DNA of 64,000 nucleotides from Methylotenera mobilis JLW8 (GTDB lineage Bacteria > Pseudomonadota > Gammaproteobacteria > Burkholderiales > Methylophilaceae): contig NC_012968.1 of NCBI RefSeq assembly GCF_000023705.1, positions 992,001 to 1,056,000 of the forward strand, read 5' to 3'. The notes under the pieces were generated by a model. It searched no databases. It was given only the letters and a program-made list of their open reading frames with translations, and was not told where the DNA came from. Of the stretch, positions 1 to 64,000 are shown one piece after another (within the stretch, counting starts at the first letter, position 1; each line of letters opens with the position of its first letter). A program made the translations under genes and the position numbers.

Positions 1-1
1 T

Positions 2-3000
2 AAAGATGTGTACGTTGACCTTGGCTTAGCCAAGGCTGAACAAGGCTTTTTCTCCGAGGCTGAAGTGTGCTATCGCCGCGCATTAGAGTTGGCACCGGAT
101 TATTGGTTGGCTTATAACAATTTAGGTTTGGCTTTACACCGCATGGAGCGCTACCAAGAGGCTGAGCAGGCATTTGATCAGGCCATTAAGCTACACCCTG
201 AGGAAGCACTGCTTTACAGTAACTTAGGGCTAACTTTAGCGGCATTAGGGCAAATAAAAAGAGCGGAAGCCATGCTCCTCAAGGCGATAGAAATCATGCC
301 TGAGTATGTGAATGCGCATATCAATTTGTGCACCAATTACATCGCACAAGGCCGCTTGGATGAAGCTGAGCAGGAGTGCTTTGAAGCGCTTAAGTATGAC
401 CCTGCCTCCAATAAGGCCCGAAGTAATTTACTGTTTGCGATGAATTATTCTGGACATCATAGTGCAGAGTACCGCTTGCAACAGGCGATAGAGTTCGACA
501 AGGTGGTAACAGACAAGGTAGCTCAACCATATACGAGCTGGCAATCATGGCAAAATGGCCGGAGATTACGCATAGGCCTGATGTCTGGCGATTTGCGCCA
601 ACACCCGGTGGCATATTTCCTGGAGCATTGGGTACGGAATATTGATTTTTCTAAATTTGAGCTCACTGCCTATTTAACTGATATTCGTGAAGATGCGTTT
701 ACTGGCCGTCTTAAACCAAATTTTGCACATTGGAAATCGCTGGTCGGCATGAGTGATCATGCTGCGGCTGAGCTGATTCACGCCGATGGCGTTGATATTC
801 TATTTGACCTTTCCGGGCATACATCGGGTAACCGTCTACAGATACTTGCTTGGAAGCCCGCGCCTATACAGGTGAGCTGGCTGGGTTATTTTGCGACCAC
901 GGGGATGAGGGCGCTGGATTATTTTATTGCAGATGAAGTTGGCGTGCCGCCCGAGCATCAGCAGCATTTTGTCGAAAAAATAAAATATGTACCGGATACT
1001 AGACTGTGCTTCACTGCGCCGCATGTGGCGATCGATGTTTCTGCCTTGCCTGCAATTGCGCGAGGCCATATTACCTTTGCCAGTTTCCAGACGTTGGCTA
1101 AAGCTGGCGATGATGTGCTTGCGTTATGGGCCGAGGTGATGCGTGCGTTGCCAGATTCCAGATTGCGCTGGCAATGTAAATCGTTTGGCGATGCTAATGT
1201 GGTAGCAAATATGGCGGCCAAATTTGCCAAGCTAGGGATAGATGTAGCTAGGCTGAGCCTGCTCGGCGCGGTATCACGTGAAAATTATTTTGCTTCACAT
1301 CACGATGTAGACATGATCTTGGATACATTTCCCTATCCGGGCGGTACCACCACCTGTGAAGCGCTGTGGATGGGTGTACCTACACTGACACTGGCTGGCG
1401 ATAGTTTAATTGCACGGCAGGGTGCAAGCATGCTTACTGCCGCCGGCCTCGCGGATTGGGTGGCGGAAACTAAGGCAGAGTATTTAGATAAAGCCTTGAA
1501 GCACTGCAGCGACTTGGGACGGCTTTCTGATTTAAGAGCAGGGCTTAGAGCGCAAGTGCTGGCTTCTCCTTTGTTTGATGCCGAGCGCTTTGCTATGAAC
1601 ATGGAAACAGCCATGCTGGAAATGTGGCGTGCATATACAGATAAATTAGAGGGCGACAGTAGCGTGCAGCCAAAATCAGTAAGTAATCAACTAGCAACCG
1701 ATCAGCCGCAAGTGCCTGATAGCCACGAACGTCATGTGCAGGTTGTGAGTGCGACGCGATATTCAGAAGAAGATTTTTGGCACAAGTCTGCACTTGGTTT
1801 GTCACTGCATCGACACTTGAAGCAGGATAGCGGTATCACGGTAAGTGTGGCATTTAATAACACGCTAGGACTCTCTGCGGTATTTAACCGCGCCATAGCG
1901 CAAGCAGATGAGCGTGCGATTCTGGTGTTTGTGCACGATGATGTGTGGATAGATGAAGCAAACTTTGGTGACACCCTAGCTGCAGGCTTGGCACATTTTG
2001 ATGTGATAGGGGTGGCTGGTAACAAACGCAGGCTGCCTAACCAGCCGGCTTGGCTGTTTACTGATACAGCGCTCACTTGGGATGAGCCAGAATACTTGAG
2101 CGGCACGGTGTCACATGGCCCGCATGCTTTTGGCGAAGATAAATATTACGGTGAAGTACCTGCTGTGTGTGAGTTGCTGGATGGTGTATTTCTTGCTGTA
2201 AAGAAATCTGTACTTGATGCGGCACAAGTCAGTTTTGATCCGCAGTTTGACTTTCATCTGTACGATATAGACTTTTGCCGCAGTGCCAGAGCAGCAGGGT
2301 TGAGTTTGGGTACATGGCCTATCAAATTAACGCACCAGAGCAAGGGAGCCTTTGGCTCGCCGCATTGGGCGCAGAAGTGCCAACTGTATTTTAATAAGTG
2401 GGAAAGTGATAGCGCGCAACAAATCGCGTTGCACGACGCTATGCATGAGGTGATGCAACTCGCTGACGATAACGAACAGCAAGGGCAGTATGAGCAAGCC
2501 GCACTGTTTTATCAGGAGGTGTTGAAAATACAGCCTGACCATGCCGAAGCTAATTATAAGTTGGGGGTGCTGGAGTTTAACCTGAATGGCGTGGCGGTAG
2601 CATTACCGAGATTTGAAGCCGCCGTGCAAGCGCAACCAGAAAACGAGCAGTATTGGGTCACTTATATTGATGCGTTGATGCAGTCTGCAGATGTGGCCAC
2701 GGTATTAGAAGCTTTAGAGTTAGGGCAGAAATTTGGCCTTACGACAGAAACGGCACAAATCATTGCTGCCGATTTCTTAGCGCAGATAGACACTCAGAAA
2801 TCTGTAGTTGCTACTAATCCTTTATGCTCAAATGAAGCTATCAAGCAATGTTTGACGGAGATGCTGAGCAATAATATCAATGCCATTAACGATGCGTTGA
2901 GTCAAACTGATAGAAACAGTATCGCCCCGCACCTAGATTTATCTGTATTCGAGCCCACTATTGAGGCATTGCTTTGCGATAATGAGCAGAATGAAATTCT

Positions 3001-4180
3001 AGCGCTGATTTATAAGTCGATTAGTGCCATTAAGTTACAGCCCGAGTTTGTTGGCACCAAAGTTTTCACGCCATATTTTGATCAAGTGTTAGCAGGGATA
3101 GATTTGGGGCTCACTAATATCGTAGCGAGAGATCGCAAACTGGCCAACGTTGTGATTGCCTCAGAGGTTTACGACTATGGAGGTCATACCAAAGTGATTC
3201 AAGAGATTCTTGCTGCGGTTGAGAACCCCATTTTAATCATCACCGACATCTACGACCGTTTTGCTAAGAATCAATTATTTGAAAAAGTTGCCTCGGCATT
3301 TAAATGCCCAGTAATGCTACTGCCAACAGAAGCTTATATAGACAAGGCAGCAAGGTTAGCGGCTTTTATTAACAGTAGCGCAAAAAATGTATTTGTTCTG
3401 CCCCACCATGAAGATGCAGTAGCAATCGCAGCATGTCAAAAGTCATTAGATACTAAGTATTACTTTGTACACCATGCAGACCATAATCCGGCATTAGGGA
3501 GTACTGTTGCACATTTTGATCATGTAGACTTATTTGAGCCTATGGCCAAGTTGTGCGCACAAGATCTGAATAAACCAGTGACTTTCTTACCGACATCTTC
3601 CGATGATTTGGGTGTTAAAGAATTTAACTATCCAGTTCAAACGTTCTCTACGGTTACTGCCGGCTCAGCTGGTAAATTTGCAATGAGCGGCGAGCTTAGC
3701 TTAGGCAACATAGTGCGAGCGTGTCTGCAAACTTGTGGTGGCAAACATTACCACTTTGGTGATTTGTCTGCTGAGCAGATGCAGGCAGTGCAGGATACGT
3801 TAGCCCAGTCTTCGATCGACCCCGCCTTATTTTTGTATGTGGGTAATGTGCCATCGTTATGGGAAGGGCTACGTACGATTGATGCGCATATTTTTCTAGG
3901 CTCAGCCCCCACGCCAGGTGGTAAGTCCAATTTGGAAGCTGCCGGTGCTGGATATCCTTTACTTGCTTATGTGCCAAGCGATGCGCCACGCTACCTGTAT
4001 GTAGGTGCTGAGGCGCAAGTCGGTATAACGTGGTCTACGCTAGAGGAGCTTGTGTTAGGTTTGAAGCAGGTGATGGAACAACATGCACAGTTCTCTGAGC
4101 AATCTAGGCAGTTTTATGTATCAAATTGCTCTAGTGATATGTTTAAACAAAAGCTAACACAGTTATGTGATGTAGCTTAA
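2..4180 (+). CDS. Multi-domain glycosyltransferase: TPR, OGT/SPINDLY (GT41), GT2-like, TPR cassette, GT-B-like; 5' partial
   Basis: The reading frame is open to the window edge and begins inside a TPR, so the true start lies upstream; the GTG at 8 is only the first start-like codon. About 1390 codons are visible. TPRs occupy roughly 2-430. A GT41 (OGT/SPINDLY) catalytic domain follows at about 560-1640, with 'GDLRQHPV', 'DLSGHTSGNR', 'APIQVSWLGY' and 'PGGTTTCEALWMGVP'. A GT2-like segment with 'FVHDDVWI' and 'HLYDIDFC' spans about 1800-2390. A second TPR-like cassette lies at about 2430-2790. A C-terminal GT-B-like region from about 3140 carries 'YDYGGHTKV' and 'GGKSNLEAAGAGYPLLAYV'. OGT-type domains transfer a sugar to Ser/Thr hydroxyls, and the domain is likely cytoplasmic. 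It heads a co-directional sugar-modification run ending upstream of fliC, so flagellin is the likely substrate (inference). The donor sugar cannot be read from sequence. Confidence 0.85.
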   Translation, partial: KDVYVDLGLAKAEQGFFSEAEVCYRRALELAPDYWLAYNNLGLALHRMERYQEAEQAFDQAIKLHPEEALLYSNLGLTLAALGQIKRAEAMLLKAIEIMPEYVNAHINLCTNYIAQGRLDEAEQECFEALKYDPASNKARSNLLFAMNYSGHHSAEYRLQQAIEFDKVVTDKVAQPYTSWQSWQNGRRLRIGLMSGDLRQHPVAYFLEHWVRNIDFSKFELTAYLTDIREDAFTGRLKPNFAHWKSLVGMSDHAAAELIHADGVDILFDLSGHTSGNRLQILAWKPAPIQVSWLGYFATTGMRALDYFIADEVGVPPEHQQHFVEKIKYVPDTRLCFTAPHVAIDVSALPAIARGHITFASFQTLAKAGDDVLALWAEVMRALPDSRLRWQCKSFGDANVVANMAAKFAKLGIDVARLSLLGAVSRENYFASHHDVDMILDTFPYPGGTTTCEALWMGVPTLTLAGDSLIARQGASMLTAAGLADWVAETKAEYLDKALKHCSDLGRLSDLRAGLRAQVLASPLFDAERFAMNMETAMLEMWRAYTDKLEGDSSVQPKSVSNQLATDQPQVPDSHERHVQVVSATRYSEEDFWHKSALGLSLHRHLKQDSGITVSVAFNNTLGLSAVFNRAIAQADERAILVFVHDDVWIDEANFGDTLAAGLAHFDVIGVAGNKRRLPNQPAWLFTDTALTWDEPEYLSGTVSHGPHAFGEDKYYGEVPAVCELLDGVFLAVKKSVLDAAQVSFDPQFDFHLYDIDFCRSARAAGLSLGTWPIKLTHQSKGAFGSPHWAQKCQLYFNKWESDSAQQIALHDAMHEVMQLADDNEQQGQYEQAALFYQEVLKIQPDHAEANYKLGVLEFNLNGVAVALPRFEAAVQAQPENEQYWVTYIDALMQSADVATVLEALELGQKFGLTTETAQIIAADFLAQIDTQKSVVATNPLCSNEAIKQCLTEMLSNNINAINDALSQTDRNSIAPHLDLSVFEPTIEALLCDNEQNEILALIYKSISAIKLQPEFVGTKVFTPYFDQVLAGIDLGLTNIVARDRKLANVVIASEVYDYGGHTKVIQEILAAVENPILIITDIYDRFAKNQLFEKVASAFKCPVMLLPTEAYIDKAARLAAFINSSAKNVFVLPHHEDAVAIAACQKSLDTKYYFVHHADHNPALGSTVAHFDHVDLFEPMAKLCAQDLNKPVTFLPTSSDDLGVKEFNYPVQTFSTVTAGSAGKFAMSGELSLGNIVRACLQTCGGKHYHFGDLSAEQMQAVQDTLAQSSIDPALFLYVGNVPSLWEGLRTIDAHIFLGSAPTPGGKSNLEAAGAGYPLLAYVPSDAPRYLYVGAEAQVGITWSTLEELVLGLKQVMEQHAQFSEQSRQFYVSNCSSDMFKQKLTQLCDVA

Positions 4181-4225
4181 GCATTGATTTTAATATTAAA
4201 TCTGAAGTAGTGATTAAGGTTTTTC

Positions 4226-4684
4226 ATGTCCAAAAAAATTCATCCACTTGCTGACTGCCAGTCTGAACATATCGGTACTGATACGCAAATATGGCAGTTC
4301 ACCGTGGTGCTAGCTAATGCCAAGGTAGGCAATAACTGCAATATCAACGCACATTGTTTTATCGAAAATGAGGTGGTGATTGGTGATAATGTCACGGTTA
4401 AATGCGGTAATTATCTGTGGGATGGTATTACGATTGAAGATGATGCCTTTATCGGCCCGAATGTCACCTTTACTAATGATCGGTACCCAAAATCTAAAAA
4501 TACGGCATTTAAGTTAGAAAAAACGGTAGTGTGTAAAGGTGCATCTATTGGTGGCGGAGCTGTGTTGTTGCCGGGCCTTAGAATTGGTGTCGGTGCGATT
4601 GTCGGCGCTGGTTCTGTTGTTACAAAAGATGTTGCTGATCATGAAGTTGTGATTGGTAATCCAGCTAAGCCAAAGAGAGGTTAG
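4226..4684 (+). CDS. fdtC: dTDP-3-amino-3,6-dideoxyhexose N-acetyltransferase (FdtC/QdtC-like)
   Basis: This 152-residue protein is a left-handed beta-helix acyltransferase, built of hexapeptide repeats such as 'VIGDNV', '[12 protein letters not shown]' and '[16 protein letters not shown]'-like turns. The segment '[10 protein letters not shown]' is typical of the WxcM/FdtC/QdtC group, which acetylates the 3-amino group of dTDP-3-amino-3,6-dideoxyhexoses with acetyl-CoA. FdtA- and FdtB-like genes in the same run (9538 and 9961) would make its substrate, which supports the assignment. Sequence alone does not separate the Fuc3NAc (Fdt) from the Qui3NAc (Qdt) version, because that depends on the stereochemistry set by the ketoisomerase. 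The 45-base gap after the upstream gene has no visible terminator, so co-transcription is likely. Confidence 0.8.
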
Positions 4685-4691
4685 CAGCAGA

Positions 4692-7544
4692 ATGAGCGAA
4701 GCTATGGATGAAAGAAAGTTTGATATATTTGAGCTGGGTACTGTTGATGATACGGTAGCTCAATTCGGTGGCAAAAAATTAAAAGAAGAGGTTACCTATA
4801 TTACGCCTGCCATTCCGATGTTTGGTGAGCCGTGCCTTAACCCTAATGTGTTCAGTAGCCATGAGTTAACGCATCCTGCTGTTTATAGCGCAGTGGTTAA
4901 GGACGTTAAGATTATAGGCGCAGCGGCTTTTCCTATCATTCAAAATAAAAGTATCTGCCACCAATATTTTTCCACTGAATATTGGGAGACATCAGAGCAA
5001 GCTACATTGAGTTGTTACATTAAGCAAGATCAAAACATGATCGGCTATCGTAATATAAAAGAGCGAAACAATTACGCATGTAGCGTTATCAATCTTGTAG
5101 GTAATGGGTCATATAATTATGCTCACTGGATGACGGAATTTCTGCCTCAGCTGGTATTACTTAAGGAAGCAGGAACCAACCTATCCTGCTATAAAGTGGT
5201 GGTTGATTCAAGGTCATACCCCAGTATGTTAGATGCTCTGTTTTTATTAGGGATTACAGAAGATCAGCTGATCAAAATAGATGCCATGTCGTTAAATACC
5301 TTCCCTGAAGGGCTGTGGGTGAGTCCCGTGGCAAATGTTGTATTTCAGCGACCCAATGCTATTTCTTCGGACGCTTTGCATCAGCTAGCTGAGCCACAGC
5401 ATGCGATTTTTCATCCAGATGCTTTAATCGCGACTAGAAATACTTTTTTGGCGTTGGTAGCACAGCACGATTGTGAGACTGCACCAGAGAAAATTTTCAT
5501 CAAACGATTTTCAGGTAGACAATATCACGCGCGTGCTGTGGTGAATGAAGCTTTGATACAGAAAAAACTGGAGGCAGAAGGTTTCGTAAGTATTGACCCT
5601 AGTACTTTAAGTTTTACTGAGCAAATCAGAGTGTTTAGTAAGGCAAAGTATATTGTGTCAGCCTCTGGGGCAGCTTTGCTTAATATGATTTGGGCGCCAG
5701 TGGGCGCAAAAATTATTGTGCTGATGAATGATGCCAAAGTGGTTAATTATTGGTATTTCAGTAATATCGCTTTTGCAGTTGGGCACCAACTGAGCTATGT
5801 ACTGGGTAAGGCAGTGAATACTGGAAATTGGAATGATATTAATCATGCCGACTTTATGATTGACTATCAATGTGTTTGCCAAGCACTTAATGCAGCTGGG
5901 CTTAGTGTGGCGCTTGCCAATATTACTTCTCAAGAAGAGCTGAAGCAGTTGCCTGTAGAGGAGGTGCTTAAACATGCGGTACAGCTTCAGCATGATAGTT
6001 TGTTTGAGCTGGCGACTGTTGCATATAAAACTATTTTAGCAAAAGTACCTAACCATGCAGAGGCTAATCATCATTTTGGGGTCATGGTTGCACAAACCGC
6101 AGGGGCAGTAGATGCCTTGCCTATGCTGGAAACAGCGATTACAAGCAAACCAGAGTGCGAGCAATTTTGGGTAACCTACATTGATGCATTGGTGATGTCT
6201 GGCGCAATACCACAAGTGGTTGATGCTTTAGTATTAGGGCTTAATTTTGGTTTGGCTGCCACTACGGCAGAAATCTTAGGGCAGGATATTTTTTCTCAAC
6301 TACATACTACACAGGCCGATGATGATAAAAAGCGCTTACTAGCTTTGGTTATGCGCTTAAAGCATGCAAGATTGCTTAATGAAAAACAGTCACTCTCTAA
6401 AATTAAAGTGCTATTTTTTGTACTGCAAAAAAGTGTATGGAAGTTAGATACTGTGTTTCGAGCAATGTTAAGTGATCCATTGTTCGACCCGGTCATGCTG
6501 GTTTGTCCCTGTGTTTCGCTCCAGCATGAGGAAATGATGGCAGAGTTGGAGGGCACCTATCAGCACTTTCAGAAAAAGGGCTATCCTGTTATTAATTCAT
6601 ATATGCAGGAGACAGATAGCTGGATTGAGTTGCAGACACTTGCCCCAGATTTGATTTTCTTTACTAATCCGCACGGTATTACTCGGCCTGAATATTACGA
6701 CGTGGCCTATATGAATTATTTGTCTTGCTACGTGCCGTATGACCATCAGGTTTCCCAATACAATAATAATCAAGAGCAATACAACCAGTGTTTTCATAAT
6801 GCAATGTGGCAGATATTTGTACCGCATACTGAATCTAAAGATATTTTTATCCATACAGCTATGACGCAAGGTGCTAATGTGAGTGTGACAGGTTATCCAG
6901 CTTGCGAGCCCTACGTTGATAGCATCTTGCCAAGTACATCTGTTTGGAAGCCACAAGACACAAATAAAGCTAGATTTATCTGGGCGCCACATCACACCAT
7001 TAACTCTCCCGAGTTGCCTTATTCAAACTTCTTGCGCTATGCAGAATTGTTTCAGCAATTGGCTTTGCAGTATGCAGATACTGTGCAGTGGGCGTTTAAA
7101 CCGCATCCTATGCTCAAGTCTAAGCTTTATGAATATGAAGGATGGGGCAAAGAAAAAACTGATAGCTATTACAAATTTTGGGAAAGTCAGCCCAACACAC
7201 AGTTAGAGAATGGTGAGTACCAAGATTTATTTATAGCGTCCGATGCGATGATTCACGACAGTGGCTCATTTCTTGCAGAATACTTATATTTAAAAAAACC
7301 GGTGTTGTATTTAGTTGCCGCAGTTAATATCAAAGATTATCTCAACCCCTTTGGTGTACAAGCCTTTGATGTTTGCGAGCATGCATACACCAAAGAAGAC
7401 ATTATTTGTTTTATCGATACCTTTTCAAATGTGCCAATGACTAAGGTTAATATGTTTTACCAGAACCAGATTGCACCTTACTTTGATGGGGTAAAACCTT
7501 CGTTAAAGATAATCGCTGATATCAAACTGAGTTTTGGTCATTAA
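4692..7544 (+). CDS. GT61 (DUF563)-TPR cassette-TagB/CDP-glycerol glycerophosphotransferase-like fusion
   Basis: Three parts are visible in about 950 residues. The N-terminal half (about residues 80-400) is a GT61/DUF563 domain with 'NYAHWMTEFLPQL', 'KIFIKR' and 'SASGAALLNMIWAP'. The middle (about 5936-6300 nt) is the TPR-like cassette shared with three neighbours. The C-terminal part (about 6400-7540 nt) resembles TagB/TagF-type CDP-glycerol:polyol-phosphate transferases, with 'KPHP' and 'IHDSGSFLAEYLYLKKPVLYL' shortened here to its core 'DSGSFLAEYL'. An in-frame GTG at 4653 would overlap fdtC. The ATG at 4692, preceded by AGAGAGG, is preferred. Two transferases on one chain suggest consecutive glycan-building steps. 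The TagD-like gene at 9068 could supply CDP-glycerol to the C-terminal domain (inference). Likely cytoplasmic. Confidence 0.78.
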   Translation: MSEAMDERKFDIFELGTVDDTVAQFGGKKLKEEVTYITPAIPMFGEPCLNPNVFSSHELTHPAVYSAVVKDVKIIGAAAFPIIQNKSICHQYFSTEYWETSEQATLSCYIKQDQNMIGYRNIKERNNYACSVINLVGNGSYNYAHWMTEFLPQLVLLKEAGTNLSCYKVVVDSRSYPSMLDALFLLGITEDQLIKIDAMSLNTFPEGLWVSPVANVVFQRPNAISSDALHQLAEPQHAIFHPDALIATRNTFLALVAQHDCETAPEKIFIKRFSGRQYHARAVVNEALIQKKLEAEGFVSIDPSTLSFTEQIRVFSKAKYIVSASGAALLNMIWAPVGAKIIVLMNDAKVVNYWYFSNIAFAVGHQLSYVLGKAVNTGNWNDINHADFMIDYQCVCQALNAAGLSVALANITSQEELKQLPVEEVLKHAVQLQHDSLFELATVAYKTILAKVPNHAEANHHFGVMVAQTAGAVDALPMLETAITSKPECEQFWVTYIDALVMSGAIPQVVDALVLGLNFGLAATTAEILGQDIFSQLHTTQADDDKKRLLALVMRLKHARLLNEKQSLSKIKVLFFVLQKSVWKLDTVFRAMLSDPLFDPVMLVCPCVSLQHEEMMAELEGTYQHFQKKGYPVINSYMQETDSWIELQTLAPDLIFFTNPHGITRPEYYDVAYMNYLSCYVPYDHQVSQYNNNQEQYNQCFHNAMWQIFVPHTESKDIFIHTAMTQGANVSVTGYPACEPYVDSILPSTSVWKPQDTNKARFIWAPHHTINSPELPYSNFLRYAELFQQLALQYADTVQWAFKPHPMLKSKLYEYEGWGKEKTDSYYKFWESQPNTQLENGEYQDLFIASDAMIHDSGSFLAEYLYLKKPVLYLVAAVNIKDYLNPFGVQAFDVCEHAYTKEDIICFIDTFSNVPMTKVNMFYQNQIAPYFDGVKPSLKIIADIKLSFGH

Positions 7545-7547
7545 TTT

Positions 7548-9074
7548 ATGTGCGGTTTTTTATTCCAAGTTTCGGCATCAACTCCTGTCAATACGCAGCT
7601 TTTCTCGCAAGCGCTTGATTCCATGCGCTGGCGCGGGCCAGATGCGCAGAGCTTGGTGACTGAGCAGCATGGGAAAGTGAAAGTTGGGCATTGCCGTTTA
7701 TCCATCATCGATCCCCTAGCTAGATCGGATCAGCCGATGCTGTCAAACTGTGGCCGATATCTGATCGCGTTTAATGGCGAAATCTATAATCACTTAGATC
7801 TAAGGCGGGAGCTTGGTCTGCAGTGTAGAACTACCTCAGACACTGAAACCATACTGGAAGCCTACGTCAAAATTGGCAAGCAAGTTTTCCCAAAACTGGA
7901 TGGTATGTTTGCTCTGGTTATCTATGACAAACATACCAGCAAATGGATTGCCGCCAGAGATGCGTTTGGCATCAAGCCCTTATTTATTTATAAGAGTAAA
8001 GAGAGTGTAATTTTATCCTCTGAAGCTTCTGCTATTGCGTTCATGACTAAGGCTGATGTTTCTATGCAGTCTATAGAAGAGTGGCGTTTGATTCGGCGCC
8101 CAATTCCCGGTAAGACCTTTTTTGAGGGGGTGGATGAACTACTACCAGGTACTGTGATAGATAGTGATGGTAATGCAACTGGCCACTGGCAGTGGGCAGC
8201 ATCTGAACACATATTTAATCAGGAGCAGTTCGAAGATTTACTTACTAAATCGGTAAAAGCGCATGAGTTAAGTGATGTTGAGAATGTATCGTTATTGAGT
8301 GGAGGCTTGGATAGTGCCCTCATTTCTGCGTTATCAACTGTAGAAAAGTGTTATACAGTAGGGTTAGTACAGAATAATGAGTTTTTAGGCGCGGAAGATA
8401 CTGCGCAGCATCTGCAGCGCGATTTAATTAAAGTAAGTTTGAGTGAGGATGAGCTGGTAGCGGCTTGGCAAGATTTAACCAAGCTTCGAGGTGAGCCGAT
8501 AGGTTTGCCTAATGAGGGCTTAATCTACAGTGTCTGTAAGGCAATGAGCCCGAAGCAAAAAGTGGTGTTAACGGGTGAGGGTGCCGATGAGTTGTTGTTT
8601 GGCTATGATGGTATTTACCGATGGGCGCTAGGAAGTACGCCGCTGGAGCCAGCTAGCTTTTTGAGTCGCTATGGTTATTCATCAGTGGCAGCAACAGAGC
8701 GGTTGTTAGACTATGTGAGTGACTTGATGCGTAATAAGCAATCGATTGATTTTGTTGAAGACTTTTTCTATCAGCTGCATTTGCCAGGCTTGTTGCGCAG
8801 AATGGATTTTGCTTCTATGGCTGCCTCAAAAGAGGCGCGAGTGCCGTTTGTAGATAAAGCGCTGGTGGCTTATATGTACCGTCAATCTGCGCAGATTAAG
8901 ATTAACGATGAGCATTCAAAAATCCCGCTTAGGTTGTTTGCAAAGAAATTAGGTTTGGATGGAGCCTTGAATAGAAAAAAAATAGGCTTCAGTGCACAGT
9001 TAAATCAAGCAGCTTCAAGATATGATGATTATGGCAGTTTTCAAAAAATAATATTGGAGTCATTAAGATGGTAG
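7548..9074 (+). CDS. Asparagine synthase-like glutamine amidotransferase
   Basis: This 508-residue protein has the class II glutamine amidotransferase N-terminus, with Cys2 as nucleophile once Met1 is removed ('MCGF'), and the supporting motifs 'RLSIIDP' and 'FNGEIYNH'. The synthetase half carries the ATP-pyrophosphatase loop 'SGGLDSAL' near residue 251 and the downstream 'GEGADELLFGYDG'. The family forms amides from carboxylates using glutamine and ATP. True AsnB makes asparagine. Members inside surface-glycan clusters instead often amidate uronic-acid-type sugars. The position three bases after a transferase gene and overlapping a cytidylyltransferase gene by 7 bases favours a sugar role, but free asparagine synthesis is not excluded. 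It is somewhat shorter than housekeeping AsnB (about 550 residues). Confidence 0.85.
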   Translation: MCGFLFQVSASTPVNTQLFSQALDSMRWRGPDAQSLVTEQHGKVKVGHCRLSIIDPLARSDQPMLSNCGRYLIAFNGEIYNHLDLRRELGLQCRTTSDTETILEAYVKIGKQVFPKLDGMFALVIYDKHTSKWIAARDAFGIKPLFIYKSKESVILSSEASAIAFMTKADVSMQSIEEWRLIRRPIPGKTFFEGVDELLPGTVIDSDGNATGHWQWAASEHIFNQEQFEDLLTKSVKAHELSDVENVSLLSGGLDSALISALSTVEKCYTVGLVQNNEFLGAEDTAQHLQRDLIKVSLSEDELVAAWQDLTKLRGEPIGLPNEGLIYSVCKAMSPKQKVVLTGEGADELLFGYDGIYRWALGSTPLEPASFLSRYGYSSVAATERLLDYVSDLMRNKQSIDFVEDFFYQLHLPGLLRRMDFASMAASKEARVPFVDKALVAYMYRQSAQIKINDEHSKIPLRLFAKKLGLDGALNRKKIGFSAQLNQAASRYDDYGSFQKIILESLRW

Positions 9075-9487
9075 TTGGCTATACAACTGGTGTATTTGAT
9101 TTGTTTCACGTTGGGCATGTCAATGTATTGAGAAATGCCAAGTCGATGTGCGATAGGCTGATTGTTGGCGTGACTACGGATGAATTGGTTGCCTATAAGA
9201 ATAAGAAGGCTGTGATTCCATATGAGGAGCGGGTGGAAATCGTTAGGGCTTGTAAGTATGTGGATTTAGTCGTGCCGCAGCAAAATATGGATAAGATGGA
9301 TGCTTATAATCGCTATAAGTTTGACATGGTATTTGTTGGGGATGACTGGTATAAAACTGATAAGTGGCAAGAGTTTGACGATGCATTTACCTCTAAAGGG
9401 GTGCGAGTGGTTTATTTCCCATATACGCAAAATGTCTCTTCTACATTAATTAACGAGACTCTGCTAAAACTTAGAGGCATTGATTAA
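9068..9487 (+). CDS. TagD-like nucleotidyltransferase (glycerol-3-phosphate cytidylyltransferase family)
   Basis: The 139 residues begin with 'TTGVFDLFHVGHVNVLR', which holds the HxGH nucleotide-binding signature (HVGH) of the cytidylyltransferase superfamily. The length matches TagD/GCT enzymes, which make CDP-glycerol from CTP and glycerol 3-phosphate. The usual RTxGISTT signature near the C-terminus is represented only by 'TQNVSST', without the arginine, so substrate identity is uncertain. The start codon overlaps the end of the amidotransferase gene by 7 bases, which indicates translational coupling. A CDP-glycerol product would suit the TagB-like domain encoded at about 6400-7540. Alternatives are CDP-ribitol or another CDP- or ADP-activated polyol. 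Confidence 0.78.
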   Translation: MVVGYTTGVFDLFHVGHVNVLRNAKSMCDRLIVGVTTDELVAYKNKKAVIPYEERVEIVRACKYVDLVVPQQNMDKMDAYNRYKFDMVFVGDDWYKTDKWQEFDDAFTSKGVRVVYFPYTQNVSSTLINETLLKLRGID

Positions 9488-9537
9488 TCATCAACTCAAC
9501 AAACGTTCATCAAGCTTAATTTAAAAGAGTCCTAATC

Positions 9538-9948
9538 ATGTCATTAGAAGATTGCAGAATTATTGAGTTACCTAAGATTCATAACCCACAAGGGAATCTG
9601 ACTTTTATCGAGAGCGATTCACAAATTCCTTTTGCGATTCAGCGCGTTTACTATGTGTATGATGTCCCTGGTGGTGCGGAACGCGGAGGGCATGCGCACA
9701 AAGAGTTGCATCAGTTAATCGTTGCCATGTCAGGCAGCTTTGATATCACTCTTGATGACGGTAAAAATAAAAAGACATTTCATTTGGCGCGCTCTTATTA
9801 CGGGCTTTATGTATGCCCTATGATCTGGCGGGAAATCGATAATTTCTCATCTGGTTCCGTGCTGATGGTGCTTGCTTCAAATAAGTATACAGAAGAAGAC
9901 TATTACCGTAATTACGATGATTTTATGCGAGCTAGGTGGGTTAAATAG
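9538..9948 (+). CDS. fdtA: dTDP-4-oxo-6-deoxyhexose 3,4-ketoisomerase (FdtA/QdtA-like)
   Basis: This 136-residue cupin belongs to the WxcM/FdtA/QdtA family. The conserved stretch 'RGGHAHKELHQL' supplies the active-site histidines, and 'VYDVPGG' and 'VCPMIWREI' are family segments. The enzyme moves the keto group of dTDP-4-keto-6-deoxyglucose from C4 to C3, giving the substrate for a PLP-dependent 3-transaminase. That transaminase is the very next gene, and the matching N-acetyltransferase is at 4226. RmlA and RmlB, which make the starting nucleotide sugar, are not in this window. Whether the product is the galacto (FdtA) or gluco (QdtA) isomer cannot be decided here. Confidence 0.86.
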   Translation: MSLEDCRIIELPKIHNPQGNLTFIESDSQIPFAIQRVYYVYDVPGGAERGGHAHKELHQLIVAMSGSFDITLDDGKNKKTFHLARSYYGLYVCPMIWREIDNFSSGSVLMVLASNKYTEEDYYRNYDDFMRARWVK

Positions 9949-9960
9949 GTGACAAATGTA

Positions 9961-11085
9961 ATGAATGAGGCAAAGGTGCCATTTTTAGACCTTAAGGCTG
10001 CTTATAGTGAGTTGCAACAAGCGTTAGATGATGCTGTGCTCAGAGCTAGTCGTTCAGGCTGGTACATCGGTGGCCCAGAAGTTGAGCGATTTGAAGCTGA
10101 CTTTGCTGCTTACACTGAGGCTAAATATTGTGTAGGTGTGGGTAATGGCTTAGATGCTTTAACACTGGCATTACGTGCGCTAGATATAGGCGCGGGTGAT
10201 GAAGTAATTGTACCTTCGCATACTTTTATTGCCACATGGCTGGCGGTGAGTGCTGTTGGTGCCAAACCGATTGCTGTGGAACCAGCAACTGATAGCTATA
10301 ACATTGATATTGCTAGTATCGAGTGCGCTATTACGCCTCGCACTAAGGCCATTATGCCTGTGCATTTATACGGTATGCCGGTAGATATGGATGCAATTTG
10401 CGCCTTAGCCAAAAAGCATGGGTTGGCTGTTGTGGAAGATGCAGCGCAAGCTCATGGTGCCAAGGTGCGCGGGAAAAAGATTGGTAGTCACGGCGATATT
10501 GTCGCCTGGAGTTTTTACCCTGGCAAGAATTTAGGCGCTTTGGGTGATGGTGGTGCAATTACCACGAATAATGAGGCCATTGCTGCACGTGTGCGAGAGT
10601 TAGGTAATTATGGCTCCGCAGTGAAATATTACAACGACGAGCGTGGTGTTAACAGTCGCCTAGACCCCATTCAGGCGGCAGCACTTTCGGTGAAACTCAA
10701 GCATCTTGATGTATGGAATCAACGTCGTCAGCATATCGCACAAACCTATAATCAGGCATTGAGCGATTTAGCCTTAGGTTTGCCTCATGTGCCAGCGTGG
10801 GCTGAACCGGTTTGGCATTTATACGTGGTGGCTACGCCAGTACGTGAAGCCTTGCAATCACATTTGGCAGCAGCGGGTATACAAACGTTGATTCATTATC
10901 CGGTGCCGCCACATTTGCAAAAAGCCTACCAAACACTAGATATCAAGGCCGGAAGCTTGCCGGTGGCTGAGCGTTTGGCACAGCAGGTGTTGAGTTTACC
11001 TATAGGGCCGCATCTGGCTGCAGCAGATGTTGAACGGGTGCTGGCTGCGTTAGCTTCAGGCTCTCCAGTGGTCAGTCAAATATAG
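9961..11085 (+). CDS. fdtB: PLP-dependent sugar 3-aminotransferase (DegT/DnrJ/EryC1/StrS family, FdtB/QdtB-like)
   Basis: The protein is a DegT/DnrJ/EryC1/StrS aminotransferase of about 374 residues. '[12 protein letters not shown]' is the typical N-terminus, '[10 protein letters not shown]' the cofactor-binding region, and '[15 protein letters not shown]' contains the Schiff-base lysine. It should transaminate dTDP-3-keto-6-deoxyhexose at C3 with glutamate as donor. A GTG at 9949, directly after the FdtA stop, would add four residues. The ATG at 9961 is preferred because AGGTG at about 9947-9951 sits 9 bases upstream and the distance to the conserved PFLDL matches the family. It forms the Fdt/Qdt set with the genes at 4226 and 9538. 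Confidence 0.88.
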
Positions 11086-11156
11086 TTTTAGCTAACTAAA
11101 CATTTTATTAACCAAACTTAATATATAGCAGTAATTTTTAAAAAGAGAATTTTTGA

Positions 11157-12185
11157 ATGAAAACGTTTTTACATGTGGGCTGTGGTCCTCTTTATCTTGA
11201 CCCAGTGACGCAGCAACCTAGTCGCCCACAGGGATTTGATCTTAATAGTTGGAATGAATTACGTCTGGACATTAACCCAGCAGTGAAGCCAGACGTAGTT
11301 GGCACCATGACGGATATGTCTGCAGTGCCTTCAGGCAGTGTGGATGCGATTTTCTCATCACATAATATTGAGCATCTTTATCCGCATGAGGTGCCAATTG
11401 CGTTAGCTGAGTTTAAACGCGTACTGCGCCCAGACGGTTTTGTAGTCATTACTTGTCCAGATTTGCAGTCAGTCTGTGCATTGGTTGCGCAGGGTAAATT
11501 AACTGAGCCTGCTTATATTTCTGCAGCTGGTCCAATTGCGCCTTTAGATATTTTATACGGTCACCGTCCGCCGATGAGCCAAGGTAATTTATATATGTCG
11601 CACCGTTGCGGCTTTACCCTTAACGTACTGCTTGGCACCTTGGAATCATCCGGATTTGCTAAAGTAGTTGGCAGCTGTAGGCCGGATTGTTTTGATCTAT
11701 GGGCACTCGCTTGCGTGTCGGATATTAGCAATGAGCAATTATTAGGCTTAGCAAGGCGATACTTGCCAGAACAGTCTGCTGATATCAATCAAAGCGAACA
11801 AGCGGCGCAAGACATGCAGCAGGCAATTCAGGATGTATTAAGCCTCGCACAGACGCATCAGCAAAATGGTCATCTAGCAGAGGCGCAGAGTTTGTATTTG
11901 GAGATACTCAATATTGAGCCTCGGCATGCAGAAGCCAACTATGGCCTAGGCTTAATTGAGGTGAATTTGAAAAGTGCAGCAGACGCGCTGCCTCGCTTAG
12001 AGATTGCGGTAGAGTCTAACCCAGCAGTTGAGCAGTACTGGGTATCTTATGTCGATGCCTTAATGCTGTCTGGCATTACCCATTCTGTTCCAGATGTATT
12101 GGCGCTTGGTCAGCAACATGGCTTGCAACCTGAAACCGCACAAATATTAGCGAATGAGTTAGCTGAGCTGCTAGCAGCTAAGTAA
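11157..12185 (+). CDS. SAM-dependent methyltransferase fused to the shared TPR cassette
   Basis: Residues 1-200 form a class I SAM methyltransferase of the methyltransf_11 type: 'HVGCGPL' is motif I, 'LDINPAVKPDVVG' the acidic-loop region, 'SSHNIEHLYPHE' the post-motif II segment and 'EFKRVLRPDGF' motif III. Residues about 215-340 are the TPR-like cassette also found in the genes at 2, 4692 and 12230, recognisable by 'HAEANYGLG' and 'EQYWVSYVDALML'. The substrate cannot be read. Cluster position suggests O- or N-methylation of a flagellin-linked glycan (inference). It is separated from fdtB by 71 AT-rich bases that could hold a secondary promoter. The start ATG follows AAAGAG with weak Shine-Dalgarno pairing. 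Confidence 0.82.
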   Translation: MKTFLHVGCGPLYLDPVTQQPSRPQGFDLNSWNELRLDINPAVKPDVVGTMTDMSAVPSGSVDAIFSSHNIEHLYPHEVPIALAEFKRVLRPDGFVVITCPDLQSVCALVAQGKLTEPAYISAAGPIAPLDILYGHRPPMSQGNLYMSHRCGFTLNVLLGTLESSGFAKVVGSCRPDCFDLWALACVSDISNEQLLGLARRYLPEQSADINQSEQAAQDMQQAIQDVLSLAQTHQQNGHLAEAQSLYLEILNIEPRHAEANYGLGLIEVNLKSAADALPRLEIAVESNPAVEQYWVSYVDALMLSGITHSVPDVLALGQQHGLQPETAQILANELAELLAAK

Positions 12186-12229
12186 CTATTACGTATGGTG
12201 ATGTCAGATGATGGATATGATGTACTAAT

Positions 12230-14311
12230 ATGATTCAGAGCGCTGAGGACATTACCCATACGCTACATCGGGCAGTACAGTTGCATGCGTCCGGTGATTT
12301 GCTTGAGGCTGAGAAACAGTTACGTGCCATACTGGAATCTGATCCGCTACAAGTCCAAGCTAATTACTACCTAGGCACGGTATTGCTCGAAAGCCTGCAA
12401 GCATTAGAAAGCTTGCCCTATTTCAATGCTGCGCTGGAGTCGGACCCTCAGCAGGCACAGCATTGGCTGAGCTATATTGCTGCTTTGATTGACGCTGAGC
12501 ACTATGAAGATGCCAAACTGGTTCTGACGTATGGGCGTGATGCTGGTCTTGACGGTAAGTCTGTTGATTATCTGGAGCAGTTGCTGGCGCAGCGACAAGC
12601 CGAAAGCTTACAGTTAGCTGCCAAGACTGAGGCAATGCCAGCTGCGCATATGCAAGAAAAGCTGATTCAACTATTTCTCAACAAGCGTTATCAGGTAGCC
12701 GAGGCTGCATTACAGCCGCTGCTAGCAACCTATCCCAAATGGCTTGTCGGCTGGAAAATGCTGAGCGATATCCTATTAGTGCAAAAAAAGGATGCCAGAT
12801 TGGCTGCAAGCCATGCCTTAGCATTAAACCAAGATGACGCACAGGAGCATTGCTATTATGGTTTGGTCTTAAAAGGGCAGGGTGATTTAGTGAACGCTGC
12901 TGCCACTTTTAAGCAAGCAATCGAGCTACAGCCAGATTATGCTGCGGCTTACAATAATTTAGGCATCGTCACTAAAGACATGGGGGATGTAGCGGCTGCC
13001 GTTGCTTATTATCGTAAGGCGCTCGCCATCAATCCTGGCTATGCTAGCTGTTACAGTAATTTGTTGTTTTGCCTATCACATACTGACATTGTAAGTGCTG
13101 ATGATTTATTTATCGAGCACCGTAAATTTGGCGCTCAGTATGAAGCAGTCTATAAATCAGCGTGGCCTAAGCACTCACATCAAGCCGACGTGGCAAAGCG
13201 CTTGCATGTTGGCTTTGTTTCTGCCGATTTTAGAGAGCATTCTTTAGCCAACTTCTTTGAGCCTGTGCTTGAGCATTTATCACAAGTAGCCGATATCGCA
13301 CTACACGCCTACGCAAACAATGCCATTGAAGATGGGGTAACGCAGCGACTTAAAGCTAAATTTAAATATTGGAATAAAGTCGATGACTTAACCGATGCTG
13401 CGCTTGCAGAAAGAGTCCGTGCAGATAAGATTGATATTCTGGTTGATTTAGATGGGCACACCGCGGGCAATAGGCTGATTAGCTTTGCCATGAAACCTGC
13501 ACCCATCCAAATTAGCTGGCTGGGTTACCTTGCTACCACTGGTCTGACGGCGATGGATTACTATTTAGCAGATGCACACTTGTTACCGCCGGGGCAGTTT
13601 GATCAGCAGTTTACGGAAAAAATAGTGCAGTTACCGGCCAATGCGCCGTTTACGCCATCCGCTTTATCGCCAGCAGTGGGCGCTTTGCCTGCACTGAGTA
13701 ATGATTTTATTACTTTCGGCTGCTTTAATCGCGTAGAGAAAATTACGCCTAGCGTTATTAAATTGTGGTCAGGCTTATTAAATGCGGTGCCAAACTCAAA
13801 ACTATTATTGGGTGCAATGCCAAAAGATGGTAGTTATGACGGGGTAATTAACGAGCTTGCCAGCCATGCAATTAGTGCGGATAGGTTAATCATTCACCAT
13901 CGCAGTACCATGGATAATTATTTAAAGCTGCATAATCTTGTTGATATTTGCTTAGATACTTTTCCATCCAACGGGGTGACCACAACTTGTCACGCAGCGT
14001 GGATGGGGGTGCCGACGCTGTGCTTAGAGGGGCAAAGCCTGATGAGCCGAGGTGCCATGGCCGTGATGCTGCATTTAGGTTTGCCTGAGTTTGTGGTGAA
14101 ATCACATGATGATTTTATTAATAAGGGCATTGATTGGGCTGAGCATTTGCAATATTTATCTGAAGTGCGCGCAGCATTACGCAAGAAATTTAATGATTCC
14201 GCATTAAATCAGCCTCAGTTCATTAGCGAAAACTTAGTCTTAGCGTTACGCACCATGTGGGTTAGGTGGTGCAAAAAACAACCTACCATCTCGTTCAAAA
14301 TACCAGATTAA
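12230..14311 (+). CDS. TPR-containing OGT/SPINDLY-like (GT41) protein glycosyltransferase
   Basis: In 693 residues, the shared TPR-like cassette comes first (about residues 5-125; 'QVQANYYLG', 'AQHWLSYIAAL'), then ordinary TPRs (about 140-275, including 'PDYAAAYNNLGIV'). A GT41 catalytic domain follows at about 310-690, with 'GFVSADFREHSLANFF', 'DLDGHTAGNR', 'APIQISWLGYLATTG' and 'DTFPSNGVTTTCHAAWMGVP'. These match the UDP-sugar-binding and catalytic landmarks of O-GlcNAc transferases. It is the last gene before flagellin, 334 bases upstream of fliC and on the same strand. It is a second, compact copy of the activity found in the giant first gene, so the two may add different sugars or work on different sites. 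Flagellin as target is inferred from position. Confidence 0.86.
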   Translation: MIQSAEDITHTLHRAVQLHASGDLLEAEKQLRAILESDPLQVQANYYLGTVLLESLQALESLPYFNAALESDPQQAQHWLSYIAALIDAEHYEDAKLVLTYGRDAGLDGKSVDYLEQLLAQRQAESLQLAAKTEAMPAAHMQEKLIQLFLNKRYQVAEAALQPLLATYPKWLVGWKMLSDILLVQKKDARLAASHALALNQDDAQEHCYYGLVLKGQGDLVNAAATFKQAIELQPDYAAAYNNLGIVTKDMGDVAAAVAYYRKALAINPGYASCYSNLLFCLSHTDIVSADDLFIEHRKFGAQYEAVYKSAWPKHSHQADVAKRLHVGFVSADFREHSLANFFEPVLEHLSQVADIALHAYANNAIEDGVTQRLKAKFKYWNKVDDLTDAALAERVRADKIDILVDLDGHTAGNRLISFAMKPAPIQISWLGYLATTGLTAMDYYLADAHLLPPGQFDQQFTEKIVQLPANAPFTPSALSPAVGALPALSNDFITFGCFNRVEKITPSVIKLWSGLLNAVPNSKLLLGAMPKDGSYDGVINELASHAISADRLIIHHRSTMDNYLKLHNLVDICLDTFPSNGVTTTCHAAWMGVPTLCLEGQSLMSRGAMAVMLHLGLPEFVVKSHDDFINKGIDWAEHLQYLSEVRAALRKKFNDSALNQPQFISENLVLALRTMWVRWCKKQPTISFKIPD

Positions 14312-14412
14312 TGCTAAGTGAATTAATTTTATTAACATTTATAATCAATGTGTTGAATTGATTTTTTGCGTTTATTTTTCCATTAATATTCATCTTCTTA
14401 TTAAATACGCAT

Positions 14413-14439
14413 TAAAGATTTTTTTAATTGAACCGATAT
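14413..14439 (+). promoter_or_regulatory. Distal sigma-28-type promoter of fliC
   Basis: TAAA at 14413-14416, 15 bases, then ACCGATAT at 14432-14439. The flagellar sigma-28 (FliA) consensus is TAAA-N15-GCCGATAA. Six of eight -10 positions and all -35 positions match. Transcripts from here would carry a leader of about 200 bases. Confidence 0.55.
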
Positions 14440-14527
14440 CCTAAACATCAGGATTGCTTAATCAACAGCTGATAAGGAAAGTGTAGTTAAGGAAATTCAG
14501 AATTTAAAAAATATTTGAATCTGACCC

Positions 14528-14554
14528 TAAACTTTCTAGAAAACTGTCCGATAA
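14528..14554 (+). promoter_or_regulatory. Proximal sigma-28-type promoter of fliC
   Basis: TAAA at 14528-14531, a 15-base spacer, then TCCGATAA at 14547-14554. This matches the FliA consensus at all but one base with exact spacing. The predicted transcript starts near 14562 and gives a leader of about 80 bases before the fliC ATG. Confidence 0.82.
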
Positions 14555-14645
14555 ATGAAATAACAGCAGCGCAAATTGAACTGAATCTGCAAAGCTAACG
14601 GCAATAAGATGTAGTTGTAATTAACTAAATATTAGGAGAATCATC

Positions 14646-15443
14646 ATGGCTTCAGTTATCAATACAAACATTGCGTCATTGAATACACAACGTAACTTAG
14701 CATCTTCACAAAGTGCATTAAACACATCATTACAACGCTTGTCATCAGGCTTACGTATCAACAGCTCAAAAGATGACGCTGCTGGCTTGGCAATTGCTAC
14801 ACGTATGGACTCACAAGTACGTGGTCAACAAGTAGCAATCCGTAACGCTAACGATGCAATCTCATTTGCACAAGTTGCTGAGGGTGGTTTAGCTAAACAA
14901 ACTGACGCGTTGCAACGTATGCGTGAACTGGCTGTGCAATCACTAAACGGTACTAACACAAGTACAGACCGTGCAAACTTAGATGCTGAGTTTACACAGT
15001 TATCAGCTGAGGTTTCACGTCTTTCAACAGCTACTAAATTCAACGGTACTTCAGTGTTCGGCGCTGCTCAAACTTTCCAAGTTGGTGCTGACGCTGGTGA
15101 CACCATCACTACTGCTTCTGTAGCAGCAGCGACTATCTCAGGTAACGTATCATCTGTTGCTTCTGCTTCTACAGCGATTACTGCAATTGATGCTGCACTT
15201 ACAGCTGCAAACACAAACCGTGCAACATTGGGTGCGATCCAAAACCGCTTTGAGTCTGTAGTAAGCAACCTACAAATTTCAGTAGAAAACCAAGCAGCAG
15301 CTAAATCACGCATCATGGATGCTGACTTCGCGGCAGAAACAGCTAACTTGACACGTGGTCAAATCTTGCAACAAGCAGGTACAGCGATGTTAGCGCAAGC
15401 AAACTCACTACCTAACAACGTGTTGTCACTGTTAAGAGGTTAA
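14646..15443 (+). CDS. fliC: Flagellin
   Basis: Flagellin is the filament subunit, exported through the flagellar type III channel and polymerised under the FliD cap. The 265-residue protein has the conserved N-terminal D0/D1 helices ('INTNIASLNTQRNL', 'LSSGLRINSSKDDAAG') and the C-terminal D1/D0 ('SRIMDADFAAETANLTR', 'LPNNVLSLLRG'). The central variable region is reduced to about 50 residues (roughly 135-185) rich in Ser, Thr and Ala. It is therefore short compared with enterobacterial flagellin (about 500). The Ser/Thr-rich patch is a plausible target for the OGT-type enzymes encoded directly upstream. Codon choice is strongly biased, as expected for an abundant protein. Transcription is predicted from sigma-28 promoters and ends at the terminator at 15469. 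Confidence 0.97.
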   Translation: MASVINTNIASLNTQRNLASSQSALNTSLQRLSSGLRINSSKDDAAGLAIATRMDSQVRGQQVAIRNANDAISFAQVAEGGLAKQTDALQRMRELAVQSLNGTNTSTDRANLDAEFTQLSAEVSRLSTATKFNGTSVFGAAQTFQVGADAGDTITTASVAAATISGNVSSVASASTAITAIDAALTAANTNRATLGAIQNRFESVVSNLQISVENQAAAKSRIMDADFAAETANLTRGQILQQAGTAMLAQANSLPNNVLSLLRG

Positions 15444-15468
15444 GTTTTAATAGCGTAAAGCCCTTATC

Positions 15469-15500
15469 CCCCACTGGACTGATCATCCAGTGGGGTTTTT
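15469..15500 (+). terminator. Rho-independent terminator of fliC
   Basis: A perfect 10-bp stem, CCCCACTGGA (15469-15478) with TCCAGTGGGG (15486-15495), has a 7-base loop and is followed by five T. It separates fliC from flaG. Confidence 0.9.
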
Positions 15501-15513
15501 AGGAGAATAAATC

Positions 15514-15888
15514 ATGTTTAGTACACCAGTAGATGGTTATGGTGCAGTAAAAAATCAGGCCGCCGTGCAAAATATTGCCGGGGGCCCAAATGCCATTTCA
15601 GGCCCGACAGGCGCTAAGGCGGTGGAAAATGTGAAACCGGAAACCAGGCAGTCTGCAGAGATAGATAAAACTGCATTATCCAATGCAGTAAACAAGCTGA
15701 ATGAACTTGTAGCGCCAGCGTTACAAACTGTTCAGTTTAAGATGGATGAAGAGTCAGATCGTGTGATTGTTCAAGTAGTGGATACTTCAACCGATAAAGT
15801 ATTAAGGCAAATACCAAACGAAGAGGTTTTAGCATTTTCTAAAACTTTGGGTAGGTTGCAAGGTCTAGTAGTAAGGGAACAAGCCTAA
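15514..15888 (+). CDS. flaG: FlaG family protein
   Basis: This is a 124-residue FlaG-family protein. The C-terminal half shows the family pattern: 'LQFKMDEESDRVIVQVVD'-like text, here 'VQFKMDEESDRVIVQVV', then 'TDKVLRQIPNEEVL'. The N-terminal 50 residues are low-complexity. In Pseudomonas and Campylobacter FlaG influences filament length; its biochemical role is poorly defined. It lies between fliC and fliD, its usual place. The ribosome site AGGAGA precedes the ATG by 7 bases. Because a strong terminator lies just upstream, expression depends on read-through from fliC or on an unrecognised promoter. Confidence 0.88.
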   Translation: MFSTPVDGYGAVKNQAAVQNIAGGPNAISGPTGAKAVENVKPETRQSAEIDKTALSNAVNKLNELVAPALQTVQFKMDEESDRVIVQVVDTSTDKVLRQIPNEEVLAFSKTLGRLQGLVVREQA

Positions 15889-15911
15889 ACTTGTAATAAG
15901 AGGCTTGTTTT
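15878..15911 (+). terminator. Possible weak terminator overlapping the flaG stop codon
   Basis: A perfect 9-bp stem, AACAAGCCT (15878-15886) with AGGCTTGTT (15901-15909), encloses a 14-base loop. Only a short T run follows. The stem takes in the last codons and first stop base of flaG. It could be a partial terminator or an RNA-stabilising hairpin. Confidence 0.45.
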
Positions 15912-16036
15912 GATGCTTTATTGAGTAAATGAATTATTGTTTATAATCTATGCTTGTTAAATTAAATGTATTTGTGTTGTTTCGTGTGCAAAATGTGACA
16001 GACATTTAACAAGTAATTTTAACGAGGAGAATCAAT

Positions 16037-17722
16037 ATGGCTACAACTTCAGGAGTGGGTTCAGTCCTTGATGTTACTAGCATCGTTTCTAGCTTGATGA
16101 GTGTTGAAAAAGCTCCTCTAACTAAAATTGCCACACAAAAAACAGCATATCAATCGCAAATTTCAGCATATGGTACGCTTAAAAGTGCGTTGTCGACGTT
16201 TCAAACTTCTGTAAATGCACTTTCAAGTTTATCTAAATTCAACGCCCAGAGCGTTACATCAAGTAATACCAGCGTACTAACTGCTAGCTCCAACGGTACA
16301 GCTACAGTTGGCAGCTATGACATCAATGTCAGTCAGCTGGCTAAATCCCAGAAATTAAGTGTTGGCGGTTTTTCCAGCGTTTCTGATGTGGTTGGCACCG
16401 GTAGTCTTACCATTTCGTTCGGTACATTTACACCAGAAGTGGCTGTGCCATTTACTGCAAGTTCTTTTGCTCCAAACACGGCTAAATCCGACATTAATAT
16501 CACTATTGATAGTTCCAACAATACATTGGCCGGTGTGCGTGATGCGATTAATGCGGCTAATGCTAGCGTTAACGCTACTATTGTGAATGACGGCACGACT
16601 AATCGCTTGGTGATCACTTCAAAAGATACCGGCGAGGTGAACAGCCTTAAAATTGCCGTGACTGATAGCGATGGTAACAATTTGGATGCATCTGGCTTAT
16701 CCAAGCTGGCTTATGATCCGCAGGCCACTGCTGGCAACGGTAAAAATTTGACAGTATTGCAGGATGCTAAAAACGCGCTTTTAAAAATCGATGGTATTGA
16801 TATCGTTAAGTCTAGCAACTCAATCTCTGACGCTATTGATGGTGTGACATTGAATCTATTGGGTTTAACCGCTGGTAACGCATTGAATCTATCTGTTGCA
16901 ACCAACCAAGATGCGGTAAAAACTTCGGTCAGTTCGTTTGTAGATGCTTACAATAAATTAGACACCACCTTACGTAGCCTAACGAAGTTTGATGAAACTG
17001 GTCAGGCGAACGGTGCTTTATTGGGCGACTCTACCGCGCGTTCTGTGATTAATCAGATTCGCGCTGTGATGAATACTGCAATCAATAATGGCAGCTCTGT
17101 CAATTCGCTTACCCAAATAGGTGTGAGCTTTCAGCGTGATGGTAAGCTGAGCTTAGACAGCACTAAATTTGCTAGTGCTGTGAGCACTAACTTTAATGAT
17201 ATAGCAAGCTTATTTGCTGCTAGCGCTAGGGCAACAGACCCGCAAGTGAGTTTTGTGAGCAGTTCCTCTAAAACCAAAGAGGGTACCTACGCAGTTTCTG
17301 TAACACAGCTTGGTTCTACTTTGGTCAATGCGCAGGGCACGATTAATGGCGTGACGGCTGCGGGTAGTACCACTACCTTACGAGGTGCTGTGGGTGATGA
17401 TAGTGAAGGCTTAACCGTGAATGTGGCTGGTGGCGCGACAGGTGCGCGTGGCACTGTGAGCTTTAGTCTGGGTTATGCTGCAAAATTAGGTACGTTATTA
17501 GATAGTTTGTTGAGTGAAGATGGTATCTTGGCTGCAAGAACCGATGGTATCAACACTTCGATTAAGCGACTGGATACCCAGAGTGAGCGTATTAGTTCAC
17601 GTTTGACAGCTATAGAAGATCGATATAGAGCGCAGTATTCTAGGCTTGATGTTCTACTGACAAACATGTCGACCACAAGTACTTTCCTTACGCAGCAAAT
17701 AGCGGCGCTTAATGCAAAATAG
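16037..17722 (+). CDS. fliD: Flagellar filament cap protein FliD (HAP2)
   Basis: The 561-residue protein is the filament-capping HAP2. The N-terminal D0 motif 'VGSVLDVTSIVSSLMSVEKAPL' (first part shown) matches FliD_N, and the FliD_C region ends in the coiled coil 'RYRAQYSRLDVLLTNMSTTS' and 'FLTQQIAALNAK'. FliD forms a ring at the filament tip and helps flagellin fold. It is exported with FliT as chaperone, and the FliT-like gene follows two genes later. The start follows GAGGAGAATC. The 148-base gap before it holds a hairpin at the flaG end and a perfect TATAAT at 15942-15947, with a poorly spaced TTGAGT upstream. No clear sigma-28 box was found there. Confidence 0.95.
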   Translation: MATTSGVGSVLDVTSIVSSLMSVEKAPLTKIATQKTAYQSQISAYGTLKSALSTFQTSVNALSSLSKFNAQSVTSSNTSVLTASSNGTATVGSYDINVSQLAKSQKLSVGGFSSVSDVVGTGSLTISFGTFTPEVAVPFTASSFAPNTAKSDINITIDSSNNTLAGVRDAINAANASVNATIVNDGTTNRLVITSKDTGEVNSLKIAVTDSDGNNLDASGLSKLAYDPQATAGNGKNLTVLQDAKNALLKIDGIDIVKSSNSISDAIDGVTLNLLGLTAGNALNLSVATNQDAVKTSVSSFVDAYNKLDTTLRSLTKFDETGQANGALLGDSTARSVINQIRAVMNTAINNGSSVNSLTQIGVSFQRDGKLSLDSTKFASAVSTNFNDIASLFAASARATDPQVSFVSSSSKTKEGTYAVSVTQLGSTLVNAQGTINGVTAAGSTTTLRGAVGDDSEGLTVNVAGGATGARGTVSFSLGYAAKLGTLLDSLLSEDGILAARTDGINTSIKRLDTQSERISSRLTAIEDRYRAQYSRLDVLLTNMSTTSTFLTQQIAALNAK

Positions 17723-17743
17723 TCAATTGAAGAGGTTATCGTT

Positions 17744-18205
17744 ATGTTCGGACTAAACCAAAAAGGTGTTAACGGATACGCTAAAGTTGGTGTAGAGACA
17801 GGTGTGCTGGCTGCGAGTCCGGTTAAGTTGATTGTGATGCTTTATGATGGTGCTATTTCAGCCTGTCACAGTGCGGTTGCCAGTATGCAACGTATGGACA
17901 TAGAGCAAAAAGGTGCGATGTTGTCTAAAGCGATTATGATTATTGAAAGTGGCTTGCGACTAAGCTTAGACAGAAAAGCTGGTGGCGAGATTGCAGAAAG
18001 TTTGGATGCGCTTTATGCCTACATGAGCAGTAGATTAGCTGCCGCTAATGTCCGTAATGAGCCGGCACCCGTGCAAGAAGTAATTAAATTACTGTTGGAT
18101 TTAAAGGGAGCATGGGAGGCGATTGATAGTAATAAAGCAACGGCTCAGGTGTTGAATCAGGCAAAAGGTACCCAGCAGGGATATACGCAGCAGGCGAAGG
18201 TTTAG
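17744..18205 (+). CDS. fliS: Flagellin export chaperone FliS
   Basis: This all-helical protein of 153 residues carries the FliS core 'YAKVGVETGVLAASPVKLIVMLYDGAI' (in part) and 'YMSSRLAAANVRN'. FliS binds the disordered C-terminus of cytoplasmic flagellin, prevents premature polymerisation and delivers it to the export gate. It is a little longer than the E. coli protein (136), with a Gln-rich tail. It sits 21 bases after fliD and 15 before the FliT-like gene, so the three form one unit, as in many proteobacteria. Confidence 0.94.
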   Translation: MFGLNQKGVNGYAKVGVETGVLAASPVKLIVMLYDGAISACHSAVASMQRMDIEQKGAMLSKAIMIIESGLRLSLDRKAGGEIAESLDALYAYMSSRLAAANVRNEPAPVQEVIKLLLDLKGAWEAIDSNKATAQVLNQAKGTQQGYTQQAKV

Positions 18206-18220
18206 TGAGGGATTAAAGTA

Positions 18221-18544
18221 ATGGAATATCAGAATACTATTCAGCTTTATGAGACGGTTGCTAAGATTATGCAGCAGATGTTGCTTGCTGCAAAAATGGA
18301 AGATTGGGATAAGCTAACAGAACTTGAGGCTTTTTGTGCGCAACATGTGGCAACCTTGAAGACCATGGAAAATGGGCAGCCTTTGCCAAATGACGCATTG
18401 AAGCGCAAAGTAGCGAGCATTAAAAGCATACTGGCTGACGATCGCGAAATTCGCAATTTAATTTCACCTTGGATGGCTAAATTAAATGCTTTGATGAATG
18501 CTAATCAAACCGAAAGACGACTGACACAAGCCTATAGTCAGTAA
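18221..18544 (+). CDS. fliT: FliT-like flagellar chaperone
   Basis: This 107-residue helical protein has the FliT-type pattern 'YETVAKIMQQMLLAAKMEDWDKLTELE' (in part), followed by a cluster of charged residues and 'NLISPWMAKLNALM'. FliT chaperones the cap protein FliD and in enterics also restrains FlhDC. Sequence conservation in the family is low. The call rests on helix pattern, size and position after fliS. No flhDC lies in the window, so the regulatory role cannot be judged. Confidence 0.75.
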   Translation: MEYQNTIQLYETVAKIMQQMLLAAKMEDWDKLTELEAFCAQHVATLKTMENGQPLPNDALKRKVASIKSILADDREIRNLISPWMAKLNALMNANQTERRLTQAYSQ

Positions 18545-18555
18545 TTGTAATTTTT

Positions 18556-19524
18556 ATGCTTAAGCTACCAGACAATCTAAGTATTAGTCCTGGTCCAGTA
18601 CCGGTCGGTAGAGTAATACCCGTATTAGCTGTTGATAACATCGGGGCTACGTTACAAGAGTTAAATGCCAGAGCTACGCAATTTGTAATCGGTCGCGAAT
18701 ACACCGCACAAGTTGTTTCCAAAGTTGATGACCGTGCTTATCTGGTGAAAGTAGATAATGCGGTGTTGAAGATGGAGCTAGGCGACACAGCGCAAGCGGG
18801 TCAATCGATTAATCTGCGTTATATCAAAGACGGTCCAGCGCCAACCTTTTTCTTTATGCCCCAAGTAACTGCGCCCGCAGAAGGGTCACCTGAGATTAGC
18901 CAAGGTGCCCGCTTAATCGGACAGTATCTGCAGGAAGCTGAAAAAAACCAAGTGTCAAACAAGTATGAGGCGGCAGCTATTGTCACTCATAGCCCCAAAG
19001 AGCCTCTGGCGGTGGCGCATGGGTTAAAGCAAGCCATTAGTAATAGCGGTCTGTTTTACGAGTCTCACTTAAATGAAATGCTGCAAGGCGGACGCTCTGT
19101 AGCTACTATCATGCAAGAACCTCAAAATCAGCATCAAACCCTGAGTCAAATTGCTGCGCTAACATCACAGCAGCTTGCGGTGTTAGAGCAAAATCGGATT
19201 AATTGGCATGGTGAGGTGTGGCCTGGACAGATGATGGATTGGGATGTTTATATGGAGTCGCGCGATAAAGAGCGTGGTGAGGCAGCGGATGTACCGCGTG
19301 AGGACAGTGAGAGGCCTGTGGTGAGTGAGGTAAAGCTAGACTTCCCAAATTTGGGTGTGGTTGCTGCCAAATTAACCATCATCAATGGCTACGTGTCTAT
19401 TAATCTACGAGCGGAGCAAGATGCGACGATGGATGAGCTCAGGAATAAAAGTCGCGCTTTAACTCAGGCGATTAATAATACTGGGTTGAAATTAGACGGT
19501 TTGATTATTTCAGCATATGAGTAA
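18556..19524 (+). CDS. FliK-like protein with flagellar hook-length control C-terminal domain
   Basis: The 322-residue protein ends in a Flg_hook-type domain (about residues 235-322: 'LGVVAAKLTIINGYVSINLRA' in part, 'LKLDGLIISAYE'), as in FliK C-domains. The N-terminal part contains a probable small beta domain ('FVIGREYTAQVVSKVDDRAY') and a helical middle. A canonical fliK lies at 25808, so this is a paralogue or divergent relative. It overlaps by 8 bases the FlhX-type gene, which encodes the FlhB cytoplasmic domain. FliK acts on FlhB-C to switch export specificity, so the pairing is meaningful. Its true role (auxiliary switch or unrelated export accessory) is unknown. Confidence 0.7.
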   Translation: MLKLPDNLSISPGPVPVGRVIPVLAVDNIGATLQELNARATQFVIGREYTAQVVSKVDDRAYLVKVDNAVLKMELGDTAQAGQSINLRYIKDGPAPTFFFMPQVTAPAEGSPEISQGARLIGQYLQEAEKNQVSNKYEAAAIVTHSPKEPLAVAHGLKQAISNSGLFYESHLNEMLQGGRSVATIMQEPQNQHQTLSQIAALTSQQLAVLEQNRINWHGEVWPGQMMDWDVYMESRDKERGEAADVPREDSERPVVSEVKLDFPNLGVVAAKLTIINGYVSINLRAEQDATMDELRNKSRALTQAINNTGLKLDGLIISAYE

Positions 19525-19876
19525 ATCGGACGAACATAAGCGGTTGAACCCAACCTTGGGGCTTGCCCCCAATCGGCATGCCCCCTTTAACCCGAATCAG
19601 CAAGCAATAGCGTTAACCTATGCGACGGGTGATTATGCGCCACGTGTGGTGGCTAAAGGGCGTGGTTTAATTGCTGAGCAAATCATCGCTAGGGCGAAGC
19701 AGCATGATGTGTTTGTGCATGAATCTAAAGATTTGGTCGCGCTGCTGATGCAAGTGGACTTAGATGACCACATTCCACCTACGCTTTACCAAGCAATCGC
19801 AGAGATTTTATCCTGGCTCTATCGCATGGAAGAGGGTAGAGCCGGTGCCATAAGTGACGAATTGCCTGAAGGCTAA
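19517..19876 (+). CDS. Stand-alone FlhB C-terminal domain protein (FlhX-type)
   Basis: The 119 residues match the cytoplasmic C-terminal domain of FlhB/YscU ('AIALTYATGDYAPRVVAKG', 'IIARAKQHDVFVHES', 'IPPTLYQAIAEILSWLY') without the membrane domain. The autocleavage site NPTH of FlhB is replaced by 'NPNQ', so self-cleavage is not expected. Similar FlhX proteins are known in Helicobacter and in Bacillus (YlqH); in Helicobacter FlhX can partly replace the FlhB C-fragment. It overlaps the upstream FliK-like gene by 8 bases. It meets fliE tail to tail, with the two stop codons overlapping. Confidence 0.85.
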   Translation: MSKSDEHKRLNPTLGLAPNRHAPFNPNQQAIALTYATGDYAPRVVAKGRGLIAEQIIARAKQHDVFVHESKDLVALLMQVDLDDHIPPTLYQAIAEILSWLYRMEEGRAGAISDELPEG

Positions 19877-20229
19877 ATCTGCATACTCATGATGTCTTGA
19901 TAAGCAGAAACTAACTTGTTGCGTACCTGAATAGTTGCCTGAAATGAAATATTTGCTTTTTGTCCGGCAATCATTACGTCAGATAAGCTGACGCTATCGT
20001 CACCTAAGGCAAAGTTCTTGCCTAATGTTTCAGCACTTTTCTGTACTTGGTTTACTTGATCAAGTGATGCTTTTAATGCGTCTGCAAAATCAACCTTTCC
20101 GGTGCTTTTATTTGCGCCGATTGGAGAGGCTAAGTTTGCGATACTCTCTGCTTGTGGACGTTGTGCTGCAGCCCTCATTTGCGCAAGCATAGACTCTATT
20201 GTGCTTGAATCAATACCACCTGCCTTCAT
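19873..20229 (-). CDS. fliE: Flagellar MS ring-rod junction protein FliE
   Basis: FliE joins the MS ring (FliF) to the rod and is one of the first rod-type export substrates. The C-terminus shows the family signature 'SLSDVMIAGQKANISFQATIQVR' (in part) and ends 'AYQDIMSMQI'. The open frame runs further upstream, but the ATG at 20229 (118 residues) is chosen because a perfect AGGAGGT lies five bases before it and the length fits the family. It is transcribed away from fliF, so it has its own promoter in the 20230-20432 divergent region. It shares four bases with the end of the FlhX-type gene. Confidence 0.92.
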   Translation of the reverse strand: MKAGGIDSSTIESMLAQMRAAAQRPQAESIANLASPIGANKSTGKVDFADALKASLDQVNQVQKSAETLGKNFALGDDSVSLSDVMIAGQKANISFQATIQVRNKLVSAYQDIMSMQI

Positions 20230-20234
20230 GATTG

Positions 20235-20241
20235 ACCTCCT
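20235..20241 (-). promoter_or_regulatory. Strong ribosome binding site that fixes the fliE start
   Basis: AGGAGGT on the minus strand lies 5 bases before the ATG at 20229. It favours this start over an upstream in-frame ATG at 20325. Confidence 0.85.
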
Positions 20242-20432
20242 GTTAATATCTAACCTAAAATTTCTCACTGCTAATGTAACATCTAATTGAAATACCAAGT
20301 TGGTAAATAAGAAGAGTAAAATCACTCTATTCGTGGGTTAGATGTGTGATGGAATTGGCATAATGTGGTTTAAGTAGTGGTTAAACCGCCTTGATTTGTA
20401 GTAGTGTGTTTAGAGTCTAATGGAGAAATTAA

Positions 20433-22073
20433 ATGGCAGCAGCTGACGCCGCCTTGGCGAATGAAGGCAGTACTGGCGTATTAGCCCAGATGGGAGGTAA
20501 ATTGCTTTTAGTAGCAGGGATTGCCGCTGTCGTTGCTGTGATGGTTGTGTTTTGGCTGTGGAGCCAACAGCCAGACTATCGAGTGTTGTTTTCTAATTAC
20601 TCTGATAAAGACGGTGGGGCTATTGTGGCTGCACTGGAAAAATTGAACGTACCTTATAAGTTTTCTGATAGTGGTACAGCCATTATGGTGCCTGCCGCAC
20701 AAGTCCATCAAGTACGCCTTAAGCTAGCTGCAGACGGGTTGCCTAAAGGCGGTAATATTGGTTTTGAGTTGTTGGAGAACCAGAAATTTGGCGTATCACA
20801 GTTTGTTGAGCAAGTGAATTTTCAGCGGGGCTTGGAAGGCGAGCTTGAACGCAGCATTCAATCTATCGCAGCCGTAGAGGTGGCGAGAATCCATTTGGCA
20901 ATTCCGAAGCCATCGGTGTTTGTGCGCGATCAGCAAAAACCGACGGCGTCTGTACTATTGAATCTCAGACCCGGTAGAACATTAGATGCGCAGCAGGTAA
21001 GCGCCGTTGTGCATTTGGTTGCCAGCAGTGTGCCTAATTTGCCTACAACCAATGTTACCGTGGTTGACCAAAATGGCAACTTACTTTCAGATACTACTAA
21101 AAAAATGGGTGCGAAGAATTTAGACCCGGAGCAGTTGAAGTATGTGGAAGAAATTCAGCAAAGCATTGTGAAACGTGTTGAGTCAATTATTAGCCCGATT
21201 GTTGGGGCTAAGAATGTGCGAGCAGAGGCGAGTGCTGAAATTGACTTTTCTGTACAGGAGCAAGCGGCTGAGACCTACAAGCCTAACCAGCAGCCTGATG
21301 CAGCGGCTGTTCGCAGCATGCAAAGTAATGAAACAAAATCTGCAAATGGTGAGACTGCTGGTGTCCCTGGTGCGCTTTCTAATCAGCCACCACCAGCGGC
21401 GACCGCACCGATTACCACAGAAGCTAATGCCGACGCTAACGGTCAGCCTGCTAGTAATGCAACACCTACCAACACTGAGAAAAATCTGACAACGAACTAC
21501 GAGGTGGATAAAACGGTGAGCTACAGACAGCAGCCGATGGGTGGTGTTAAACGCTTAAACGTTGCCGTGGTTGTGAACAATATGCCAGTGGTCGATAAAA
21601 AGACGGGTAAAGTGAGTTATCGAGCTTTAACCGTTGCAGAGAAAACGCAGATTAACGACCTTGCAATGCAGGCGATGGGTTTCAATAAAGAGCGCGGTGA
21701 TTCGCTCGCTATCGTCAATACGCCGTTTGCTGGCGAGCCTCAAGAGGTGTTGCCTGCAATTCCACTATGGGAGAATCCGCGCGTGATTGAAAATGTGAAA
21801 GATGTGTTGCGCTTTGCAGTCGGTGTAATCGCACTGCTTATTATTTACCGCAAAGTTTTAAAGCCACTTTTAAATAAATTAACTACACCGCCTAAGGCGG
21901 CTGTTAATCAAGGTGAGGCACCTGATGCTGTCGTAAGTATTAGTGCTGATGGCAGCAATGCAGCCGAAAAACCAGCCTATACCCAAAAGATAGAAACAGC
22001 AAAACAAATCGCAAAAGATAACCCTAGAATGGTGGCGAGTGTGGTGGCCAACTGGACCAATGGAAACGAGTAA
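20433..22073 (+). CDS. fliF: Flagellar MS-ring protein FliF
   Basis: FliF forms the inner-membrane MS ring that anchors the rotor and houses the export gate. In 546 residues there are two membrane segments (about 24-44 and 453-473) flanking the periplasmic YscJ/FliF domains: 'DYRVLFSNYSDKDGG', 'LPKGGNIGFELLE', 'ARIHLAIPKPSVFVRDQQKP'. The C-terminal tail 'PRMVASVVANWTNGNE' is the FliG-binding segment. A Pro/Ala/Thr/Asn-rich insert lies at about 290-345. It is the first gene of the long fliF-to-fliR run, with fliG starting six bases after its stop. Confidence 0.97.
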   Translation: MAAADAALANEGSTGVLAQMGGKLLLVAGIAAVVAVMVVFWLWSQQPDYRVLFSNYSDKDGGAIVAALEKLNVPYKFSDSGTAIMVPAAQVHQVRLKLAADGLPKGGNIGFELLENQKFGVSQFVEQVNFQRGLEGELERSIQSIAAVEVARIHLAIPKPSVFVRDQQKPTASVLLNLRPGRTLDAQQVSAVVHLVASSVPNLPTTNVTVVDQNGNLLSDTTKKMGAKNLDPEQLKYVEEIQQSIVKRVESIISPIVGAKNVRAEASAEIDFSVQEQAAETYKPNQQPDAAAVRSMQSNETKSANGETAGVPGALSNQPPPAATAPITTEANADANGQPASNATPTNTEKNLTTNYEVDKTVSYRQQPMGGVKRLNVAVVVNNMPVVDKKTGKVSYRALTVAEKTQINDLAMQAMGFNKERGDSLAIVNTPFAGEPQEVLPAIPLWENPRVIENVKDVLRFAVGVIALLIIYRKVLKPLLNKLTTPPKAAVNQGEAPDAVVSISADGSNAAEKPAYTQKIETAKQIAKDNPRMVASVVANWTNGNE

Positions 22074-22079
22074 CAATAC

Positions 22080-23078
22080 ATGAGTGATGCAGGTGTAATG
22101 AGAAGTGCTGTGCTAATGCTGGCTTTGGGTGAAGACGAGGCAGCTGAGGTGATGAAGTTTCTTAGTCCCAAAGAGGTGCAAAAGCTCGGGGCTGCGATGG
22201 CAACGTTGAAGTCAGTTGGACGCGAGCAAGTGGAAACCGTAGTGAACGAGTTTCTTGCAGAGGCGGAGATGAACAGCAATCTTGGTTTGGATTCAGATGA
22301 GTATATTCGTTCTGTATTAACCAAAGCACTGGGTGATGACAAGGCCTCTAGTCTACTTAACCGTATTCTACAGACGCGTGATGCAAGTGGTATCGAGAGC
22401 TTGAAATGGATGGACGCGCATACTGTGGCAGAGTTTATTAAAAACGAGCATCCACAGATTATTGCTACGATTTTAGTGCATTTGGAGCCAGATCAAGTGG
22501 CTGAAGTGTTTGGCCATTTTACTGATCGTTTACGTCAGGATGTGATGTTGCGCATTGCAACTTTGGATGGCGTTAAGCCGATAGCGTTGCGTGAACTAAA
22601 TGACGTGATGACCAAGCTGCTTACAGGCAACGAAAATATCAAGAAGCAAACCATGGGTGGAGTGAAAGTGGCCGCCAATATCATGAACTTCATGAGTGGT
22701 GAGACCGAGGCTGTGGTGTTGGAAGGCCTTAGGAATTACGATGATGAGATGGCTCAGCGTATCATGGATGAGATGTTCGTGTTCGATAACATTATGGATA
22801 TTGACGATAAGGGTATCCAAGTGATGTTGAGAGAGGTGCAGTCTGAGACCTTGATTATCGCGCTTAAAGGTACTACCGAAGAAATGCGCGAGAAAATATT
22901 TAAAAATATGTCTTCTCGTGCTGCTGAAATGATGCGTGAAGATTTAGAGTCAAAAGGGCCGGTCAAGCTTTCAGAAGTTGAGGCGCAACAAAAACAAATC
23001 TTGCAGATTGTACGTAGACTTGCCGACGAAGGGCAAATTCAGTTGGCGGGCAAAGGTGGCGATGATCAGTATGTATAA
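22080..23078 (+). CDS. fliG: Flagellar motor switch protein FliG
   Basis: FliG is the rotor component that contacts the MotA stator and transmits switching. The 332 residues cover all three armadillo-type domains. Visible landmarks are 'FLSPKEVQKLGAAM', 'EHPQIIATILVHLEPDQVAEV' (in part), the hinge and torque region 'MFVFDNIMDIDDKGIQ', and 'KGTTEEMREKIFKNMSSRAAEM' (in part) with the conserved charged residues. The length is normal. It begins six bases after fliF, which indicates translational coupling, and is followed by fliH. Confidence 0.97.
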   Translation: MSDAGVMRSAVLMLALGEDEAAEVMKFLSPKEVQKLGAAMATLKSVGREQVETVVNEFLAEAEMNSNLGLDSDEYIRSVLTKALGDDKASSLLNRILQTRDASGIESLKWMDAHTVAEFIKNEHPQIIATILVHLEPDQVAEVFGHFTDRLRQDVMLRIATLDGVKPIALRELNDVMTKLLTGNENIKKQTMGGVKVAANIMNFMSGETEAVVLEGLRNYDDEMAQRIMDEMFVFDNIMDIDDKGIQVMLREVQSETLIIALKGTTEEMREKIFKNMSSRAAEMMREDLESKGPVKLSEVEAQQKQILQIVRRLADEGQIQLAGKGGDDQYV

Positions 23079-23089
23079 GGCACATTCGC

Positions 23090-23764
23090 ATGGCTAATGC
23101 CAATATACCTAAAGAGCAGCAGAGTGCTTATGAGCGTTGGGAAATGGCCTCGTTTTCTGAGCTTGGTCATGCACACGGTGGTGGAATGGTGGCAGCCAGC
23201 CAACCTAAAAAAAAGGAAGTGCCATCTGCTAACCCTGCGGATGTCGCATTGGTTTTTGAGGCTACGCGCAAGGATGCCTACAATAAAGGCATGCAAGAAG
23301 GCTTTGCCGCCGGAATGGCTCAGGCTAAAGAGTTAGCACAAGCTGAGCGGGCGCAGTTTTTAGCACTGATGAATGCATTTAGTCATGCGCTGGAGAGTTC
23401 TGACGAGCAAATTGCTGAAGATGTACTTTCCTTGGCACTGGATATTGCAAAGTCTATGCTCAAGGTGAAGTTAAACGTTGATAAGAAGGTACTGCTTCCC
23501 ATCGTATTGGATGCTATCCACTACCTTCCACAAATTCAGCGGCCGGCTAGAATTTTAGTTCACCATGATGATATGCATTTATTGCGCGAGCACATGGCGG
23601 ATGAAATCGCTAATGATCACTGGCAAATACATGAAGACAGTAGTATAGAGCGTGGCGGTTGTTTGGTAGAGACTGGCGCAAACCATGTGGATGCTACTAA
23701 CGCTATGCGCTGGAAAAGGATTACCGAGGCCTTGGCACAAAGTAATGATTGGCTATTACCATGA
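23090..23764 (+). CDS. fliH: Flagellar export ATPase regulator FliH
   Basis: FliH is the peripheral stalk-like negative regulator that binds the ATPase FliI and tethers it to FliN. The 224 residues show an N-terminal region with 'RWEMASF', a Gly/Ala-rich helical segment ('[20 protein letters not shown]') with the GxxxG-type spacing known for FliH, and the C-terminal globular part ending '[10 protein letters not shown]' and '[11 protein letters not shown]', which is conserved. The stop codon overlaps the fliI start in an ATGA arrangement. Confidence 0.93.
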
Positions 23765-25209
23765 GTGATGAGGTGCTAGAGCTTGCTGAGAGCCGGCACT
23801 TGAATGTGCACCAGCAACGCTGGCGTAGTCATATTCGCGATTGTAAAGAAATTTTACGCATCGTCGAGCCACTAGAAATTGCGGGACGTATTGTCAAATT
23901 GACGGGTCTTGTGATGGAAGCTGTGGGGATTAAGCTACCAATTGGCAGCGCCTGTTATGTGCCGCTGGCAGAAGGCAGGCGTGTGGAAGCCGAGGTTGTA
24001 GGGTTTGATGGTGAGCGCATGTTGTTAATGCCGCAAAGTAGCGTTGATGGCATTACACCAGGTGCTAAAGTATTTGCATTGGAGGTGGCTGAGAGTCTGC
24101 CTAAGCCGCACCATGGTCAACCGCCGCGTCGTCGTGCTACCGATAGGGCGCGTCATTTACCCGTTGGTGCCGATTTGTTGGGTAGGGTGGTGGATGGTGC
24201 TGGTAATCCGCTGGATGACTTGGGTGATATTAAGCCAAGCCAAAGCTCGGCATTAAATGCGCGGCCAATGAACCCACTCATGCGTGCACCGATAGAAGAA
24301 GTGTTGGATGTAGGTGTTCGTGCCATCAACAGCATGTTGACGGTGGGACGTGGTCAGCGCATGGGGCTGTTTGCTGGCTCTGGTGTCGGTAAGAGTGTGC
24401 TACTTGGTATGATGGCACGCTATACCACTGCTGACGTGATTGTCGTGGGTTTGATTGGTGAGCGTGGGCGTGAGGTACAAGAGTTCATTGAGCAGATTTT
24501 AGGGCCAGAAGGTCTTGCGCGCTCGGTGGTTGTGGCTGCGCCTGCGGATGCCCCGGCGTTGATGCGTTTACAAGGAGCGAGTTATGCCACTACTATTGCA
24601 GAAAGCTTTCGTAATGAAGGTAAAAACGTACTGCTGATTATGGATTCGCTAACGCGTTATGCGATGGCGCAGCGTGAGATTGCGCTGGCAATCGGTGAGC
24701 CGCCTGCCACCAAAGGTTATCCACCTTCAGTGTTCGCCAAGTTGCCGGCATTGGTGGAGCGTGCTGGCAATGGTCGTAGGGGTGAGGGGTCAATTACTGC
24801 GTTTTATACAGTGCTGACCGAGGGGGATGACCAGCAAGATCCGATTGCGGATGCTGCACGCGCGATTTTAGATGGCCATATCGTGTTAAGCCGTAGCTTG
24901 GCAGAAAGCGGGCATTACCCGGCGATTGATGTTGAGCAGTCTATTAGTCGAGCTATGCACAATATTACGAGCCCAGAACATCAAAAGTTAGCGCGTAAAC
25001 TAAAACAGCTAAACTCGCGTTATGCACGTAGTGTAGATTTAATTAATGTGGGTGCTTATGAGGCTGGGAGTGATGCTGTGTTGGATATGGCGATTTCTAA
25101 GCATGAGCTAATCGAGAGGTTGTTGCAGCAAGACGTGGCAGAACGCTCTGATTGGGAAGAGAGTTTACAGTTTTTGGCAGCAGTCATGCATGGCGTACCA
25201 TTGAGTTGA
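23761..25209 (+). CDS. fliI: Flagellum-specific ATP synthase FliI
   Basis: FliI is the hexameric ATPase of the flagellar type III export system. The protein (482 residues from this start) has Walker A '[15 protein letters not shown]', the catalytic-loop motif '[15 protein letters not shown]', Walker B '[17 protein letters not shown]' and '[15 protein letters not shown]'. The ATG at 23761 overlaps the fliH stop (ATGA). A TTG four codons upstream is possible but less likely. A short His/Arg-rich loop ('[12 protein letters not shown]') occurs before the nucleotide-binding core. FliJ follows after 43 bases. Confidence 0.97.
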
Positions 25210-25252
25210 TTGTTAGGCATTATTCTTAGTGAGCATAGCGAGGGGCCATCTT

Positions 25253-25699
25253 ATGACGACAAAATCTAGCAACGTATTAAAAATGTTAGAAGAAATTGCA
25301 GCCAGAGAAGTAGAGTTAGCAACGGAAGCATTGGCCAAGGCCATGAAAGTTGTAGATGAGGCGCAAGGGAAATACGATATGTTGTTAGAGTATCGTAAAG
25401 GTTATCAAGATAACTTGGCTGCAAATCTTGCTAAAGGCATGACAGCTGAAGCGTATCAAAATTTCCAGAATTTCTTTAAGAAACTAGATCATGCAATTGC
25501 CGGTCAGAGAGATGTCGTGTTGATTGCTGAGCAGCAGGTGAAGGTGCACCGTACATTATGGCAAGAAAGCCAGCGTAAAAAGTTGTCTTATGATGTGTTG
25601 ATTTCACGCTCAGACAAACGTATTGCCAAAGTAGAGCAAAAGCGCGACCAGAAATTAATGGATGAATTTGCAACACGCATGTCGCGTATGAAGCGTTAA
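25253..25699 (+). CDS. fliJ: Flagellar export chaperone FliJ
   Basis: FliJ is a coiled-coil protein that sits in the FliI ring and helps couple ATP and proton-motive-force energy to export. The 148 residues are nearly all helical with heptad-like spacing ('AAREVELATEALAKAMKVVD', 'KRIAKVEQKRDQKLMDEFA'). The ATG at 25253 has AGGGG about 8 bases upstream; a GTG eight codons earlier has no good ribosome site. It follows fliI directly, which is the normal order, and precedes fliK after about 110 bases. Confidence 0.92.
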   Translation: MTTKSSNVLKMLEEIAAREVELATEALAKAMKVVDEAQGKYDMLLEYRKGYQDNLAANLAKGMTAEAYQNFQNFFKKLDHAIAGQRDVVLIAEQQVKVHRTLWQESQRKKLSYDVLISRSDKRIAKVEQKRDQKLMDEFATRMSRMKR

Positions 25700-25807
25700 G
25701 TTTAGCGCTAGATTTGTAGAACTAGCCATGATTTGGTGTTCATATCGGTGAATTGAATCATGATGCTTAAGTTTAATATCTAATCATTATCTAATAGGTG
25801 AATTATC

Positions 25808-27091
25808 ATGCAGTCATTACCAACGCCCGTAACGCAAACAAAAGCGCTTAATTTGGCTGATGTGGCGAGCAAAAATGGTTCGTCTGTAAGTAAATCATCA
25901 ACAGAAAACGCTAAAGCGGCATTTCAGGCCGAACTCAATAAGCAGGTTAAAGCTAAACAGGCACAAATCAAGCAAGATAAAAGTTCAGAACCTGCCAAAA
26001 ATACAGCGCAGCAAAATTCGTCAGTAAAGGATTCGTCTAAGGTTGAGCAAACGGATCAAGCCAATAAAGACACAAACACCACATCTGCAGATGCTGCTTT
26101 GTTAGCTGATTTTAATAAACAATTAGATGCAGCGCGTGATGTGGCCAACCAAGCTGACTTGAGTGATGCTAAAAATCAACCTCAAGTTACTGTACCTGTA
26201 GATGCAGAAAATAAAGAGGCGATTGTCTCTGAGTTGATTTCATCATTGGGCTTGGCTTCAGCACAAGGTTTGCAAAATGTTGCTGGTAATAGGCGTGCGT
26301 CGGTAGCGTCAGAAGCAGGTAATTCTACATTAAGCACGGCAGGTGCCGCTGCACAGCAAAAAAACTTAATAGCTGCCTTTAATAACTCAGCAGTCTCTGC
26401 ACAGCAGCCTGCTGATGTTAGTGCTAAACCTCAACCTGATGGCTTGGCAGATGTTCTGGCAGCTAAGCCTGATTTGAAATCGGCTGTAGATGATGCTACG
26501 TTTGGTAAGGCGATGGCTAATGCCGCTAAAGACTTGTCGACTAAAGAGTTGCCGGTAAAAGATGTTGTGCCTAATGTAGCGCAAATGCAAGCTGCAACAA
26601 CGAGTGCTGTGCAAAACAATAACAATGTTGCAGCACAGCAATTGGCGAGCTCAAATGTGATAAGCGTTTACCCGGGCAAGACCGGCTGGGACCAAGCAAT
26701 CAGTCAAAAGGTAGTATGGATGGTAGGTGCTGGGCAACAATCAGCCTCACTTACATTAAATCCGCCAGATATGGGGCCATTAAAAGTTGTGATTAATGTG
26801 CATAACGATCAGGCCGATACGACATTTATTTCAGATAATGATGAAGTAAGAAAAGCGCTTGAGAGCGGGATGTCACACTTGCGCGAAAAAATGAGCGAAT
26901 CTGGAATTCAATTGGGTCAGGCCAATGTAAGTACTAGTCAGCAATCGCAGCAGGAGTTTCAGCAGACTGCGCAGGGTGCTAAAGTATTTGGAGGTAGCAA
27001 TAGTCAATCAAATACAAAAGTAGTAGAGAATGACAGCCATGCCAAAGTGACTGTGCGCGTATCAGACGGATTGGTTGATACCTTTGCTTAA
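25808..27091 (+). CDS. fliK: Flagellar hook-length control protein FliK
   Basis: FliK is the secreted molecular ruler that stops hook growth by acting on FlhB. The 427-residue protein has a long Gln/Ala/Asp/Lys-rich, probably disordered N-terminal ruler (residues 1-290). The conserved C-terminal Flg_hook domain follows ('SASLTLNPPDMGPLKVVINV', then 'FISDNDEVRKALESGMSHLRE' in part), ending in a Gln-rich tail. 'LNPPDMGPL' is the classic LxPxxLGxL-type motif. Expression probably continues from fliJ. A separate control region precedes the next gene, fliL. Confidence 0.94.
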   Translation: MQSLPTPVTQTKALNLADVASKNGSSVSKSSTENAKAAFQAELNKQVKAKQAQIKQDKSSEPAKNTAQQNSSVKDSSKVEQTDQANKDTNTTSADAALLADFNKQLDAARDVANQADLSDAKNQPQVTVPVDAENKEAIVSELISSLGLASAQGLQNVAGNRRASVASEAGNSTLSTAGAAAQQKNLIAAFNNSAVSAQQPADVSAKPQPDGLADVLAAKPDLKSAVDDATFGKAMANAAKDLSTKELPVKDVVPNVAQMQAATTSAVQNNNNVAAQQLASSNVISVYPGKTGWDQAISQKVVWMVGAGQQSASLTLNPPDMGPLKVVINVHNDQADTTFISDNDEVRKALESGMSHLREKMSESGIQLGQANVSTSQQSQQEFQQTAQGAKVFGGSNSQSNTKVVENDSHAKVTVRVSDGLVDTFA

Positions 27092-27198
27092 GGGCGATTA
27101 AGCTCGTCACTGTTGTCTTCATTTAAAGTTATCTTCAGTTAAATAAGAATCTAAGGCGCTTTTCCACCTTTTATTTCGGTGTCTTTTGGTTTAATTTT

Positions 27199-27243
27199 TT
27201 GCATAATGTAGCCATAATATGGCTATGATTGCATAATATGCAA
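27199..27243. promoter_or_regulatory. Palindromic control region upstream of fliL
   Basis: Two near-perfect palindromes lie 26 to 61 bases before the fliL ATG. TAGCCATA-A-TATGGCTA is at 27209-27225 and TTGCATA-A-TATGCAA at 27229-27243, with centres 19 bases apart. A further copy of TTGCATAAT is at 27199-27207. The AT-rich cores resemble -10 elements, so this may be an overlapping promoter and operator. No known regulator is assigned. Confidence 0.45.
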
Positions 27244-27269
27244 CCTAAGTTAAATTAAAGGAAAAGTTC

Positions 27270-27761
27270 ATGGCTCAAGATCCAGTACAGGCACCAGAAG
27301 AAGCGGCCCCAGCCTCCAAGAAAAAACTAATCATTATTATTGCGGCTGTTGTATTAGCATTGGGTGGCGGTGGTGCAGCATGGTTTTTGACTCAACAAAA
27401 ATCACACGCAAAAAAAGAAGAAGTGAAAAAAGAGGAGCCAGCGAAAGCGCCTGTTTTCCTAACCTTAGATACCTTTACCGTTAATTTACAGCCAGACCCA
27501 GATGAGAAATTCTTGCAAGTAGATATTTCGCTGCAGGTTGCTAGCGCTGAAGCAGCTGAAGCCATTAAGTTACATATGCCTGCGGTTAAAAATCGTTTGT
27601 TGTTACTATTAACTAGCAAAAGTGCTGCAGAAATATCAACTGTTGAAGGCAAGCAGGATTTGAGCAATGAAATTATTGCAGAGGTAAAAAAACCTTTTGC
27701 GCCTAACGCTAAACCTCAAGAGGTTTTGGACGTGTTTTTCACTTCTTTCGTGGTTCAGTAA
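27270..27761 (+). CDS. fliL: Flagellar basal body-associated protein FliL
   Basis: FliL is a single-pass inner-membrane protein that surrounds the stator units and supports torque. The 163 residues have a cytoplasmic, charged N-terminus, a membrane helix at about 19-41 ('LIIIIAAVVLALGGGG'), a Lys/Glu-rich linker and the periplasmic stomatin-like domain ('FLTLDTFTVNLQPDPDEKFL', 'VKNRLLLLLTSKSAAEI'). It ends at the conserved 'VLDVFFTSFVVQ'. It opens a fliLMNOPQR subgroup after a 178-base gap that contains palindromic sequences. Confidence 0.95.
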   Translation: MAQDPVQAPEEAAPASKKKLIIIIAAVVLALGGGGAAWFLTQQKSHAKKEEVKKEEPAKAPVFLTLDTFTVNLQPDPDEKFLQVDISLQVASAEAAEAIKLHMPAVKNRLLLLLTSKSAAEISTVEGKQDLSNEIIAEVKKPFAPNAKPQEVLDVFFTSFVVQ

Positions 27762-27780
27762 TCCACACTGAATTTAAATT

Positions 27781-28785
27781 ATGGCCGATAAATTTTTATC
27801 ACAAGACGAAGTTGATGCACTGTTAAAGGGTGTAGGGGGGGATCATGATGATGATCAGGCCGCCTCAGAAGCCGAGGGTGTTCGTGACTATAATCTAGCC
27901 ACACAGGAGCGTATCGTGCGTGGGCGTATGCCTACGTTAGAGATTATCAATGAGCGCTTTGCTCGTCTTGTACGTATTGAGCTGTTTAACTTTTTAAGGC
28001 GTACTGTTGAAGTCTCTGTTGGCCCTGTACGCATCACCAAATATAGCGACTTTATTCGTAATTTAGTTGTCCCCACCAATTTAAATCTTGTGCAAATGAA
28101 GCCATTGCGCGGTACTGCGTTAATGGTGTTTGATCCAACGCTAGTGTTTCTGGTGGTTGATAATATGTTTGGCGGCGATGGTAGATTCCATACGCGTGTG
28201 GAGGGCAGAGATTTTACGCAGACTGAACAGCGGATTATTCAGCGTATTCTAGCCATTGTGTTCGAAACCTATGCAAAATCATGGGAACCAGTGTACCCGA
28301 TAGAGTTTGAGTATCTGCGCTCAGAGATGAATACGCAGTTCGCCAACATTGCAACCCCAAATGAGGTTGTGGTGGTGACTACCTTTAATGTGGAGCTGGG
28401 GCCAGCTAGCGGAGAAATTCATTTCTGCATGCCATATTCCATGGTTGAGCCTATTCGTGATTTATTAACCTCACCATTACAGGGCGAGGTTCTGGGGGCA
28501 GATAAGCGTTGGGTTAAGCTCATGACACAACAGGTTCAGGCCGCTGAAATTGAAATTGTTGCTGATTTAGCCACTACCGAGATGCATCTGGGTAAAGTGC
28601 TTAATATGAAGGTTGGCGATGTGATTCCAATTAGTATGGATGACGCTATTGAGGCAAAAGTAGACGGTGTGCCCGTTATGTTATGTAAGTATGGGTTGTT
28701 TAATGGGCAGTATGCCTTGCGTGTAGAAAAACTTTTGAGATCGAACTCTACAGAATATATTAAAGGAGAACCTTATGGCGACTGA
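27781..28785 (+). CDS. fliM: Flagellar motor switch protein FliM
   Basis: FliM is the C-ring protein that binds CheY-P through its N-terminus. The 334-residue protein starts with the CheY-binding signature 'LSQDEVDALLKGV' and has the CheC-like middle domain ('GGDGRFHTRVEGRDFTQTE' and 'PSEIIVVTTF'-like text, here 'NEVVVVTTFNVEL') and the C-terminal SpoA domain. It overlaps fliN by 11 bases, which suggests coupled synthesis of switch subunits. Confidence 0.97.
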   Translation: MADKFLSQDEVDALLKGVGGDHDDDQAASEAEGVRDYNLATQERIVRGRMPTLEIINERFARLVRIELFNFLRRTVEVSVGPVRITKYSDFIRNLVVPTNLNLVQMKPLRGTALMVFDPTLVFLVVDNMFGGDGRFHTRVEGRDFTQTEQRIIQRILAIVFETYAKSWEPVYPIEFEYLRSEMNTQFANIATPNEVVVVTTFNVELGPASGEIHFCMPYSMVEPIRDLLTSPLQGEVLGADKRWVKLMTQQVQAAEIEIVADLATTEMHLGKVLNMKVGDVIPISMDDAIEAKVDGVPVMLCKYGLFNGQYALRVEKLLRSNSTEYIKGEPYGD

Positions 28786-29248
28786 TCCAGTGGATGATAG
28801 CAATATAGACAGTATCGCTGAGGATGATTGGGGCGCTGCAATGGCAGAGCAGGCATCGTCTGAGACTGCAGCAGATGATTGGGGCGCTGCCATGAATGAG
28901 CAAGCCGCTGCATTGCAGGACGATAAGGCTGAAAAAGCTCAGGTATTTACAGAATTTACAGCGAAAAATAAATTGCACGAAACTCAAAACGATATAGATT
29001 TTATTTTAGATATTCCGGTACAGCTGACCGTTGAATTAGGCCGCACTAAAATTGCAATTAAGAACTTGCTGCAACTAGCTCAAGGTTCTGTCGTTGAGTT
29101 GGATGGCATGGCAGGTGAGCCAATGGATGTGTTGGTCAATGGCTGTTTGATTGCGCAGGGCGAAGTTGTGGTGGTTAATGACAAGTTTGGTATTCGTTTA
29201 ACTGACATTATTACCCCTGCAGAGCGCATACGTAAAATTAATCGTTAA
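28775..29248 (+). CDS. fliN: Flagellar motor switch protein FliN
   Basis: FliN forms the bottom of the C ring and binds FliH. The C-terminal SpoA domain is clear ('ILDIPVQLTVELGRTKIAIK', 'VVVVNDKFGIRLTDI'). The 157-residue length exceeds that of enteric FliN (137) because the N-terminal motif DDWGAAM occurs twice (about residues 12-18 and 33-39). The start lies inside the last codons of fliM. Multiple chemotaxis and rotor partners bind the C ring, but the function of the doubled motif is unknown. Confidence 0.95.
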   Translation: MATDPVDDSNIDSIAEDDWGAAMAEQASSETAADDWGAAMNEQAAALQDDKAEKAQVFTEFTAKNKLHETQNDIDFILDIPVQLTVELGRTKIAIKNLLQLAQGSVVELDGMAGEPMDVLVNGCLIAQGEVVVVNDKFGIRLTDIITPAERIRKINR

Positions 29249-29290
29249 TAGCCCTTTATTACATTGCCTACCTAGAAACAGCCAAACCTA

Positions 29291-29755
29291 ATGAAGTTTA
29301 AATTACTATTTATCTCCCTGCTTTATTGGCTATCAAGTTCAGCATTAGCTGCAGAGGCGGTGGTACACCCCTCGCCGACAGGTAGCCTGCTTAAGATGAT
29401 ACTAGGTCTAATGTTGGTGTTGGGCGTGATGGCTGGGGTGGCGTACCTAGTTAAGCGTATGTTGCCTGGTGTCGGCCATCAGCAGTCTACAATTCATATT
29501 GTGGGCAGTGCCAGTGTAGGTACACGTGAGCGCGTGGTGGTATTGGAAGTTGGCGACCGGTGGTTAGTAGTAGGTGTCGCGCCAGGACAGGTGAGTGCAA
29601 TCGCTAATCTAGAAAAAGGCATGACCACGTTAGCTGACAAAGTTGATAGCTTGGAAACTAATGCTCAAATTAGCCATGCTGAAACCCTTGCCTCATCGTT
29701 TGGAAAAATATTAAAGAATTCGGCAAGTAAATTTACTGAGAAAACTAATGGTTAA
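29291..29755 (+). CDS. fliO: Flagellar biosynthetic protein FliO
   Basis: FliO is the small membrane protein that assists assembly of the FliP ring of the export gate. The 154 residues have an N-terminal signal-like helix ('[19 protein letters not shown]'), a membrane segment ('[20 protein letters not shown]') and a compact cytoplasmic domain with the family motif '[19 protein letters not shown]' followed by '[12 protein letters not shown]'. It overlaps fliP by 8 bases. Family conservation is modest, but motif and position agree. Confidence 0.92.
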
Positions 29756-30503
29756 GAGTTGGGCTGTTCGTTTAAAGGGGTTGTTTCTTCTAGGCTTGGT
29801 GTTACTACCTTTTTCAGTATTAGCCGCAGATGCTTTGCCGCTAGTGCACGCCTCGCCAAGCGCTGGTGGTGGTCAAGATTACACATTAAGTTTACAAACT
29901 TTAATCCTACTCACATCACTCACGTTTTTACCCGCCATTGTGCTAATGATGACGGGTTTCACTCGTATTATTATTGTACTTTCCCTACTGCGTCAGGCAT
30001 TGGGCACCCAATCTGTACCACCTAATCAAGTGATGATAGGCTTGGCCTTGTTTCTCACTTTTTTTGTGATGTCACCTGTGATTGATAAGATTTATGTTGA
30101 TGCATATAAACCGTTGTCTGAGAATCAAATCTCGATGCAAGAAGCTATGGATAAAGGTGTTGCACCGCTCAAAGAGTTTATGCTGAAGCAAACGCGAGAG
30201 GGTGACCTCGCTTTGTTTGTAAAGATGGCAGAAGTAGAGAAAATTGAGAGCCCTGACCAAGTGCCGCTTAAAGTGCTGGTGCCAGCCTTTGTGACTAGTG
30301 AGTTAAAAACAGCGTTTCAAATTGGTTTCGCCATATTTATACCATTTTTGATTATTGATATGGTGGTTGCCAGTGTATTGATGTCGATGGGGATGATGAT
30401 GGTATCTCCGGCAATCGTGGCGCTGCCATTTAAGCTGATGCTGTTTGTGCTGGTAGATGGATGGCAGCTGATACTTGGCTCGTTAGTGGAAAGTTTTTAT
30501 TAG
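29748..30503 (+). CDS. fliP: Flagellar export gate protein FliP
   Basis: FliP is the main pore-forming subunit of the export gate. The 251 residues carry a cleavable signal ('[18 protein letters not shown]') and the FliP core: '[22 protein letters not shown]' (in part), '[22 protein letters not shown]' (in part), '[13 protein letters not shown]', and the C-terminal '[21 protein letters not shown]' (in part) with '[14 protein letters not shown]'. Length and order are typical. It begins within the end of fliO. Confidence 0.97.
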
Positions 30504-30543
30504 CCGTGTTCATTCTTAATCAAGATAAAGTAGGGAGTATCTA

Positions 30544-30813
30544 ATGACGCCAGAAAGTGTAATGACGTTAGGTAGAGATGCGATGAGCATTACTTTAATG
30601 ATTGCGGCTCCGATCTTGCTTACCGTGCTGGCGATAGGCTTGCTAGTGAGTATCTTCCAGGCGGCAACGCAAATTAATGAGCAAACATTGTCTTTTATTC
30701 CTAAGTTGGTAGGGGTGTTTGTAGCGCTGATGCTTGCTGGTCCGTGGATGCTAGGCACAATGGTTGACTATATGCATTTGGTTTTTACTAGCATACCGGC
30801 AATGGCCAATTAA
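30544..30813 (+). CDS. fliQ: Flagellar export gate protein FliQ
   Basis: FliQ is a two-helix membrane subunit that wraps around the FliP/FliR gate. The 89-residue protein has the family sequence 'PILLTVLAIGLLVSIFQAAT' followed by 'QINEQTLSFIPKL', with a second hydrophobic helix at about 53-80. Size and placement between fliP and fliR are exactly as expected. The start follows the purine-rich AAGTAGGGAG. Confidence 0.97.
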   Translation: MTPESVMTLGRDAMSITLMIAAPILLTVLAIGLLVSIFQAATQINEQTLSFIPKLVGVFVALMLAGPWMLGTMVDYMHLVFTSIPAMAN

Positions 30814-30843
30814 TTTTGCCTGATAGTAATAGCCATTTAAATC

Positions 30844-31635
30844 ATGATTACATTCAGTGGTGAGTTTCTACAAACTTGGGTAATCAGTTTATTGTGGCCG
30901 CTTACACGTATTCTGGCTGTTATCGCGATTGTTCCTATCCTCAGCCACGCTACTATCCCTAGACGCGTTAAATTAGGGTTGAGTGTACTGCTTACCATTA
31001 TTATTGTGCCTACCATTCCGCCTCTCCCGCAATTTGAGGCCTTTTCATTAGAAGGCTTATTGATTCTAGTCCAGCAGGTGATTATCGGCTTTGCAATCGG
31101 CTTTAGCATGCGCTTGGTATTTGCTGCGGTTGATTTGGCTGGGCAATTAATAGGCTTAACCATGGGTCTAGGCTTCGCACAGTTTTTTGATCCACAAACC
31201 AATGGTCAGTCAACAGCTTTAAACCAGCTCTTAGTGTTGCTGGCGATGCTTATTTTCCTGAGTTTGGACGGACATTTGATCATTGTCAGCGCGATGGCTC
31301 GTAGCTTTATTACCATGCCGATAGGGTTAGGTGGAGCGGGGATTGATGCAATGCAAATTGCATTGTGGGGCAATACTATTTTCAGTGCTGGGTTAATGTT
31401 GGCACTGCCAGCGGTATGCGCCTTACTGATTACCAACATGGCATTAGGCATTTTAACGCGCACAGCACCGCAACTTAATCTATTTGGTATTGGCTTCCCA
31501 ATTACATTGAGTATGGGCTTTGTGGTGGTAGCGCTGTCACTAAGCAGTATGCTGCAACCTATCATCAAGTTTATTGAGCAAGGCACAGACAATATGATGC
31601 AAGTGTCTGTGCCCAAGCATGTTGATAATAAATAG
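30844..31635 (+). CDS. fliR: Flagellar export gate protein FliR
   Basis: FliR is the single-copy export gate subunit. The 263 residues contain about six hydrophobic helices, with family landmarks 'RILAVIAIVPILSHATIP', 'FAIGFSMRLVFAAVDLAGQ' and 'DGHLIIVSAMARSF'. It closes the fliF-to-fliR run. Only 31 bases separate its stop from the stop of convergent flgL, and no strong intrinsic terminator is visible there. flhB and flhA are not in the window. Confidence 0.96.
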   Translation: MITFSGEFLQTWVISLLWPLTRILAVIAIVPILSHATIPRRVKLGLSVLLTIIIVPTIPPLPQFEAFSLEGLLILVQQVIIGFAIGFSMRLVFAAVDLAGQLIGLTMGLGFAQFFDPQTNGQSTALNQLLVLLAMLIFLSLDGHLIIVSAMARSFITMPIGLGGAGIDAMQIALWGNTIFSAGLMLALPAVCALLITNMALGILTRTAPQLNLFGIGFPITLSMGFVVVALSLSSMLQPIIKFIEQGTDNMMQVSVPKHVDNK

Positions 31636-31666
31636 CAATTGGGCTATCTATTAAGTTGGAATAATC

Positions 31667-32578
31667 TTAAATAAAGTTAAATAAAGACAAGTTGGTTGTT
31701 GCCACAAATGACTTCTGCGCAGCTTCCATAATCGTTTGATTTTTAGACAAGTCAGACAATGCTGCTGCATAATCTAGATCTTGGATATCAGATAATGATT
31801 TGCTGTACTGTAGGTCTAAATCACTGCCTGAGATATCCAACTGGTCTAATTCGTTTAGTCTTGAGCCTATGCTTGCACGCACAGTAAGTACATTATCTAG
31901 ACCTTGACGCATGCTGCTAAGCCCGGAAGCAACGCCCGCAGTAAATGCAGCCTGATTTGCAGGTGTGAGCGGGGTGTTTAATAAAGTGACCAAGTTCTGT
32001 ATGGTAGCAAAAACATCGTTACCACCAGCCTGAAATACATCATCTCCCGTGGCGTTTACTACCATTTGTCGCGACGTATCCACTTGTAGTGATTGATTGT
32101 TAGTATCGCCTACATATGCAGCCCCAGTGGCATTCGCAACAAATGGCGCGGTATCTGTTTGAAAGCCTGAGTATAAGTAATTGCCTGATGCATCTTTTGT
32201 GTTTGCAAGGCCGATTAAACCTTCTAATGCTGTTTTTAAATCCGCGGCAACAAAGCCTCGCTCTAGGTCAGAGTAGGTTGCATTACCAGCTGAGACTAAT
32301 GATGATTGGATTGATGTCATCAAGTTTGTGACACTGGTTAGGTTTGACTCTAGCGTGTTCAGTTTGAGCTGGGCGGTTTGTCTGGTGTCGGCAAATTTTG
32401 AGTTAGCACTCTTTGCTTGTGCAAGCTCAGCAGCCCTTGCTGCGCCTACAGGGTCGTCTGAAGGGGAGGCAATGCGTTGCCCGGTAGCTATTTGCTGCAT
32501 CAGTTTAGTTTGTTCTGATTGCAAATTCGTAATTTTGGAAATACCGGATTGATAGATTGTATTGGTGCTGATTCGCAT
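31667..32578 (-). CDS. flgL: Flagellar hook-filament junction protein FlgL (HAP3)
   Basis: FlgL is the second hook-associated adaptor between hook and filament. The 303 residues have flagellin-like ends: 'MRISTNTIYQSGISKI' with 'LMQQIATGQRIASPSDDP' at the N-terminus, and 'LQYSKSLSDIQDLDYAAALSDL' (in part) with 'SLFNFI' at the C-terminus. It follows flgK by 21 bases on the minus strand and ends the flg run. Expression is likely as a late gene from the candidate sigma-28 site before flgK and by read-through from the hook-basal body operon. Confidence 0.96.
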   Translation of the reverse strand: MRISTNTIYQSGISKITNLQSEQTKLMQQIATGQRIASPSDDPVGAARAAELAQAKSANSKFADTRQTAQLKLNTLESNLTSVTNLMTSIQSSLVSAGNATYSDLERGFVAADLKTALEGLIGLANTKDASGNYLYSGFQTDTAPFVANATGAAYVGDTNNQSLQVDTSRQMVVNATGDDVFQAGGNDVFATIQNLVTLLNTPLTPANQAAFTAGVASGLSSMRQGLDNVLTVRASIGSRLNELDQLDISGSDLDLQYSKSLSDIQDLDYAAALSDLSKNQTIMEAAQKSFVATTNLSLFNFI

Positions 32579-32599
32579 GATAACTCCTTAAGCTATTGA

Positions 32600-34573
32600 C
32601 TAGGTACCAAGTTGCAATAGCACATCAAACAGTTGGCTCGCAATTTGCATCATTTTTCCTGCGGCCTGGTAGGCTTGCTGGTAACGAATTAGATTGGTTG
32701 CCTCTTCATCTAGGTTAACACCTGACTCAGCCTGAACTGATGCATTGATTTGTTCCAGTACCTGACCCTCTGACACACTCAGAATGCCAAGCTCACGGGT
32801 TTTATTACCTACGCCATTCACCATCTGGCCAAATGCATCAGAGTAGCTTTTGTTGCCGGTAATGGTGTCGGCATTTTGCAATTTAGCCAATAATAAACCA
32901 TTAGTATTATCACCAGGGCCAGTCACACTGTTTGGAGTCACTGTAAATTGGTCGCCATTATTTGGCGTCCCAGAAATGGTAAAACTCATGCCGGCAGTGG
33001 ATATTGTTGCTCCGTTAACAAACGTTACCGGGGCGCCTGCCGCATAGGTAACAGAGGTGCCATTAGACGTCACTGTTACAGGCTCTGTAGCAATAAAGCC
33101 AGTGAGTGTATTAGGTGCACCAGCGTTGTAAGTAATATTAAATGGGCTGGCAATAGGGCTGGAAGCGTACGTGCTGTCAGCCGCAGGGCTGCTAATACTA
33201 GCTGTGCCAGTGTTGGCAACATTAGCGCTGGAACTTAGTATGCTGCCACCAATAGCAAGTTTTCTTGCATCGGTAATGGCCAATGTGAATTTAGTGGCGG
33301 CGTTCTGTGTTGGTTTAATTAAGAAGCTATCGCCAGCTAGCATGGTGCCCGTGGTTTGACTGATGGTTAAACCGTCAATATTGGCCGGCAGGCTGCTAAA
33401 GTTTTGCGTTGTGTTATCGCTTAATCTGGTAACGCTATAATTAGTGCCATCAAATAGTAATTTATAATCGCTGGTAGTCAGCGCCTTGGCATCTACAATT
33501 TTTGCCGCTACTTCTGCCGGGCTTGCATTGGCTGGTGTAGTGGTTGGGCCTGAGTTCAATGCACTTGAGTTGACTACAGGTTCCGCAATGTTAAATAGTG
33601 CTGAGCCGAGAGTGCCGTCTAGATCATAGCCTTGCATCAGTTGAGAGTTAAACGTATTTCCTAGCACTACAGCAATCTGACCTATTTGATTTTGTACAGC
33701 GTCTAAAGACTCTGCACGGAATTGTAATAAGCCGCCGATTACGCCGCCAGGCAGGCTATTTGCGCCAAGTACCGTTGTTTTACTACTAGATTGGTATGCA
33801 ACTTCAAGCCGGCTTGGATCTGTGGGTGAGGGAGTTGTCAGGAGATTAAAGGTTTCTTTACCCACCACTAATGGTAGGCCGTTACCTACGTATACGTTAT
33901 AGCCACCTTGCCCTTGAGATACCACGGTAGTTTTAATCTGCTTACTGAGCTCTAATACTAGTTGATCCCTTTGGTCCATTAAGTCATTAGGCGTGCTGCC
34001 GTTTGCGCTAATTGATTTTTCAATTACATCATTGAGGCTGGCAATTTGTTTTGCATAAGTATTAACAAGACCTACGCTGGACGTAAGTTGTGTGTTTACA
34101 CTGTCACGAATCTCATTTAATCGGTTATTGGTGGTTTGAAAGCGGCTTGCAAGAGATTGTGCATATGACAGCATGGATTGACGCGTGGGAATGTCACTCG
34201 GGTTTGCACTTAATTTTTGTACCGCACCAAAAAAATCACTCATGGCCGGGTTAAGGCCAGCAGTTGAGTTAGACAACATATCATTGATAGATGTCATCTG
34301 CGACAGGTAGGTGTTGGCGCTAGAGCTATTTGACTGGCTACGCACAGCTTGTGCCGCTAGTATGTCGTTAAAAATCCTAGTGACTGAGGCGATTTCCGTG
34401 CCTTGGCCAACAAAACCATATCCAAAGTTTTGTGATTGCGCTGCAGCTTGCACAACTACTTGTCTTGAGTAGCCAGGTGTGGAGGCATTCGCAATATTGT
34501 GACCAGTGGTACTGATACCGACTTGTGCGGCAGCAAGGGCACTTTTCCCGATATTTAAGATGTTAGAGGCCAT
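32600..34573 (-). CDS. flgK: Flagellar hook-associated protein FlgK (HAP1)
   Basis: FlgK is the first hook-filament junction protein. The 657 residues have the rod/hook-type N-terminus 'ILNIGKSALAAAQVGISTTGHNIANASTPGYS' (recognisable by its ANAxTPGYS end) and the C-terminal 'LIRYQQAYQAAGKMMQIASQLFD' (in part). The large middle part is Ser/Thr/Asn-rich and variable. It is longer than the enteric protein (about 547). Chaperoned by FlgN, which is encoded at 43918. A candidate sigma-28 site lies 36 to 62 bases upstream. Confidence 0.96.
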   Translation of the reverse strand: MASNILNIGKSALAAAQVGISTTGHNIANASTPGYSRQVVVQAAAQSQNFGYGFVGQGTEIASVTRIFNDILAAQAVRSQSNSSSANTYLSQMTSINDMLSNSTAGLNPAMSDFFGAVQKLSANPSDIPTRQSMLSYAQSLASRFQTTNNRLNEIRDSVNTQLTSSVGLVNTYAKQIASLNDVIEKSISANGSTPNDLMDQRDQLVLELSKQIKTTVVSQGQGGYNVYVGNGLPLVVGKETFNLLTTPSPTDPSRLEVAYQSSSKTTVLGANSLPGGVIGGLLQFRAESLDAVQNQIGQIAVVLGNTFNSQLMQGYDLDGTLGSALFNIAEPVVNSSALNSGPTTTPANASPAEVAAKIVDAKALTTSDYKLLFDGTNYSVTRLSDNTTQNFSSLPANIDGLTISQTTGTMLAGDSFLIKPTQNAATKFTLAITDARKLAIGGSILSSSANVANTGTASISSPAADSTYASSPIASPFNITYNAGAPNTLTGFIATEPVTVTSNGTSVTYAAGAPVTFVNGATISTAGMSFTISGTPNNGDQFTVTPNSVTGPGDNTNGLLLAKLQNADTITGNKSYSDAFGQMVNGVGNKTRELGILSVSEGQVLEQINASVQAESGVNLDEEATNLIRYQQAYQAAGKMMQIASQLFDVLLQLGT

Positions 34574-34608
34574 GGTAGCGTCTCACTTTAACTAATTTCA
34601 TATATTGT

Positions 34609-34635
34609 ATGACGGCATCAAATATTAAAACTTTA
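34609..34635 (-). promoter_or_regulatory. Candidate sigma-28-type promoter of flgK-flgL
   Basis: On the minus strand TAAA (34635-34632) is followed after exactly 15 bases by GCCGTCAT (34616-34609). The -35 and GCCG core match the FliA consensus, while the last four bases match poorly. Late expression of flgKL from such a site is known in enteric bacteria. Confidence 0.5.
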
Positions 34636-34657
34636 GGCCATGGGTGGTGATTACTTC

Positions 34658-35635
34658 TTATGATGATGACACTTTTTTAATTACATTAGTGAGTTTTTCT
34701 GCATAATTAGGGTCAGTCGCGTATCCTGCTTTTTGCATGGCTTTTGCGTAGCCTTGTACGTTGTCTAGGTTTGCCATTACGTTCTCATAACGCGGGGTGT
34801 TGCGCATTAAGTTAGCAAAGTCTTTAAACGAATCGGCATAATTGTCATATGCACGAAATTTCTCAATGCGCTTTTGTTTAATGCCGTTAACGTACTCTGA
34901 GGTTACGGCTTCAACGACCTTGCCATTCCAATTGCCTGTAGCTTTGATGCCAAAAAGATTGTTGCTTGCTGTGCCGTCTGCGCCCCTAATTTCGCGTTTT
35001 CCCCAACCACTCTCCAGCGCAGCCTGGCCCAGCATTAAGTTAGCAGGAATGCCGGTAGCACGGCTTGCAACATCAGCATGTTGAGCCATTTTTCTTTGGA
35101 AACTGTCAGCACTACTGTCGTCATTTAGTGGTTTAAACTCGTTACTATCTTTCATGGAGTGATTTAAACGACTAGGGTTTTGTTGCAAGGCAATCTGTGC
35201 TTGATGCAAAAACGGGTTGTTGATTAAGCCCTCATTCAGGCCAGATTGCCGGTCTGTTAGGCCGGTGCTGTTATCTACTGCTTGTTCCAGCGCGTTGTTT
35301 GTAGCATAGCCATTTTTGCTCAACTGTCTTGCCAGTACGTCAGCCAAACCTAGGCCTTTAGATGAAAGGTTGCTGGTCAATTGCTGGTCTAGCATGCTGA
35401 TAAACGTGCGGCTTTGATCGTTATCTAATAAGCCGTCTTGCGGCGTTGCATCACGCATGCTTTTCAGCATCATGTTCATGAAAATAGCTTCAAACTGCTT
35501 AGCTACCCCCTTGATTGCCTCGGGTGAGTTTTCTCTTGCGGCCTGTTTTAGGTTGTTCAGGCTGCTGGCATCAATAGCAAGGTTGCCGGACAAGTCTGCC
35601 TTGTTTGTGATGCTGTTGTTAATGTTGTTAGTCAT
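34658..35635 (-). CDS. flgJ: Rod-cap and peptidoglycan hydrolase FlgJ
   Basis: FlgJ caps the growing rod and locally opens the cell wall. In 325 residues the N-terminal rod-binding domain is visible ('VAKQFEAIFMNMMLKSMRDA', 'SRTFISMLDQQL'). The C-terminal half is a glucosaminidase domain with 'MLGQAALESGWGKREIRG' carrying the catalytic Glu, and 'NNLFGIKATGNW'. This fused two-domain form is typical of beta- and gammaproteobacteria. It follows flgI by 29 bases. Confidence 0.96.
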   Translation of the reverse strand: MTNNINNSITNKADLSGNLAIDASSLNNLKQAARENSPEAIKGVAKQFEAIFMNMMLKSMRDATPQDGLLDNDQSRTFISMLDQQLTSNLSSKGLGLADVLARQLSKNGYATNNALEQAVDNSTGLTDRQSGLNEGLINNPFLHQAQIALQQNPSRLNHSMKDSNEFKPLNDDSSADSFQRKMAQHADVASRATGIPANLMLGQAALESGWGKREIRGADGTASNNLFGIKATGNWNGKVVEAVTSEYVNGIKQKRIEKFRAYDNYADSFKDFANLMRNTPRYENVMANLDNVQGYAKAMQKAGYATDPNYAEKLTNVIKKVSSS

Positions 35636-35664
35636 GGCTAGTTTGCATTTAATCTAGTTCGTAC

Positions 35665-36837
35665 TTAAATTACTTCCAACTCAGCACGCAGAGAGCCTGC
35701 AGCTTTCATGGCCTGTAATATTGCAAGTAAGTCTTGCGGTGTTGCACCTATTGCATTTAATGCTTTCACCACGTCTGAAAGGTTGGCGCCACTGTCTAGC
35801 TTAACTACTTGTCCAGGGTCTTTTTTGATATCAATCTCTGAGCGTGCTGTTGCAACGGTTTGTCCGCTAGCTAATGCGCCTGGCTGGCTTATCACTGGGT
35901 CGGTATTGATAGTAACGGTTAAATTGCCATGTGATACCGCGCAACTTTCAAGCGTTACAGTCTGATTCATGACCACTGAACCGGTACGCGCATTGACAAT
36001 GACTTTGGCGTAGCTCGCTGCTGGTGCTACATTTAAGCTTTCTAGTGCGGCTAAAAATGCAACTCGGCTGTAACTGGCTGGTGGGTTAATTTGAATCACG
36101 CGTGCATTTTGTGCCAGTGCCGTATTTTGACCAAATTGGCGGTTTACAGCGTCTACTACTAATGATGCGGTAGAGAAATCAGAGTCTTTTAACTCTAAAT
36201 TAAACGTGTTGTTTTGGGTGACGTTGGAAGGCACTGCGCGCTCAACAGTGGCACCTGCCGTAATTCTACCTACACTTAAGTGATTAACCTGTGTTTGTGA
36301 GCCATTGGCTGATGCACCAACCCCACCCACAACCAAGCTGCCTTGTGCCATTGCATACACCTGGCCATCTGCACCTTTTAATGGGGTCATCAGCAATGTG
36401 CCGCCTCTCAGGCTTTTAGCATTACCCATAGATGAGACGGTGATGTCTAATGTTTGCCCAGGTTGCGCAAAGGCGGGCAGGCTACTTGTAACGATGACGG
36501 CCGCTACGTTTTTAAGTTGCAATGATGTACCTGTCGGTAAATTGACGCCCATTTGCTGCATCATGCTGATAATACTTTGTACGGTAAATGGTGTTTGCAC
36601 GGTTTGGTCGCCAGTGCCATCTAAACCCACTACCAAGCCGTAACCGATAAGCTGGTTGCTACGTACGCCTTGTATGGAAGCCAAGTCTTTCAGGCGTTCT
36701 GCATGTGCAACTGGCGCTGTTGTGATACTAAGTACAGTGCTTGCTAGCAGCAGGCAGGGCAGCATAATGCCTTTAACAATTTGCCCCAAGCGGGGGCTCG
36801 GTGTAGGTAAAACTTTTATGTGAGATAGTTGTGCCAT
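35665..36837 (-). CDS. flgI: Flagellar P-ring protein FlgI
   Basis: FlgI forms the periplasmic P ring that works as a rod bushing in peptidoglycan. The 390-residue precursor has an N-terminal export signal (hydrophobic 'IMLPCLLLASTVLSITTAP', cleaved probably after 'AHA'). The mature family core follows: 'RLKDLASIQGVRSNQLIGYGL' (in part), 'LVVGLDGTGDQT', 'LPAFAQPGQTLDITVSS'. The start gives an unusually long n-region of about 25 residues; an internal Met at residue 25 would give a conventional signal. FlgA (42605) is its periplasmic chaperone. It lies seven bases after flgH. Confidence 0.96.
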   Translation of the reverse strand: MAQLSHIKVLPTPSPRLGQIVKGIMLPCLLLASTVLSITTAPVAHAERLKDLASIQGVRSNQLIGYGLVVGLDGTGDQTVQTPFTVQSIISMMQQMGVNLPTGTSLQLKNVAAVIVTSSLPAFAQPGQTLDITVSSMGNAKSLRGGTLLMTPLKGADGQVYAMAQGSLVVGGVGASANGSQTQVNHLSVGRITAGATVERAVPSNVTQNNTFNLELKDSDFSTASLVVDAVNRQFGQNTALAQNARVIQINPPASYSRVAFLAALESLNVAPAASYAKVIVNARTGSVVMNQTVTLESCAVSHGNLTVTINTDPVISQPGALASGQTVATARSEIDIKKDPGQVVKLDSGANLSDVVKALNAIGATPQDLLAILQAMKAAGSLRAELEVI

Positions 36838-36844
36838 ATGATTT

Positions 36845-37627
36845 CTACCATGGGCTCACGCTTAAGAAGAAGCGGGCGAAAATGGATGCCACTGCTGCAC
36901 CATCAATTTTGCTATTGGTTCTGTATTCGATGCGGGCATCTGCAACTTTCGTAGAAGGCACAGTGTTGCCTAAAGTGATGGTGTCTGGATTCACCACGCC
37001 TGAGAAGCGAATAAACTCTGTACCTTTATCTAGTGCTACTTGTTTTTCACCACTCACAGCTAAGTAACCATTGGGTAACACATCGACGACAGTAGTAGTG
37101 ATAGAGCCGCTGAATACATTTTTTGCATTGCCTGCAGCGTCATCTGTATAGGAGTTATCTGAACTAGCAGAGGCCGAGCCTAATTTTGCGTAAGGTAATC
37201 TTGATACCAGGCCACCAACAACGGGTATGTTATCCCCAAGTTTTGCATCGGTACTAAAGCTTACTGAACCTTGTTTGCTGGCGGAACTGCCGTTTGCTTT
37301 GGTGGCGGAAGTGTTTTCTGTAATGCTGATGGTGACAATATCGCCGATAAAACGTGGGCGATGGTCTTCAAACATCGGACGATAAGACGAAGCGCTATAT
37401 ATGCCACCATTATTATTAGGTGTGTTACCTATTGACGGAGCTCTCGCTGTGGTCGGCTGGTTGACGATAGAAGTGGGCGTTACTGCACAGCCGTAGAGTA
37501 GGGCTGCTGCAAATGTTGCAGCAGCACCGCGGCTAAATTTTCTGCTCACAGTCACTAGGTATGTTTTTGTATTCACTACCGGTTTGATTGTCGTATTTAG
37601 CAATTTACCTTGCGTGGTATTCAGCAT
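36845..37627 (-). CDS. flgH: Flagellar L-ring lipoprotein FlgH
   Basis: FlgH is the outer-membrane L-ring lipoprotein. The protein of 260 codons has a signal with lipobox 'LLYGC', the lipidated Cys near residue 47, and the family segments 'SSYRPMFEDHRPRFIGDIVTI' (in part) and 'FIRFSGVVNPDTI'. It ends 'ARFFLSVSPW'. The stretch before the hydrophobic signal is about 30 residues, long for a lipoprotein, so the true start may be an internal GTG ('VSRKFSRG'). A 120-base AT-rich gap separates it from flgG. Confidence 0.95.
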   Translation of the reverse strand: MLNTTQGKLLNTTIKPVVNTKTYLVTVSRKFSRGAAATFAAALLYGCAVTPTSIVNQPTTARAPSIGNTPNNNGGIYSASSYRPMFEDHRPRFIGDIVTISITENTSATKANGSSASKQGSVSFSTDAKLGDNIPVVGGLVSRLPYAKLGSASASSDNSYTDDAAGNAKNVFSGSITTTVVDVLPNGYLAVSGEKQVALDKGTEFIRFSGVVNPDTITLGNTVPSTKVADARIEYRTNSKIDGAAVASIFARFFLSVSPW

Positions 37628-37747
37628 GATTGCCTCTTAATGTTCTGACAATAAAACCTTAAAAATGCATCTTTGTATATGTTGGTTTGTAGATATGCTT
37701 TTTTAAAGTTTGTTAGATGATTCCTTAATGTTATCACCAGTTTAAAT

Positions 37748-38530
37748 TTACATTTGTGTTAATTTCTGCAACATTTGGTCAGAGGTAGTAATTGCCTTAC
37801 TGTTAATTTCATAGGCGCGTTGGGTTTGAATCATATTCACCAACTCTTCTACTACGTTTACGTTGGATGTCTCCACATAACCTTGCGTGAGCAAGCCCGC
37901 CCCATTGGTGCCAGGGGTGTTGGCGTTGGCAGTGCCCGATGCCGCTGTTTCAACGTATAAATTCTCACCGTTACCTTGTAGGCCGGCCGGATTAATAAAC
38001 GTGGCTAGTTGCAATTGGCCGATTTGGGTCACAGCTGTTGAGCCAGCTAAAGTCACCGACACAGTACCGTCGCGGCCAACAGTCAGTGTTTGTGCGTTGC
38101 TTGGTACGGTAATCGGTGGTTGCACGGAAAAGCCGCTAGAAGTGACTAGTTGGCCTTGGAAGTCTACTTGAAACGCGCCGTCGCGTGTGTAAGCCGTTGT
38201 GCCGTCCGGAAGTAATACTTGAAAGAAACCGGCGCCTTGGATGGCTACATCTTTATCATTGCCAGTTTGCTGTATATTGCCTTGCGTAAAGATACGCTCT
38301 GTTGCTACTGGTCTCACACCGGTACCTAATTGCAAACCAGAAGGCAGCTGTGTCTGTTGGGATGTTTGTGCGCCTGGCTGTCTAATCGTTTGATATAGCA
38401 AGTCTTCAAATACCGCACGTGATCTTTTAAAACCATTGGTACTAACGTTTGCCAAGTTGTTTGAAATCACGTCCATTTGCGTTTGTTGCGCATCTAAACC
38501 AGTTTTCGAGATCCATAGTGAGCGTATCAT
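37748..38530 (-). CDS. flgG: Flagellar distal rod protein FlgG
   Basis: FlgG builds the distal rod. The 260 residues match the E. coli length exactly. Typical features are '[34 protein letters not shown]' (recognisable by [10 protein letters not shown]), the Asn/Gly turn '[15 protein letters not shown]', and the C-terminal '[20 protein letters not shown]' (in part) with '[10 protein letters not shown]'. It is part of the minus-strand flgB-to-flgL operon, between flgF and flgH. Confidence 0.97.
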
Positions 38531-38624
38531 TTTATTTCCCTTTAATCACAGCCAATAGTTAACTGCTTTTGCCTAAAGTGTACTGATAGATTGTTACAAT
38601 AGTTTCATCATAACTGAGATACGG

Positions 38625-39365
38625 CTAAGTCAATTGCAGGAGTTGACTTGCTTTATTGGCGTTATTCTCAGCAGTTTGAATCAGTTTCATTTGAGTTTCA
38701 AATTGTCGAGACAGGCTGATCATAGTGACCATAGCGTCTACCACATTGACATTGCTGCTCTCTAATGCGCCTTGCACTACGCTGACATTTGCATCTGCGG
38801 TAGCTGGGTTGCCATCTTTGGTGGTAAATAAACCATCGTCAGCGCGTACCAAGTTTGCCTGTGGCGGATTAACCAGCTTGATACGTCCAATAATATTAGA
38901 AGGGCCGGGCAGAGTTAAATTGTTCACTGTAGAAACCGTACCGTCTTTACCTATACTTACCGCCACATCGGGCGGAATGGTGATAGGGCCGCCATCGCCC
39001 ATGATAGTCAGTCCGTTAGCGGTTTGCAGTAAGCCATTAGGACTGGTTTTAAGGGAGCCGTTGCGCGTGTATGCTTCTGAGCCATCAGCGCGCTGCACCG
39101 CTAGCCAACCGTCGCCCTTGACTGCGATATCTAAGTTTCGATTAGTCGATTGAATTGCACCTGAGTTAAAGTCGCTGCCACTAGTAGAGTCCACCACAAA
39201 AGCACGTGTGGGCAAGCCTGTGCTTAGCACTGGCACCGCCCGAAACGAGTCTATTTGCGATTTAAAACCAGTAGACGTAGCATTGGCCAAGTTGTGGCTG
39301 GTTGTAGCTTGTTTCTCAAGGATATGTTTCGCACCTGTCATTGCGGTGTATATCATGCGATCCAT
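38625..39365 (-). CDS. flgF: Flagellar proximal rod protein FlgF
   Basis: FlgF is a proximal rod subunit of 246 residues. It has the flg_bb_rod N-terminus ('MIYTAMTGAKHILEKQATTS' and 'HNLANATSTGFKSQ') and the C-terminal 'ALESSNVNVVDAMVTMISLS' (in part). The core segment 'VKGDGWLAVQRADGSEAYTR' (in part) is typical. It lies 27 bases after flgE and 94 before flgG. The longer gap may contain a weak secondary promoter, but none could be defined with confidence. Confidence 0.96.
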   Translation of the reverse strand: MDRMIYTAMTGAKHILEKQATTSHNLANATSTGFKSQIDSFRAVPVLSTGLPTRAFVVDSTSGSDFNSGAIQSTNRNLDIAVKGDGWLAVQRADGSEAYTRNGSLKTSPNGLLQTANGLTIMGDGGPITIPPDVAVSIGKDGTVSTVNNLTLPGPSNIIGRIKLVNPPQANLVRADDGLFTTKDGNPATADANVSVVQGALESSNVNVVDAMVTMISLSRQFETQMKLIQTAENNANKASQLLQLT

Positions 39366-39392
39366 TTCGGTGCTCCCTTTAGTGGCTAACTA

Positions 39393-40658
39393 TTAACGAA
39401 GATTCACTAGTGTTTGCAAGACCTGGTCCTGCGTTTTGATGGTCTGCGCATTGGCTTGGTAAACACGCTGTGCGGTAATCATGTTGACCAGCTCAGCGGT
39501 TAAGTCTACGTTAGAGTCTTCCACTGCGGATGATTGCAGTACGCCTAGTAAACCGCTACCTGGTGCGCCAGTTAATGCCGGACCAGAGCTTGCACTAACA
39601 GCCCATGCATTACCGCCTAACGATTGCAAACCATTCGGGTTGGTAAAGCTAGAGAGTACAACCCTACCTAAGTTTTTAGATTGGCCATTGCTGTAACGGC
39701 CAACAATCGTGCCATCACTTGCTGTATTGAAGCCAGATAAGCGACCAGACGTGAAGCCATCTTGCGATAAGGCGTTGATACTAAATGCTGAGCCGAACTG
39801 CGTGCTCTTAGAGTAATCAATTGTAGTTGTCACGTTAGCTGCACCGTTGGCAACTGGTGTTGTTGCAGTATTCATTGGCGTAAAGGTGACAGATGGTATT
39901 CCTGTTGCAGGCGCTGTCGGCGTGATTGTTGGTGACACGCCTGTGCCGGTGAATGTCATCTGTGCTGTTGCTGCACCTGAAGCCGGGATCGGTGCGCCAT
40001 CTACCGTCGTATAAATATCCCAAACGTTGGCTGCGGTTTTGCGGAAGAAGTTTTGCAGCGTATGGGAGTTACCCAAACTATCATAAACCGTTACAGCCGT
40101 TGAGTTGTTATAAGTGGTCGGATCCGTTGAGCTAAATACAGGAGCCGCCGGCATCGGGTTGTTTCTAGAGTCCAGATTAATTGTACCCTCAATCTTGGTG
40201 GTTGCCACTGGCTGAATATCTGCAGTGTTGATCTGCAGGTCAACGGCTGCGCCGCTTAATATGTTGCCGTTAGCATCTGCAGCATAACCGGTTAAGCGTT
40301 TGCTGGCTGAGTCTACGATGAAACCTTGCTTGTCTAATTGAAATTGACCGTTACGCGTATAGGTAACGGCGCCGCCTGATGACATGCGGAAAAAACCGTT
40401 GCCATTAATCGCGATGTCCAATGAGTTGTTGGTTGCGGTAATGTTGCCTTGGGTGAATTGCTGAGCTACGGTGGCTAAGTTGGTACCAATACCAATTTGG
40501 CTGCCACCACCACCGGTGATTGAGTTCGCAAATACATCGGCAAACTCGGCTCTAGACTGCTTAAAGCCTACAGTGTTTGCATTAGATACGTTGTTGCCAA
40601 TCACTTCTAACTGTTTAGAAGCTGCGTTAAGACCGCTTAAACCTTGTTGAAAACTCAT
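39393..40658 (-). CDS. flgE: Flagellar hook protein FlgE
   Basis: FlgE polymerises into the hook. The 421 residues begin 'SFQQGLSGLNAASKQLEVIG' followed by 'NNVSNANTVGFKQSR', and close with 'EDSNVDLTAELVNMITAQRV' and 'NAQTIKTQDQVLQTLVNLR', the classic hook ends. The middle holds Thr/Asn/Pro-rich loops. FlgD, the hook cap needed for its assembly, is encoded directly upstream on the same strand with a gap of 56 bases. Ribosome site AAGGAG precedes the ATG at 40658. Confidence 0.97.
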   Translation of the reverse strand: MSFQQGLSGLNAASKQLEVIGNNVSNANTVGFKQSRAEFADVFANSITGGGGSQIGIGTNLATVAQQFTQGNITATNNSLDIAINGNGFFRMSSGGAVTYTRNGQFQLDKQGFIVDSASKRLTGYAADANGNILSGAAVDLQINTADIQPVATTKIEGTINLDSRNNPMPAAPVFSSTDPTTYNNSTAVTVYDSLGNSHTLQNFFRKTAANVWDIYTTVDGAPIPASGAATAQMTFTGTGVSPTITPTAPATGIPSVTFTPMNTATTPVANGAANVTTTIDYSKSTQFGSAFSINALSQDGFTSGRLSGFNTASDGTIVGRYSNGQSKNLGRVVLSSFTNPNGLQSLGGNAWAVSASSGPALTGAPGSGLLGVLQSSAVEDSNVDLTAELVNMITAQRVYQANAQTIKTQDQVLQTLVNLR

Positions 40659-40714
40659 TCTATTCTCCTTGGAGCTAAATTATTTATTTGCTAACGCTAA
40701 CTATAATGTAGAGC

Positions 40715-41389
40715 TTAAAAAATTTCTTTTACTGCGCTAGTGTCAACTGTCATTAAGTTGCTCAAATTCAGCTTAACTCCTGTTGAGTAATTGGAAATAC
40801 TTAAGACTTTTGCAAAACTTAAAGCGTTAGCCTCAGCCGTGTTGGTGCCTATGGTTGCGCTCACTTCGAATTTATAGCTGCCTGTTGCCGCAGCGGTGCC
40901 ATCATCTTTTAATCCATCCCATGTTAGCGGCAAAGTACCGGTGTCTTGTTTGCCTAGGTCGATGGTTCTAATCACGGCGCCTGCGCTGTCTTTAATGCTG
41001 ACCTTAACTTTGTCTGCACCGATAGGTAACTCCACGCCAAAATAGCCACCTTCACCAGCGGTTTCAACCGTATTGCCAGGGGTGAGTATGTTGCGGCCTA
41101 TCATGTTTGAGGCTTGATATGACTGACCCATTTGCACATTGTTGATTAAGGTTTCCAATGTGTTGTTTAATTTATCAATGCCGGTTACTGTTGAAAGCTG
41201 AGCCATTTGGCTGGTTACCTGGGCATTGTCCATCGGGTTGAGAGGGTCTTGATTTCTCATTTGTGTCACGAGTAACTTCATAAAGCGGTCTTGGGCAGCA
41301 TCCACAGAGGTTGTTGTTGTATTCTTTTTGCCGTTTACAGCATCTAACAAGGTTTGTGATGCGGTATTGGTGGTGTTTACGGTTGTCAT
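40715..41389 (-). CDS. flgD: Flagellar hook cap scaffolding protein FlgD
   Basis: FlgD caps the growing hook and is later lost. The 224-residue protein has the conserved N-terminal 'DRFMKLLVTQMRNQDPLNPMD' (in part), 'NAQVTSQMAQLSTVTGIDKL' and a C-terminal FlgD Ig-like and Tudor-like pair ('VKVSIKDSAGAVIRTIDLG', 'PLTWDGLKDDGT'). The length fits the family. It is placed between flgC and flgE, the standard order. Confidence 0.96.
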   Translation of the reverse strand: MTTVNTTNTASQTLLDAVNGKKNTTTTSVDAAQDRFMKLLVTQMRNQDPLNPMDNAQVTSQMAQLSTVTGIDKLNNTLETLINNVQMGQSYQASNMIGRNILTPGNTVETAGEGGYFGVELPIGADKVKVSIKDSAGAVIRTIDLGKQDTGTLPLTWDGLKDDGTAAATGSYKFEVSATIGTNTAEANALSFAKVLSISNYSTGVKLNLSNLMTVDTSAVKEIF

Positions 41390-41450
41390 TTAAAGGCTCC
41401 TAGCTGGATGTGCTTAATTGGGCGGTCGGCTGCATTCTGTATTCGAATGT

Positions 41451-41858
41451 CTATCCTTGGCCGATAGTAAGTGTTTTCATCAACATCGTTTTTGTTGCAT
41501 TCATGGTTTCCACATTGTTTTGGTAAGCACGAGATGCAGAGATCATGTTTACCATTTCCTCGGTAACGTTTACATTCGGCATGCTGACGTAGCCTTTGTC
41601 GTTGGCTAACGGGTGTTTAGGGTCGTATATCATTCTTGGTGCAGATTTGTCTTCAACTACTTTTGTTACTTTGACGCCGCTTACATCAGGGGACTTGCTT
41701 GGCATCGCGCTAAAAACGACTTGTTTTGATTTGTAAGGAGTGCCATTGGCGCTGGTTGCACTATCTGCGTTTGCAAGATTACTGGCTACCGTGTTGAGAC
41801 GCTGCGCTTGAGCGCTCATTGCTGAGCCAGAAATATTAAACACATTGAATAATGACAT
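41451..41858 (-). CDS. flgC: Flagellar basal-body rod protein FlgC
   Basis: FlgC is a proximal rod component of 135 residues. It begins 'SLFNVFNISGSAMSAQAQRL' and 'NTVASNLANADSATSANG', and ends with 'MPNVNVTEEMVNMISASRAY' and 'NNVETMNATKTMLMKTLTIG', both characteristic of FlgC. The ribosome site AAGGAG lies ahead of the ATG at 41858. It is the second gene of the minus-strand operon, 60 bases after flgB. Confidence 0.97.
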   Translation of the reverse strand: MSLFNVFNISGSAMSAQAQRLNTVASNLANADSATSANGTPYKSKQVVFSAMPSKSPDVSGVKVTKVVEDKSAPRMIYDPKHPLANDKGYVSMPNVNVTEEMVNMISASRAYQNNVETMNATKTMLMKTLTIGQG

Positions 41859-41918
41859 CGATTTCTCCTTAAACTGTTACCTAGCTGCTTAGCTAACTTG
41901 GACCATCTTGATTAGTGC

Positions 41919-42326
41919 TTATTGCCCTTGGATGGCTGCCAGCATTTTTTTCAGCTGTCCGTTAATCATGATGATGCTGGCTTCGTAGCGAATCGCATTG
42001 TCTGCGAACTGATTGCGCTCAACGTCCATGTCTACGGTATTGCCATCAACACTGCCTTGTACAATAGGTCTAAACATTGCGCCACCACCAATGCTGGAAG
42101 GTATGCCATCCAAGTGTTTGTCTGAAGTTTTGTTGGTATTGAATGCTTCTTTATTCGCAGCGCCCGCCATTGCGCTTTTCATGGCTGCGCCAAAATCTAA
42201 ATCACGAGCCTTGTAATTGGGAGTATCTGCATTGGCAATATTTGCGGCAATTAGTTCCTGACGCTGACCACGCACTCTCAGTGCGTTTTGATGAAAACTT
42301 AAAGCTGCATCTAGTTTATTGATCAT
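41919..42326 (-). CDS. flgB: Flagellar basal-body rod protein FlgB
   Basis: FlgB is the most proximal rod subunit of the FlgB/C/F set. In 135 residues it shows 'RGQRQELIAANIANADTPNYKARDLDF' (recognisable by ANIANADTPNYKARD) and the C-terminal 'ERNQFADNAIRYEASIIMIN' (in part). It is the first gene of the flgB-to-flgL operon and is divergent from flgA across a 278-base region. No sigma-28 box was found on its strand, which agrees with flgB being an early or middle gene in other bacteria. Confidence 0.96.
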   Translation of the reverse strand: MINKLDAALSFHQNALRVRGQRQELIAANIANADTPNYKARDLDFGAAMKSAMAGAANKEAFNTNKTSDKHLDGIPSSIGGGAMFRPIVQGSVDGNTVDMDVERNQFADNAIRYEASIIMINGQLKKMLAAIQGQ

Positions 42327-42604
42327 GATCGTTTCCCGGTGTTGCTTGTCCTAGTGTTGCTTGTTTTTAACGTAGCGGCTTAAGTTAGGATTATTCATCA
42401 ATCAGCGCCATTTAATTGCAAGTCTAAAAAAACAAAAGAAATTACTTTTATTGCCGATAACATACTTGTCAGCAATTCTAATGATTTAACCTAAGCTTTG
42501 ATTGCATAAGAAGAGGGGTATTTCTTGCCCTTTTCTTAGTTTTGCTAGACAGTAGTGTCCGTAGAATGCACGTTGAATCTTTGTAAGCTGCATAGGACTG
42601 CAAT
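42327..42604. promoter_or_regulatory. Divergent flgB/flgA control region
   Basis: This 278-base intergenic region serves flgB leftward and flgA rightward. It contains a sigma-28-like site for flgA (42434-42460). No recognisable promoter could be fixed for flgB, whose class II activator site would be expected here. Confidence 0.6.
42434..42460 (+). promoter_or_regulatory. Sigma-28-type promoter candidate upstream of flgA
   Basis: The -10 element GCCGATAA at 42453-42460 is a perfect FliA match. At 15 bases upstream the -35 reads AAAA (42434-42437) against TAAA. The leader to the flgA ATG would be about 135 bases. Confidence 0.62.
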
Positions 42605-43402
42605 ATGCCTAATGTTAACTATCATTTACCCTTGCAATTGATTGCAAAAAATAGCTTGAAAGTGCGCATGAGAAATGGTCTGTTAAGTTGCTTTGTAATG
42701 CTAATCGCGTTGATGCTGGGTAGTGCTCAGACATTGCATGCTGCCACCAGCCAAGCGGCCTTAAATAAACAATACCCTAAGCAAGATTTATCGCAATTGA
42801 GTGCAAAAGTAGTTGAGTTTTTGCAAACGCAAACGGTAGGTTACCCCGGTAAGGTGACGGTACAGGCTGGTGCGATTGATCCAAACTTGAAATTAGCGCA
42901 ATGTCAGGATGCTCAAGTTTTTTTACCGACGGGCAGTCGCGCCTGGGGCAAAACCAGTGTCGGTATTCGCTGTAACACCCCTAGTGCCTGGACCATCTAT
43001 GCTCAGGCCACGGTTAACGTAGTGGCGCAATACTTGGTTGCGGCAGTGCCGTTAGCGCAGGGTAGAGTTGTTACGGCAGATGACCTCTTGTTTCAGTCTG
43101 GAGACTTAACGCAGCTACCTGCTGGCATATTCACCGATTTGGCGCAGGCGCAGGGACGTATTGTGAATATATCCATGACTGCAGGTACCGTACTTAGACA
43201 AGAAATGTTAAAGGTGTCTCCGGTTGTGCAGCAAGGGCAGACCGTGATGGTGACTTCATCGGGTAAGGGCTTCCGCGTCTCTGCCGAAGGCAAAGCAATG
43301 ACCAAGGCAAATGAAGGCCAAGTGGTGCAGGTTAAAGTGGCGAGCGGGCAAGTGGTGAGCGGCATTGCGCGCCAAGGTGGTCAAGTTGAGGTTGTGTTCT
43401 AA
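42605..43402 (+). CDS. flgA: P-ring assembly chaperone FlgA
   Basis: FlgA is the periplasmic chaperone for FlgI polymerisation. The 265 residues hold a signal peptide (hydrophobic 'LLSCFVMLIALMLGSAQTL', cleavage probably after 'LHA') and a SAF-type C-terminal half ('VVTADDLLFQSGDL', 'GTVLRQEMLKVSPVVQQGQ', 'VKVASGQVVSGIARQGGQV'). The first Met gives a long n-region; an internal ATG at 42668 is an alternative, but AGGA seven bases before 42605 supports the longer form. It is followed by flgM and flgN, the enteric order. Confidence 0.93.
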   Translation: MPNVNYHLPLQLIAKNSLKVRMRNGLLSCFVMLIALMLGSAQTLHAATSQAALNKQYPKQDLSQLSAKVVEFLQTQTVGYPGKVTVQAGAIDPNLKLAQCQDAQVFLPTGSRAWGKTSVGIRCNTPSAWTIYAQATVNVVAQYLVAAVPLAQGRVVTADDLLFQSGDLTQLPAGIFTDLAQAQGRIVNISMTAGTVLRQEMLKVSPVVQQGQTVMVTSSGKGFRVSAEGKAMTKANEGQVVQVKVASGQVVSGIARQGGQVEVVF

Positions 43403-43487
43403 TGGCGCGTAATCGGCGATGGTGAATGTTCGTTTTTAGTGATGCATAAACAATTGTTTATTTATTGTTTTATTTTAGGTAAAAGAT

Positions 43488-43514
43488 TAAAGTTAGCTTA
43501 AACTATGCCGATAT
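43488..43514 (+). promoter_or_regulatory. Sigma-28-type promoter of flgM
   Basis: TAAA at 43488-43491, a 15-base spacer, then GCCGATAT at 43507-43514, one base from the FliA consensus. FlgM inhibits FliA, so this would make flgM and flgN late, autoregulated genes, as in Salmonella. Confidence 0.83.
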
Positions 43515-43571
43515 TTGCATTAAGGATGCGTGTATACGCATTAAGCAAGTAAGCAAAAAGGATGAAATGCC

Positions 43572-43910
43572 ATGAAAATCAATGAATCAATTAAAAATGC
43601 TGCTGGCTTAGGTCTTGATAAAGCTAGTATCGAAAAAGCGAATGCTGCTAAAGTCGAGGCTGATGCTAAGCAAAAGGCTGGGAAATCAGCATCAAGTGAA
43701 AGTGCTTCTGGTAATGTGACGTTATCACCACTATCAGCCAAATTGCAAACTTTAGAAACTAAAGTTAAAGCAAGTAATGTTTATGATACTGAGAAAGTAG
43801 ATGCAATTAAGTCAGCTATTGCTAACGGTCAGTTTTCTGTAAATTCAGAAAAAGTGGCTGAAGGCCTGATTGAAACTGTAAAAGATTTACTCACTAGCCG
43901 TTTCGCTTAA
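43572..43910 (+). CDS. flgM: Anti-sigma-28 factor FlgM
   Basis: FlgM binds the flagellar sigma factor FliA until the hook is finished and is then exported. The 112 residues show the disordered, Lys/Ala/Ser-rich N-terminus ('MKINESIKNAAGLGLDKAS') and a C-terminal helix bundle that binds sigma ('VYDTEKVDAIKSAIANGQF', 'SEKVAEGLIETVKDLL'). It is slightly longer than the Salmonella protein (97). A near-consensus sigma-28 promoter lies 58 bases upstream, which implies feedback control. flgN follows after seven bases. Confidence 0.95.
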   Translation: MKINESIKNAAGLGLDKASIEKANAAKVEADAKQKAGKSASSESASGNVTLSPLSAKLQTLETKVKASNVYDTEKVDAIKSAIANGQFSVNSEKVAEGLIETVKDLLTSRFA

Positions 43911-43917
43911 TACTACT

Positions 43918-44391
43918 ATGGTTAATACATCTTCCAACCAGCCTGTTAGTTTCTCACAAGATACTCAGCTGGTGGCCGAGTTAGTCGCTCTGCTTGAGCG
44001 CGAGCAAGCGCATCTGGTCAAGGCGGATGTGGCTGCAATCGAAGCTGTTCTGGAAGAGAAGTCATTGTTGTTGCAGCGCTTAAACTTAGCAGCAAAATCA
44101 CGCTACCAGCAGTTGCAAGCGCATGGTTTCCAATCCAATGAGGCTGGCATGACTGCTTGGGTTGAGACGCAAGCCAAAAAAGAGATTAAAGCAGCTTGGA
44201 TGCAGTTCCAAAAATCTTTGGCACAAGCTAAAGAGTTGAATAGACTAAATGGTGTGCTAATTAGTAAGCACTTTAATCGTAATCAGGAGTTGCTCAATCA
44301 CCTGCAAGGTAATAATGATGCCAACTCAGTTTATGGCCCAGATGGCCAAGCTAAACCCAAAGGACCTTCACGTTCAGGTTTAATTGTATAG
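43918..44391 (+). CDS. flgN: Flagellar hook-associated protein chaperone FlgN
   Basis: FlgN is the export chaperone for FlgK and FlgL. The 157-residue protein is mainly helical with the family pattern 'LVAELVALLEREQAHLVKAD' and 'EEKSLLLQRLNLAAKSRYQQ'. The C-terminus 'YGPDGQAKPKGPSRSGLIV' resembles the short conserved tail of betaproteobacterial FlgN proteins. It starts seven bases after flgM, indicating co-transcription. Convergent recQ ends 136 bases downstream. Confidence 0.92.
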   Translation: MVNTSSNQPVSFSQDTQLVAELVALLEREQAHLVKADVAAIEAVLEEKSLLLQRLNLAAKSRYQQLQAHGFQSNEAGMTAWVETQAKKEIKAAWMQFQKSLAQAKELNRLNGVLISKHFNRNQELLNHLQGNNDANSVYGPDGQAKPKGPSRSGLIV

Positions 44392-44526
44392 GTTTGTGCC
44401 TATTTCATGTACTTACTTCAGCGCGATTTAAAATCACCAGTTAATTAATCGCCAATTAATCAATCAGCAGTTAATTTGTATTTTTATTGATCATGGTTAT
44501 TCAACCATAATTCAACCGATACTTTT

Positions 44527-46362
44527 CTAGCCTTCCAATACCTCTAAAAATGCATCACCGTAATGTGTGAGTTTGGCCTGTCCAATACCACTAATCCTAC
44601 CCATCTCGGTCAAGCTGGTTGGGCGATGATTTAGAATTTCTAGCAGTGTGCTATCGTGGAAAATTAGGTAAGGTGGTACACCTTGCTCTTTTGCCAGCTC
44701 CGTACGCTTGGCTTTGAGTGCATGCCACAACGGGTCATCCGCCACATGTGCATAAGCCTCTTTGGCACGCGCGCCACGTTCAACTTTGCTTGCGCGTTTA
44801 GGTGTTTCCTGATCTTGGCGTAGCCATACCATTACTTCGCTACGTAGCACTGGGCGGGCAGCCTCGGTGAGACGTAGCCCACCAAACGCATCCATGTCAG
44901 TTTCTAGGTAGCCACTTGCAACTAACTGCCTGAACACGCTGCTCCATTGCGTCTGTGATAGGCTTTTGCCTATACCAAAAGTGCTTAATTGCTCATGGTT
45001 AAACTGTGTAACTTTGGGACTGGTTTTTCCAAGAAGTACGTCAATCAGATGCACTACGCCAAATCTTTGCCCAGTGCGATATACACACGACAATGCCATT
45101 TGTGCAGCCTGAGTGCCATCCCATGTATCTGTAGGCGTGAGGCAGTTGTCGCATTGTCCGCAATCACCTGGATGCTGTTCTCCAAAGTAACGTAATATGG
45201 TTTGGTGACGACATGCCGTTGACTCGCAGAAACCAAGCAGAGCATCCAGTTTTTGTCGCTCCACATGCTGGCGTTCAGCAGGGGCGTCGCTGTTTTCCAG
45301 CATTTGTTTCATGTTGACCACATCGCCTAAGCCATACGTCATCCATGCATTGGCTGGCAGGCCATCTCTGCCGGCACGGCCTGTTTCCTGGTAATAACCT
45401 TCCATGCTCTTAGGTAAGTCTAGGTGCGCTACAAAGCGGACGTTAGGTTTATCTATACCCATGCCAAATGCAACCGTGGCCACCATAATCACACCTTCTT
45501 CGCGTAAGAATCGCCTTTGATGGGCGTGGCGTATATCTGCATCCAGCCCAGCATGGTAGGGTAGAGCATCCCAGCCCTTTGCTTTTAGCCTTTCGGCAGT
45601 TTCTTCTACTTTACGGCGCGATAAGCAGTAGATGATGCCTGCATCATTCGGATGTTCAGACTCAATAAAAGACTCTAGCTGCTGCCGTGCGTTGGCTTTA
45701 AGTAGCACGCGGTATTTAATATTAGGGCGATCAAAACTAGAGATAAATTGGCGTGCATCTTCCAGCGCTAGACGTTCTATGATTTCAGCCCTAGTCGGTG
45801 CATCTGCGGTAGCGGTTAGCGCGATTCTGGGTACATGTGGAAAGCGCTCGTGCAGTACAGTGAGCTTGCGGTATTCTGGCCTGAAGTCGTGCCCCCATTG
45901 TGAAACGCAATGCGCCTCATCAATTGCAAAGAGTGCAATGCCGATGTGATCTGCAACCTGTTCCAACAGGGAAAGAAAGTTGGGTATGAGCAAACGCTCA
46001 GGCGCAACGTACAACACTTGCAACTCGCCGCGCAGCAGTGCGGCAGTTACTTTGCTAAATTCTTCTGAGTTTAAGCTAGAGTTGAGAAAGGCGGCTTTTA
46101 CACCAAGCTGCTGCAGGGCATCCACTTGGTCTTGCATAAGGGCAATGAGCGGTGATACCACAATGCCAACGCCTTGACGCAACAGTGCTGGTAGCTGATA
46201 ACACAGTGACTTGCCGCCGCCTGTTGGCATCAGTACGAGTGCGTCACCGCCTGCAACCATGTGATCAACAATTTCTTGTTGCTCACCGCGAAAGGAATTA
46301 TAACCAAATACGTCCTGCAAGCAGGCTTGCGCAGTCAAATGGCGTGCTGATGGGTTTAGCAA
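44527..46362 (-). CDS. recQ: ATP-dependent DNA helicase RecQ
   Basis: RecQ unwinds DNA 3' to 5' in the RecF repair pathway. The 611 residues have Walker A '[15 protein letters not shown]', the DEAH box '[15 protein letters not shown]', helicase motif VI '[12 protein letters not shown]', zinc-binding cysteines of the RQC domain ('[11 protein letters not shown]', 'CGQCDNC') and a C-terminal HRDC domain ending '[18 protein letters not shown]'. The length agrees with E. coli RecQ (609). It lies 39 bases after the ABC-F gene on the same strand and may share its transcript. Confidence 0.97.
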
Positions 46363-46401
46363 TTTAACTGCGCTGATGATTTGGTATTGAAGGCGAGGAT
46401 G

Positions 46402-47997
46402 TTATGCAACACCCTGGCTTAATAGGTAGTCTTCATAGTTACCACTAAAGTCTACGATACCATCTGCCTTGATTTCAATAATACGTGTAGCAATGGAGCT
46501 GACGAACTCGCGGTCGTGGCTGACAAAGAATAATGTGCCTTTGTATTTGTCTAGCGCAGTATTCAGTGCTTCGATGGATTCCATGTCCATATGGTTGGTT
46601 GGCTCATCCATTAGCAATACGTTGGTTTTGCCTAGCATCAGTTTGCCATATAGCATGCGGCCTTTTTCACCACCAGACAGTACTTTAACTGACTTCTTGG
46701 TGTCGTCACCAGAAAATAACAGACGGCCTAGCATGCTGCGCACGGTTTGATCATCATCACCTTGCTGGGTAAATTTAGTCATCCATTCGAACAATTCTTC
46801 ACCATCTTCAAACTCGTATTCGTGGTCTTGTGCAAAGTAGCCGATTTTTGCTTTCTCAGCCCATTTTACTTCGCCGTGTTTTGGCTCTAAGTCACCTGCT
46901 AAGCAACGTAAGAATGTGGTTTTACCGATGCCGTTTTCACCAATAATCGCTACTTTTTCACCAGCTTCAAACATCAGGTCAATATCATTGAACAATGTAC
47001 GATCAAAGCCGTGGCTGAGTTTTTTCAACTCTACCGCATTACGATGCAGTTTTTCGCGATCATCGTATTCAAAGCGAATAAACGGATATTGGCGAGATGA
47101 AGGCTTGAATTCTTCGATTTTGATTTTATCAATTTGTTTCGCGCGACTGGTTGCCTGTTTTGCTTTAGAAGCGTTGGCAGAGAAGCGGCGTACGAAATCT
47201 TGTAAGTCGGCAATTTGCTGTTTAGCTTTTGCGTTATCTTTAGCTTGCTGTGCGCGTGCAGCGGTGCTGGCTTCCATGTAGTCATCATAGTTACCTGGAT
47301 ATACGGCAATTTTACCGTAGTCCATGTCACAGGTATGCGTACACACTTGGTTTAAAAAGTGGCGGTCATGCGAAATAATAATCATGGTGCAGTTACGATT
47401 ATTTAACACGTCTTCTAACCAGCGGATGGTGTTGATGTCCAAGTTGTTGGTTGGCTCATCCAGCAGCAGAATGTCTGGATTTGCAAACAAGGCCTGCACT
47501 AGTAATACGCGCAGCTTCCAGCCCGGCGCTACAGCGCTCATCGGACCGTTATGCTGCTCAGTAGGGATGCCAACGCCTAGTAACAATTCACCAGCGCGCG
47601 CCTCGGCCGTATAGCCATCATATTCAGCAAATACAGCTTCCAGCTCAGCTGCGCGCATGTAGTCTTCTTCCGTGGCTTCTAAGTTAGCGTAGATTGCATT
47701 TTTTTCTACGTTAGCTTTCCACATTTGTTCGTGGCCCATCATCACAACATCCAGCACGCGTTGGTCTTCGTAAGCAAACTGATCTTGGCGCAAGAATGCC
47801 ATGCGCTCATTGTTATCTAGCGAGATATTGCCTGAGGTTGGCTCTAGCACCTTGGCTAGAATTTTCATATAGGTTGATTTACCACAACCATTGGCACCAA
47901 TTAAACCGTAGCGATTACCATCACCGAATTTAACTGAGATGTTTTCAAAGAGTGGCTTGGCGCCAAACTGCATCGTGATATTGTTAGAAATTAACAA
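46402..47997 (-). CDS. ybiT: ABC-F family ATPase, YbiT type
   Basis: ABC-F proteins act on the ribosome rather than in membranes. The 531 residues carry two ATPase domains: Walker A '[14 protein letters not shown]' and '[14 protein letters not shown]', signature motifs '[10 protein letters not shown]' and '[12 protein letters not shown]', Walker B '[12 protein letters not shown]' and '[12 protein letters not shown]'. It resembles E. coli YbiT over its whole length, including '[17 protein letters not shown]' and the end '[13 protein letters not shown]'. No membrane segments are present. The linker contains '[20 protein letters not shown]'. Confidence 0.93.
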
Positions 47998-48098
47998 AAT
48001 GTAGACCTTAAAAATAAATTAATTACAAAATATAGTGCGTGTATGTATTGGATGCTTGCCGGTATTGATACAAGTGGCATTAAACATTCAATCAGCGT

Positions 48099-48701
48099 TT
48101 AAAATTGATTATAAATAACCACTTCATCCATAGGTAGCTGGCCGCCGCGTGGCATGGCTTCTTTTAGTGCTTTGCCAACCACAACAAACATTGCTGGGAT
48201 ATGGTCTTCAGGCAGATTCAATAGTTGTGCTACTGCATCAAAATCAAATCCATCCATTGGGCAGGTATCGTAGCCCATTTCTTTTGCTGCCAGCATAATG
48301 GTTGTAGCGGCCATACCGCATGAGCGCATGGCTTCGTCACGTTGTACTTGTGTATTGCCATTGTAATATTGGCCAATCGCTGGCACTAAATAGTCTTGTA
48401 CCGGCTTAGCTGCATTAGACCAGTAGCGCTCAGGCTGTTTTGCCCATGCGTGTAAGTCTGCAGTTAGCACGATAAGTAATGATGCTTCTTCAACTTGGGC
48501 TTGGTTCCAGCTTGCACTACGAATTTTCTGACGTAACGCAGGGTCCGTTACCACCACAAATCTCCAGTTTTGGATATTAAATGCAGTAGGAGAGAGCATA
48601 GCTAATGACATGAGTTTGGAGATTTCTTCTTCACTCATTTTGTGTTGCGGATCGTACGCTTTAACTGAGCGTCGCTCGATAATGGCTTGGCTTACTTTCA
48701 T
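48099..48701 (-). CDS. Nitroreductase family oxidoreductase
   Basis: This 200-residue FMN-dependent nitroreductase-fold protein starts 'AIIERRSVKAYDPQHKMSEE', the typical RRS FMN-phosphate contact. It continues 'SPTAFNIQNWRFVVVTDP' and 'MRSCGMAATTIMLAAKEMG', which form the dimeric FMN pocket. The natural substrate is unknown; family members reduce nitro groups, quinones or flavins with NAD(P)H. It overlaps the GreB-like gene by four bases, so it is probably translated in step with that gene and the guaA transcript. Confidence 0.9.
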   Translation of the reverse strand: MKVSQAIIERRSVKAYDPQHKMSEEEISKLMSLAMLSPTAFNIQNWRFVVVTDPALRQKIRSASWNQAQVEEASLLIVLTADLHAWAKQPERYWSNAAKPVQDYLVPAIGQYYNGNTQVQRDEAMRSCGMAATTIMLAAKEMGYDTCPMDGFDFDAVAQLLNLPEDHIPAMFVVVGKALKEAMPRGGQLPMDEVVIYNQF

Positions 48702-49204
48702 GATTGGTAGTGAATATCCAGAATTTCTAAATTGATGTTACCTGCTGGGCGCTGCCAAGTTACCGTGTCGCCAACTTTTTGACCAAGCAGTGATTTGGCA
48801 AGTGGTGAGACCCAGCTAACCTTGTTGATGCTTGCGTCCGCCTCATCTTCGCCTACGATATGAAACGTATGCTGCGCACCTGCGCCGTCCTCAACCTCAA
48901 TAGTTGCGCCAAATAACACGGTTTCATGACTCTGTTTGGTGGGATCTACCAAGATTGCAGAGTCTAATCTTGCTCTTACGTAGCGCAAATCACGCTCAAT
49001 TTCAGCTACTTTGTCTTTGGCAAAGGTGTCGTCAGCAGTCAGTTTGAGGCGATTAAGCTCTGCTACTAGTGACTCCTCCAACGTTTGCAGTTCAAGCGCG
49101 CCACTAGGCGTTACGTAGTTAGGGTGTTCGCTGATCGGGCGCTCAACAAGCTCTTTTCCTCCGGCTTGTTCAAAGCGCTCTTCATTTACAAATGCTCGGC
49201 TCAT
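48698..49204 (-). CDS. GreA/GreB-family elongation factor-like protein
   Basis: The C-terminal half is the GreA/GreB FKBP-like domain ('VLFGATIEVEDGAGAQHTFH', 'SWVSPLAKSLLGQKVGDTV'). The N-terminal half should be the coiled coil that enters the RNA polymerase secondary channel ('VAEIERDLRYVRARLDSA'). It differs from true GreA and GreB because the tip sequence GDRSENADY is absent and only 'TADDTF' stands there. The coiled coil seems shorter and has an N-terminal extension ('RPISEHPNYVTPSGA') typical of a proteobacterial side branch. Transcript cleavage activity is therefore uncertain. It lies 21 bases after guaA. Confidence 0.85.
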   Translation of the reverse strand: MSRAFVNEERFEQAGGKELVERPISEHPNYVTPSGALELQTLEESLVAELNRLKLTADDTFAKDKVAEIERDLRYVRARLDSAILVDPTKQSHETVLFGATIEVEDGAGAQHTFHIVGEDEADASINKVSWVSPLAKSLLGQKVGDTVTWQRPAGNINLEILDIHYQS

Positions 49205-49225
49205 AATGATTGACCTCCGACTACT

Positions 49226-50833
49226 TTATTCCCATTCGATCGTGGCTGGTGGTTTACCAGAAACATCATAAACCACGCGGTTGATACCACGTACCTCATT
49301 GATAATTCGGTTTGAAACACGACCCAATAATGCGTATGGCAATTCTGCCCAATGTGCAGTCATAAAGTCGCTGGTGATAACAGCGCGCAGTGCTACTACG
49401 TAATCATAAGTACGACCATCGCCCATCACACCTACTGATTTCACCGGTAAAAATACGGTGAAAGCTTGGCTGGTTAATTCGTACCAAGTTTTGCCAGTTG
49501 CTTCATCTTTGGTGTTTCTTAATTCTTCGATGAAAATTGCATCGGCACGGCGCAGTAAGTCAGCATACTCTTGCTTGACTTCGCCTAAGATACGTACGCC
49601 TAAACCTGGGCCTGGGAATGGATGGCGATATACCATGTCAGCAGGCAAGCCTAGTGCTACCCCTAACTCACGCACTTCATCTTTAAACAAGTCGCGCAAT
49701 GGCTCTAAGAGTTTAAGACCCAGTTGCTCAGGCAGACCACCCACATTGTGGTGGCTCTTAATGGTGACGGCTTTTTTAGATTTAGCACCGCCTGATTCGA
49801 TCACGTCCGGATAAATGGTACCTTGTGCTAAGAATGTTGCACCTTTATGGCCACCTGTACCAGCCTTGAGCTTAGCTGCTTCGGTTTTAAACACTTCTAC
49901 AAACTCACGACCGATAATTTTACGTTTAGCTTCCGGGTCGCTCACACCATTTAGATGCCCCATAAATTGATTCGTTGCATCGACGCGAATGACGTTGACA
50001 TGTAAGCGACCTGCAAACATATCCATCACTAAATCACCTTCATTTAGGCGTAGCAAACCGTGGTCTACAAACACGCAGGTGAGCTGGTCGCCAATGGCAC
50101 GATGAATTAGGGCGGCAGCGACGCTAGAATCCACACCGCCAGACAAACCTAAAATTACTTCTTCATCGCCAACTTGGGCTTTGATCTTTGCGACTGCTTC
50201 TGCGATATAGTCGCCCATAATCCAGTCAGGTTTTGCACCGCAAATCTCAAGCACAAAGCGATTAAGCATGGCCTGACCTTGTTTGGTATGTGTCACTTCC
50301 GGGTGGAATTGAACCGCGTAGAACTTGCGGGTTTCATCTGCCATTGCAGCGATTGGGGTGGTTGCATTGCTTGCAATTATCTTGAAGCCAGCTGGTAACT
50401 CCGTTACTTTATCGCCATGGCTCATCCATACATCAAGCAAACCGTGGCCTTCATCGTTGGTGCTATCTTGAATATCGCGGAATAGGGCAGAGTGACCGCG
50501 TGCACGGACTGCTGCATAGCCAAATTCACGTTTATGACCAGCTTCTACTTTGCCGCCCAGTTGTTGCGCCATGGTTTGCATACCATAGCAAATGCCTAAC
50601 ACTGGTACATTCAATTCAAACACCGCTTGCGGGGCTCTGTCTGTTTCTTCTTCGTACACGCTTGCGTGGCTGCCAGATAAAATGATGCCATCGGCGCCAA
50701 AATCACGCACGAAATCATCGGTAACGTCACATGGGTGAATTTCACAGTACACATGCGCTTCACGTACGCGGCGAGCAATCAGTTGCGTTACTTGAGAGCC
50801 GAAGTCTAGGATTAAAATTTTGGAATGAGTCAT
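49226..50833 (-). CDS. guaA: GMP synthase (glutamine-hydrolysing)
   Basis: GuaA converts XMP to GMP using ATP and glutamine. The 535 residues combine a class I glutamine amidotransferase (nucleophile Cys in '[15 protein letters not shown]', His/Glu in '[10 protein letters not shown]') with the ATP-pyrophosphatase domain ('[16 protein letters not shown]') and the C-terminal dimerisation domain ('[15 protein letters not shown]', 'PPATIEWE'). It lies downstream of guaB on the same strand, forming the usual guaBA pair. A long inverted repeat separates them. Confidence 0.98.
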
Positions 50834-50854
50834 TATTGTTTGGTCACAAAATGC

Positions 50855-50903
50855 ACAGAGAACACAACGTCAAGGCAAAGTGCCCTGATATTGTGTTCTC
50901 TGT
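50855..50903 (-). repeat. Long inverted repeat between guaB and guaA
   Basis: Perfect 13-base arms, ACAGAGAACACAA (50855-50867) and TTGTGTTCTCTGT (50891-50903), surround 23 bases that contain a small GGCAAAGTGCC hairpin. On the minus strand a short TTTT follows. It could be a processing, attenuation or mRNA-stabilising structure between the two cistrons. Confidence 0.75.
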
Positions 50904-50927
50904 TGTTAAAGTTAATATTAAATGGAG

Positions 50928-52415
<1,488 letters not shown>

Positions 52416-52424
52416 TTATACAGA

Positions 52425-52452
52425 CTTATAATCGACTTAGCGAGAGTGTCAA
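52425..52452 (-). promoter_or_regulatory. Sigma-70-type promoter of guaB
   Basis: On the minus strand TTGACA (52452-52447) is followed after 16 bases by TATAAG (52430-52425), with another TATAAT four bases further on. The leader to the guaB start is about 30 bases. Confidence 0.72.
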
Positions 52453-52560
52453 TCATTTATTTGTAAACTATAAATGCAATTAGTCGTTATTTGTGCTACT
52501 TGCTAGTAATTTAGATTAGCAATAATATGACTGAATACCTATCAAGCAAAGGGATGTTTT

Positions 52561-53070
52561 ATGCTAGCTCGTTTACTGTTGCTATGTTTGGCGGCGTTGC
52601 CATTGATGGCCGGCGCTGAAATTTACAAATGGAAAGATAAAGATGGCGTCACTCGTTATAGCGATGTGCCACCGCCTTCTAATATTAAACAAGAGCCTAT
52701 TAACGGCAAAAAGGTGGCAAAGCCAACGGGGCAAGCGCCATTGGCGCCTGTAGCTGGTGATATCACAACCGCCATCAGTAAGAATAAAACACAGGATAAA
52801 GCCAAAGAGGGTGCAGCAGCTCAAGACGATGCTGCCAAGAAGCGCGCACAAGATGCCGAGGTGGAAAAGGCGGCTGATAAGCAAAAGCAGGCGGAGTTAA
52901 AAGTTAAGCAAGAAAATTGCATGACAGCTAAAAAGAACTTGGCGACATATACAATAGGCGGCAGAATTTCCAGAATTAACGATGCTGGTGAGCGTGAGTA
53001 TCTAAGTGATGAAGACGTTGCGCGTGGTAAGGCTGATTCGCAAAAAGATGTAGATGCCTATTGCAATTAA
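52561..53070 (+). CDS. DUF4124 domain-containing periplasmic protein
   Basis: The function is unknown. The 169-residue protein has a signal peptide ('LLLLCLAALPLMAGA', cleavage near residue 20) followed by the DUF4124 signature 'EIYKWKDKDGVTRYSDVPPP'. The remainder is Lys/Ala/Glu/Asp-rich helix, probably a coiled coil, with two Cys near the C-terminus ('NCMTAKKNLATY', 'VDAYCN') that could form a disulfide. Many betaproteobacteria have such a gene beside guaB. It is divergent from guaB and ends in a terminator-like hairpin. Confidence 0.88.
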   Translation: MLARLLLLCLAALPLMAGAEIYKWKDKDGVTRYSDVPPPSNIKQEPINGKKVAKPTGQAPLAPVAGDITTAISKNKTQDKAKEGAAAQDDAAKKRAQDAEVEKAADKQKQAELKVKQENCMTAKKNLATYTIGGRISRINDAGEREYLSDEDVARGKADSQKDVDAYCN

Positions 53071-53092
53071 GTTTAAGTTTGATTGATTTCTA

Positions 53093-53117
53093 GGGCGCTA
53101 TATGCGCCCATTCTTTT
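53093..53117 (+). terminator. Terminator of the DUF4124 gene
   Basis: A 6-bp GC stem, GGGCGC (53093-53098) with GCGCCC (53104-53109), has a TATAT loop and is followed by ATTCTTTT. Confidence 0.7.
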
Positions 53118-53124
53118 GCGTCAT

Positions 53125-53225
53125 AGTTTAATTATCTAAGGTGCGGTATTAAGCTACCTAGTAGGTAGTTTAATTAGGTATTTAGTTTAAGCTGGGTACG
53201 CAGTTTAACTGGAGATGCAGTTTAA
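53125..53225. repeat. Cluster of five AGTTTAA direct repeats
   Basis: AGTTTAA occurs at 53125, 53167, 53184, 53202 and 53219. The last four copies are spaced 17-18 bases apart and run into the rnfH stop codon. A palindrome CTACCTA-G-TAGGTAG lies at 53154-53168. The origin and role are unknown. Confidence 0.6.
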
Positions 53226-53545
53226 GCAGAGACATCCCCGCCGCCTTTTTTCATCGCTTTGCCATCGGCAGCCCTTTGTTTTCTTACTTCTTTCGGGTCG
53301 GCAACAAGTGGGCGATATATTTCTACACGGTCTAAATGACGCAGCTTTGTGTCCAGCTTGGTGAGTTTGCCAAAAATACCTATTTTATTGATGCTTAAAT
53401 CAATGTTAGGGAATTTTTCCATGATTCCAGAAGCCTTGATTGCATCTTTCGCGCTGGTGCCGTCATGCACTTTGATGGGGATGATCAATTGCTCATCAGG
53501 TAATGCATAAGCAACTTCAACGGTAATTTCGGTGGGTAGGCTCAT
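53222..53545 (-). CDS. rnfH: RnfH family ubiquitin-like protein (UPF0125, RatB)
   Basis: This 107-residue protein has the beta-grasp RnfH fold. 'VEVAYALPDEQLIIPIKVHDG' (in part) and 'SINKIGIFGKLTKLDTKLRH' (in part) with 'DRVEIYRPLVADPKEVRKQR' (in part) are family landmarks. The molecular function is not established; the name comes from linkage to rnf genes in some bacteria. It follows ratA by 12 bases, the common arrangement, and faces the DUF4124 gene across a repeat cluster. Confidence 0.93.
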   Translation of the reverse strand: MSLPTEITVEVAYALPDEQLIIPIKVHDGTSAKDAIKASGIMEKFPNIDLSINKIGIFGKLTKLDTKLRHLDRVEIYRPLVADPKEVRKQRAADGKAMKKGGGDVSA

Positions 53546-53557
53546 GGTCGTTTCCCA

Positions 53558-53992
53558 TTATTTTGCATAAACAGCATTAGCGCGCTTCACAAAACCATCT
53601 ACAAATGTATTGGCGATATGGTTGAAAACTGGCGCAATGATTTTTTCTAGAAAATGATTTTCAAACTCATAGTTAAGTGAAAATTCAACTTTGCAGGCAT
53701 CGTCACTTAGTGCCAAAAAATGCCATGAGCCATTCAAATGCTTGAATGGTCCATTTTTTAATTGTATCTCCATGGCAAGCGGAAAGGTCTTATGGTTTTC
53801 TGTAGTGAAATTCTGGCGTAGACCATGATAATCTATATGCAAAGTGGCTACCGTGCTGGCATCATCTTGTTGAATTAAATCAACCCCGCCACACCAAGGT
53901 AAAAATTTGGGGTATTGCTCTACGTCATCGACTAACAGGAACATGCTGCCTGCTGAGTGGTTGACTAAAACGGTTTTTTTAACATGCGCCAT
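53558..53992 (-). CDS. ratA: RatA-type ubiquinone-binding START-like protein
   Basis: The 144-residue protein is a SRPBCC/START-fold member of the Coq10/RatA group, with 'AGSMFLLVDDVEQYPKFLPWCGG' (in part), 'LHIDYHGLRQNFTTEN' and 'LNGSWHFLALSDDACKVEFS' (in part). Coq10-like proteins bind ubiquinone and aid respiration. In E. coli RatA has also been reported to block 70S ribosome formation as a toxin. It is divergent from smpB, as in many proteobacteria, with 143 bases between them. Confidence 0.92.
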   Translation of the reverse strand: MAHVKKTVLVNHSAGSMFLLVDDVEQYPKFLPWCGGVDLIQQDDASTVATLHIDYHGLRQNFTTENHKTFPLAMEIQLKNGPFKHLNGSWHFLALSDDACKVEFSLNYEFENHFLEKIIAPVFNHIANTFVDGFVKRANAVYAK

Positions 53993-54135
53993 GCTTGCCT
54001 TTAAACGTTACCTTAAATCTGATTGGCTCAAACATGAGCAAATTACTTGTTATTACTCAAGATGTTCAACCAAACAAACAAGAGAGTAGAGTAAAATGGC
54101 GATTTTAAGCTATTCGCCAAGAAATTTTTAGTTTT

Positions 54136-54585
54136 ATGAGCATCGCACAAAATAAAAAAGCTTTTTTTGATTATTTTATCGAAGATAAATATGAGGCTGG
54201 TATCGTTTTAGAGGGCTGGGAAGTCAAGGCGATACGAGAAAATCGTATTAATATTAAAGAGGCGTATGTCATTATTCAGCGTGGCGAGGTCTATTTGATC
54301 GGGTGCCACGTAACGCCGCTGGGCGCTGCTTCTACACATATTCGTCCAGATGCAATTAGAACGCGTAAGTTGCTGCTACATAATGAAGAAATATCAAGAT
54401 TGATCGGCAAGGTGGAGCGTTCAGGTTACACTTTGGTGCCGCTTGATATGCATTTTTCTAAAGGGCGCGTAAAAGTGCAGATTGGCCTTGCTAAAGGTAA
54501 GAAGCAGCATGATAAACGTGACACAGAAAAAGCCAAGGATTGGGAGCGCGAAAAAGGCCGAATCATGCGTGCGCATAATAAATAG
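54136..54585 (+). CDS. smpB: SsrA-binding protein SmpB
   Basis: SmpB binds the tRNA-like domain of tmRNA and is essential for trans-translation. The 149 residues contain the OB-fold core: '[26 protein letters not shown]' (recognisable by GWEVKAIR), '[10 protein letters not shown]', '[24 protein letters not shown]' (in part), and the basic tail '[20 protein letters not shown]' that enters the decoding centre. tmRNA is encoded 115 bases downstream on the same strand. Confidence 0.98.
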
Positions 54586-54614
54586 TTTTGTTGACCATTG
54601 TAAAAGCGTATAAT
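54586..54614 (+). promoter_or_regulatory. Probable promoter of ssrA
   Basis: A perfect TATAAT lies at 54609-54614. TTTTGT at 54586-54591, overlapping the end of smpB, is 17 bases upstream; TTGACC at 54591 is too close to serve. The predicted start is near 54621, so about 80 bases would be removed from the tmRNA precursor. Confidence 0.58.
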
Positions 54615-54699
54615 CTAGCTTGCTTATGAAATTACAACGGTTGAACTGTTGGAGATTTCATCTGTCAGATTGTAGCTGTTTTCTTAGTTACAGACTTAT

Positions 54700-55064
54700 G
54701 GGGCTGACCAGGTTTCGACGTGGGTTGCAAAGCAGTGCAGGGCATACCGAGGACTAGTCACCTCGTAAATAAACTAGAAAAAGTATAGTCGCAAACGACG
54801 AAACTTACTCTCTAGCAGCTTAATCCTGCTGGACGCTGCACCATCTCTCCCGTGGGGTGGATTGGGGTAACCCATACGCAGTGTCATATACACGGGATAC
54901 GTGTTGTGTTGGGTTACTTAGCACATCATTAACCTTAAGGTAGCTCGCGTGTAAACTGCTTGTCTGTTGGTGTGTTACACGTTAAATTAAACAACAAGGC
55001 TAAGTATGTAGAACTGTCTGTGGAGGGCTTGCGGACGCGGGTTCGATTCCCGCCTGCTCCACCA
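54700..55064 (+). ncRNA. ssrA: Transfer-messenger RNA
   Basis: The 5' end GGGGCTGACCAGGTTTCGACG and the 3' end with T-arm GGTTCGATTCC and the encoded CCA tail form the alanine tRNA-like domain. The internal reading frame at 54791-54823 is GCA AAC GAC GAA ACT TAC and onward, encoding ANDETYSLAA and ending at TAA. With the charged alanine the tag is AANDETYSLAA, a close variant of the ANDENYALAA type. tmRNA rescues stalled ribosomes and marks products for proteolysis with SmpB (54136). The intact one-piece form and its CCA are visible. Length is about 365 bases. Confidence 0.96.
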
Positions 55065-55142
55065 TTTTAGTGTTTCATCTAGTATCAAATAAAGTGCTTT
55101 TTGGTTGATTGTTAGAATATACAGCTCAATTTAACACTTATA

Positions 55143-55169
55143 AAACCTGCTTAAACGCAGGTTTTTTTT
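55143..55169 (+). terminator. Rho-independent terminator of ssrA
   Basis: An 8-bp stem, AAACCTGC (55143-55150) with GCAGGTTT (55157-55164), has a TTAAAC loop. It runs into a tract of eight T (55162-55169). Confidence 0.9.
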
Positions 55170-55411
55170 CGCCTAATGAATATTATCAATGCCAATTTGC
55201 TTTGTTCTTTTTGAAGTTGGATCATTTCAAATAAAACAGCGATAGAGTGTAGCGATTTAGGTGGGTATGAGTTCGTGAGTATTATTAATAAGATTTTTAG
55301 TGTGCATGACATTCAAATACTTGAAGAAAAATTCTCCATAAGTTTAGCAAGTCGCTTGATGTGAATGGTAGAGTGATATTTACTAACTCTAGTATTTTAA
55401 ATTGAAGTGTG
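55170..55411. other. AT-rich gap with no gene recognised
   Basis: Together with the flanking terminators this belongs to the gene-free stretch 55065-55513 between ssrA and the convergent GGDEF/EAL gene. Both strands show only short frames with many stops. No integrase remnant or second copy of the tmRNA 3' end, which would mark an integrated element, was seen. Confidence 0.6.
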
Positions 55412-55439
55412 TGAAATAAAGCCTGAAGTTTAGCAGGCT
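55412..55439 (-). terminator. Probable terminator of the GGDEF/EAL gene
   Basis: On the minus strand a 6-bp stem AGCCTG/CAGGCT (55439-55420) with an 8-base loop is followed by TTATTTC, 75 bases after the stop codon. Confidence 0.55.
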
Positions 55440-55513
55440 GGTGCTTGCAACTTTTCACCTGCTTTATTCCGATGCTATCTACATTTTGCTACCTCAATAA
55501 ACTTTTGGTTATT

Positions 55514-57700
55514 TTATGCAAGCTCGTTAGACAGTTTGTTTGCCTCAATTAATGCAGAGAATTGTGCCGCAGGGATAGGTTTTCCAAACAAGTAGCCTTG
55601 TCCTTCCATGCATTTTTTCTCAAGCAAATAGTGTCGCTGGTTTTCTGTTTCGATTCCTTCTGCAATGGTTTTTAATTTAAAACTGCGCGCTATATCTAAA
55701 GTGGCTCGTATTACGGAAGCATCTTGTTCTTGATCTAGCATGCCATGCACAAATGATTGGTCAATCTTGATGCGCGTTAATGGGTAGGTTTTGAGTAAAC
55801 TTAATGAGGCGTAGCCAGTGCCAAAGTCATCCATGGCAATACCAACCCCATAATTGTGCAACTGGCGGAGGCTGTTAAGCACTACGTCATCGTTGTCCGG
55901 TGCAATATTTTCTGTAACCTCTAACTCTAGTGCCTCCGGCGGCAAACCATGTCGATCTAGTGTTTCAATTACTTCAGTCACTATGTCGCCGACATGAAAC
56001 TGAGCCCCGAAAAGATTTACGCCCATGCGCATGTTAGGTGCGCCATTCCTGCGCCAATATGCAACTTGTGCGCATGCTTCATCCAGCACCCATGTCCCAA
56101 CAGTTGCGGCCAAAGTGCCACGCTCTAATGCTGGTAAGAAAGTAATTGGCGACAATATGCCTCTCTCGGGGTGGTGCCAGCGCAACAGGGCTTCTGCACC
56201 TGTGATCTCACCTGTGATTAAGTCTACCTGTGGTTGATAAAGAAGCAAGAATTCACCCTCATCGACAGCGCGGTGTAACTCCAAAGCGTAAAGACGACGC
56301 ACCACTGCATCTAGACGTAATGCTGTGACATATAGAAAAGCCTGTCCACGACCAATACTTTTCGCTTTAAATAAGGCTAAATCTGCGTTACTGATTAGCT
56401 CTAATGCTTCATGTGCTTGGTCAGGGGCAATGGCTACACCGCAACTGGCGGCAACCCGTACTTCCTGCCCATTGACGCTGATGGGCATCGCGATCGTTGC
56501 AACAGCTGCTTCTGCTAGTTGGATTGCTAGCCCAGGATTTGTCATTTGCGGCCACATGATTGCAAATTCGTCACCGCCAATTCTCGCGGCAACGCCTACG
56601 GTATTGACTAATTTAAGTAGTCGGTTTGATACTTCTTTAAGGATACTATCTCCTACTGCATCGCCTAGGGTGTCGTTAACGTCTTTAAAACCATCAAGGT
56701 CAATCATCAGCACGGTCATCGGTGATGGTGTAATCATTGCTGACTCTACTGCCCTGTAAAAACTACCACGATTTACCAGCCCTGTTAGCGGGTCAATATT
56801 TGCTTGCTGATGAAGCTCAATTTCCTCAAGGCGTTGTGCAGTAATATCTTTAAGTACGGCTTCAAACTTAATATTGCCTGCGTCTTTCCAGCTGAATAGT
56901 GAGAAACCTAGAATGAACTGAGTGCCGTCTTTACGAAGCCCATTTATCTCTGAGGGAATAACCAAATCGTTTAAGGAGCCTGCTGAAATTGCTTTGTTGA
57001 TGATCTCTTGGAAGATAGAGCGTGCGCGCGCTGGCATTAATTGTTCAATGGGTTTACCAATGCCTTCTTCTAGGCTGTAGCCATGAGATTGTGCTGCGGC
57101 ATTGTTCCATGCAGTGATGCAAAGCGTCTGGTCAAACCACACGACAGGTGTGGTGGAATTGCCGGCGTACTCTTCAAAGTCTGGCCTAGACTGATTGCCG
57201 CTGATTTCAATACGGCGTAACTCCAATCTGTCTGAGGCCATTTTGGCAAGCTCCTCTAACCTTAACTGGTCGCTCGTAGAGAAGTCGGTATGAGGCTGGC
57301 TATCTGCAATGCAAAGTGCACCAAGCGCTAACCCCTCTGGGGAGCGTAGCGGGGCGCCTGCATAGAAGCGAAGATTTGTTTCACCTGTGACTAAAGGATT
57401 GTCGTGAAAACGCTCATCCAAGGTGGCGTCTGGCACGACCATTACACCTGATTGATTGATAGCGTGGGCGCAGAAAGAGACATCACGGCTCATATCAAAT
57501 TTGCCAGCGCCGACATGCGCTGCAAAGAAGACATGATCACTGCCTATCATATTGACTGCGGCTACAGGCATGCCAAACATGCGTGCTGCAATGTGAACAA
57601 CAGGGTCCAAATTGGGAATCAGGCATTCGTCGTCTAATCCATGATCTAATAAAGCACTTAGTCTCTCTGACTCGGTCGGTAGTATCGCCGGACATCTCAT
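55514..57700 (-). CDS. GAF-PAS-GGDEF-EAL cyclic-di-GMP signalling protein
   Basis: The 728-residue protein has no obvious membrane segment. Order: GAF (about 25-165; 'SFCAHAINQSG', 'DNPLVTGETNLRFYAGAPL'), PAS (about 175-295; 'AWNNAAAQSHGYSLEEG'), GGDEF (about 305-460), EAL (about 475-725). 'RIGGDEFAIMWP' is an intact diguanylate cyclase signature. 'GAEALLRWHHP' and 'MDDFGTGYASLSLLKTYP' are typical of active EAL phosphodiesterases. Both activities are thus possible and the net direction is unknown. The start ATG has AGGAGA six bases upstream. Cyclic-di-GMP usually controls motility versus attachment, relevant beside this flagellar locus. The GAF domain resembles that of the protein at 61371. 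Confidence 0.93.
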   Translation of the reverse strand: MRCPAILPTESERLSALLDHGLDDECLIPNLDPVVHIAARMFGMPVAAVNMIGSDHVFFAAHVGAGKFDMSRDVSFCAHAINQSGVMVVPDATLDERFHDNPLVTGETNLRFYAGAPLRSPEGLALGALCIADSQPHTDFSTSDQLRLEELAKMASDRLELRRIEISGNQSRPDFEEYAGNSTTPVVWFDQTLCITAWNNAAAQSHGYSLEEGIGKPIEQLMPARARSIFQEIINKAISAGSLNDLVIPSEINGLRKDGTQFILGFSLFSWKDAGNIKFEAVLKDITAQRLEEIELHQQANIDPLTGLVNRGSFYRAVESAMITPSPMTVLMIDLDGFKDVNDTLGDAVGDSILKEVSNRLLKLVNTVGVAARIGGDEFAIMWPQMTNPGLAIQLAEAAVATIAMPISVNGQEVRVAASCGVAIAPDQAHEALELISNADLALFKAKSIGRGQAFLYVTALRLDAVVRRLYALELHRAVDEGEFLLLYQPQVDLITGEITGAEALLRWHHPERGILSPITFLPALERGTLAATVGTWVLDEACAQVAYWRRNGAPNMRMGVNLFGAQFHVGDIVTEVIETLDRHGLPPEALELEVTENIAPDNDDVVLNSLRQLHNYGVGIAMDDFGTGYASLSLLKTYPLTRIKIDQSFVHGMLDQEQDASVIRATLDIARSFKLKTIAEGIETENQRHYLLEKKCMEGQGYLFGKPIPAAQFSALIEANKLSNELA

Positions 57701-57877
57701 CCAAGGTCTCCTTTATTTTTATTTGTAGCCAGAGTGGTTTTTTATTTCTAGCATGGAGCAGAACACTATTGATTCTATTAATATATTTTGAAAATTGCAA
57801 TCAGATTTATAAGTAACTCTTCTATATGATTAAGCTTTAAATGGATGGGCCTGTGTTGGCGTGTAGTAGTTTGTTTT

Positions 57878-58771
57878 CTATCCTTCAAATGAGGCTGAGC
57901 GTGCTGTTTGGAAGAATGCTTTTAAATAGTCGATATTCAGATCGTCTTCGCGAGAACCTAGAAAAATTTGTTTTGCAATACCTTGCTTGCCTAGCTTTAC
58001 CGGGGTAATAGCTATTTCATGTGCATACTTTTCTACGAGCCATCGTGGCAGGGCGGCAACTCCACGGTTTGAGGCAACCATTTGCAGCATGATGTCGGTA
58101 GTTTCAATCGTTTTGTGGTGTTTTGGATGGATGCCGGCAGGTTGGAGAAACTGATTGTAAATGTCTAATCGATTAATCTCTACCGGATAGGTTATCAGTG
58201 TTTCATGGCTTAATTGCTCGGGTTCTACATGGTTTTGCGTGGCCAAATGATGGTTGCAGCTAACGACCAATACTTGCTCATAATCAAAGACAGGCTCGAA
58301 ATGTAGCCCAGGTCTATACAATGGGTCTGGCGTGACCAGTATCTCAATTTCATAACCAAATAGTGCACCTATGCCGCCAAATTGAAACTTCTGTTTGACA
58401 TCTACATCTACGTCTGGCCACTCCTCTAGGTAGGGGGACACCACTTTCAGCAACCATTGATAGCAGGGGTGGCACTCCATGCCAATACGTAGTGTACCGC
58501 GTTCGCCTTGAGCAAATTGCCGCAATTGTTCTTCCGCTAGCGATAGTTGCGGTAATACTCTGTTAGCCACAGCCAGTAAATATTCTCCGGCTTGGGTTGG
58601 TCGTAAGGTGCGCCCTTCGCGTAACCAAATGGCTGTTTCTAGCTGTTGCTCTAGTTTTTTTATTGAATGGCTTAGTGCTGACTGTGTTAAGCACAAAGTA
58701 TTGGCTGCTGCAGTCAGTGAGCCTTGTCGATCAACCTCACGAATAATGGCTAAATGGATACGTTCTAACAT
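57878..58771 (-). CDS. metR: LysR-family regulator MetR
   Basis: MetR activates methionine genes with homocysteine as co-effector. The 297 residues show the LysR helix-turn-helix 'GSLTAAANTLCLTQSALSHSIKKLE' (recognisable by LTQSALSHSIKKLE) and an effector domain with 'MECHPCYQWLLKVVSPYLEE' and 'HETLITYPVEINRLDIYNQF', both very close in pattern to E. coli MetR ('IECHSCIQWL', 'ETLLIYPV'). It is divergent from metE, its classic target, across 100 bases. The start gives a normal LysR length. Confidence 0.93.
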   Translation of the reverse strand: MLERIHLAIIREVDRQGSLTAAANTLCLTQSALSHSIKKLEQQLETAIWLREGRTLRPTQAGEYLLAVANRVLPQLSLAEEQLRQFAQGERGTLRIGMECHPCYQWLLKVVSPYLEEWPDVDVDVKQKFQFGGIGALFGYEIEILVTPDPLYRPGLHFEPVFDYEQVLVVSCNHHLATQNHVEPEQLSHETLITYPVEINRLDIYNQFLQPAGIHPKHHKTIETTDIMLQMVASNRGVAALPRWLVEKYAHEIAITPVKLGKQGIAKQIFLGSREDDLNIDYLKAFFQTARSASFEG

Positions 58772-58874
58772 CTTATGTATGAATAAAATTAATTAATTAT
58801 TGAAATATTACCATTTTACTTCATAGATTTCTCTTTATAAAATTCAGCATCTTTTAAAAATGATGGGAATTATG
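58772..58874. promoter_or_regulatory. Divergent metR/metE control region
   Basis: This short AT-rich region must hold both promoters and the MetR sites. Half-site-like TGAA (58801-58804) and TTCA (58820-58823) are 15 bases apart and do not match the TGAA-N5-TTCA consensus, so no firm operator can be named. No SAM or cobalamin riboswitch is recognisable. Confidence 0.4.
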
Positions 58875-61160
58875 ATGGTATCTACACACAATCTTGGTTT
58901 TTCGCGGATAGGTGCGAAACGAGAGCTTAAATTTGCGTTGGAGTCTTACTGGAAAGGGCAATCAACATGTGAAGAATTGAAATCATGTGGAAAAGAGCTG
59001 CGTCAGCGTCACTGGCGTTTGCAATCAACGTTGGATTTGGTACCCGTAGGTGACTTTTCTTTTTATGATCAGGTGTTGGACATGTCTTTTACGCTCGGTA
59101 ATTTACCTGAGCGTGTAAGAGGCTTTCATGGTGACCCACTAGATAATTACTTCCGTGTTGCACGTGGTCGCTCTGCACAATCTAATCATGCGTATTGCTG
59201 TGGCGATATTGCCGCTGGGGAAATGACTAAGTGGTTTGATACTAATTATCACTATATTGTGCCTGAGTTCACAGCGGCAACTAAATTCAAATTGGATTCC
59301 ACCCGTTTGCTCGAGCAATTAATTGAGGCCAAGAAGCTAGGTGTTAAAGCTAAGCCAGTGATAATTGGTCCTTTGACTTATCTTGCAATTGGTAAGACCA
59401 AAGATGGTTCGGACAAGCTGGATTTACTGCCACAACTAGTGCAAGTCTATACTAATCTGCTGGAAGATTTGGCAGAGCAAGAGGTTGAGTGGGTGCAGAT
59501 TGATGAGCCTATATTGGTGACTGAGCTGGATGCTAATTGGCAACATGCATTTAAGTTGGCATACCATCAATTGAAGGCCAGCCGCGTTAAATTATTGTTG
59601 GCAACATATTTTGGTCAATTAGCTGATAATCAGTATTTGGCTGCTAATCTACCGGTAGCAGGTTTGCATGTAGATGCTATTAATAGTCGTCACGAAGTAT
59701 TACCTTTGATTGGCATGCTCCCTTCTCACATGGTGCTTTCCATTGGTGTGATCAATGGCCGTAATATTTGGAAGACGGATCTGACGGCTACACTTGATTG
59801 GTTAGAGCCGTTGGCTGAGCGTTTGATGGATCGTTTATGGATTGCGCCTTCTTGCTCTTTGCTGCATGTTCCGGTAGATCTCGACAGTGAAGAAAACATA
59901 GATAGCGACATTAAGTCTTGGTTGGCATTCGCGCAACAAAAGTTGGAAGAACTACATATTTTATCTATCGCCTTAAATCAAGGCCGCGAGGCAGTTAGAG
60001 AGCAATTGGCAAGCAATCATGTAGCAATTGAAGATCGCAGTCATTCAGCGCGCGTGCATAATCCTGCAGTCAGAGAAGCGTTGGGCAAGCTAACGCCGAA
60101 ACTTGGTCAGCGTCAGAATGTGTACGCACAGCGGGCTAGAAAACAAGCGGCATTGCTCAATTTACCTAAGTATCCAACTACTACCATAGGCTCTTTTCCG
60201 CAGACTGCAGAAATCCGTCTGGCACGTAGCCAATTTAAATCTAGAGAACTTGATTACTCTGGTTATCAGCTAGCGATGAAAGCAGAAATTGAACGTAGCG
60301 TGAGGGAGCAGGAAGCGCTAGGATTGGACGTGCTAGTGCATGGTGAAGCTGAACGTAATGATATGGTTGAATACTTTGGTGAGAAACTAGAAGGCTACGC
60401 ATTTAGTCAATTTGGCTGGGTACAGTCTTATGGTTCAAGATGTGTTAAACCACCGATTTTGTTTGGTGATATTAGCCGTCCGCAAGCTATGACAGTCTCG
60501 TGGATTAAGTATGCCCAGTCATTGACTAGTAAGCCAATGAAGGGCATGTTGACAGGCCCTGTGACTATCCTTAACTGGTCTTTTGTTCGCGATGATCAGC
60601 CTCGCGCAGTAAGTTGCTATCAGTTGGCACTGGCGATTCGCGAGGAGGTGCTGGACTTAGAAAAAGCAGGCATCAATATTATTCAGATTGACGAAGCAGC
60701 ATTGCGTGAAGGTTTGCCGTTACGTAAATCACAGTGGAAAGAGTATTTGAATTGGGCGGTGGAATCATATCGCATTGCTGCTAATGGAGTGAAAGATGAA
60801 ACACAGATACATACGCATATGTGTTATTCAGAGTTCAACGACATCATTGCGGCGATTGCTGAGATGGATGCAGATGTGATTACGATAGAGACTTCTCGCT
60901 CCGATATGGAGTTATTAGACGCTTTTGACAATTTCAACTACCCGAATGAAATCGGGCCAGGTGTATATGATATTCATTCGCCTAATATTCCGACGCAAGA
61001 ACATATTATTCAATTAATGCAGAAAGCTGCTGAACGCGTGCCTGCTGAGCGTTTATGGGTAAACCCTGATTGTGGTTTGAAAACACGGCAATGGGAAGAA
61101 GTTTTGCCTGCATTGACTAATATGGTTGCCGCCGCCAAAAAGCTACGCGCCACGGCTTAA
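58875..61160 (+). CDS. metE: Cobalamin-independent methionine synthase
   Basis: MetE transfers a methyl group from methyltetrahydrofolate (polyglutamate) to homocysteine without B12. The roughly 761 residues match the E. coli length (753). The N-terminus '[20 protein letters not shown]', substrate-binding '[11 protein letters not shown]' and the zinc ligands in '[12 protein letters not shown]' plus Cys in 'NPDCGLKTR' are all present. Four ATGs in the first six codons are possible starts (58860, 58863, 58872, 58875). The last is preferred because GGGA lies six bases upstream and spacing to LGF fits the family. Likely activated by MetR. Confidence 0.97.
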
Positions 61161-61216
61161 GATTAACCGTTGCTGTAAGTAGTAGCGGCACGGCGTTACT
61201 TACGGCGATAGTTCAT

Positions 61217-61246
61217 AAAGCCGCCCAGTGAGGATTGGGCGGCTTT
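61217..61246 (+). terminator. Terminator hairpin after metE
   Basis: A perfect 11-bp stem, AAAGCCGCCCA (61217-61227) with TGGGCGGCTTT (61236-61246), has an 8-base loop; GCTTTAGG follows. The strong GC stem could stop transcription from both sides. Confidence 0.78.
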
Positions 61247-61370
61247 GCTTTAGGTTGCTATCTTTATAATTTAGCAGAGAAAATAGTAATCAATAAAAAA
61301 ATAGGCCAAGTAATTAGTGGGGTAATAGCTAATTCCTGCCTTAGTTTAGTTAGCTTGATCAGCATTAAAT

Positions 61371-63584
61371 TTAATCGTGAAAACAGTATCTGTTTCTACC
61401 GGCGCCCTTAGCCTCATACATTGCCTTGTCTGCGTGTTTCATTAACTCATCTGCTTTAGTTGGTTTTTCGTGCTTGCTCACTGCAATTCCAATGCTTGTG
61501 CTCATCATAATCTCATGCCCGTTAATTAGAATCGGTTCCTTAAAGCTCGCTATGATTTTTTGTGCCACAAGCTCTGCATCTTCAGTGTGTGAGATTTCTG
61601 AAAGGACAATAACAAACTCGTCACCACCATGCCTTGAAACCGTGTCAATAGAGCGCACACACTTTAGCAGTCGATTGGCTACCTCTTTTAGCAACATATC
61701 TCCTACGTCGTGGCCTAATGAGTCATTGATATTCTTAAAATGATCTAAATCAAGAAACATCAGGGCCATTGCTCGATAGAAGCGCTCAGTTTGCATCAAA
61801 GCATGGTGTAATCTGCTTAATAGCATTCTGCGGTTAGGCAAATTAGTCAGCGGGTCGTGATACGCAAACTGCTCTGCTTCCTCATGTTGGTATTTACGTT
61901 CGGTAATGTCTTCAATTTGTGCAATTAAATATTTAGGCGTGCGGTCCTGATCTCTAGAAATACTCACTGATAACTGAACCCATACAATTCTTTTATCTTT
62001 GTGGATGTAGCGTTTTTGTGTTTGATATGTGCTAATTTTATCTTCAATCAACTGGCTAACACGCTCTAAGTCAGCCTCTAAATCATCAGGGAACGTGATT
62101 TCCTGGAACGTGAGCTGCATCAGCTCCTCACTACTATAGCCAACAATATTGCACAAAGCTTGATTGACTCGAGTGAATCTACCCTCTAGTGACACAATAG
62201 CCATGCCAATCGGAGCGTACTCAATAATGTCATTAAAACTTTTTTCTCTGGTTTTCAATGCATTCTCAACCGTCTTTTGTGAGGTAATATCTTGAAACGC
62301 GCCAATCAGGCTAGTCGCCTTGCCGTCACGCATGATGGCTGAGCCTTGGGTACGCACCCAAATGTGCTTGCCTTTGGCTGTGGTGAACGGTAACTCCATA
62401 TCCCATGGCATACCTGTCTGGGTTGCTTGATCAATCGTAGCTTCCAGCTCGCGCCGGGATTCTGGTGGATAAAACGTCATGGCCTGTTCAAGTGACGGTA
62501 ATTGTGGGGGATCTAGCTCATGGATGCGAAATACCTCTGTCGTCCAATGTTTAATCTGCATGCTGGCAATATCAAACTCCCATCCGCCGACTTTCGCTAA
62601 CTCTCCGGTACGCTCCAATATTCCGGCCATATAACTTGTTTCTTGTTCCGCTTGCTTGCGCAGGCTAATGTCATGCGCAACACCGAGATAGCCAAATAAT
62701 TCACCTGTGTTGTCGTACATTGGGGTGACAGTTAAGCTGACAGGTAACGATGTGCCATTTTTGCGAATATACGTCCACTCACGAGTTTCAGATTTTCTTT
62801 GTAACGCTTGGGATATAAAAACATAAAAACTGGTTTCTATCGGTTTATTTAAAATGTGACTCAGCTCATGAGCGCGTTGATGCATTTCTTTTACATCATG
62901 AAATATAGCCGGTGTTTTTAGGCCAACCACTTCATCTGCTGTATAACCTAGCATGCTTTCAGAGCCCCGACTAAAGCTAGTAATTAATCCATTAAGATCG
63001 GTTGAAATGATTGATTCGTCTGTACTAGATAGTAGCGTGTTCAGAAACGTTGTTTTATCAAATAGCGCTGCACTCATTTCTTGCAGTTTCTGGTACTGGA
63101 TGCGCGCTTCGATTAATGCTTCTACTAAGCGACCAAGTTTCTTAAGTGAGTGGCGCTGTTCTTCAGATAACTCGCGCGCCTTTTGGTCTATCACACAGAG
63201 CGTCCCAAGCGCATAATTGACGCTACTAACGAGTGGAATCCCAGCATAAAAACGTATATTAGGATTGCCAGTTACTAAAGGGTTGTCGATAAATCTATCG
63301 TCATCTAAAGCATTGGGTATTTCAAATATGTCATTTCCTAGAATGGCGTGCCCGCAAAATGAAATTTCTCTAGGGGTTTCAGTAGCGGTTAATCCAACTT
63401 TGCTCTTGAACCATTGGCGACTTTCATCAAGCAGCGTAATGATAGCAATCGGTGTTTTGCAGATTTCTGATGCAAGAGTAGCTAGATCATCGAAGCTTTG
63501 TTCTGGTAAAGAATCGAGAATGTTGAGATTCTTGAGAAACTCAAGACGACTAACTTCGTTGTGTGGGAGGCTAGGAGTTTTCAA
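61371..63584 (-). CDS. GAF-multi-PAS-GGDEF diguanylate cyclase
   Basis: The 737-residue protein appears soluble. A GAF domain (about 25-165; 'SFCGHAILGND', 'DNPLVTGNPNIRFYAGIPL') is followed by three PAS/PAC units (about 185-310, 320-440, 450-565) and a GGDEF domain with 'SRHGGDEFVIVLSE' and 'LFLDLDHFKNINDSLGHDVG'-like text, here 'MFLDLDHFKNINDSLGHDVG'. The signature is intact, so c-di-GMP synthesis is likely; no EAL domain is present. Its GAF domain is a near relative of that in the 55514 protein. Input signals are unknown. It ends 124 bases from the metE terminator hairpin. Confidence 0.93.
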   Translation of the reverse strand: MKTPSLPHNEVSRLEFLKNLNILDSLPEQSFDDLATLASEICKTPIAIITLLDESRQWFKSKVGLTATETPREISFCGHAILGNDIFEIPNALDDDRFIDNPLVTGNPNIRFYAGIPLVSSVNYALGTLCVIDQKARELSEEQRHSLKKLGRLVEALIEARIQYQKLQEMSAALFDKTTFLNTLLSSTDESIISTDLNGLITSFSRGSESMLGYTADEVVGLKTPAIFHDVKEMHQRAHELSHILNKPIETSFYVFISQALQRKSETREWTYIRKNGTSLPVSLTVTPMYDNTGELFGYLGVAHDISLRKQAEQETSYMAGILERTGELAKVGGWEFDIASMQIKHWTTEVFRIHELDPPQLPSLEQAMTFYPPESRRELEATIDQATQTGMPWDMELPFTTAKGKHIWVRTQGSAIMRDGKATSLIGAFQDITSQKTVENALKTREKSFNDIIEYAPIGMAIVSLEGRFTRVNQALCNIVGYSSEELMQLTFQEITFPDDLEADLERVSQLIEDKISTYQTQKRYIHKDKRIVWVQLSVSISRDQDRTPKYLIAQIEDITERKYQHEEAEQFAYHDPLTNLPNRRMLLSRLHHALMQTERFYRAMALMFLDLDHFKNINDSLGHDVGDMLLKEVANRLLKCVRSIDTVSRHGGDEFVIVLSEISHTEDAELVAQKIIASFKEPILINGHEIMMSTSIGIAVSKHEKPTKADELMKHADKAMYEAKGAGRNRYCFHD

Positions 63585-63886
63585 GTTATCGTAGCTTCTA
63601 ATGTATGTGATTAAATCAATGAATAAATCTCATTTTCATCTTACCTAAAATATTTATTGATTGCCAATCGTAAATATTACTTTAATTTTTCCAGGTGATT
63701 AAATGTGTGCTAACTATTTGTTTTGTAGTTAAATTTATCTTTTATTCAACTTTGTTTTAAAGTGAGGTGTCTAGATAATACAGTGATAAATCATCTCAAA
63801 AACTATCTCAAATTGAGTGAAAGCTGGATGTTTTGTTTTAAGCTGGGTCATGTGTTTGCTTGTTCTAAGCATTTGCAAGTCATTTA
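63585..63886. other. AT-rich gap with no gene recognised
   Basis: This is most of the 363-base intergenic region between the diguanylate cyclase gene (leftward) and the ppnP-like gene (rightward). It must contain the promoter of the leftward gene, but none could be fixed. No ORF with coding character is seen. Confidence 0.55.
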
Positions 63887-63915
63887 TTGGTTTGGCAAGC
63901 CTTTTCTGCGATAAT
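63887..63915 (+). promoter_or_regulatory. Sigma-70-type promoter of the ppnP-like gene
   Basis: TTGGTT at 63887-63892, a 17-base spacer, then GATAAT at 63910-63915. The predicted start is near 63922, about 26 bases before the ATG. Confidence 0.65.
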
Positions 63916-63947
63916 AGTGTTTTGATTTTTTCTGAAAGCTAAAGCAA

Positions 63948-64000
63948 ATGGCGCAATTTGATAATGTCAGTGTTAAAAAGAAAGCTAACGTTTATTTTGA
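63948..64000 (+). CDS. ppnP: Pyrimidine/purine nucleoside phosphorylase-like (PpnP, DUF1255), 3' partial
   Basis: Only 17 codons are inside the window: 'MAQFDNVSVKKKANVYF'. This closely resembles the N-terminus of the small cupin-fold nucleoside phosphorylase PpnP (YaiE, DUF1255), whose betaproteobacterial members often start with a QFDNVxVxKKANVYFDG pattern. PpnP cleaves nucleosides with phosphate. A good promoter precedes it. Because most of the gene is outside, the assignment rests on this short stretch. Confidence 0.6.
   Translation, partial: MAQFDNVSVKKKANVYF

Follow-up and report, generated by a model that had tools for sequence, protein, structure and literature searches.

How FliK and the C-terminal domain (C-domain) of FlhB flip the specificity of flagellar export has been asked for decades, and the Salmonella model of 2026 builds on the C-domain being removed. 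The window analysed here, a 64,000-nucleotide stretch of the Methylotenera mobilis JLW8 genome, carries a canonical fliK as well as a second FliK-like gene, fliK2, which overlaps a gene for a stand-alone FlhB C-domain, flhX. What, then, might such a second pair do next to the canonical components of the switch?

The overlapping genes and the stand-alone FlhB C-domain

fliK2 occupies positions 18556..19524 of the plus strand and encodes a FliK-like protein of 322 aa, an assignment drawn from the ORF list, a PF02120 match, the conserved position beside flhX and the predicted structure. flhX (19517..19876, plus strand) encodes the FlhB C-domain of 119 aa, as judged from its ORF, profile matches, solved FlhB C-domains and a pocket alignment. 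Both genes start with ATG, and the stop of fliK2 overlaps the start of flhX by 8 bases (ATGAGTAA; 19517..19524, plus strand), an overlap that the earlier note had read correctly to the base. fliD, fliS and fliT lie upstream of the pair, and a search for a promoter of the pair's own yielded sigma-70-like sites at a level not above that of shuffled sequences (3 found, 5.4 expected). At the other end, a fliE-like ORF, named by eye, lies on the minus strand (19873-20325), and its end overlaps the end of flhX by four bases, forming a convergent junction.

The C-terminus of FliK2 had been taken for FliK-like in the earlier note, a reading that a missing Flg_hook match would have refuted, and it does match the Flg_hook profile PF02120 (residues 257-320; E 7e-10, with 39 bits exceeding the cut-off of 29.8). 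A chance match was rejected, given that all 87 aligned FliK2 rows match this profile. Two Flg_hook matches were found in the genome, at window positions 19324-19518 and 26705-26953, the second belonging to the canonical fliK that had been placed at 25808. The genome likewise contains two FlhB-type matches, namely, the window FlhX and a full-length FlhB (G000:C1:1377033-1378052), the gene for which is located ~365 kb further along the genome.

FlhX aligns with the C-terminal part of PF01312 only (profile positions 257-334 of 335, E 1.4e-19) and is matched by solved FlhB cytoplasmic domains (3b0z, E 5.8e-10). Its highest 19-residue Kyte-Doolittle mean is 0.69, so that no membrane helix is expected, and NPNQ (FlhX residues 25-28; 19589..19600, plus strand) stands where FlhB has the autocleavage motif NPTH, both in agreement with the initial reading of this protein as an FlhB-like part devoid of the membrane domain. 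Thus, of the features of FlhB, the window protein lacks the N-terminal membrane domain and NPTH and has the C-domain with the pocket for early substrates. According to the excerpted text of PMC9307174, early substrates dock in a pocket formed by FlhB A286, P287, A341 and L344, which correspond to A41, P42, A95 and L98 of FlhX (19637..19810, plus strand). We assembled a set of 134 FlhX, from which partial-coverage FlhX/FlhB matches were dropped (L264 among them), whereas two contig-cut FlhB (L128 and L145) were moved to the FlhB set; one member (L117) was counted without a check by eye. In the alignment of this set, none of the proteins carries NPTH (0/134), whereas the pocket residues are nearly universal: P287 is found in 134, A341 in 131, A286 in 124, and L344, as L or I, in 130. 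The pocket is equally conserved in FlhB C-domains, and in FlhX it may be retained for folding.

In a tree that included 84 FlhB C-domains, a comparison set obtained mainly through an FlhB motif scan and hence biased to the motif of that scan, 133 of the 134 FlhX and none of the 84 FlhB fell into one set with a local support of 0.993. Without the NPTH-end columns, the corresponding set comprised 132/134 FlhX versus 0/84 FlhB, with a support of only 0.177. From these alignments, an ancestry of FlhX separate from that of FlhB is likely, not certain. A recent local duplication of fliK and flhB was considered and rejected, because FlhX groups apart from FlhB across phyla and the resemblance of FliK2 to the window FliK is confined to the core (hhalign, E 4.2e-6 over 65 columns).

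The closest described family is FlhX/FlhB2 (NCBIfam TIGR00789, flhB_rel), the members of which are, similarly, stand-alone FlhB C-domains without a membrane part, encoded apart from full FlhB; its Campylobacterota members L238 (Aliarcobacter) and L258 belong to the same tree set as the window FlhX. The window protein differs in that it carries NPNQ and scores under the naming cut-off of this family (94.6 bits versus 117.35). The earlier note compared the window pair with ylqG-ylqH of Bacillus, a tentative parallel; the TIGR00789 profile registers a match, above or below its cut-off, in the Bacillus subtilis control genome. The name FlhX is in use in the excerpts of three papers (PMC10746217, PMC9321776, PMC4894983).

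Departures of FliK2 from canonical FliK

In the earlier note, the two products had been proposed to be counterparts of the partners in the export switch. This holds for the FliK core and the FlhB C-domain but not for the remainder of FliK2, which lacks both a ruler-like N-terminus and the FliK-type C-terminal end. The canonical FliK of the window (25808..27091, plus strand), recognised from its ORF, the PF02120 match and a comparison of tail and composition, has a hydrophilic N-terminal half and a 48-residue tail that ends in GLVDTFA. FliK2 shares with FliK the core switch domain of PF02120, whereas the ruler-like N-terminal half, the long tail and the GLVDxYA-type end are lacking, and it has instead an OB-like domain and an SG.F.E signature. 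The residues VILMFYW make up 32% of the first 200 aa of FliK2 versus 18% in the canonical FliK of the window.

AlphaFold2 modelling of the window FliK2 from an 87-row alignment (mean pLDDT 79.5, pTM 0.58) predicts a low-confidence stretch (residues 1-39), a five-strand barrel (48-101), helices (116-212) and the core domain (214-320). The predicted OB-like beta barrel, which would replace the ruler domain, spans residues 44-105 (18685..18870, plus strand); pLDDT is mostly 86-95 here, and residues 41-100 reach 86-95 by block. OB-type chains are its nearest structural neighbours at Z 6-7, such as chain W of the mitoribosomal small subunit 7pnt (Z 7.0, rmsd 2.8, 63 aligned residues) and PotA 8zx1 (Z 6.9, rmsd 2.9, 60 aligned). 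The predicted FliK/SctP core (residues 214-320; 19195..19515, plus strand), behind which no tail follows, resembles PscP 5cuk (Z 7.1, rmsd 3.2, 77 aligned) and FliK-C 2rrl (Z 5.5, rmsd 3.4, 75 aligned). All these Z values are below 8 and may reflect only a common arrangement. They come from a second look at the list of a Foldseek search of the PDB with the FliK2 model, a search in which no match reached E <= 0.001. The same architecture, barrel included, was predicted for L048, a member of the other subclass (mean pLDDT 84.1, pTM 0.74).

The predicted helical part contains the signature SGLFYESH (residues 164-171; 19045..19068, plus strand), and in a 24-row alignment of FliK2, residues 165, 167, 168, 169 and 171 are invariant, whereas 164 and 170 are conserved in at least 90% of the rows. 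This form is found in the clade of the window, and across the class, most other FliK2 carry SGLFLE. The likeness of the barrel to the OB domains of S1, S17, NusA-S1 and similar proteins, along with the match of a single FliK2 row out of 87 to Pfam RNase_II_C_S1 (E 2.5e-4), brings to mind a role in which the domain binds RNA and couples completion of the hook to translation of late genes. We consider such a role highly improbable: OB folds bind proteins too, and the structural likeness itself is in the range of Z < 8 just discussed.

The C-terminal end sets FliK2 apart as well. In Salmonella FliK, the core comprises residues 268-352 and the tail residues 353-405, as given in the excerpted text of PMC6972891. 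In a set of 37 canonical FliK (36 loci plus that of the window; L265, a FliK2, was removed), the tail behind the core is 42-59 residues long (median 47) and ends with an aromatic residue followed by A/V in 37/37 cases. This end is absent from all FliK2 with a complete C-terminus (0/100). In the survey of tail lengths, in which four FlhX-side loci (L044, L096, L097 and L101) gave no core-domain match, FliK2 of the window's type, with FYE in the signature, have a median tail of ~0 residues (n=28, range -2 to 16) and show no end motif (0/28), whereas in those without FYE the median is 17 residues (n=72). A short tail ending in Lxx[AVI] is found in 68/100 class-wide FliK2, so the tail is completely lost only in the clade of the window. 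Overall, FliK2 has the core domain of FliK and lacks the hydrophilic ruler and the ~47-aa tail with the aromatic-A/V end; with an N-terminal domain that is folded in the model and no FliK end in its sequence, FliK2 is unlikely to be a second ruler.

These features bear on the idea that FliK2 and FlhX form a second switch pair, in which FliK2 would be secreted like FliK and act on FlhX or FlhB for another class of substrates or another stage of assembly. The retained FliK core domain would fit, as would the Lxx[AVI] end of the 68 FliK2, which is somewhat like the end of FliK. We nevertheless regard this idea as very unlikely in view of the folded OB-like N-domain in place of a hydrophilic ruler, the absence of the aromatic-A/V end from 100 FliK2 and the lack of any end motif in the 28 proteins of the window's type.

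Co-inheritance, the tie to flagella and a candidate role

Among 41 related genomes, FlhX is present in 24, that of the window included, and in each of the 24 loci FliK2 is encoded directly upstream on the same strand. We then turned to a sample of 232 genomes of at least 95% completeness drawn from the class, 85 of which, again counting that of the window, carry an intact FlhX. In 82 of the 84 further FlhX loci (78/80 plus 4/4), the adjacent upstream gene is FliK2. The two exceptions are G194, in which FliK2 lies ~1.4 kb upstream of FlhX with two genes between, and G236, in which it is found elsewhere in the genome, apart from FlhX. By eye, the two genes in G194 encode a response regulator and a STAS-domain protein, a rare interruption (L313, G194:C16:141588-146000). 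Another genome, G252, has two FlhX, one of which lies next to an ORF of the FliK2 type and an additional FlhB gene (L305, G252:C51:16500-22500), with the other pair on L312.

The co-occurrence of the two genes, the lack of which would have counted against the earlier note, is near-perfect in this sample. Among the 129 FlhB-bearing genomes (132 with a match, less G067, G078 and G263), 84 contain both genes, none FlhX alone and 3 FliK2 alone, and 42 are devoid of both (Fisher p 8e-31, uncorrected for relatedness). FliK2 without FlhX is thus seen in only 3 of 45 FlhB-bearing genomes (G271, G246 and G138), and each of these copies runs off the contig end before a possible flhX. The FliK2 profile was built from ORFs already found beside FlhX, and its matches are therefore not blind to adjacency, whereas PF02120 is independent. 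The overlap of the two genes is typical, too: in 88 of 102 pairs, the nearest start codon overlaps the fliK2 stop, the overlap measuring exactly 4 bases in 63 of the pairs and, as in the window, 8 bases in 14, although choosing the nearest start favours small distances. Such overlaps have the appearance expected of translational coupling but do not prove it.

The pair is tied to flagella. Intact FlhX is found in 84/129 FlhB-bearing genomes versus 1/103 genomes without FlhB, the single case being G078, an assembly of 590 contigs with 7% contamination. In G067, which lacks FlhB, both genes of the pair are split (L306, G067:C1:2591500-2594600), which looks like decay following flagellar loss, and in G263, also devoid of FlhB, only a piece of FlhX is left. 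That the pair might be a gene remnant in general is not supported, given its conservation and the occurrence of broken copies where FlhB is missing (G067 and G263) and in one FlhB-bearing genome (G154). At the same time, 45 of the 129 FlhB-bearing genomes do without the pair, indicating that it is not essential to switching.

FliK2 and FlhX also come in matched types. In 39 of 41 pairs with an FYE-type FliK2, FlhX has H and S at the positions equivalent to 68 and 70 of the window FlhX, whereas both residues together occur in none of 88 other pairs; the remaining two FYE pairs are from Halomonadaceae and retain the H. The FYE type is found in betaproteobacteria, Acidithiobacillus and Halomonadaceae. 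On the alignment evidence, this matching fits inheritance of the pair as a unit and by itself does not demonstrate contact; it could be due to common ancestry.

Given the co-inheritance, the flagellar tie, the kept pocket, the FliK2 core, the missing aromatic-A/V end and the matched types, along with the literature, we tentatively favour, with slightly less than even confidence, the reading that FliK2-FlhX is a cytosolic module dedicated to the flagellum, in which FlhX would act at the export gate as an exchangeable C-domain of FlhB. According to the respective papers, the FliK-C core binds FlhB-C (PMC6972891), FliK-driven removal of the FlhB C-domain switches the gate in Salmonella, the last five residues of FliK have been proposed to act in ejecting this domain, and FlhB without it does not secrete an early substrate (PMC13344023). 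By analogy, FliK2 would stay in the cytosol and hold FlhX through a contact like that between the FliK core and the FlhB C-domain; with the ejecting end missing, the complex would be stable rather than disruptive. FlhX would then be passed to the export gate, replace the cleaved C-domain of FlhB and keep or restore the docking of rod/hook substrates, and the pair might in this way tune the sharpness or the frequency of gate switching.

A rather doubtful alternative is that FlhX works as a brake, with free FlhX serving in the cytosol as a decoy for early substrates or for FliK and delaying premature switching, and with FliK2 setting how much FlhX is free. The conserved pocket and the absence of a FliK-type end from FliK2 would suit such a brake, and the early state is held in Salmonella by Flk (Fluke), by another route (excerpted text of PMC13344023), but a decoy would not need a FliK core domain kept with it. 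The exchangeable module, in turn, leads to a further conjecture, which we put forward as an unlikely one, that the switch is reversible in FlhX-bearing bacteria: FliK2, able to recognise but not to eject a C-domain, would bring fresh FlhX and return switched gates to the rod/hook mode. If so, flagella could, for instance, be repaired or restarted, whereas the Salmonella switch is held to be irreversible once FliK has ejected the C-domain. A free C-domain and a FliK without the ejecting end, almost always neighbours in many flagellated bacteria, amount to a natural experiment that makes the C-domain removal model testable.

Related systems and spread beyond the class

The pair belongs to a pairing that is already known but has not been explained, to which the near-perfect co-inheritance and the departures of FliK2 from FliK are added here. 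Among open-licence papers, we found the pairing mentioned and left unexplained, and none that deals with the function of the pair or that describes the OB-like domain of FliK2, its signature or the absent end. In Pseudomonas putida, the same two kinds of genes reportedly form one operon under the flagellar regulator FleQ, with a 1.8-fold activation (PMC5026340). The pairs of P. guariconensis (L232) and P. gingeri (L236) belong to the family but to another subclass (SGAFLE/SGLFLE). A likeness extends to SctP and SctU of injectisomes, insofar as the predicted C-domain fold of FliK2 is like that of PscP and FlhX is like the SctU C-domain. SctU, however, is membrane-bound and autocleaved, and SctP is a secreted ruler.

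A wider sample of 50 genomes was obtained through the FlhB motif scan (50 of 80 loci), and 30 of them encode a stand-alone FlhX. Profile-recognised FliK2 lies directly upstream in 26 of the 30 (25/27 plus 1/3), including, among others, Pseudomonas, Halomonadaceae, Nitrosomonas, Bordetella, Acidithiobacillus, Aliarcobacter, Nitrospirota, Eremiobacterota and clostridial genomes. A stand-alone FlhX did not turn up in the alphaproteobacterial, acidobacterial, planctomycete, myxococcal and Vibrio genomes of the 50-genome list, with secondary matches in long frames set aside. In the title of a paper, Helicobacter pylori HP1575 is reportedly called a 'spare part' in place of an FlhB C-domain that has been deleted, and we take HP1575, Campylobacter jejuni Cj0848c and YlqH to be relatives of FlhX by name, not by sequence. 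The title would suit a redundant backup, in which FlhX is a spare FlhB C-domain without a role in the wild type and FliK2 merely its stabiliser. One would expect decay of a pure backup, whereas the pair persists across phyla and is broken in genomes devoid of FlhB, and we judge this explanation very improbable compared with a dedicated, exchangeable C-domain module.

Of the four clostridial FlhX loci (L253, L255, L259 and L264), two have a recognisable FliK2. The ORFs adjacent upstream at L259, L263 and L264 show weak similarity to the FliK2 profile (hhalign E 3.8e-4, 0.001 and 0.004; probabilities 36, 21 and 8%, respectively) and were not counted as FliK2. In a Campylobacterales MAG (L258), the neighbour of FlhX is not FliK-like; by eye, FlhX overlaps here a gene resembling that of a laccase-domain (YfiH-type) protein. 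In a Spirochaetales MAG (L263), trmD- and rplS-like genes, also assigned by eye, lie beside flhX and its upstream gene, and trmD and rplS are presumably found in the neighbourhood of ylqG-ylqH of B. subtilis, too.
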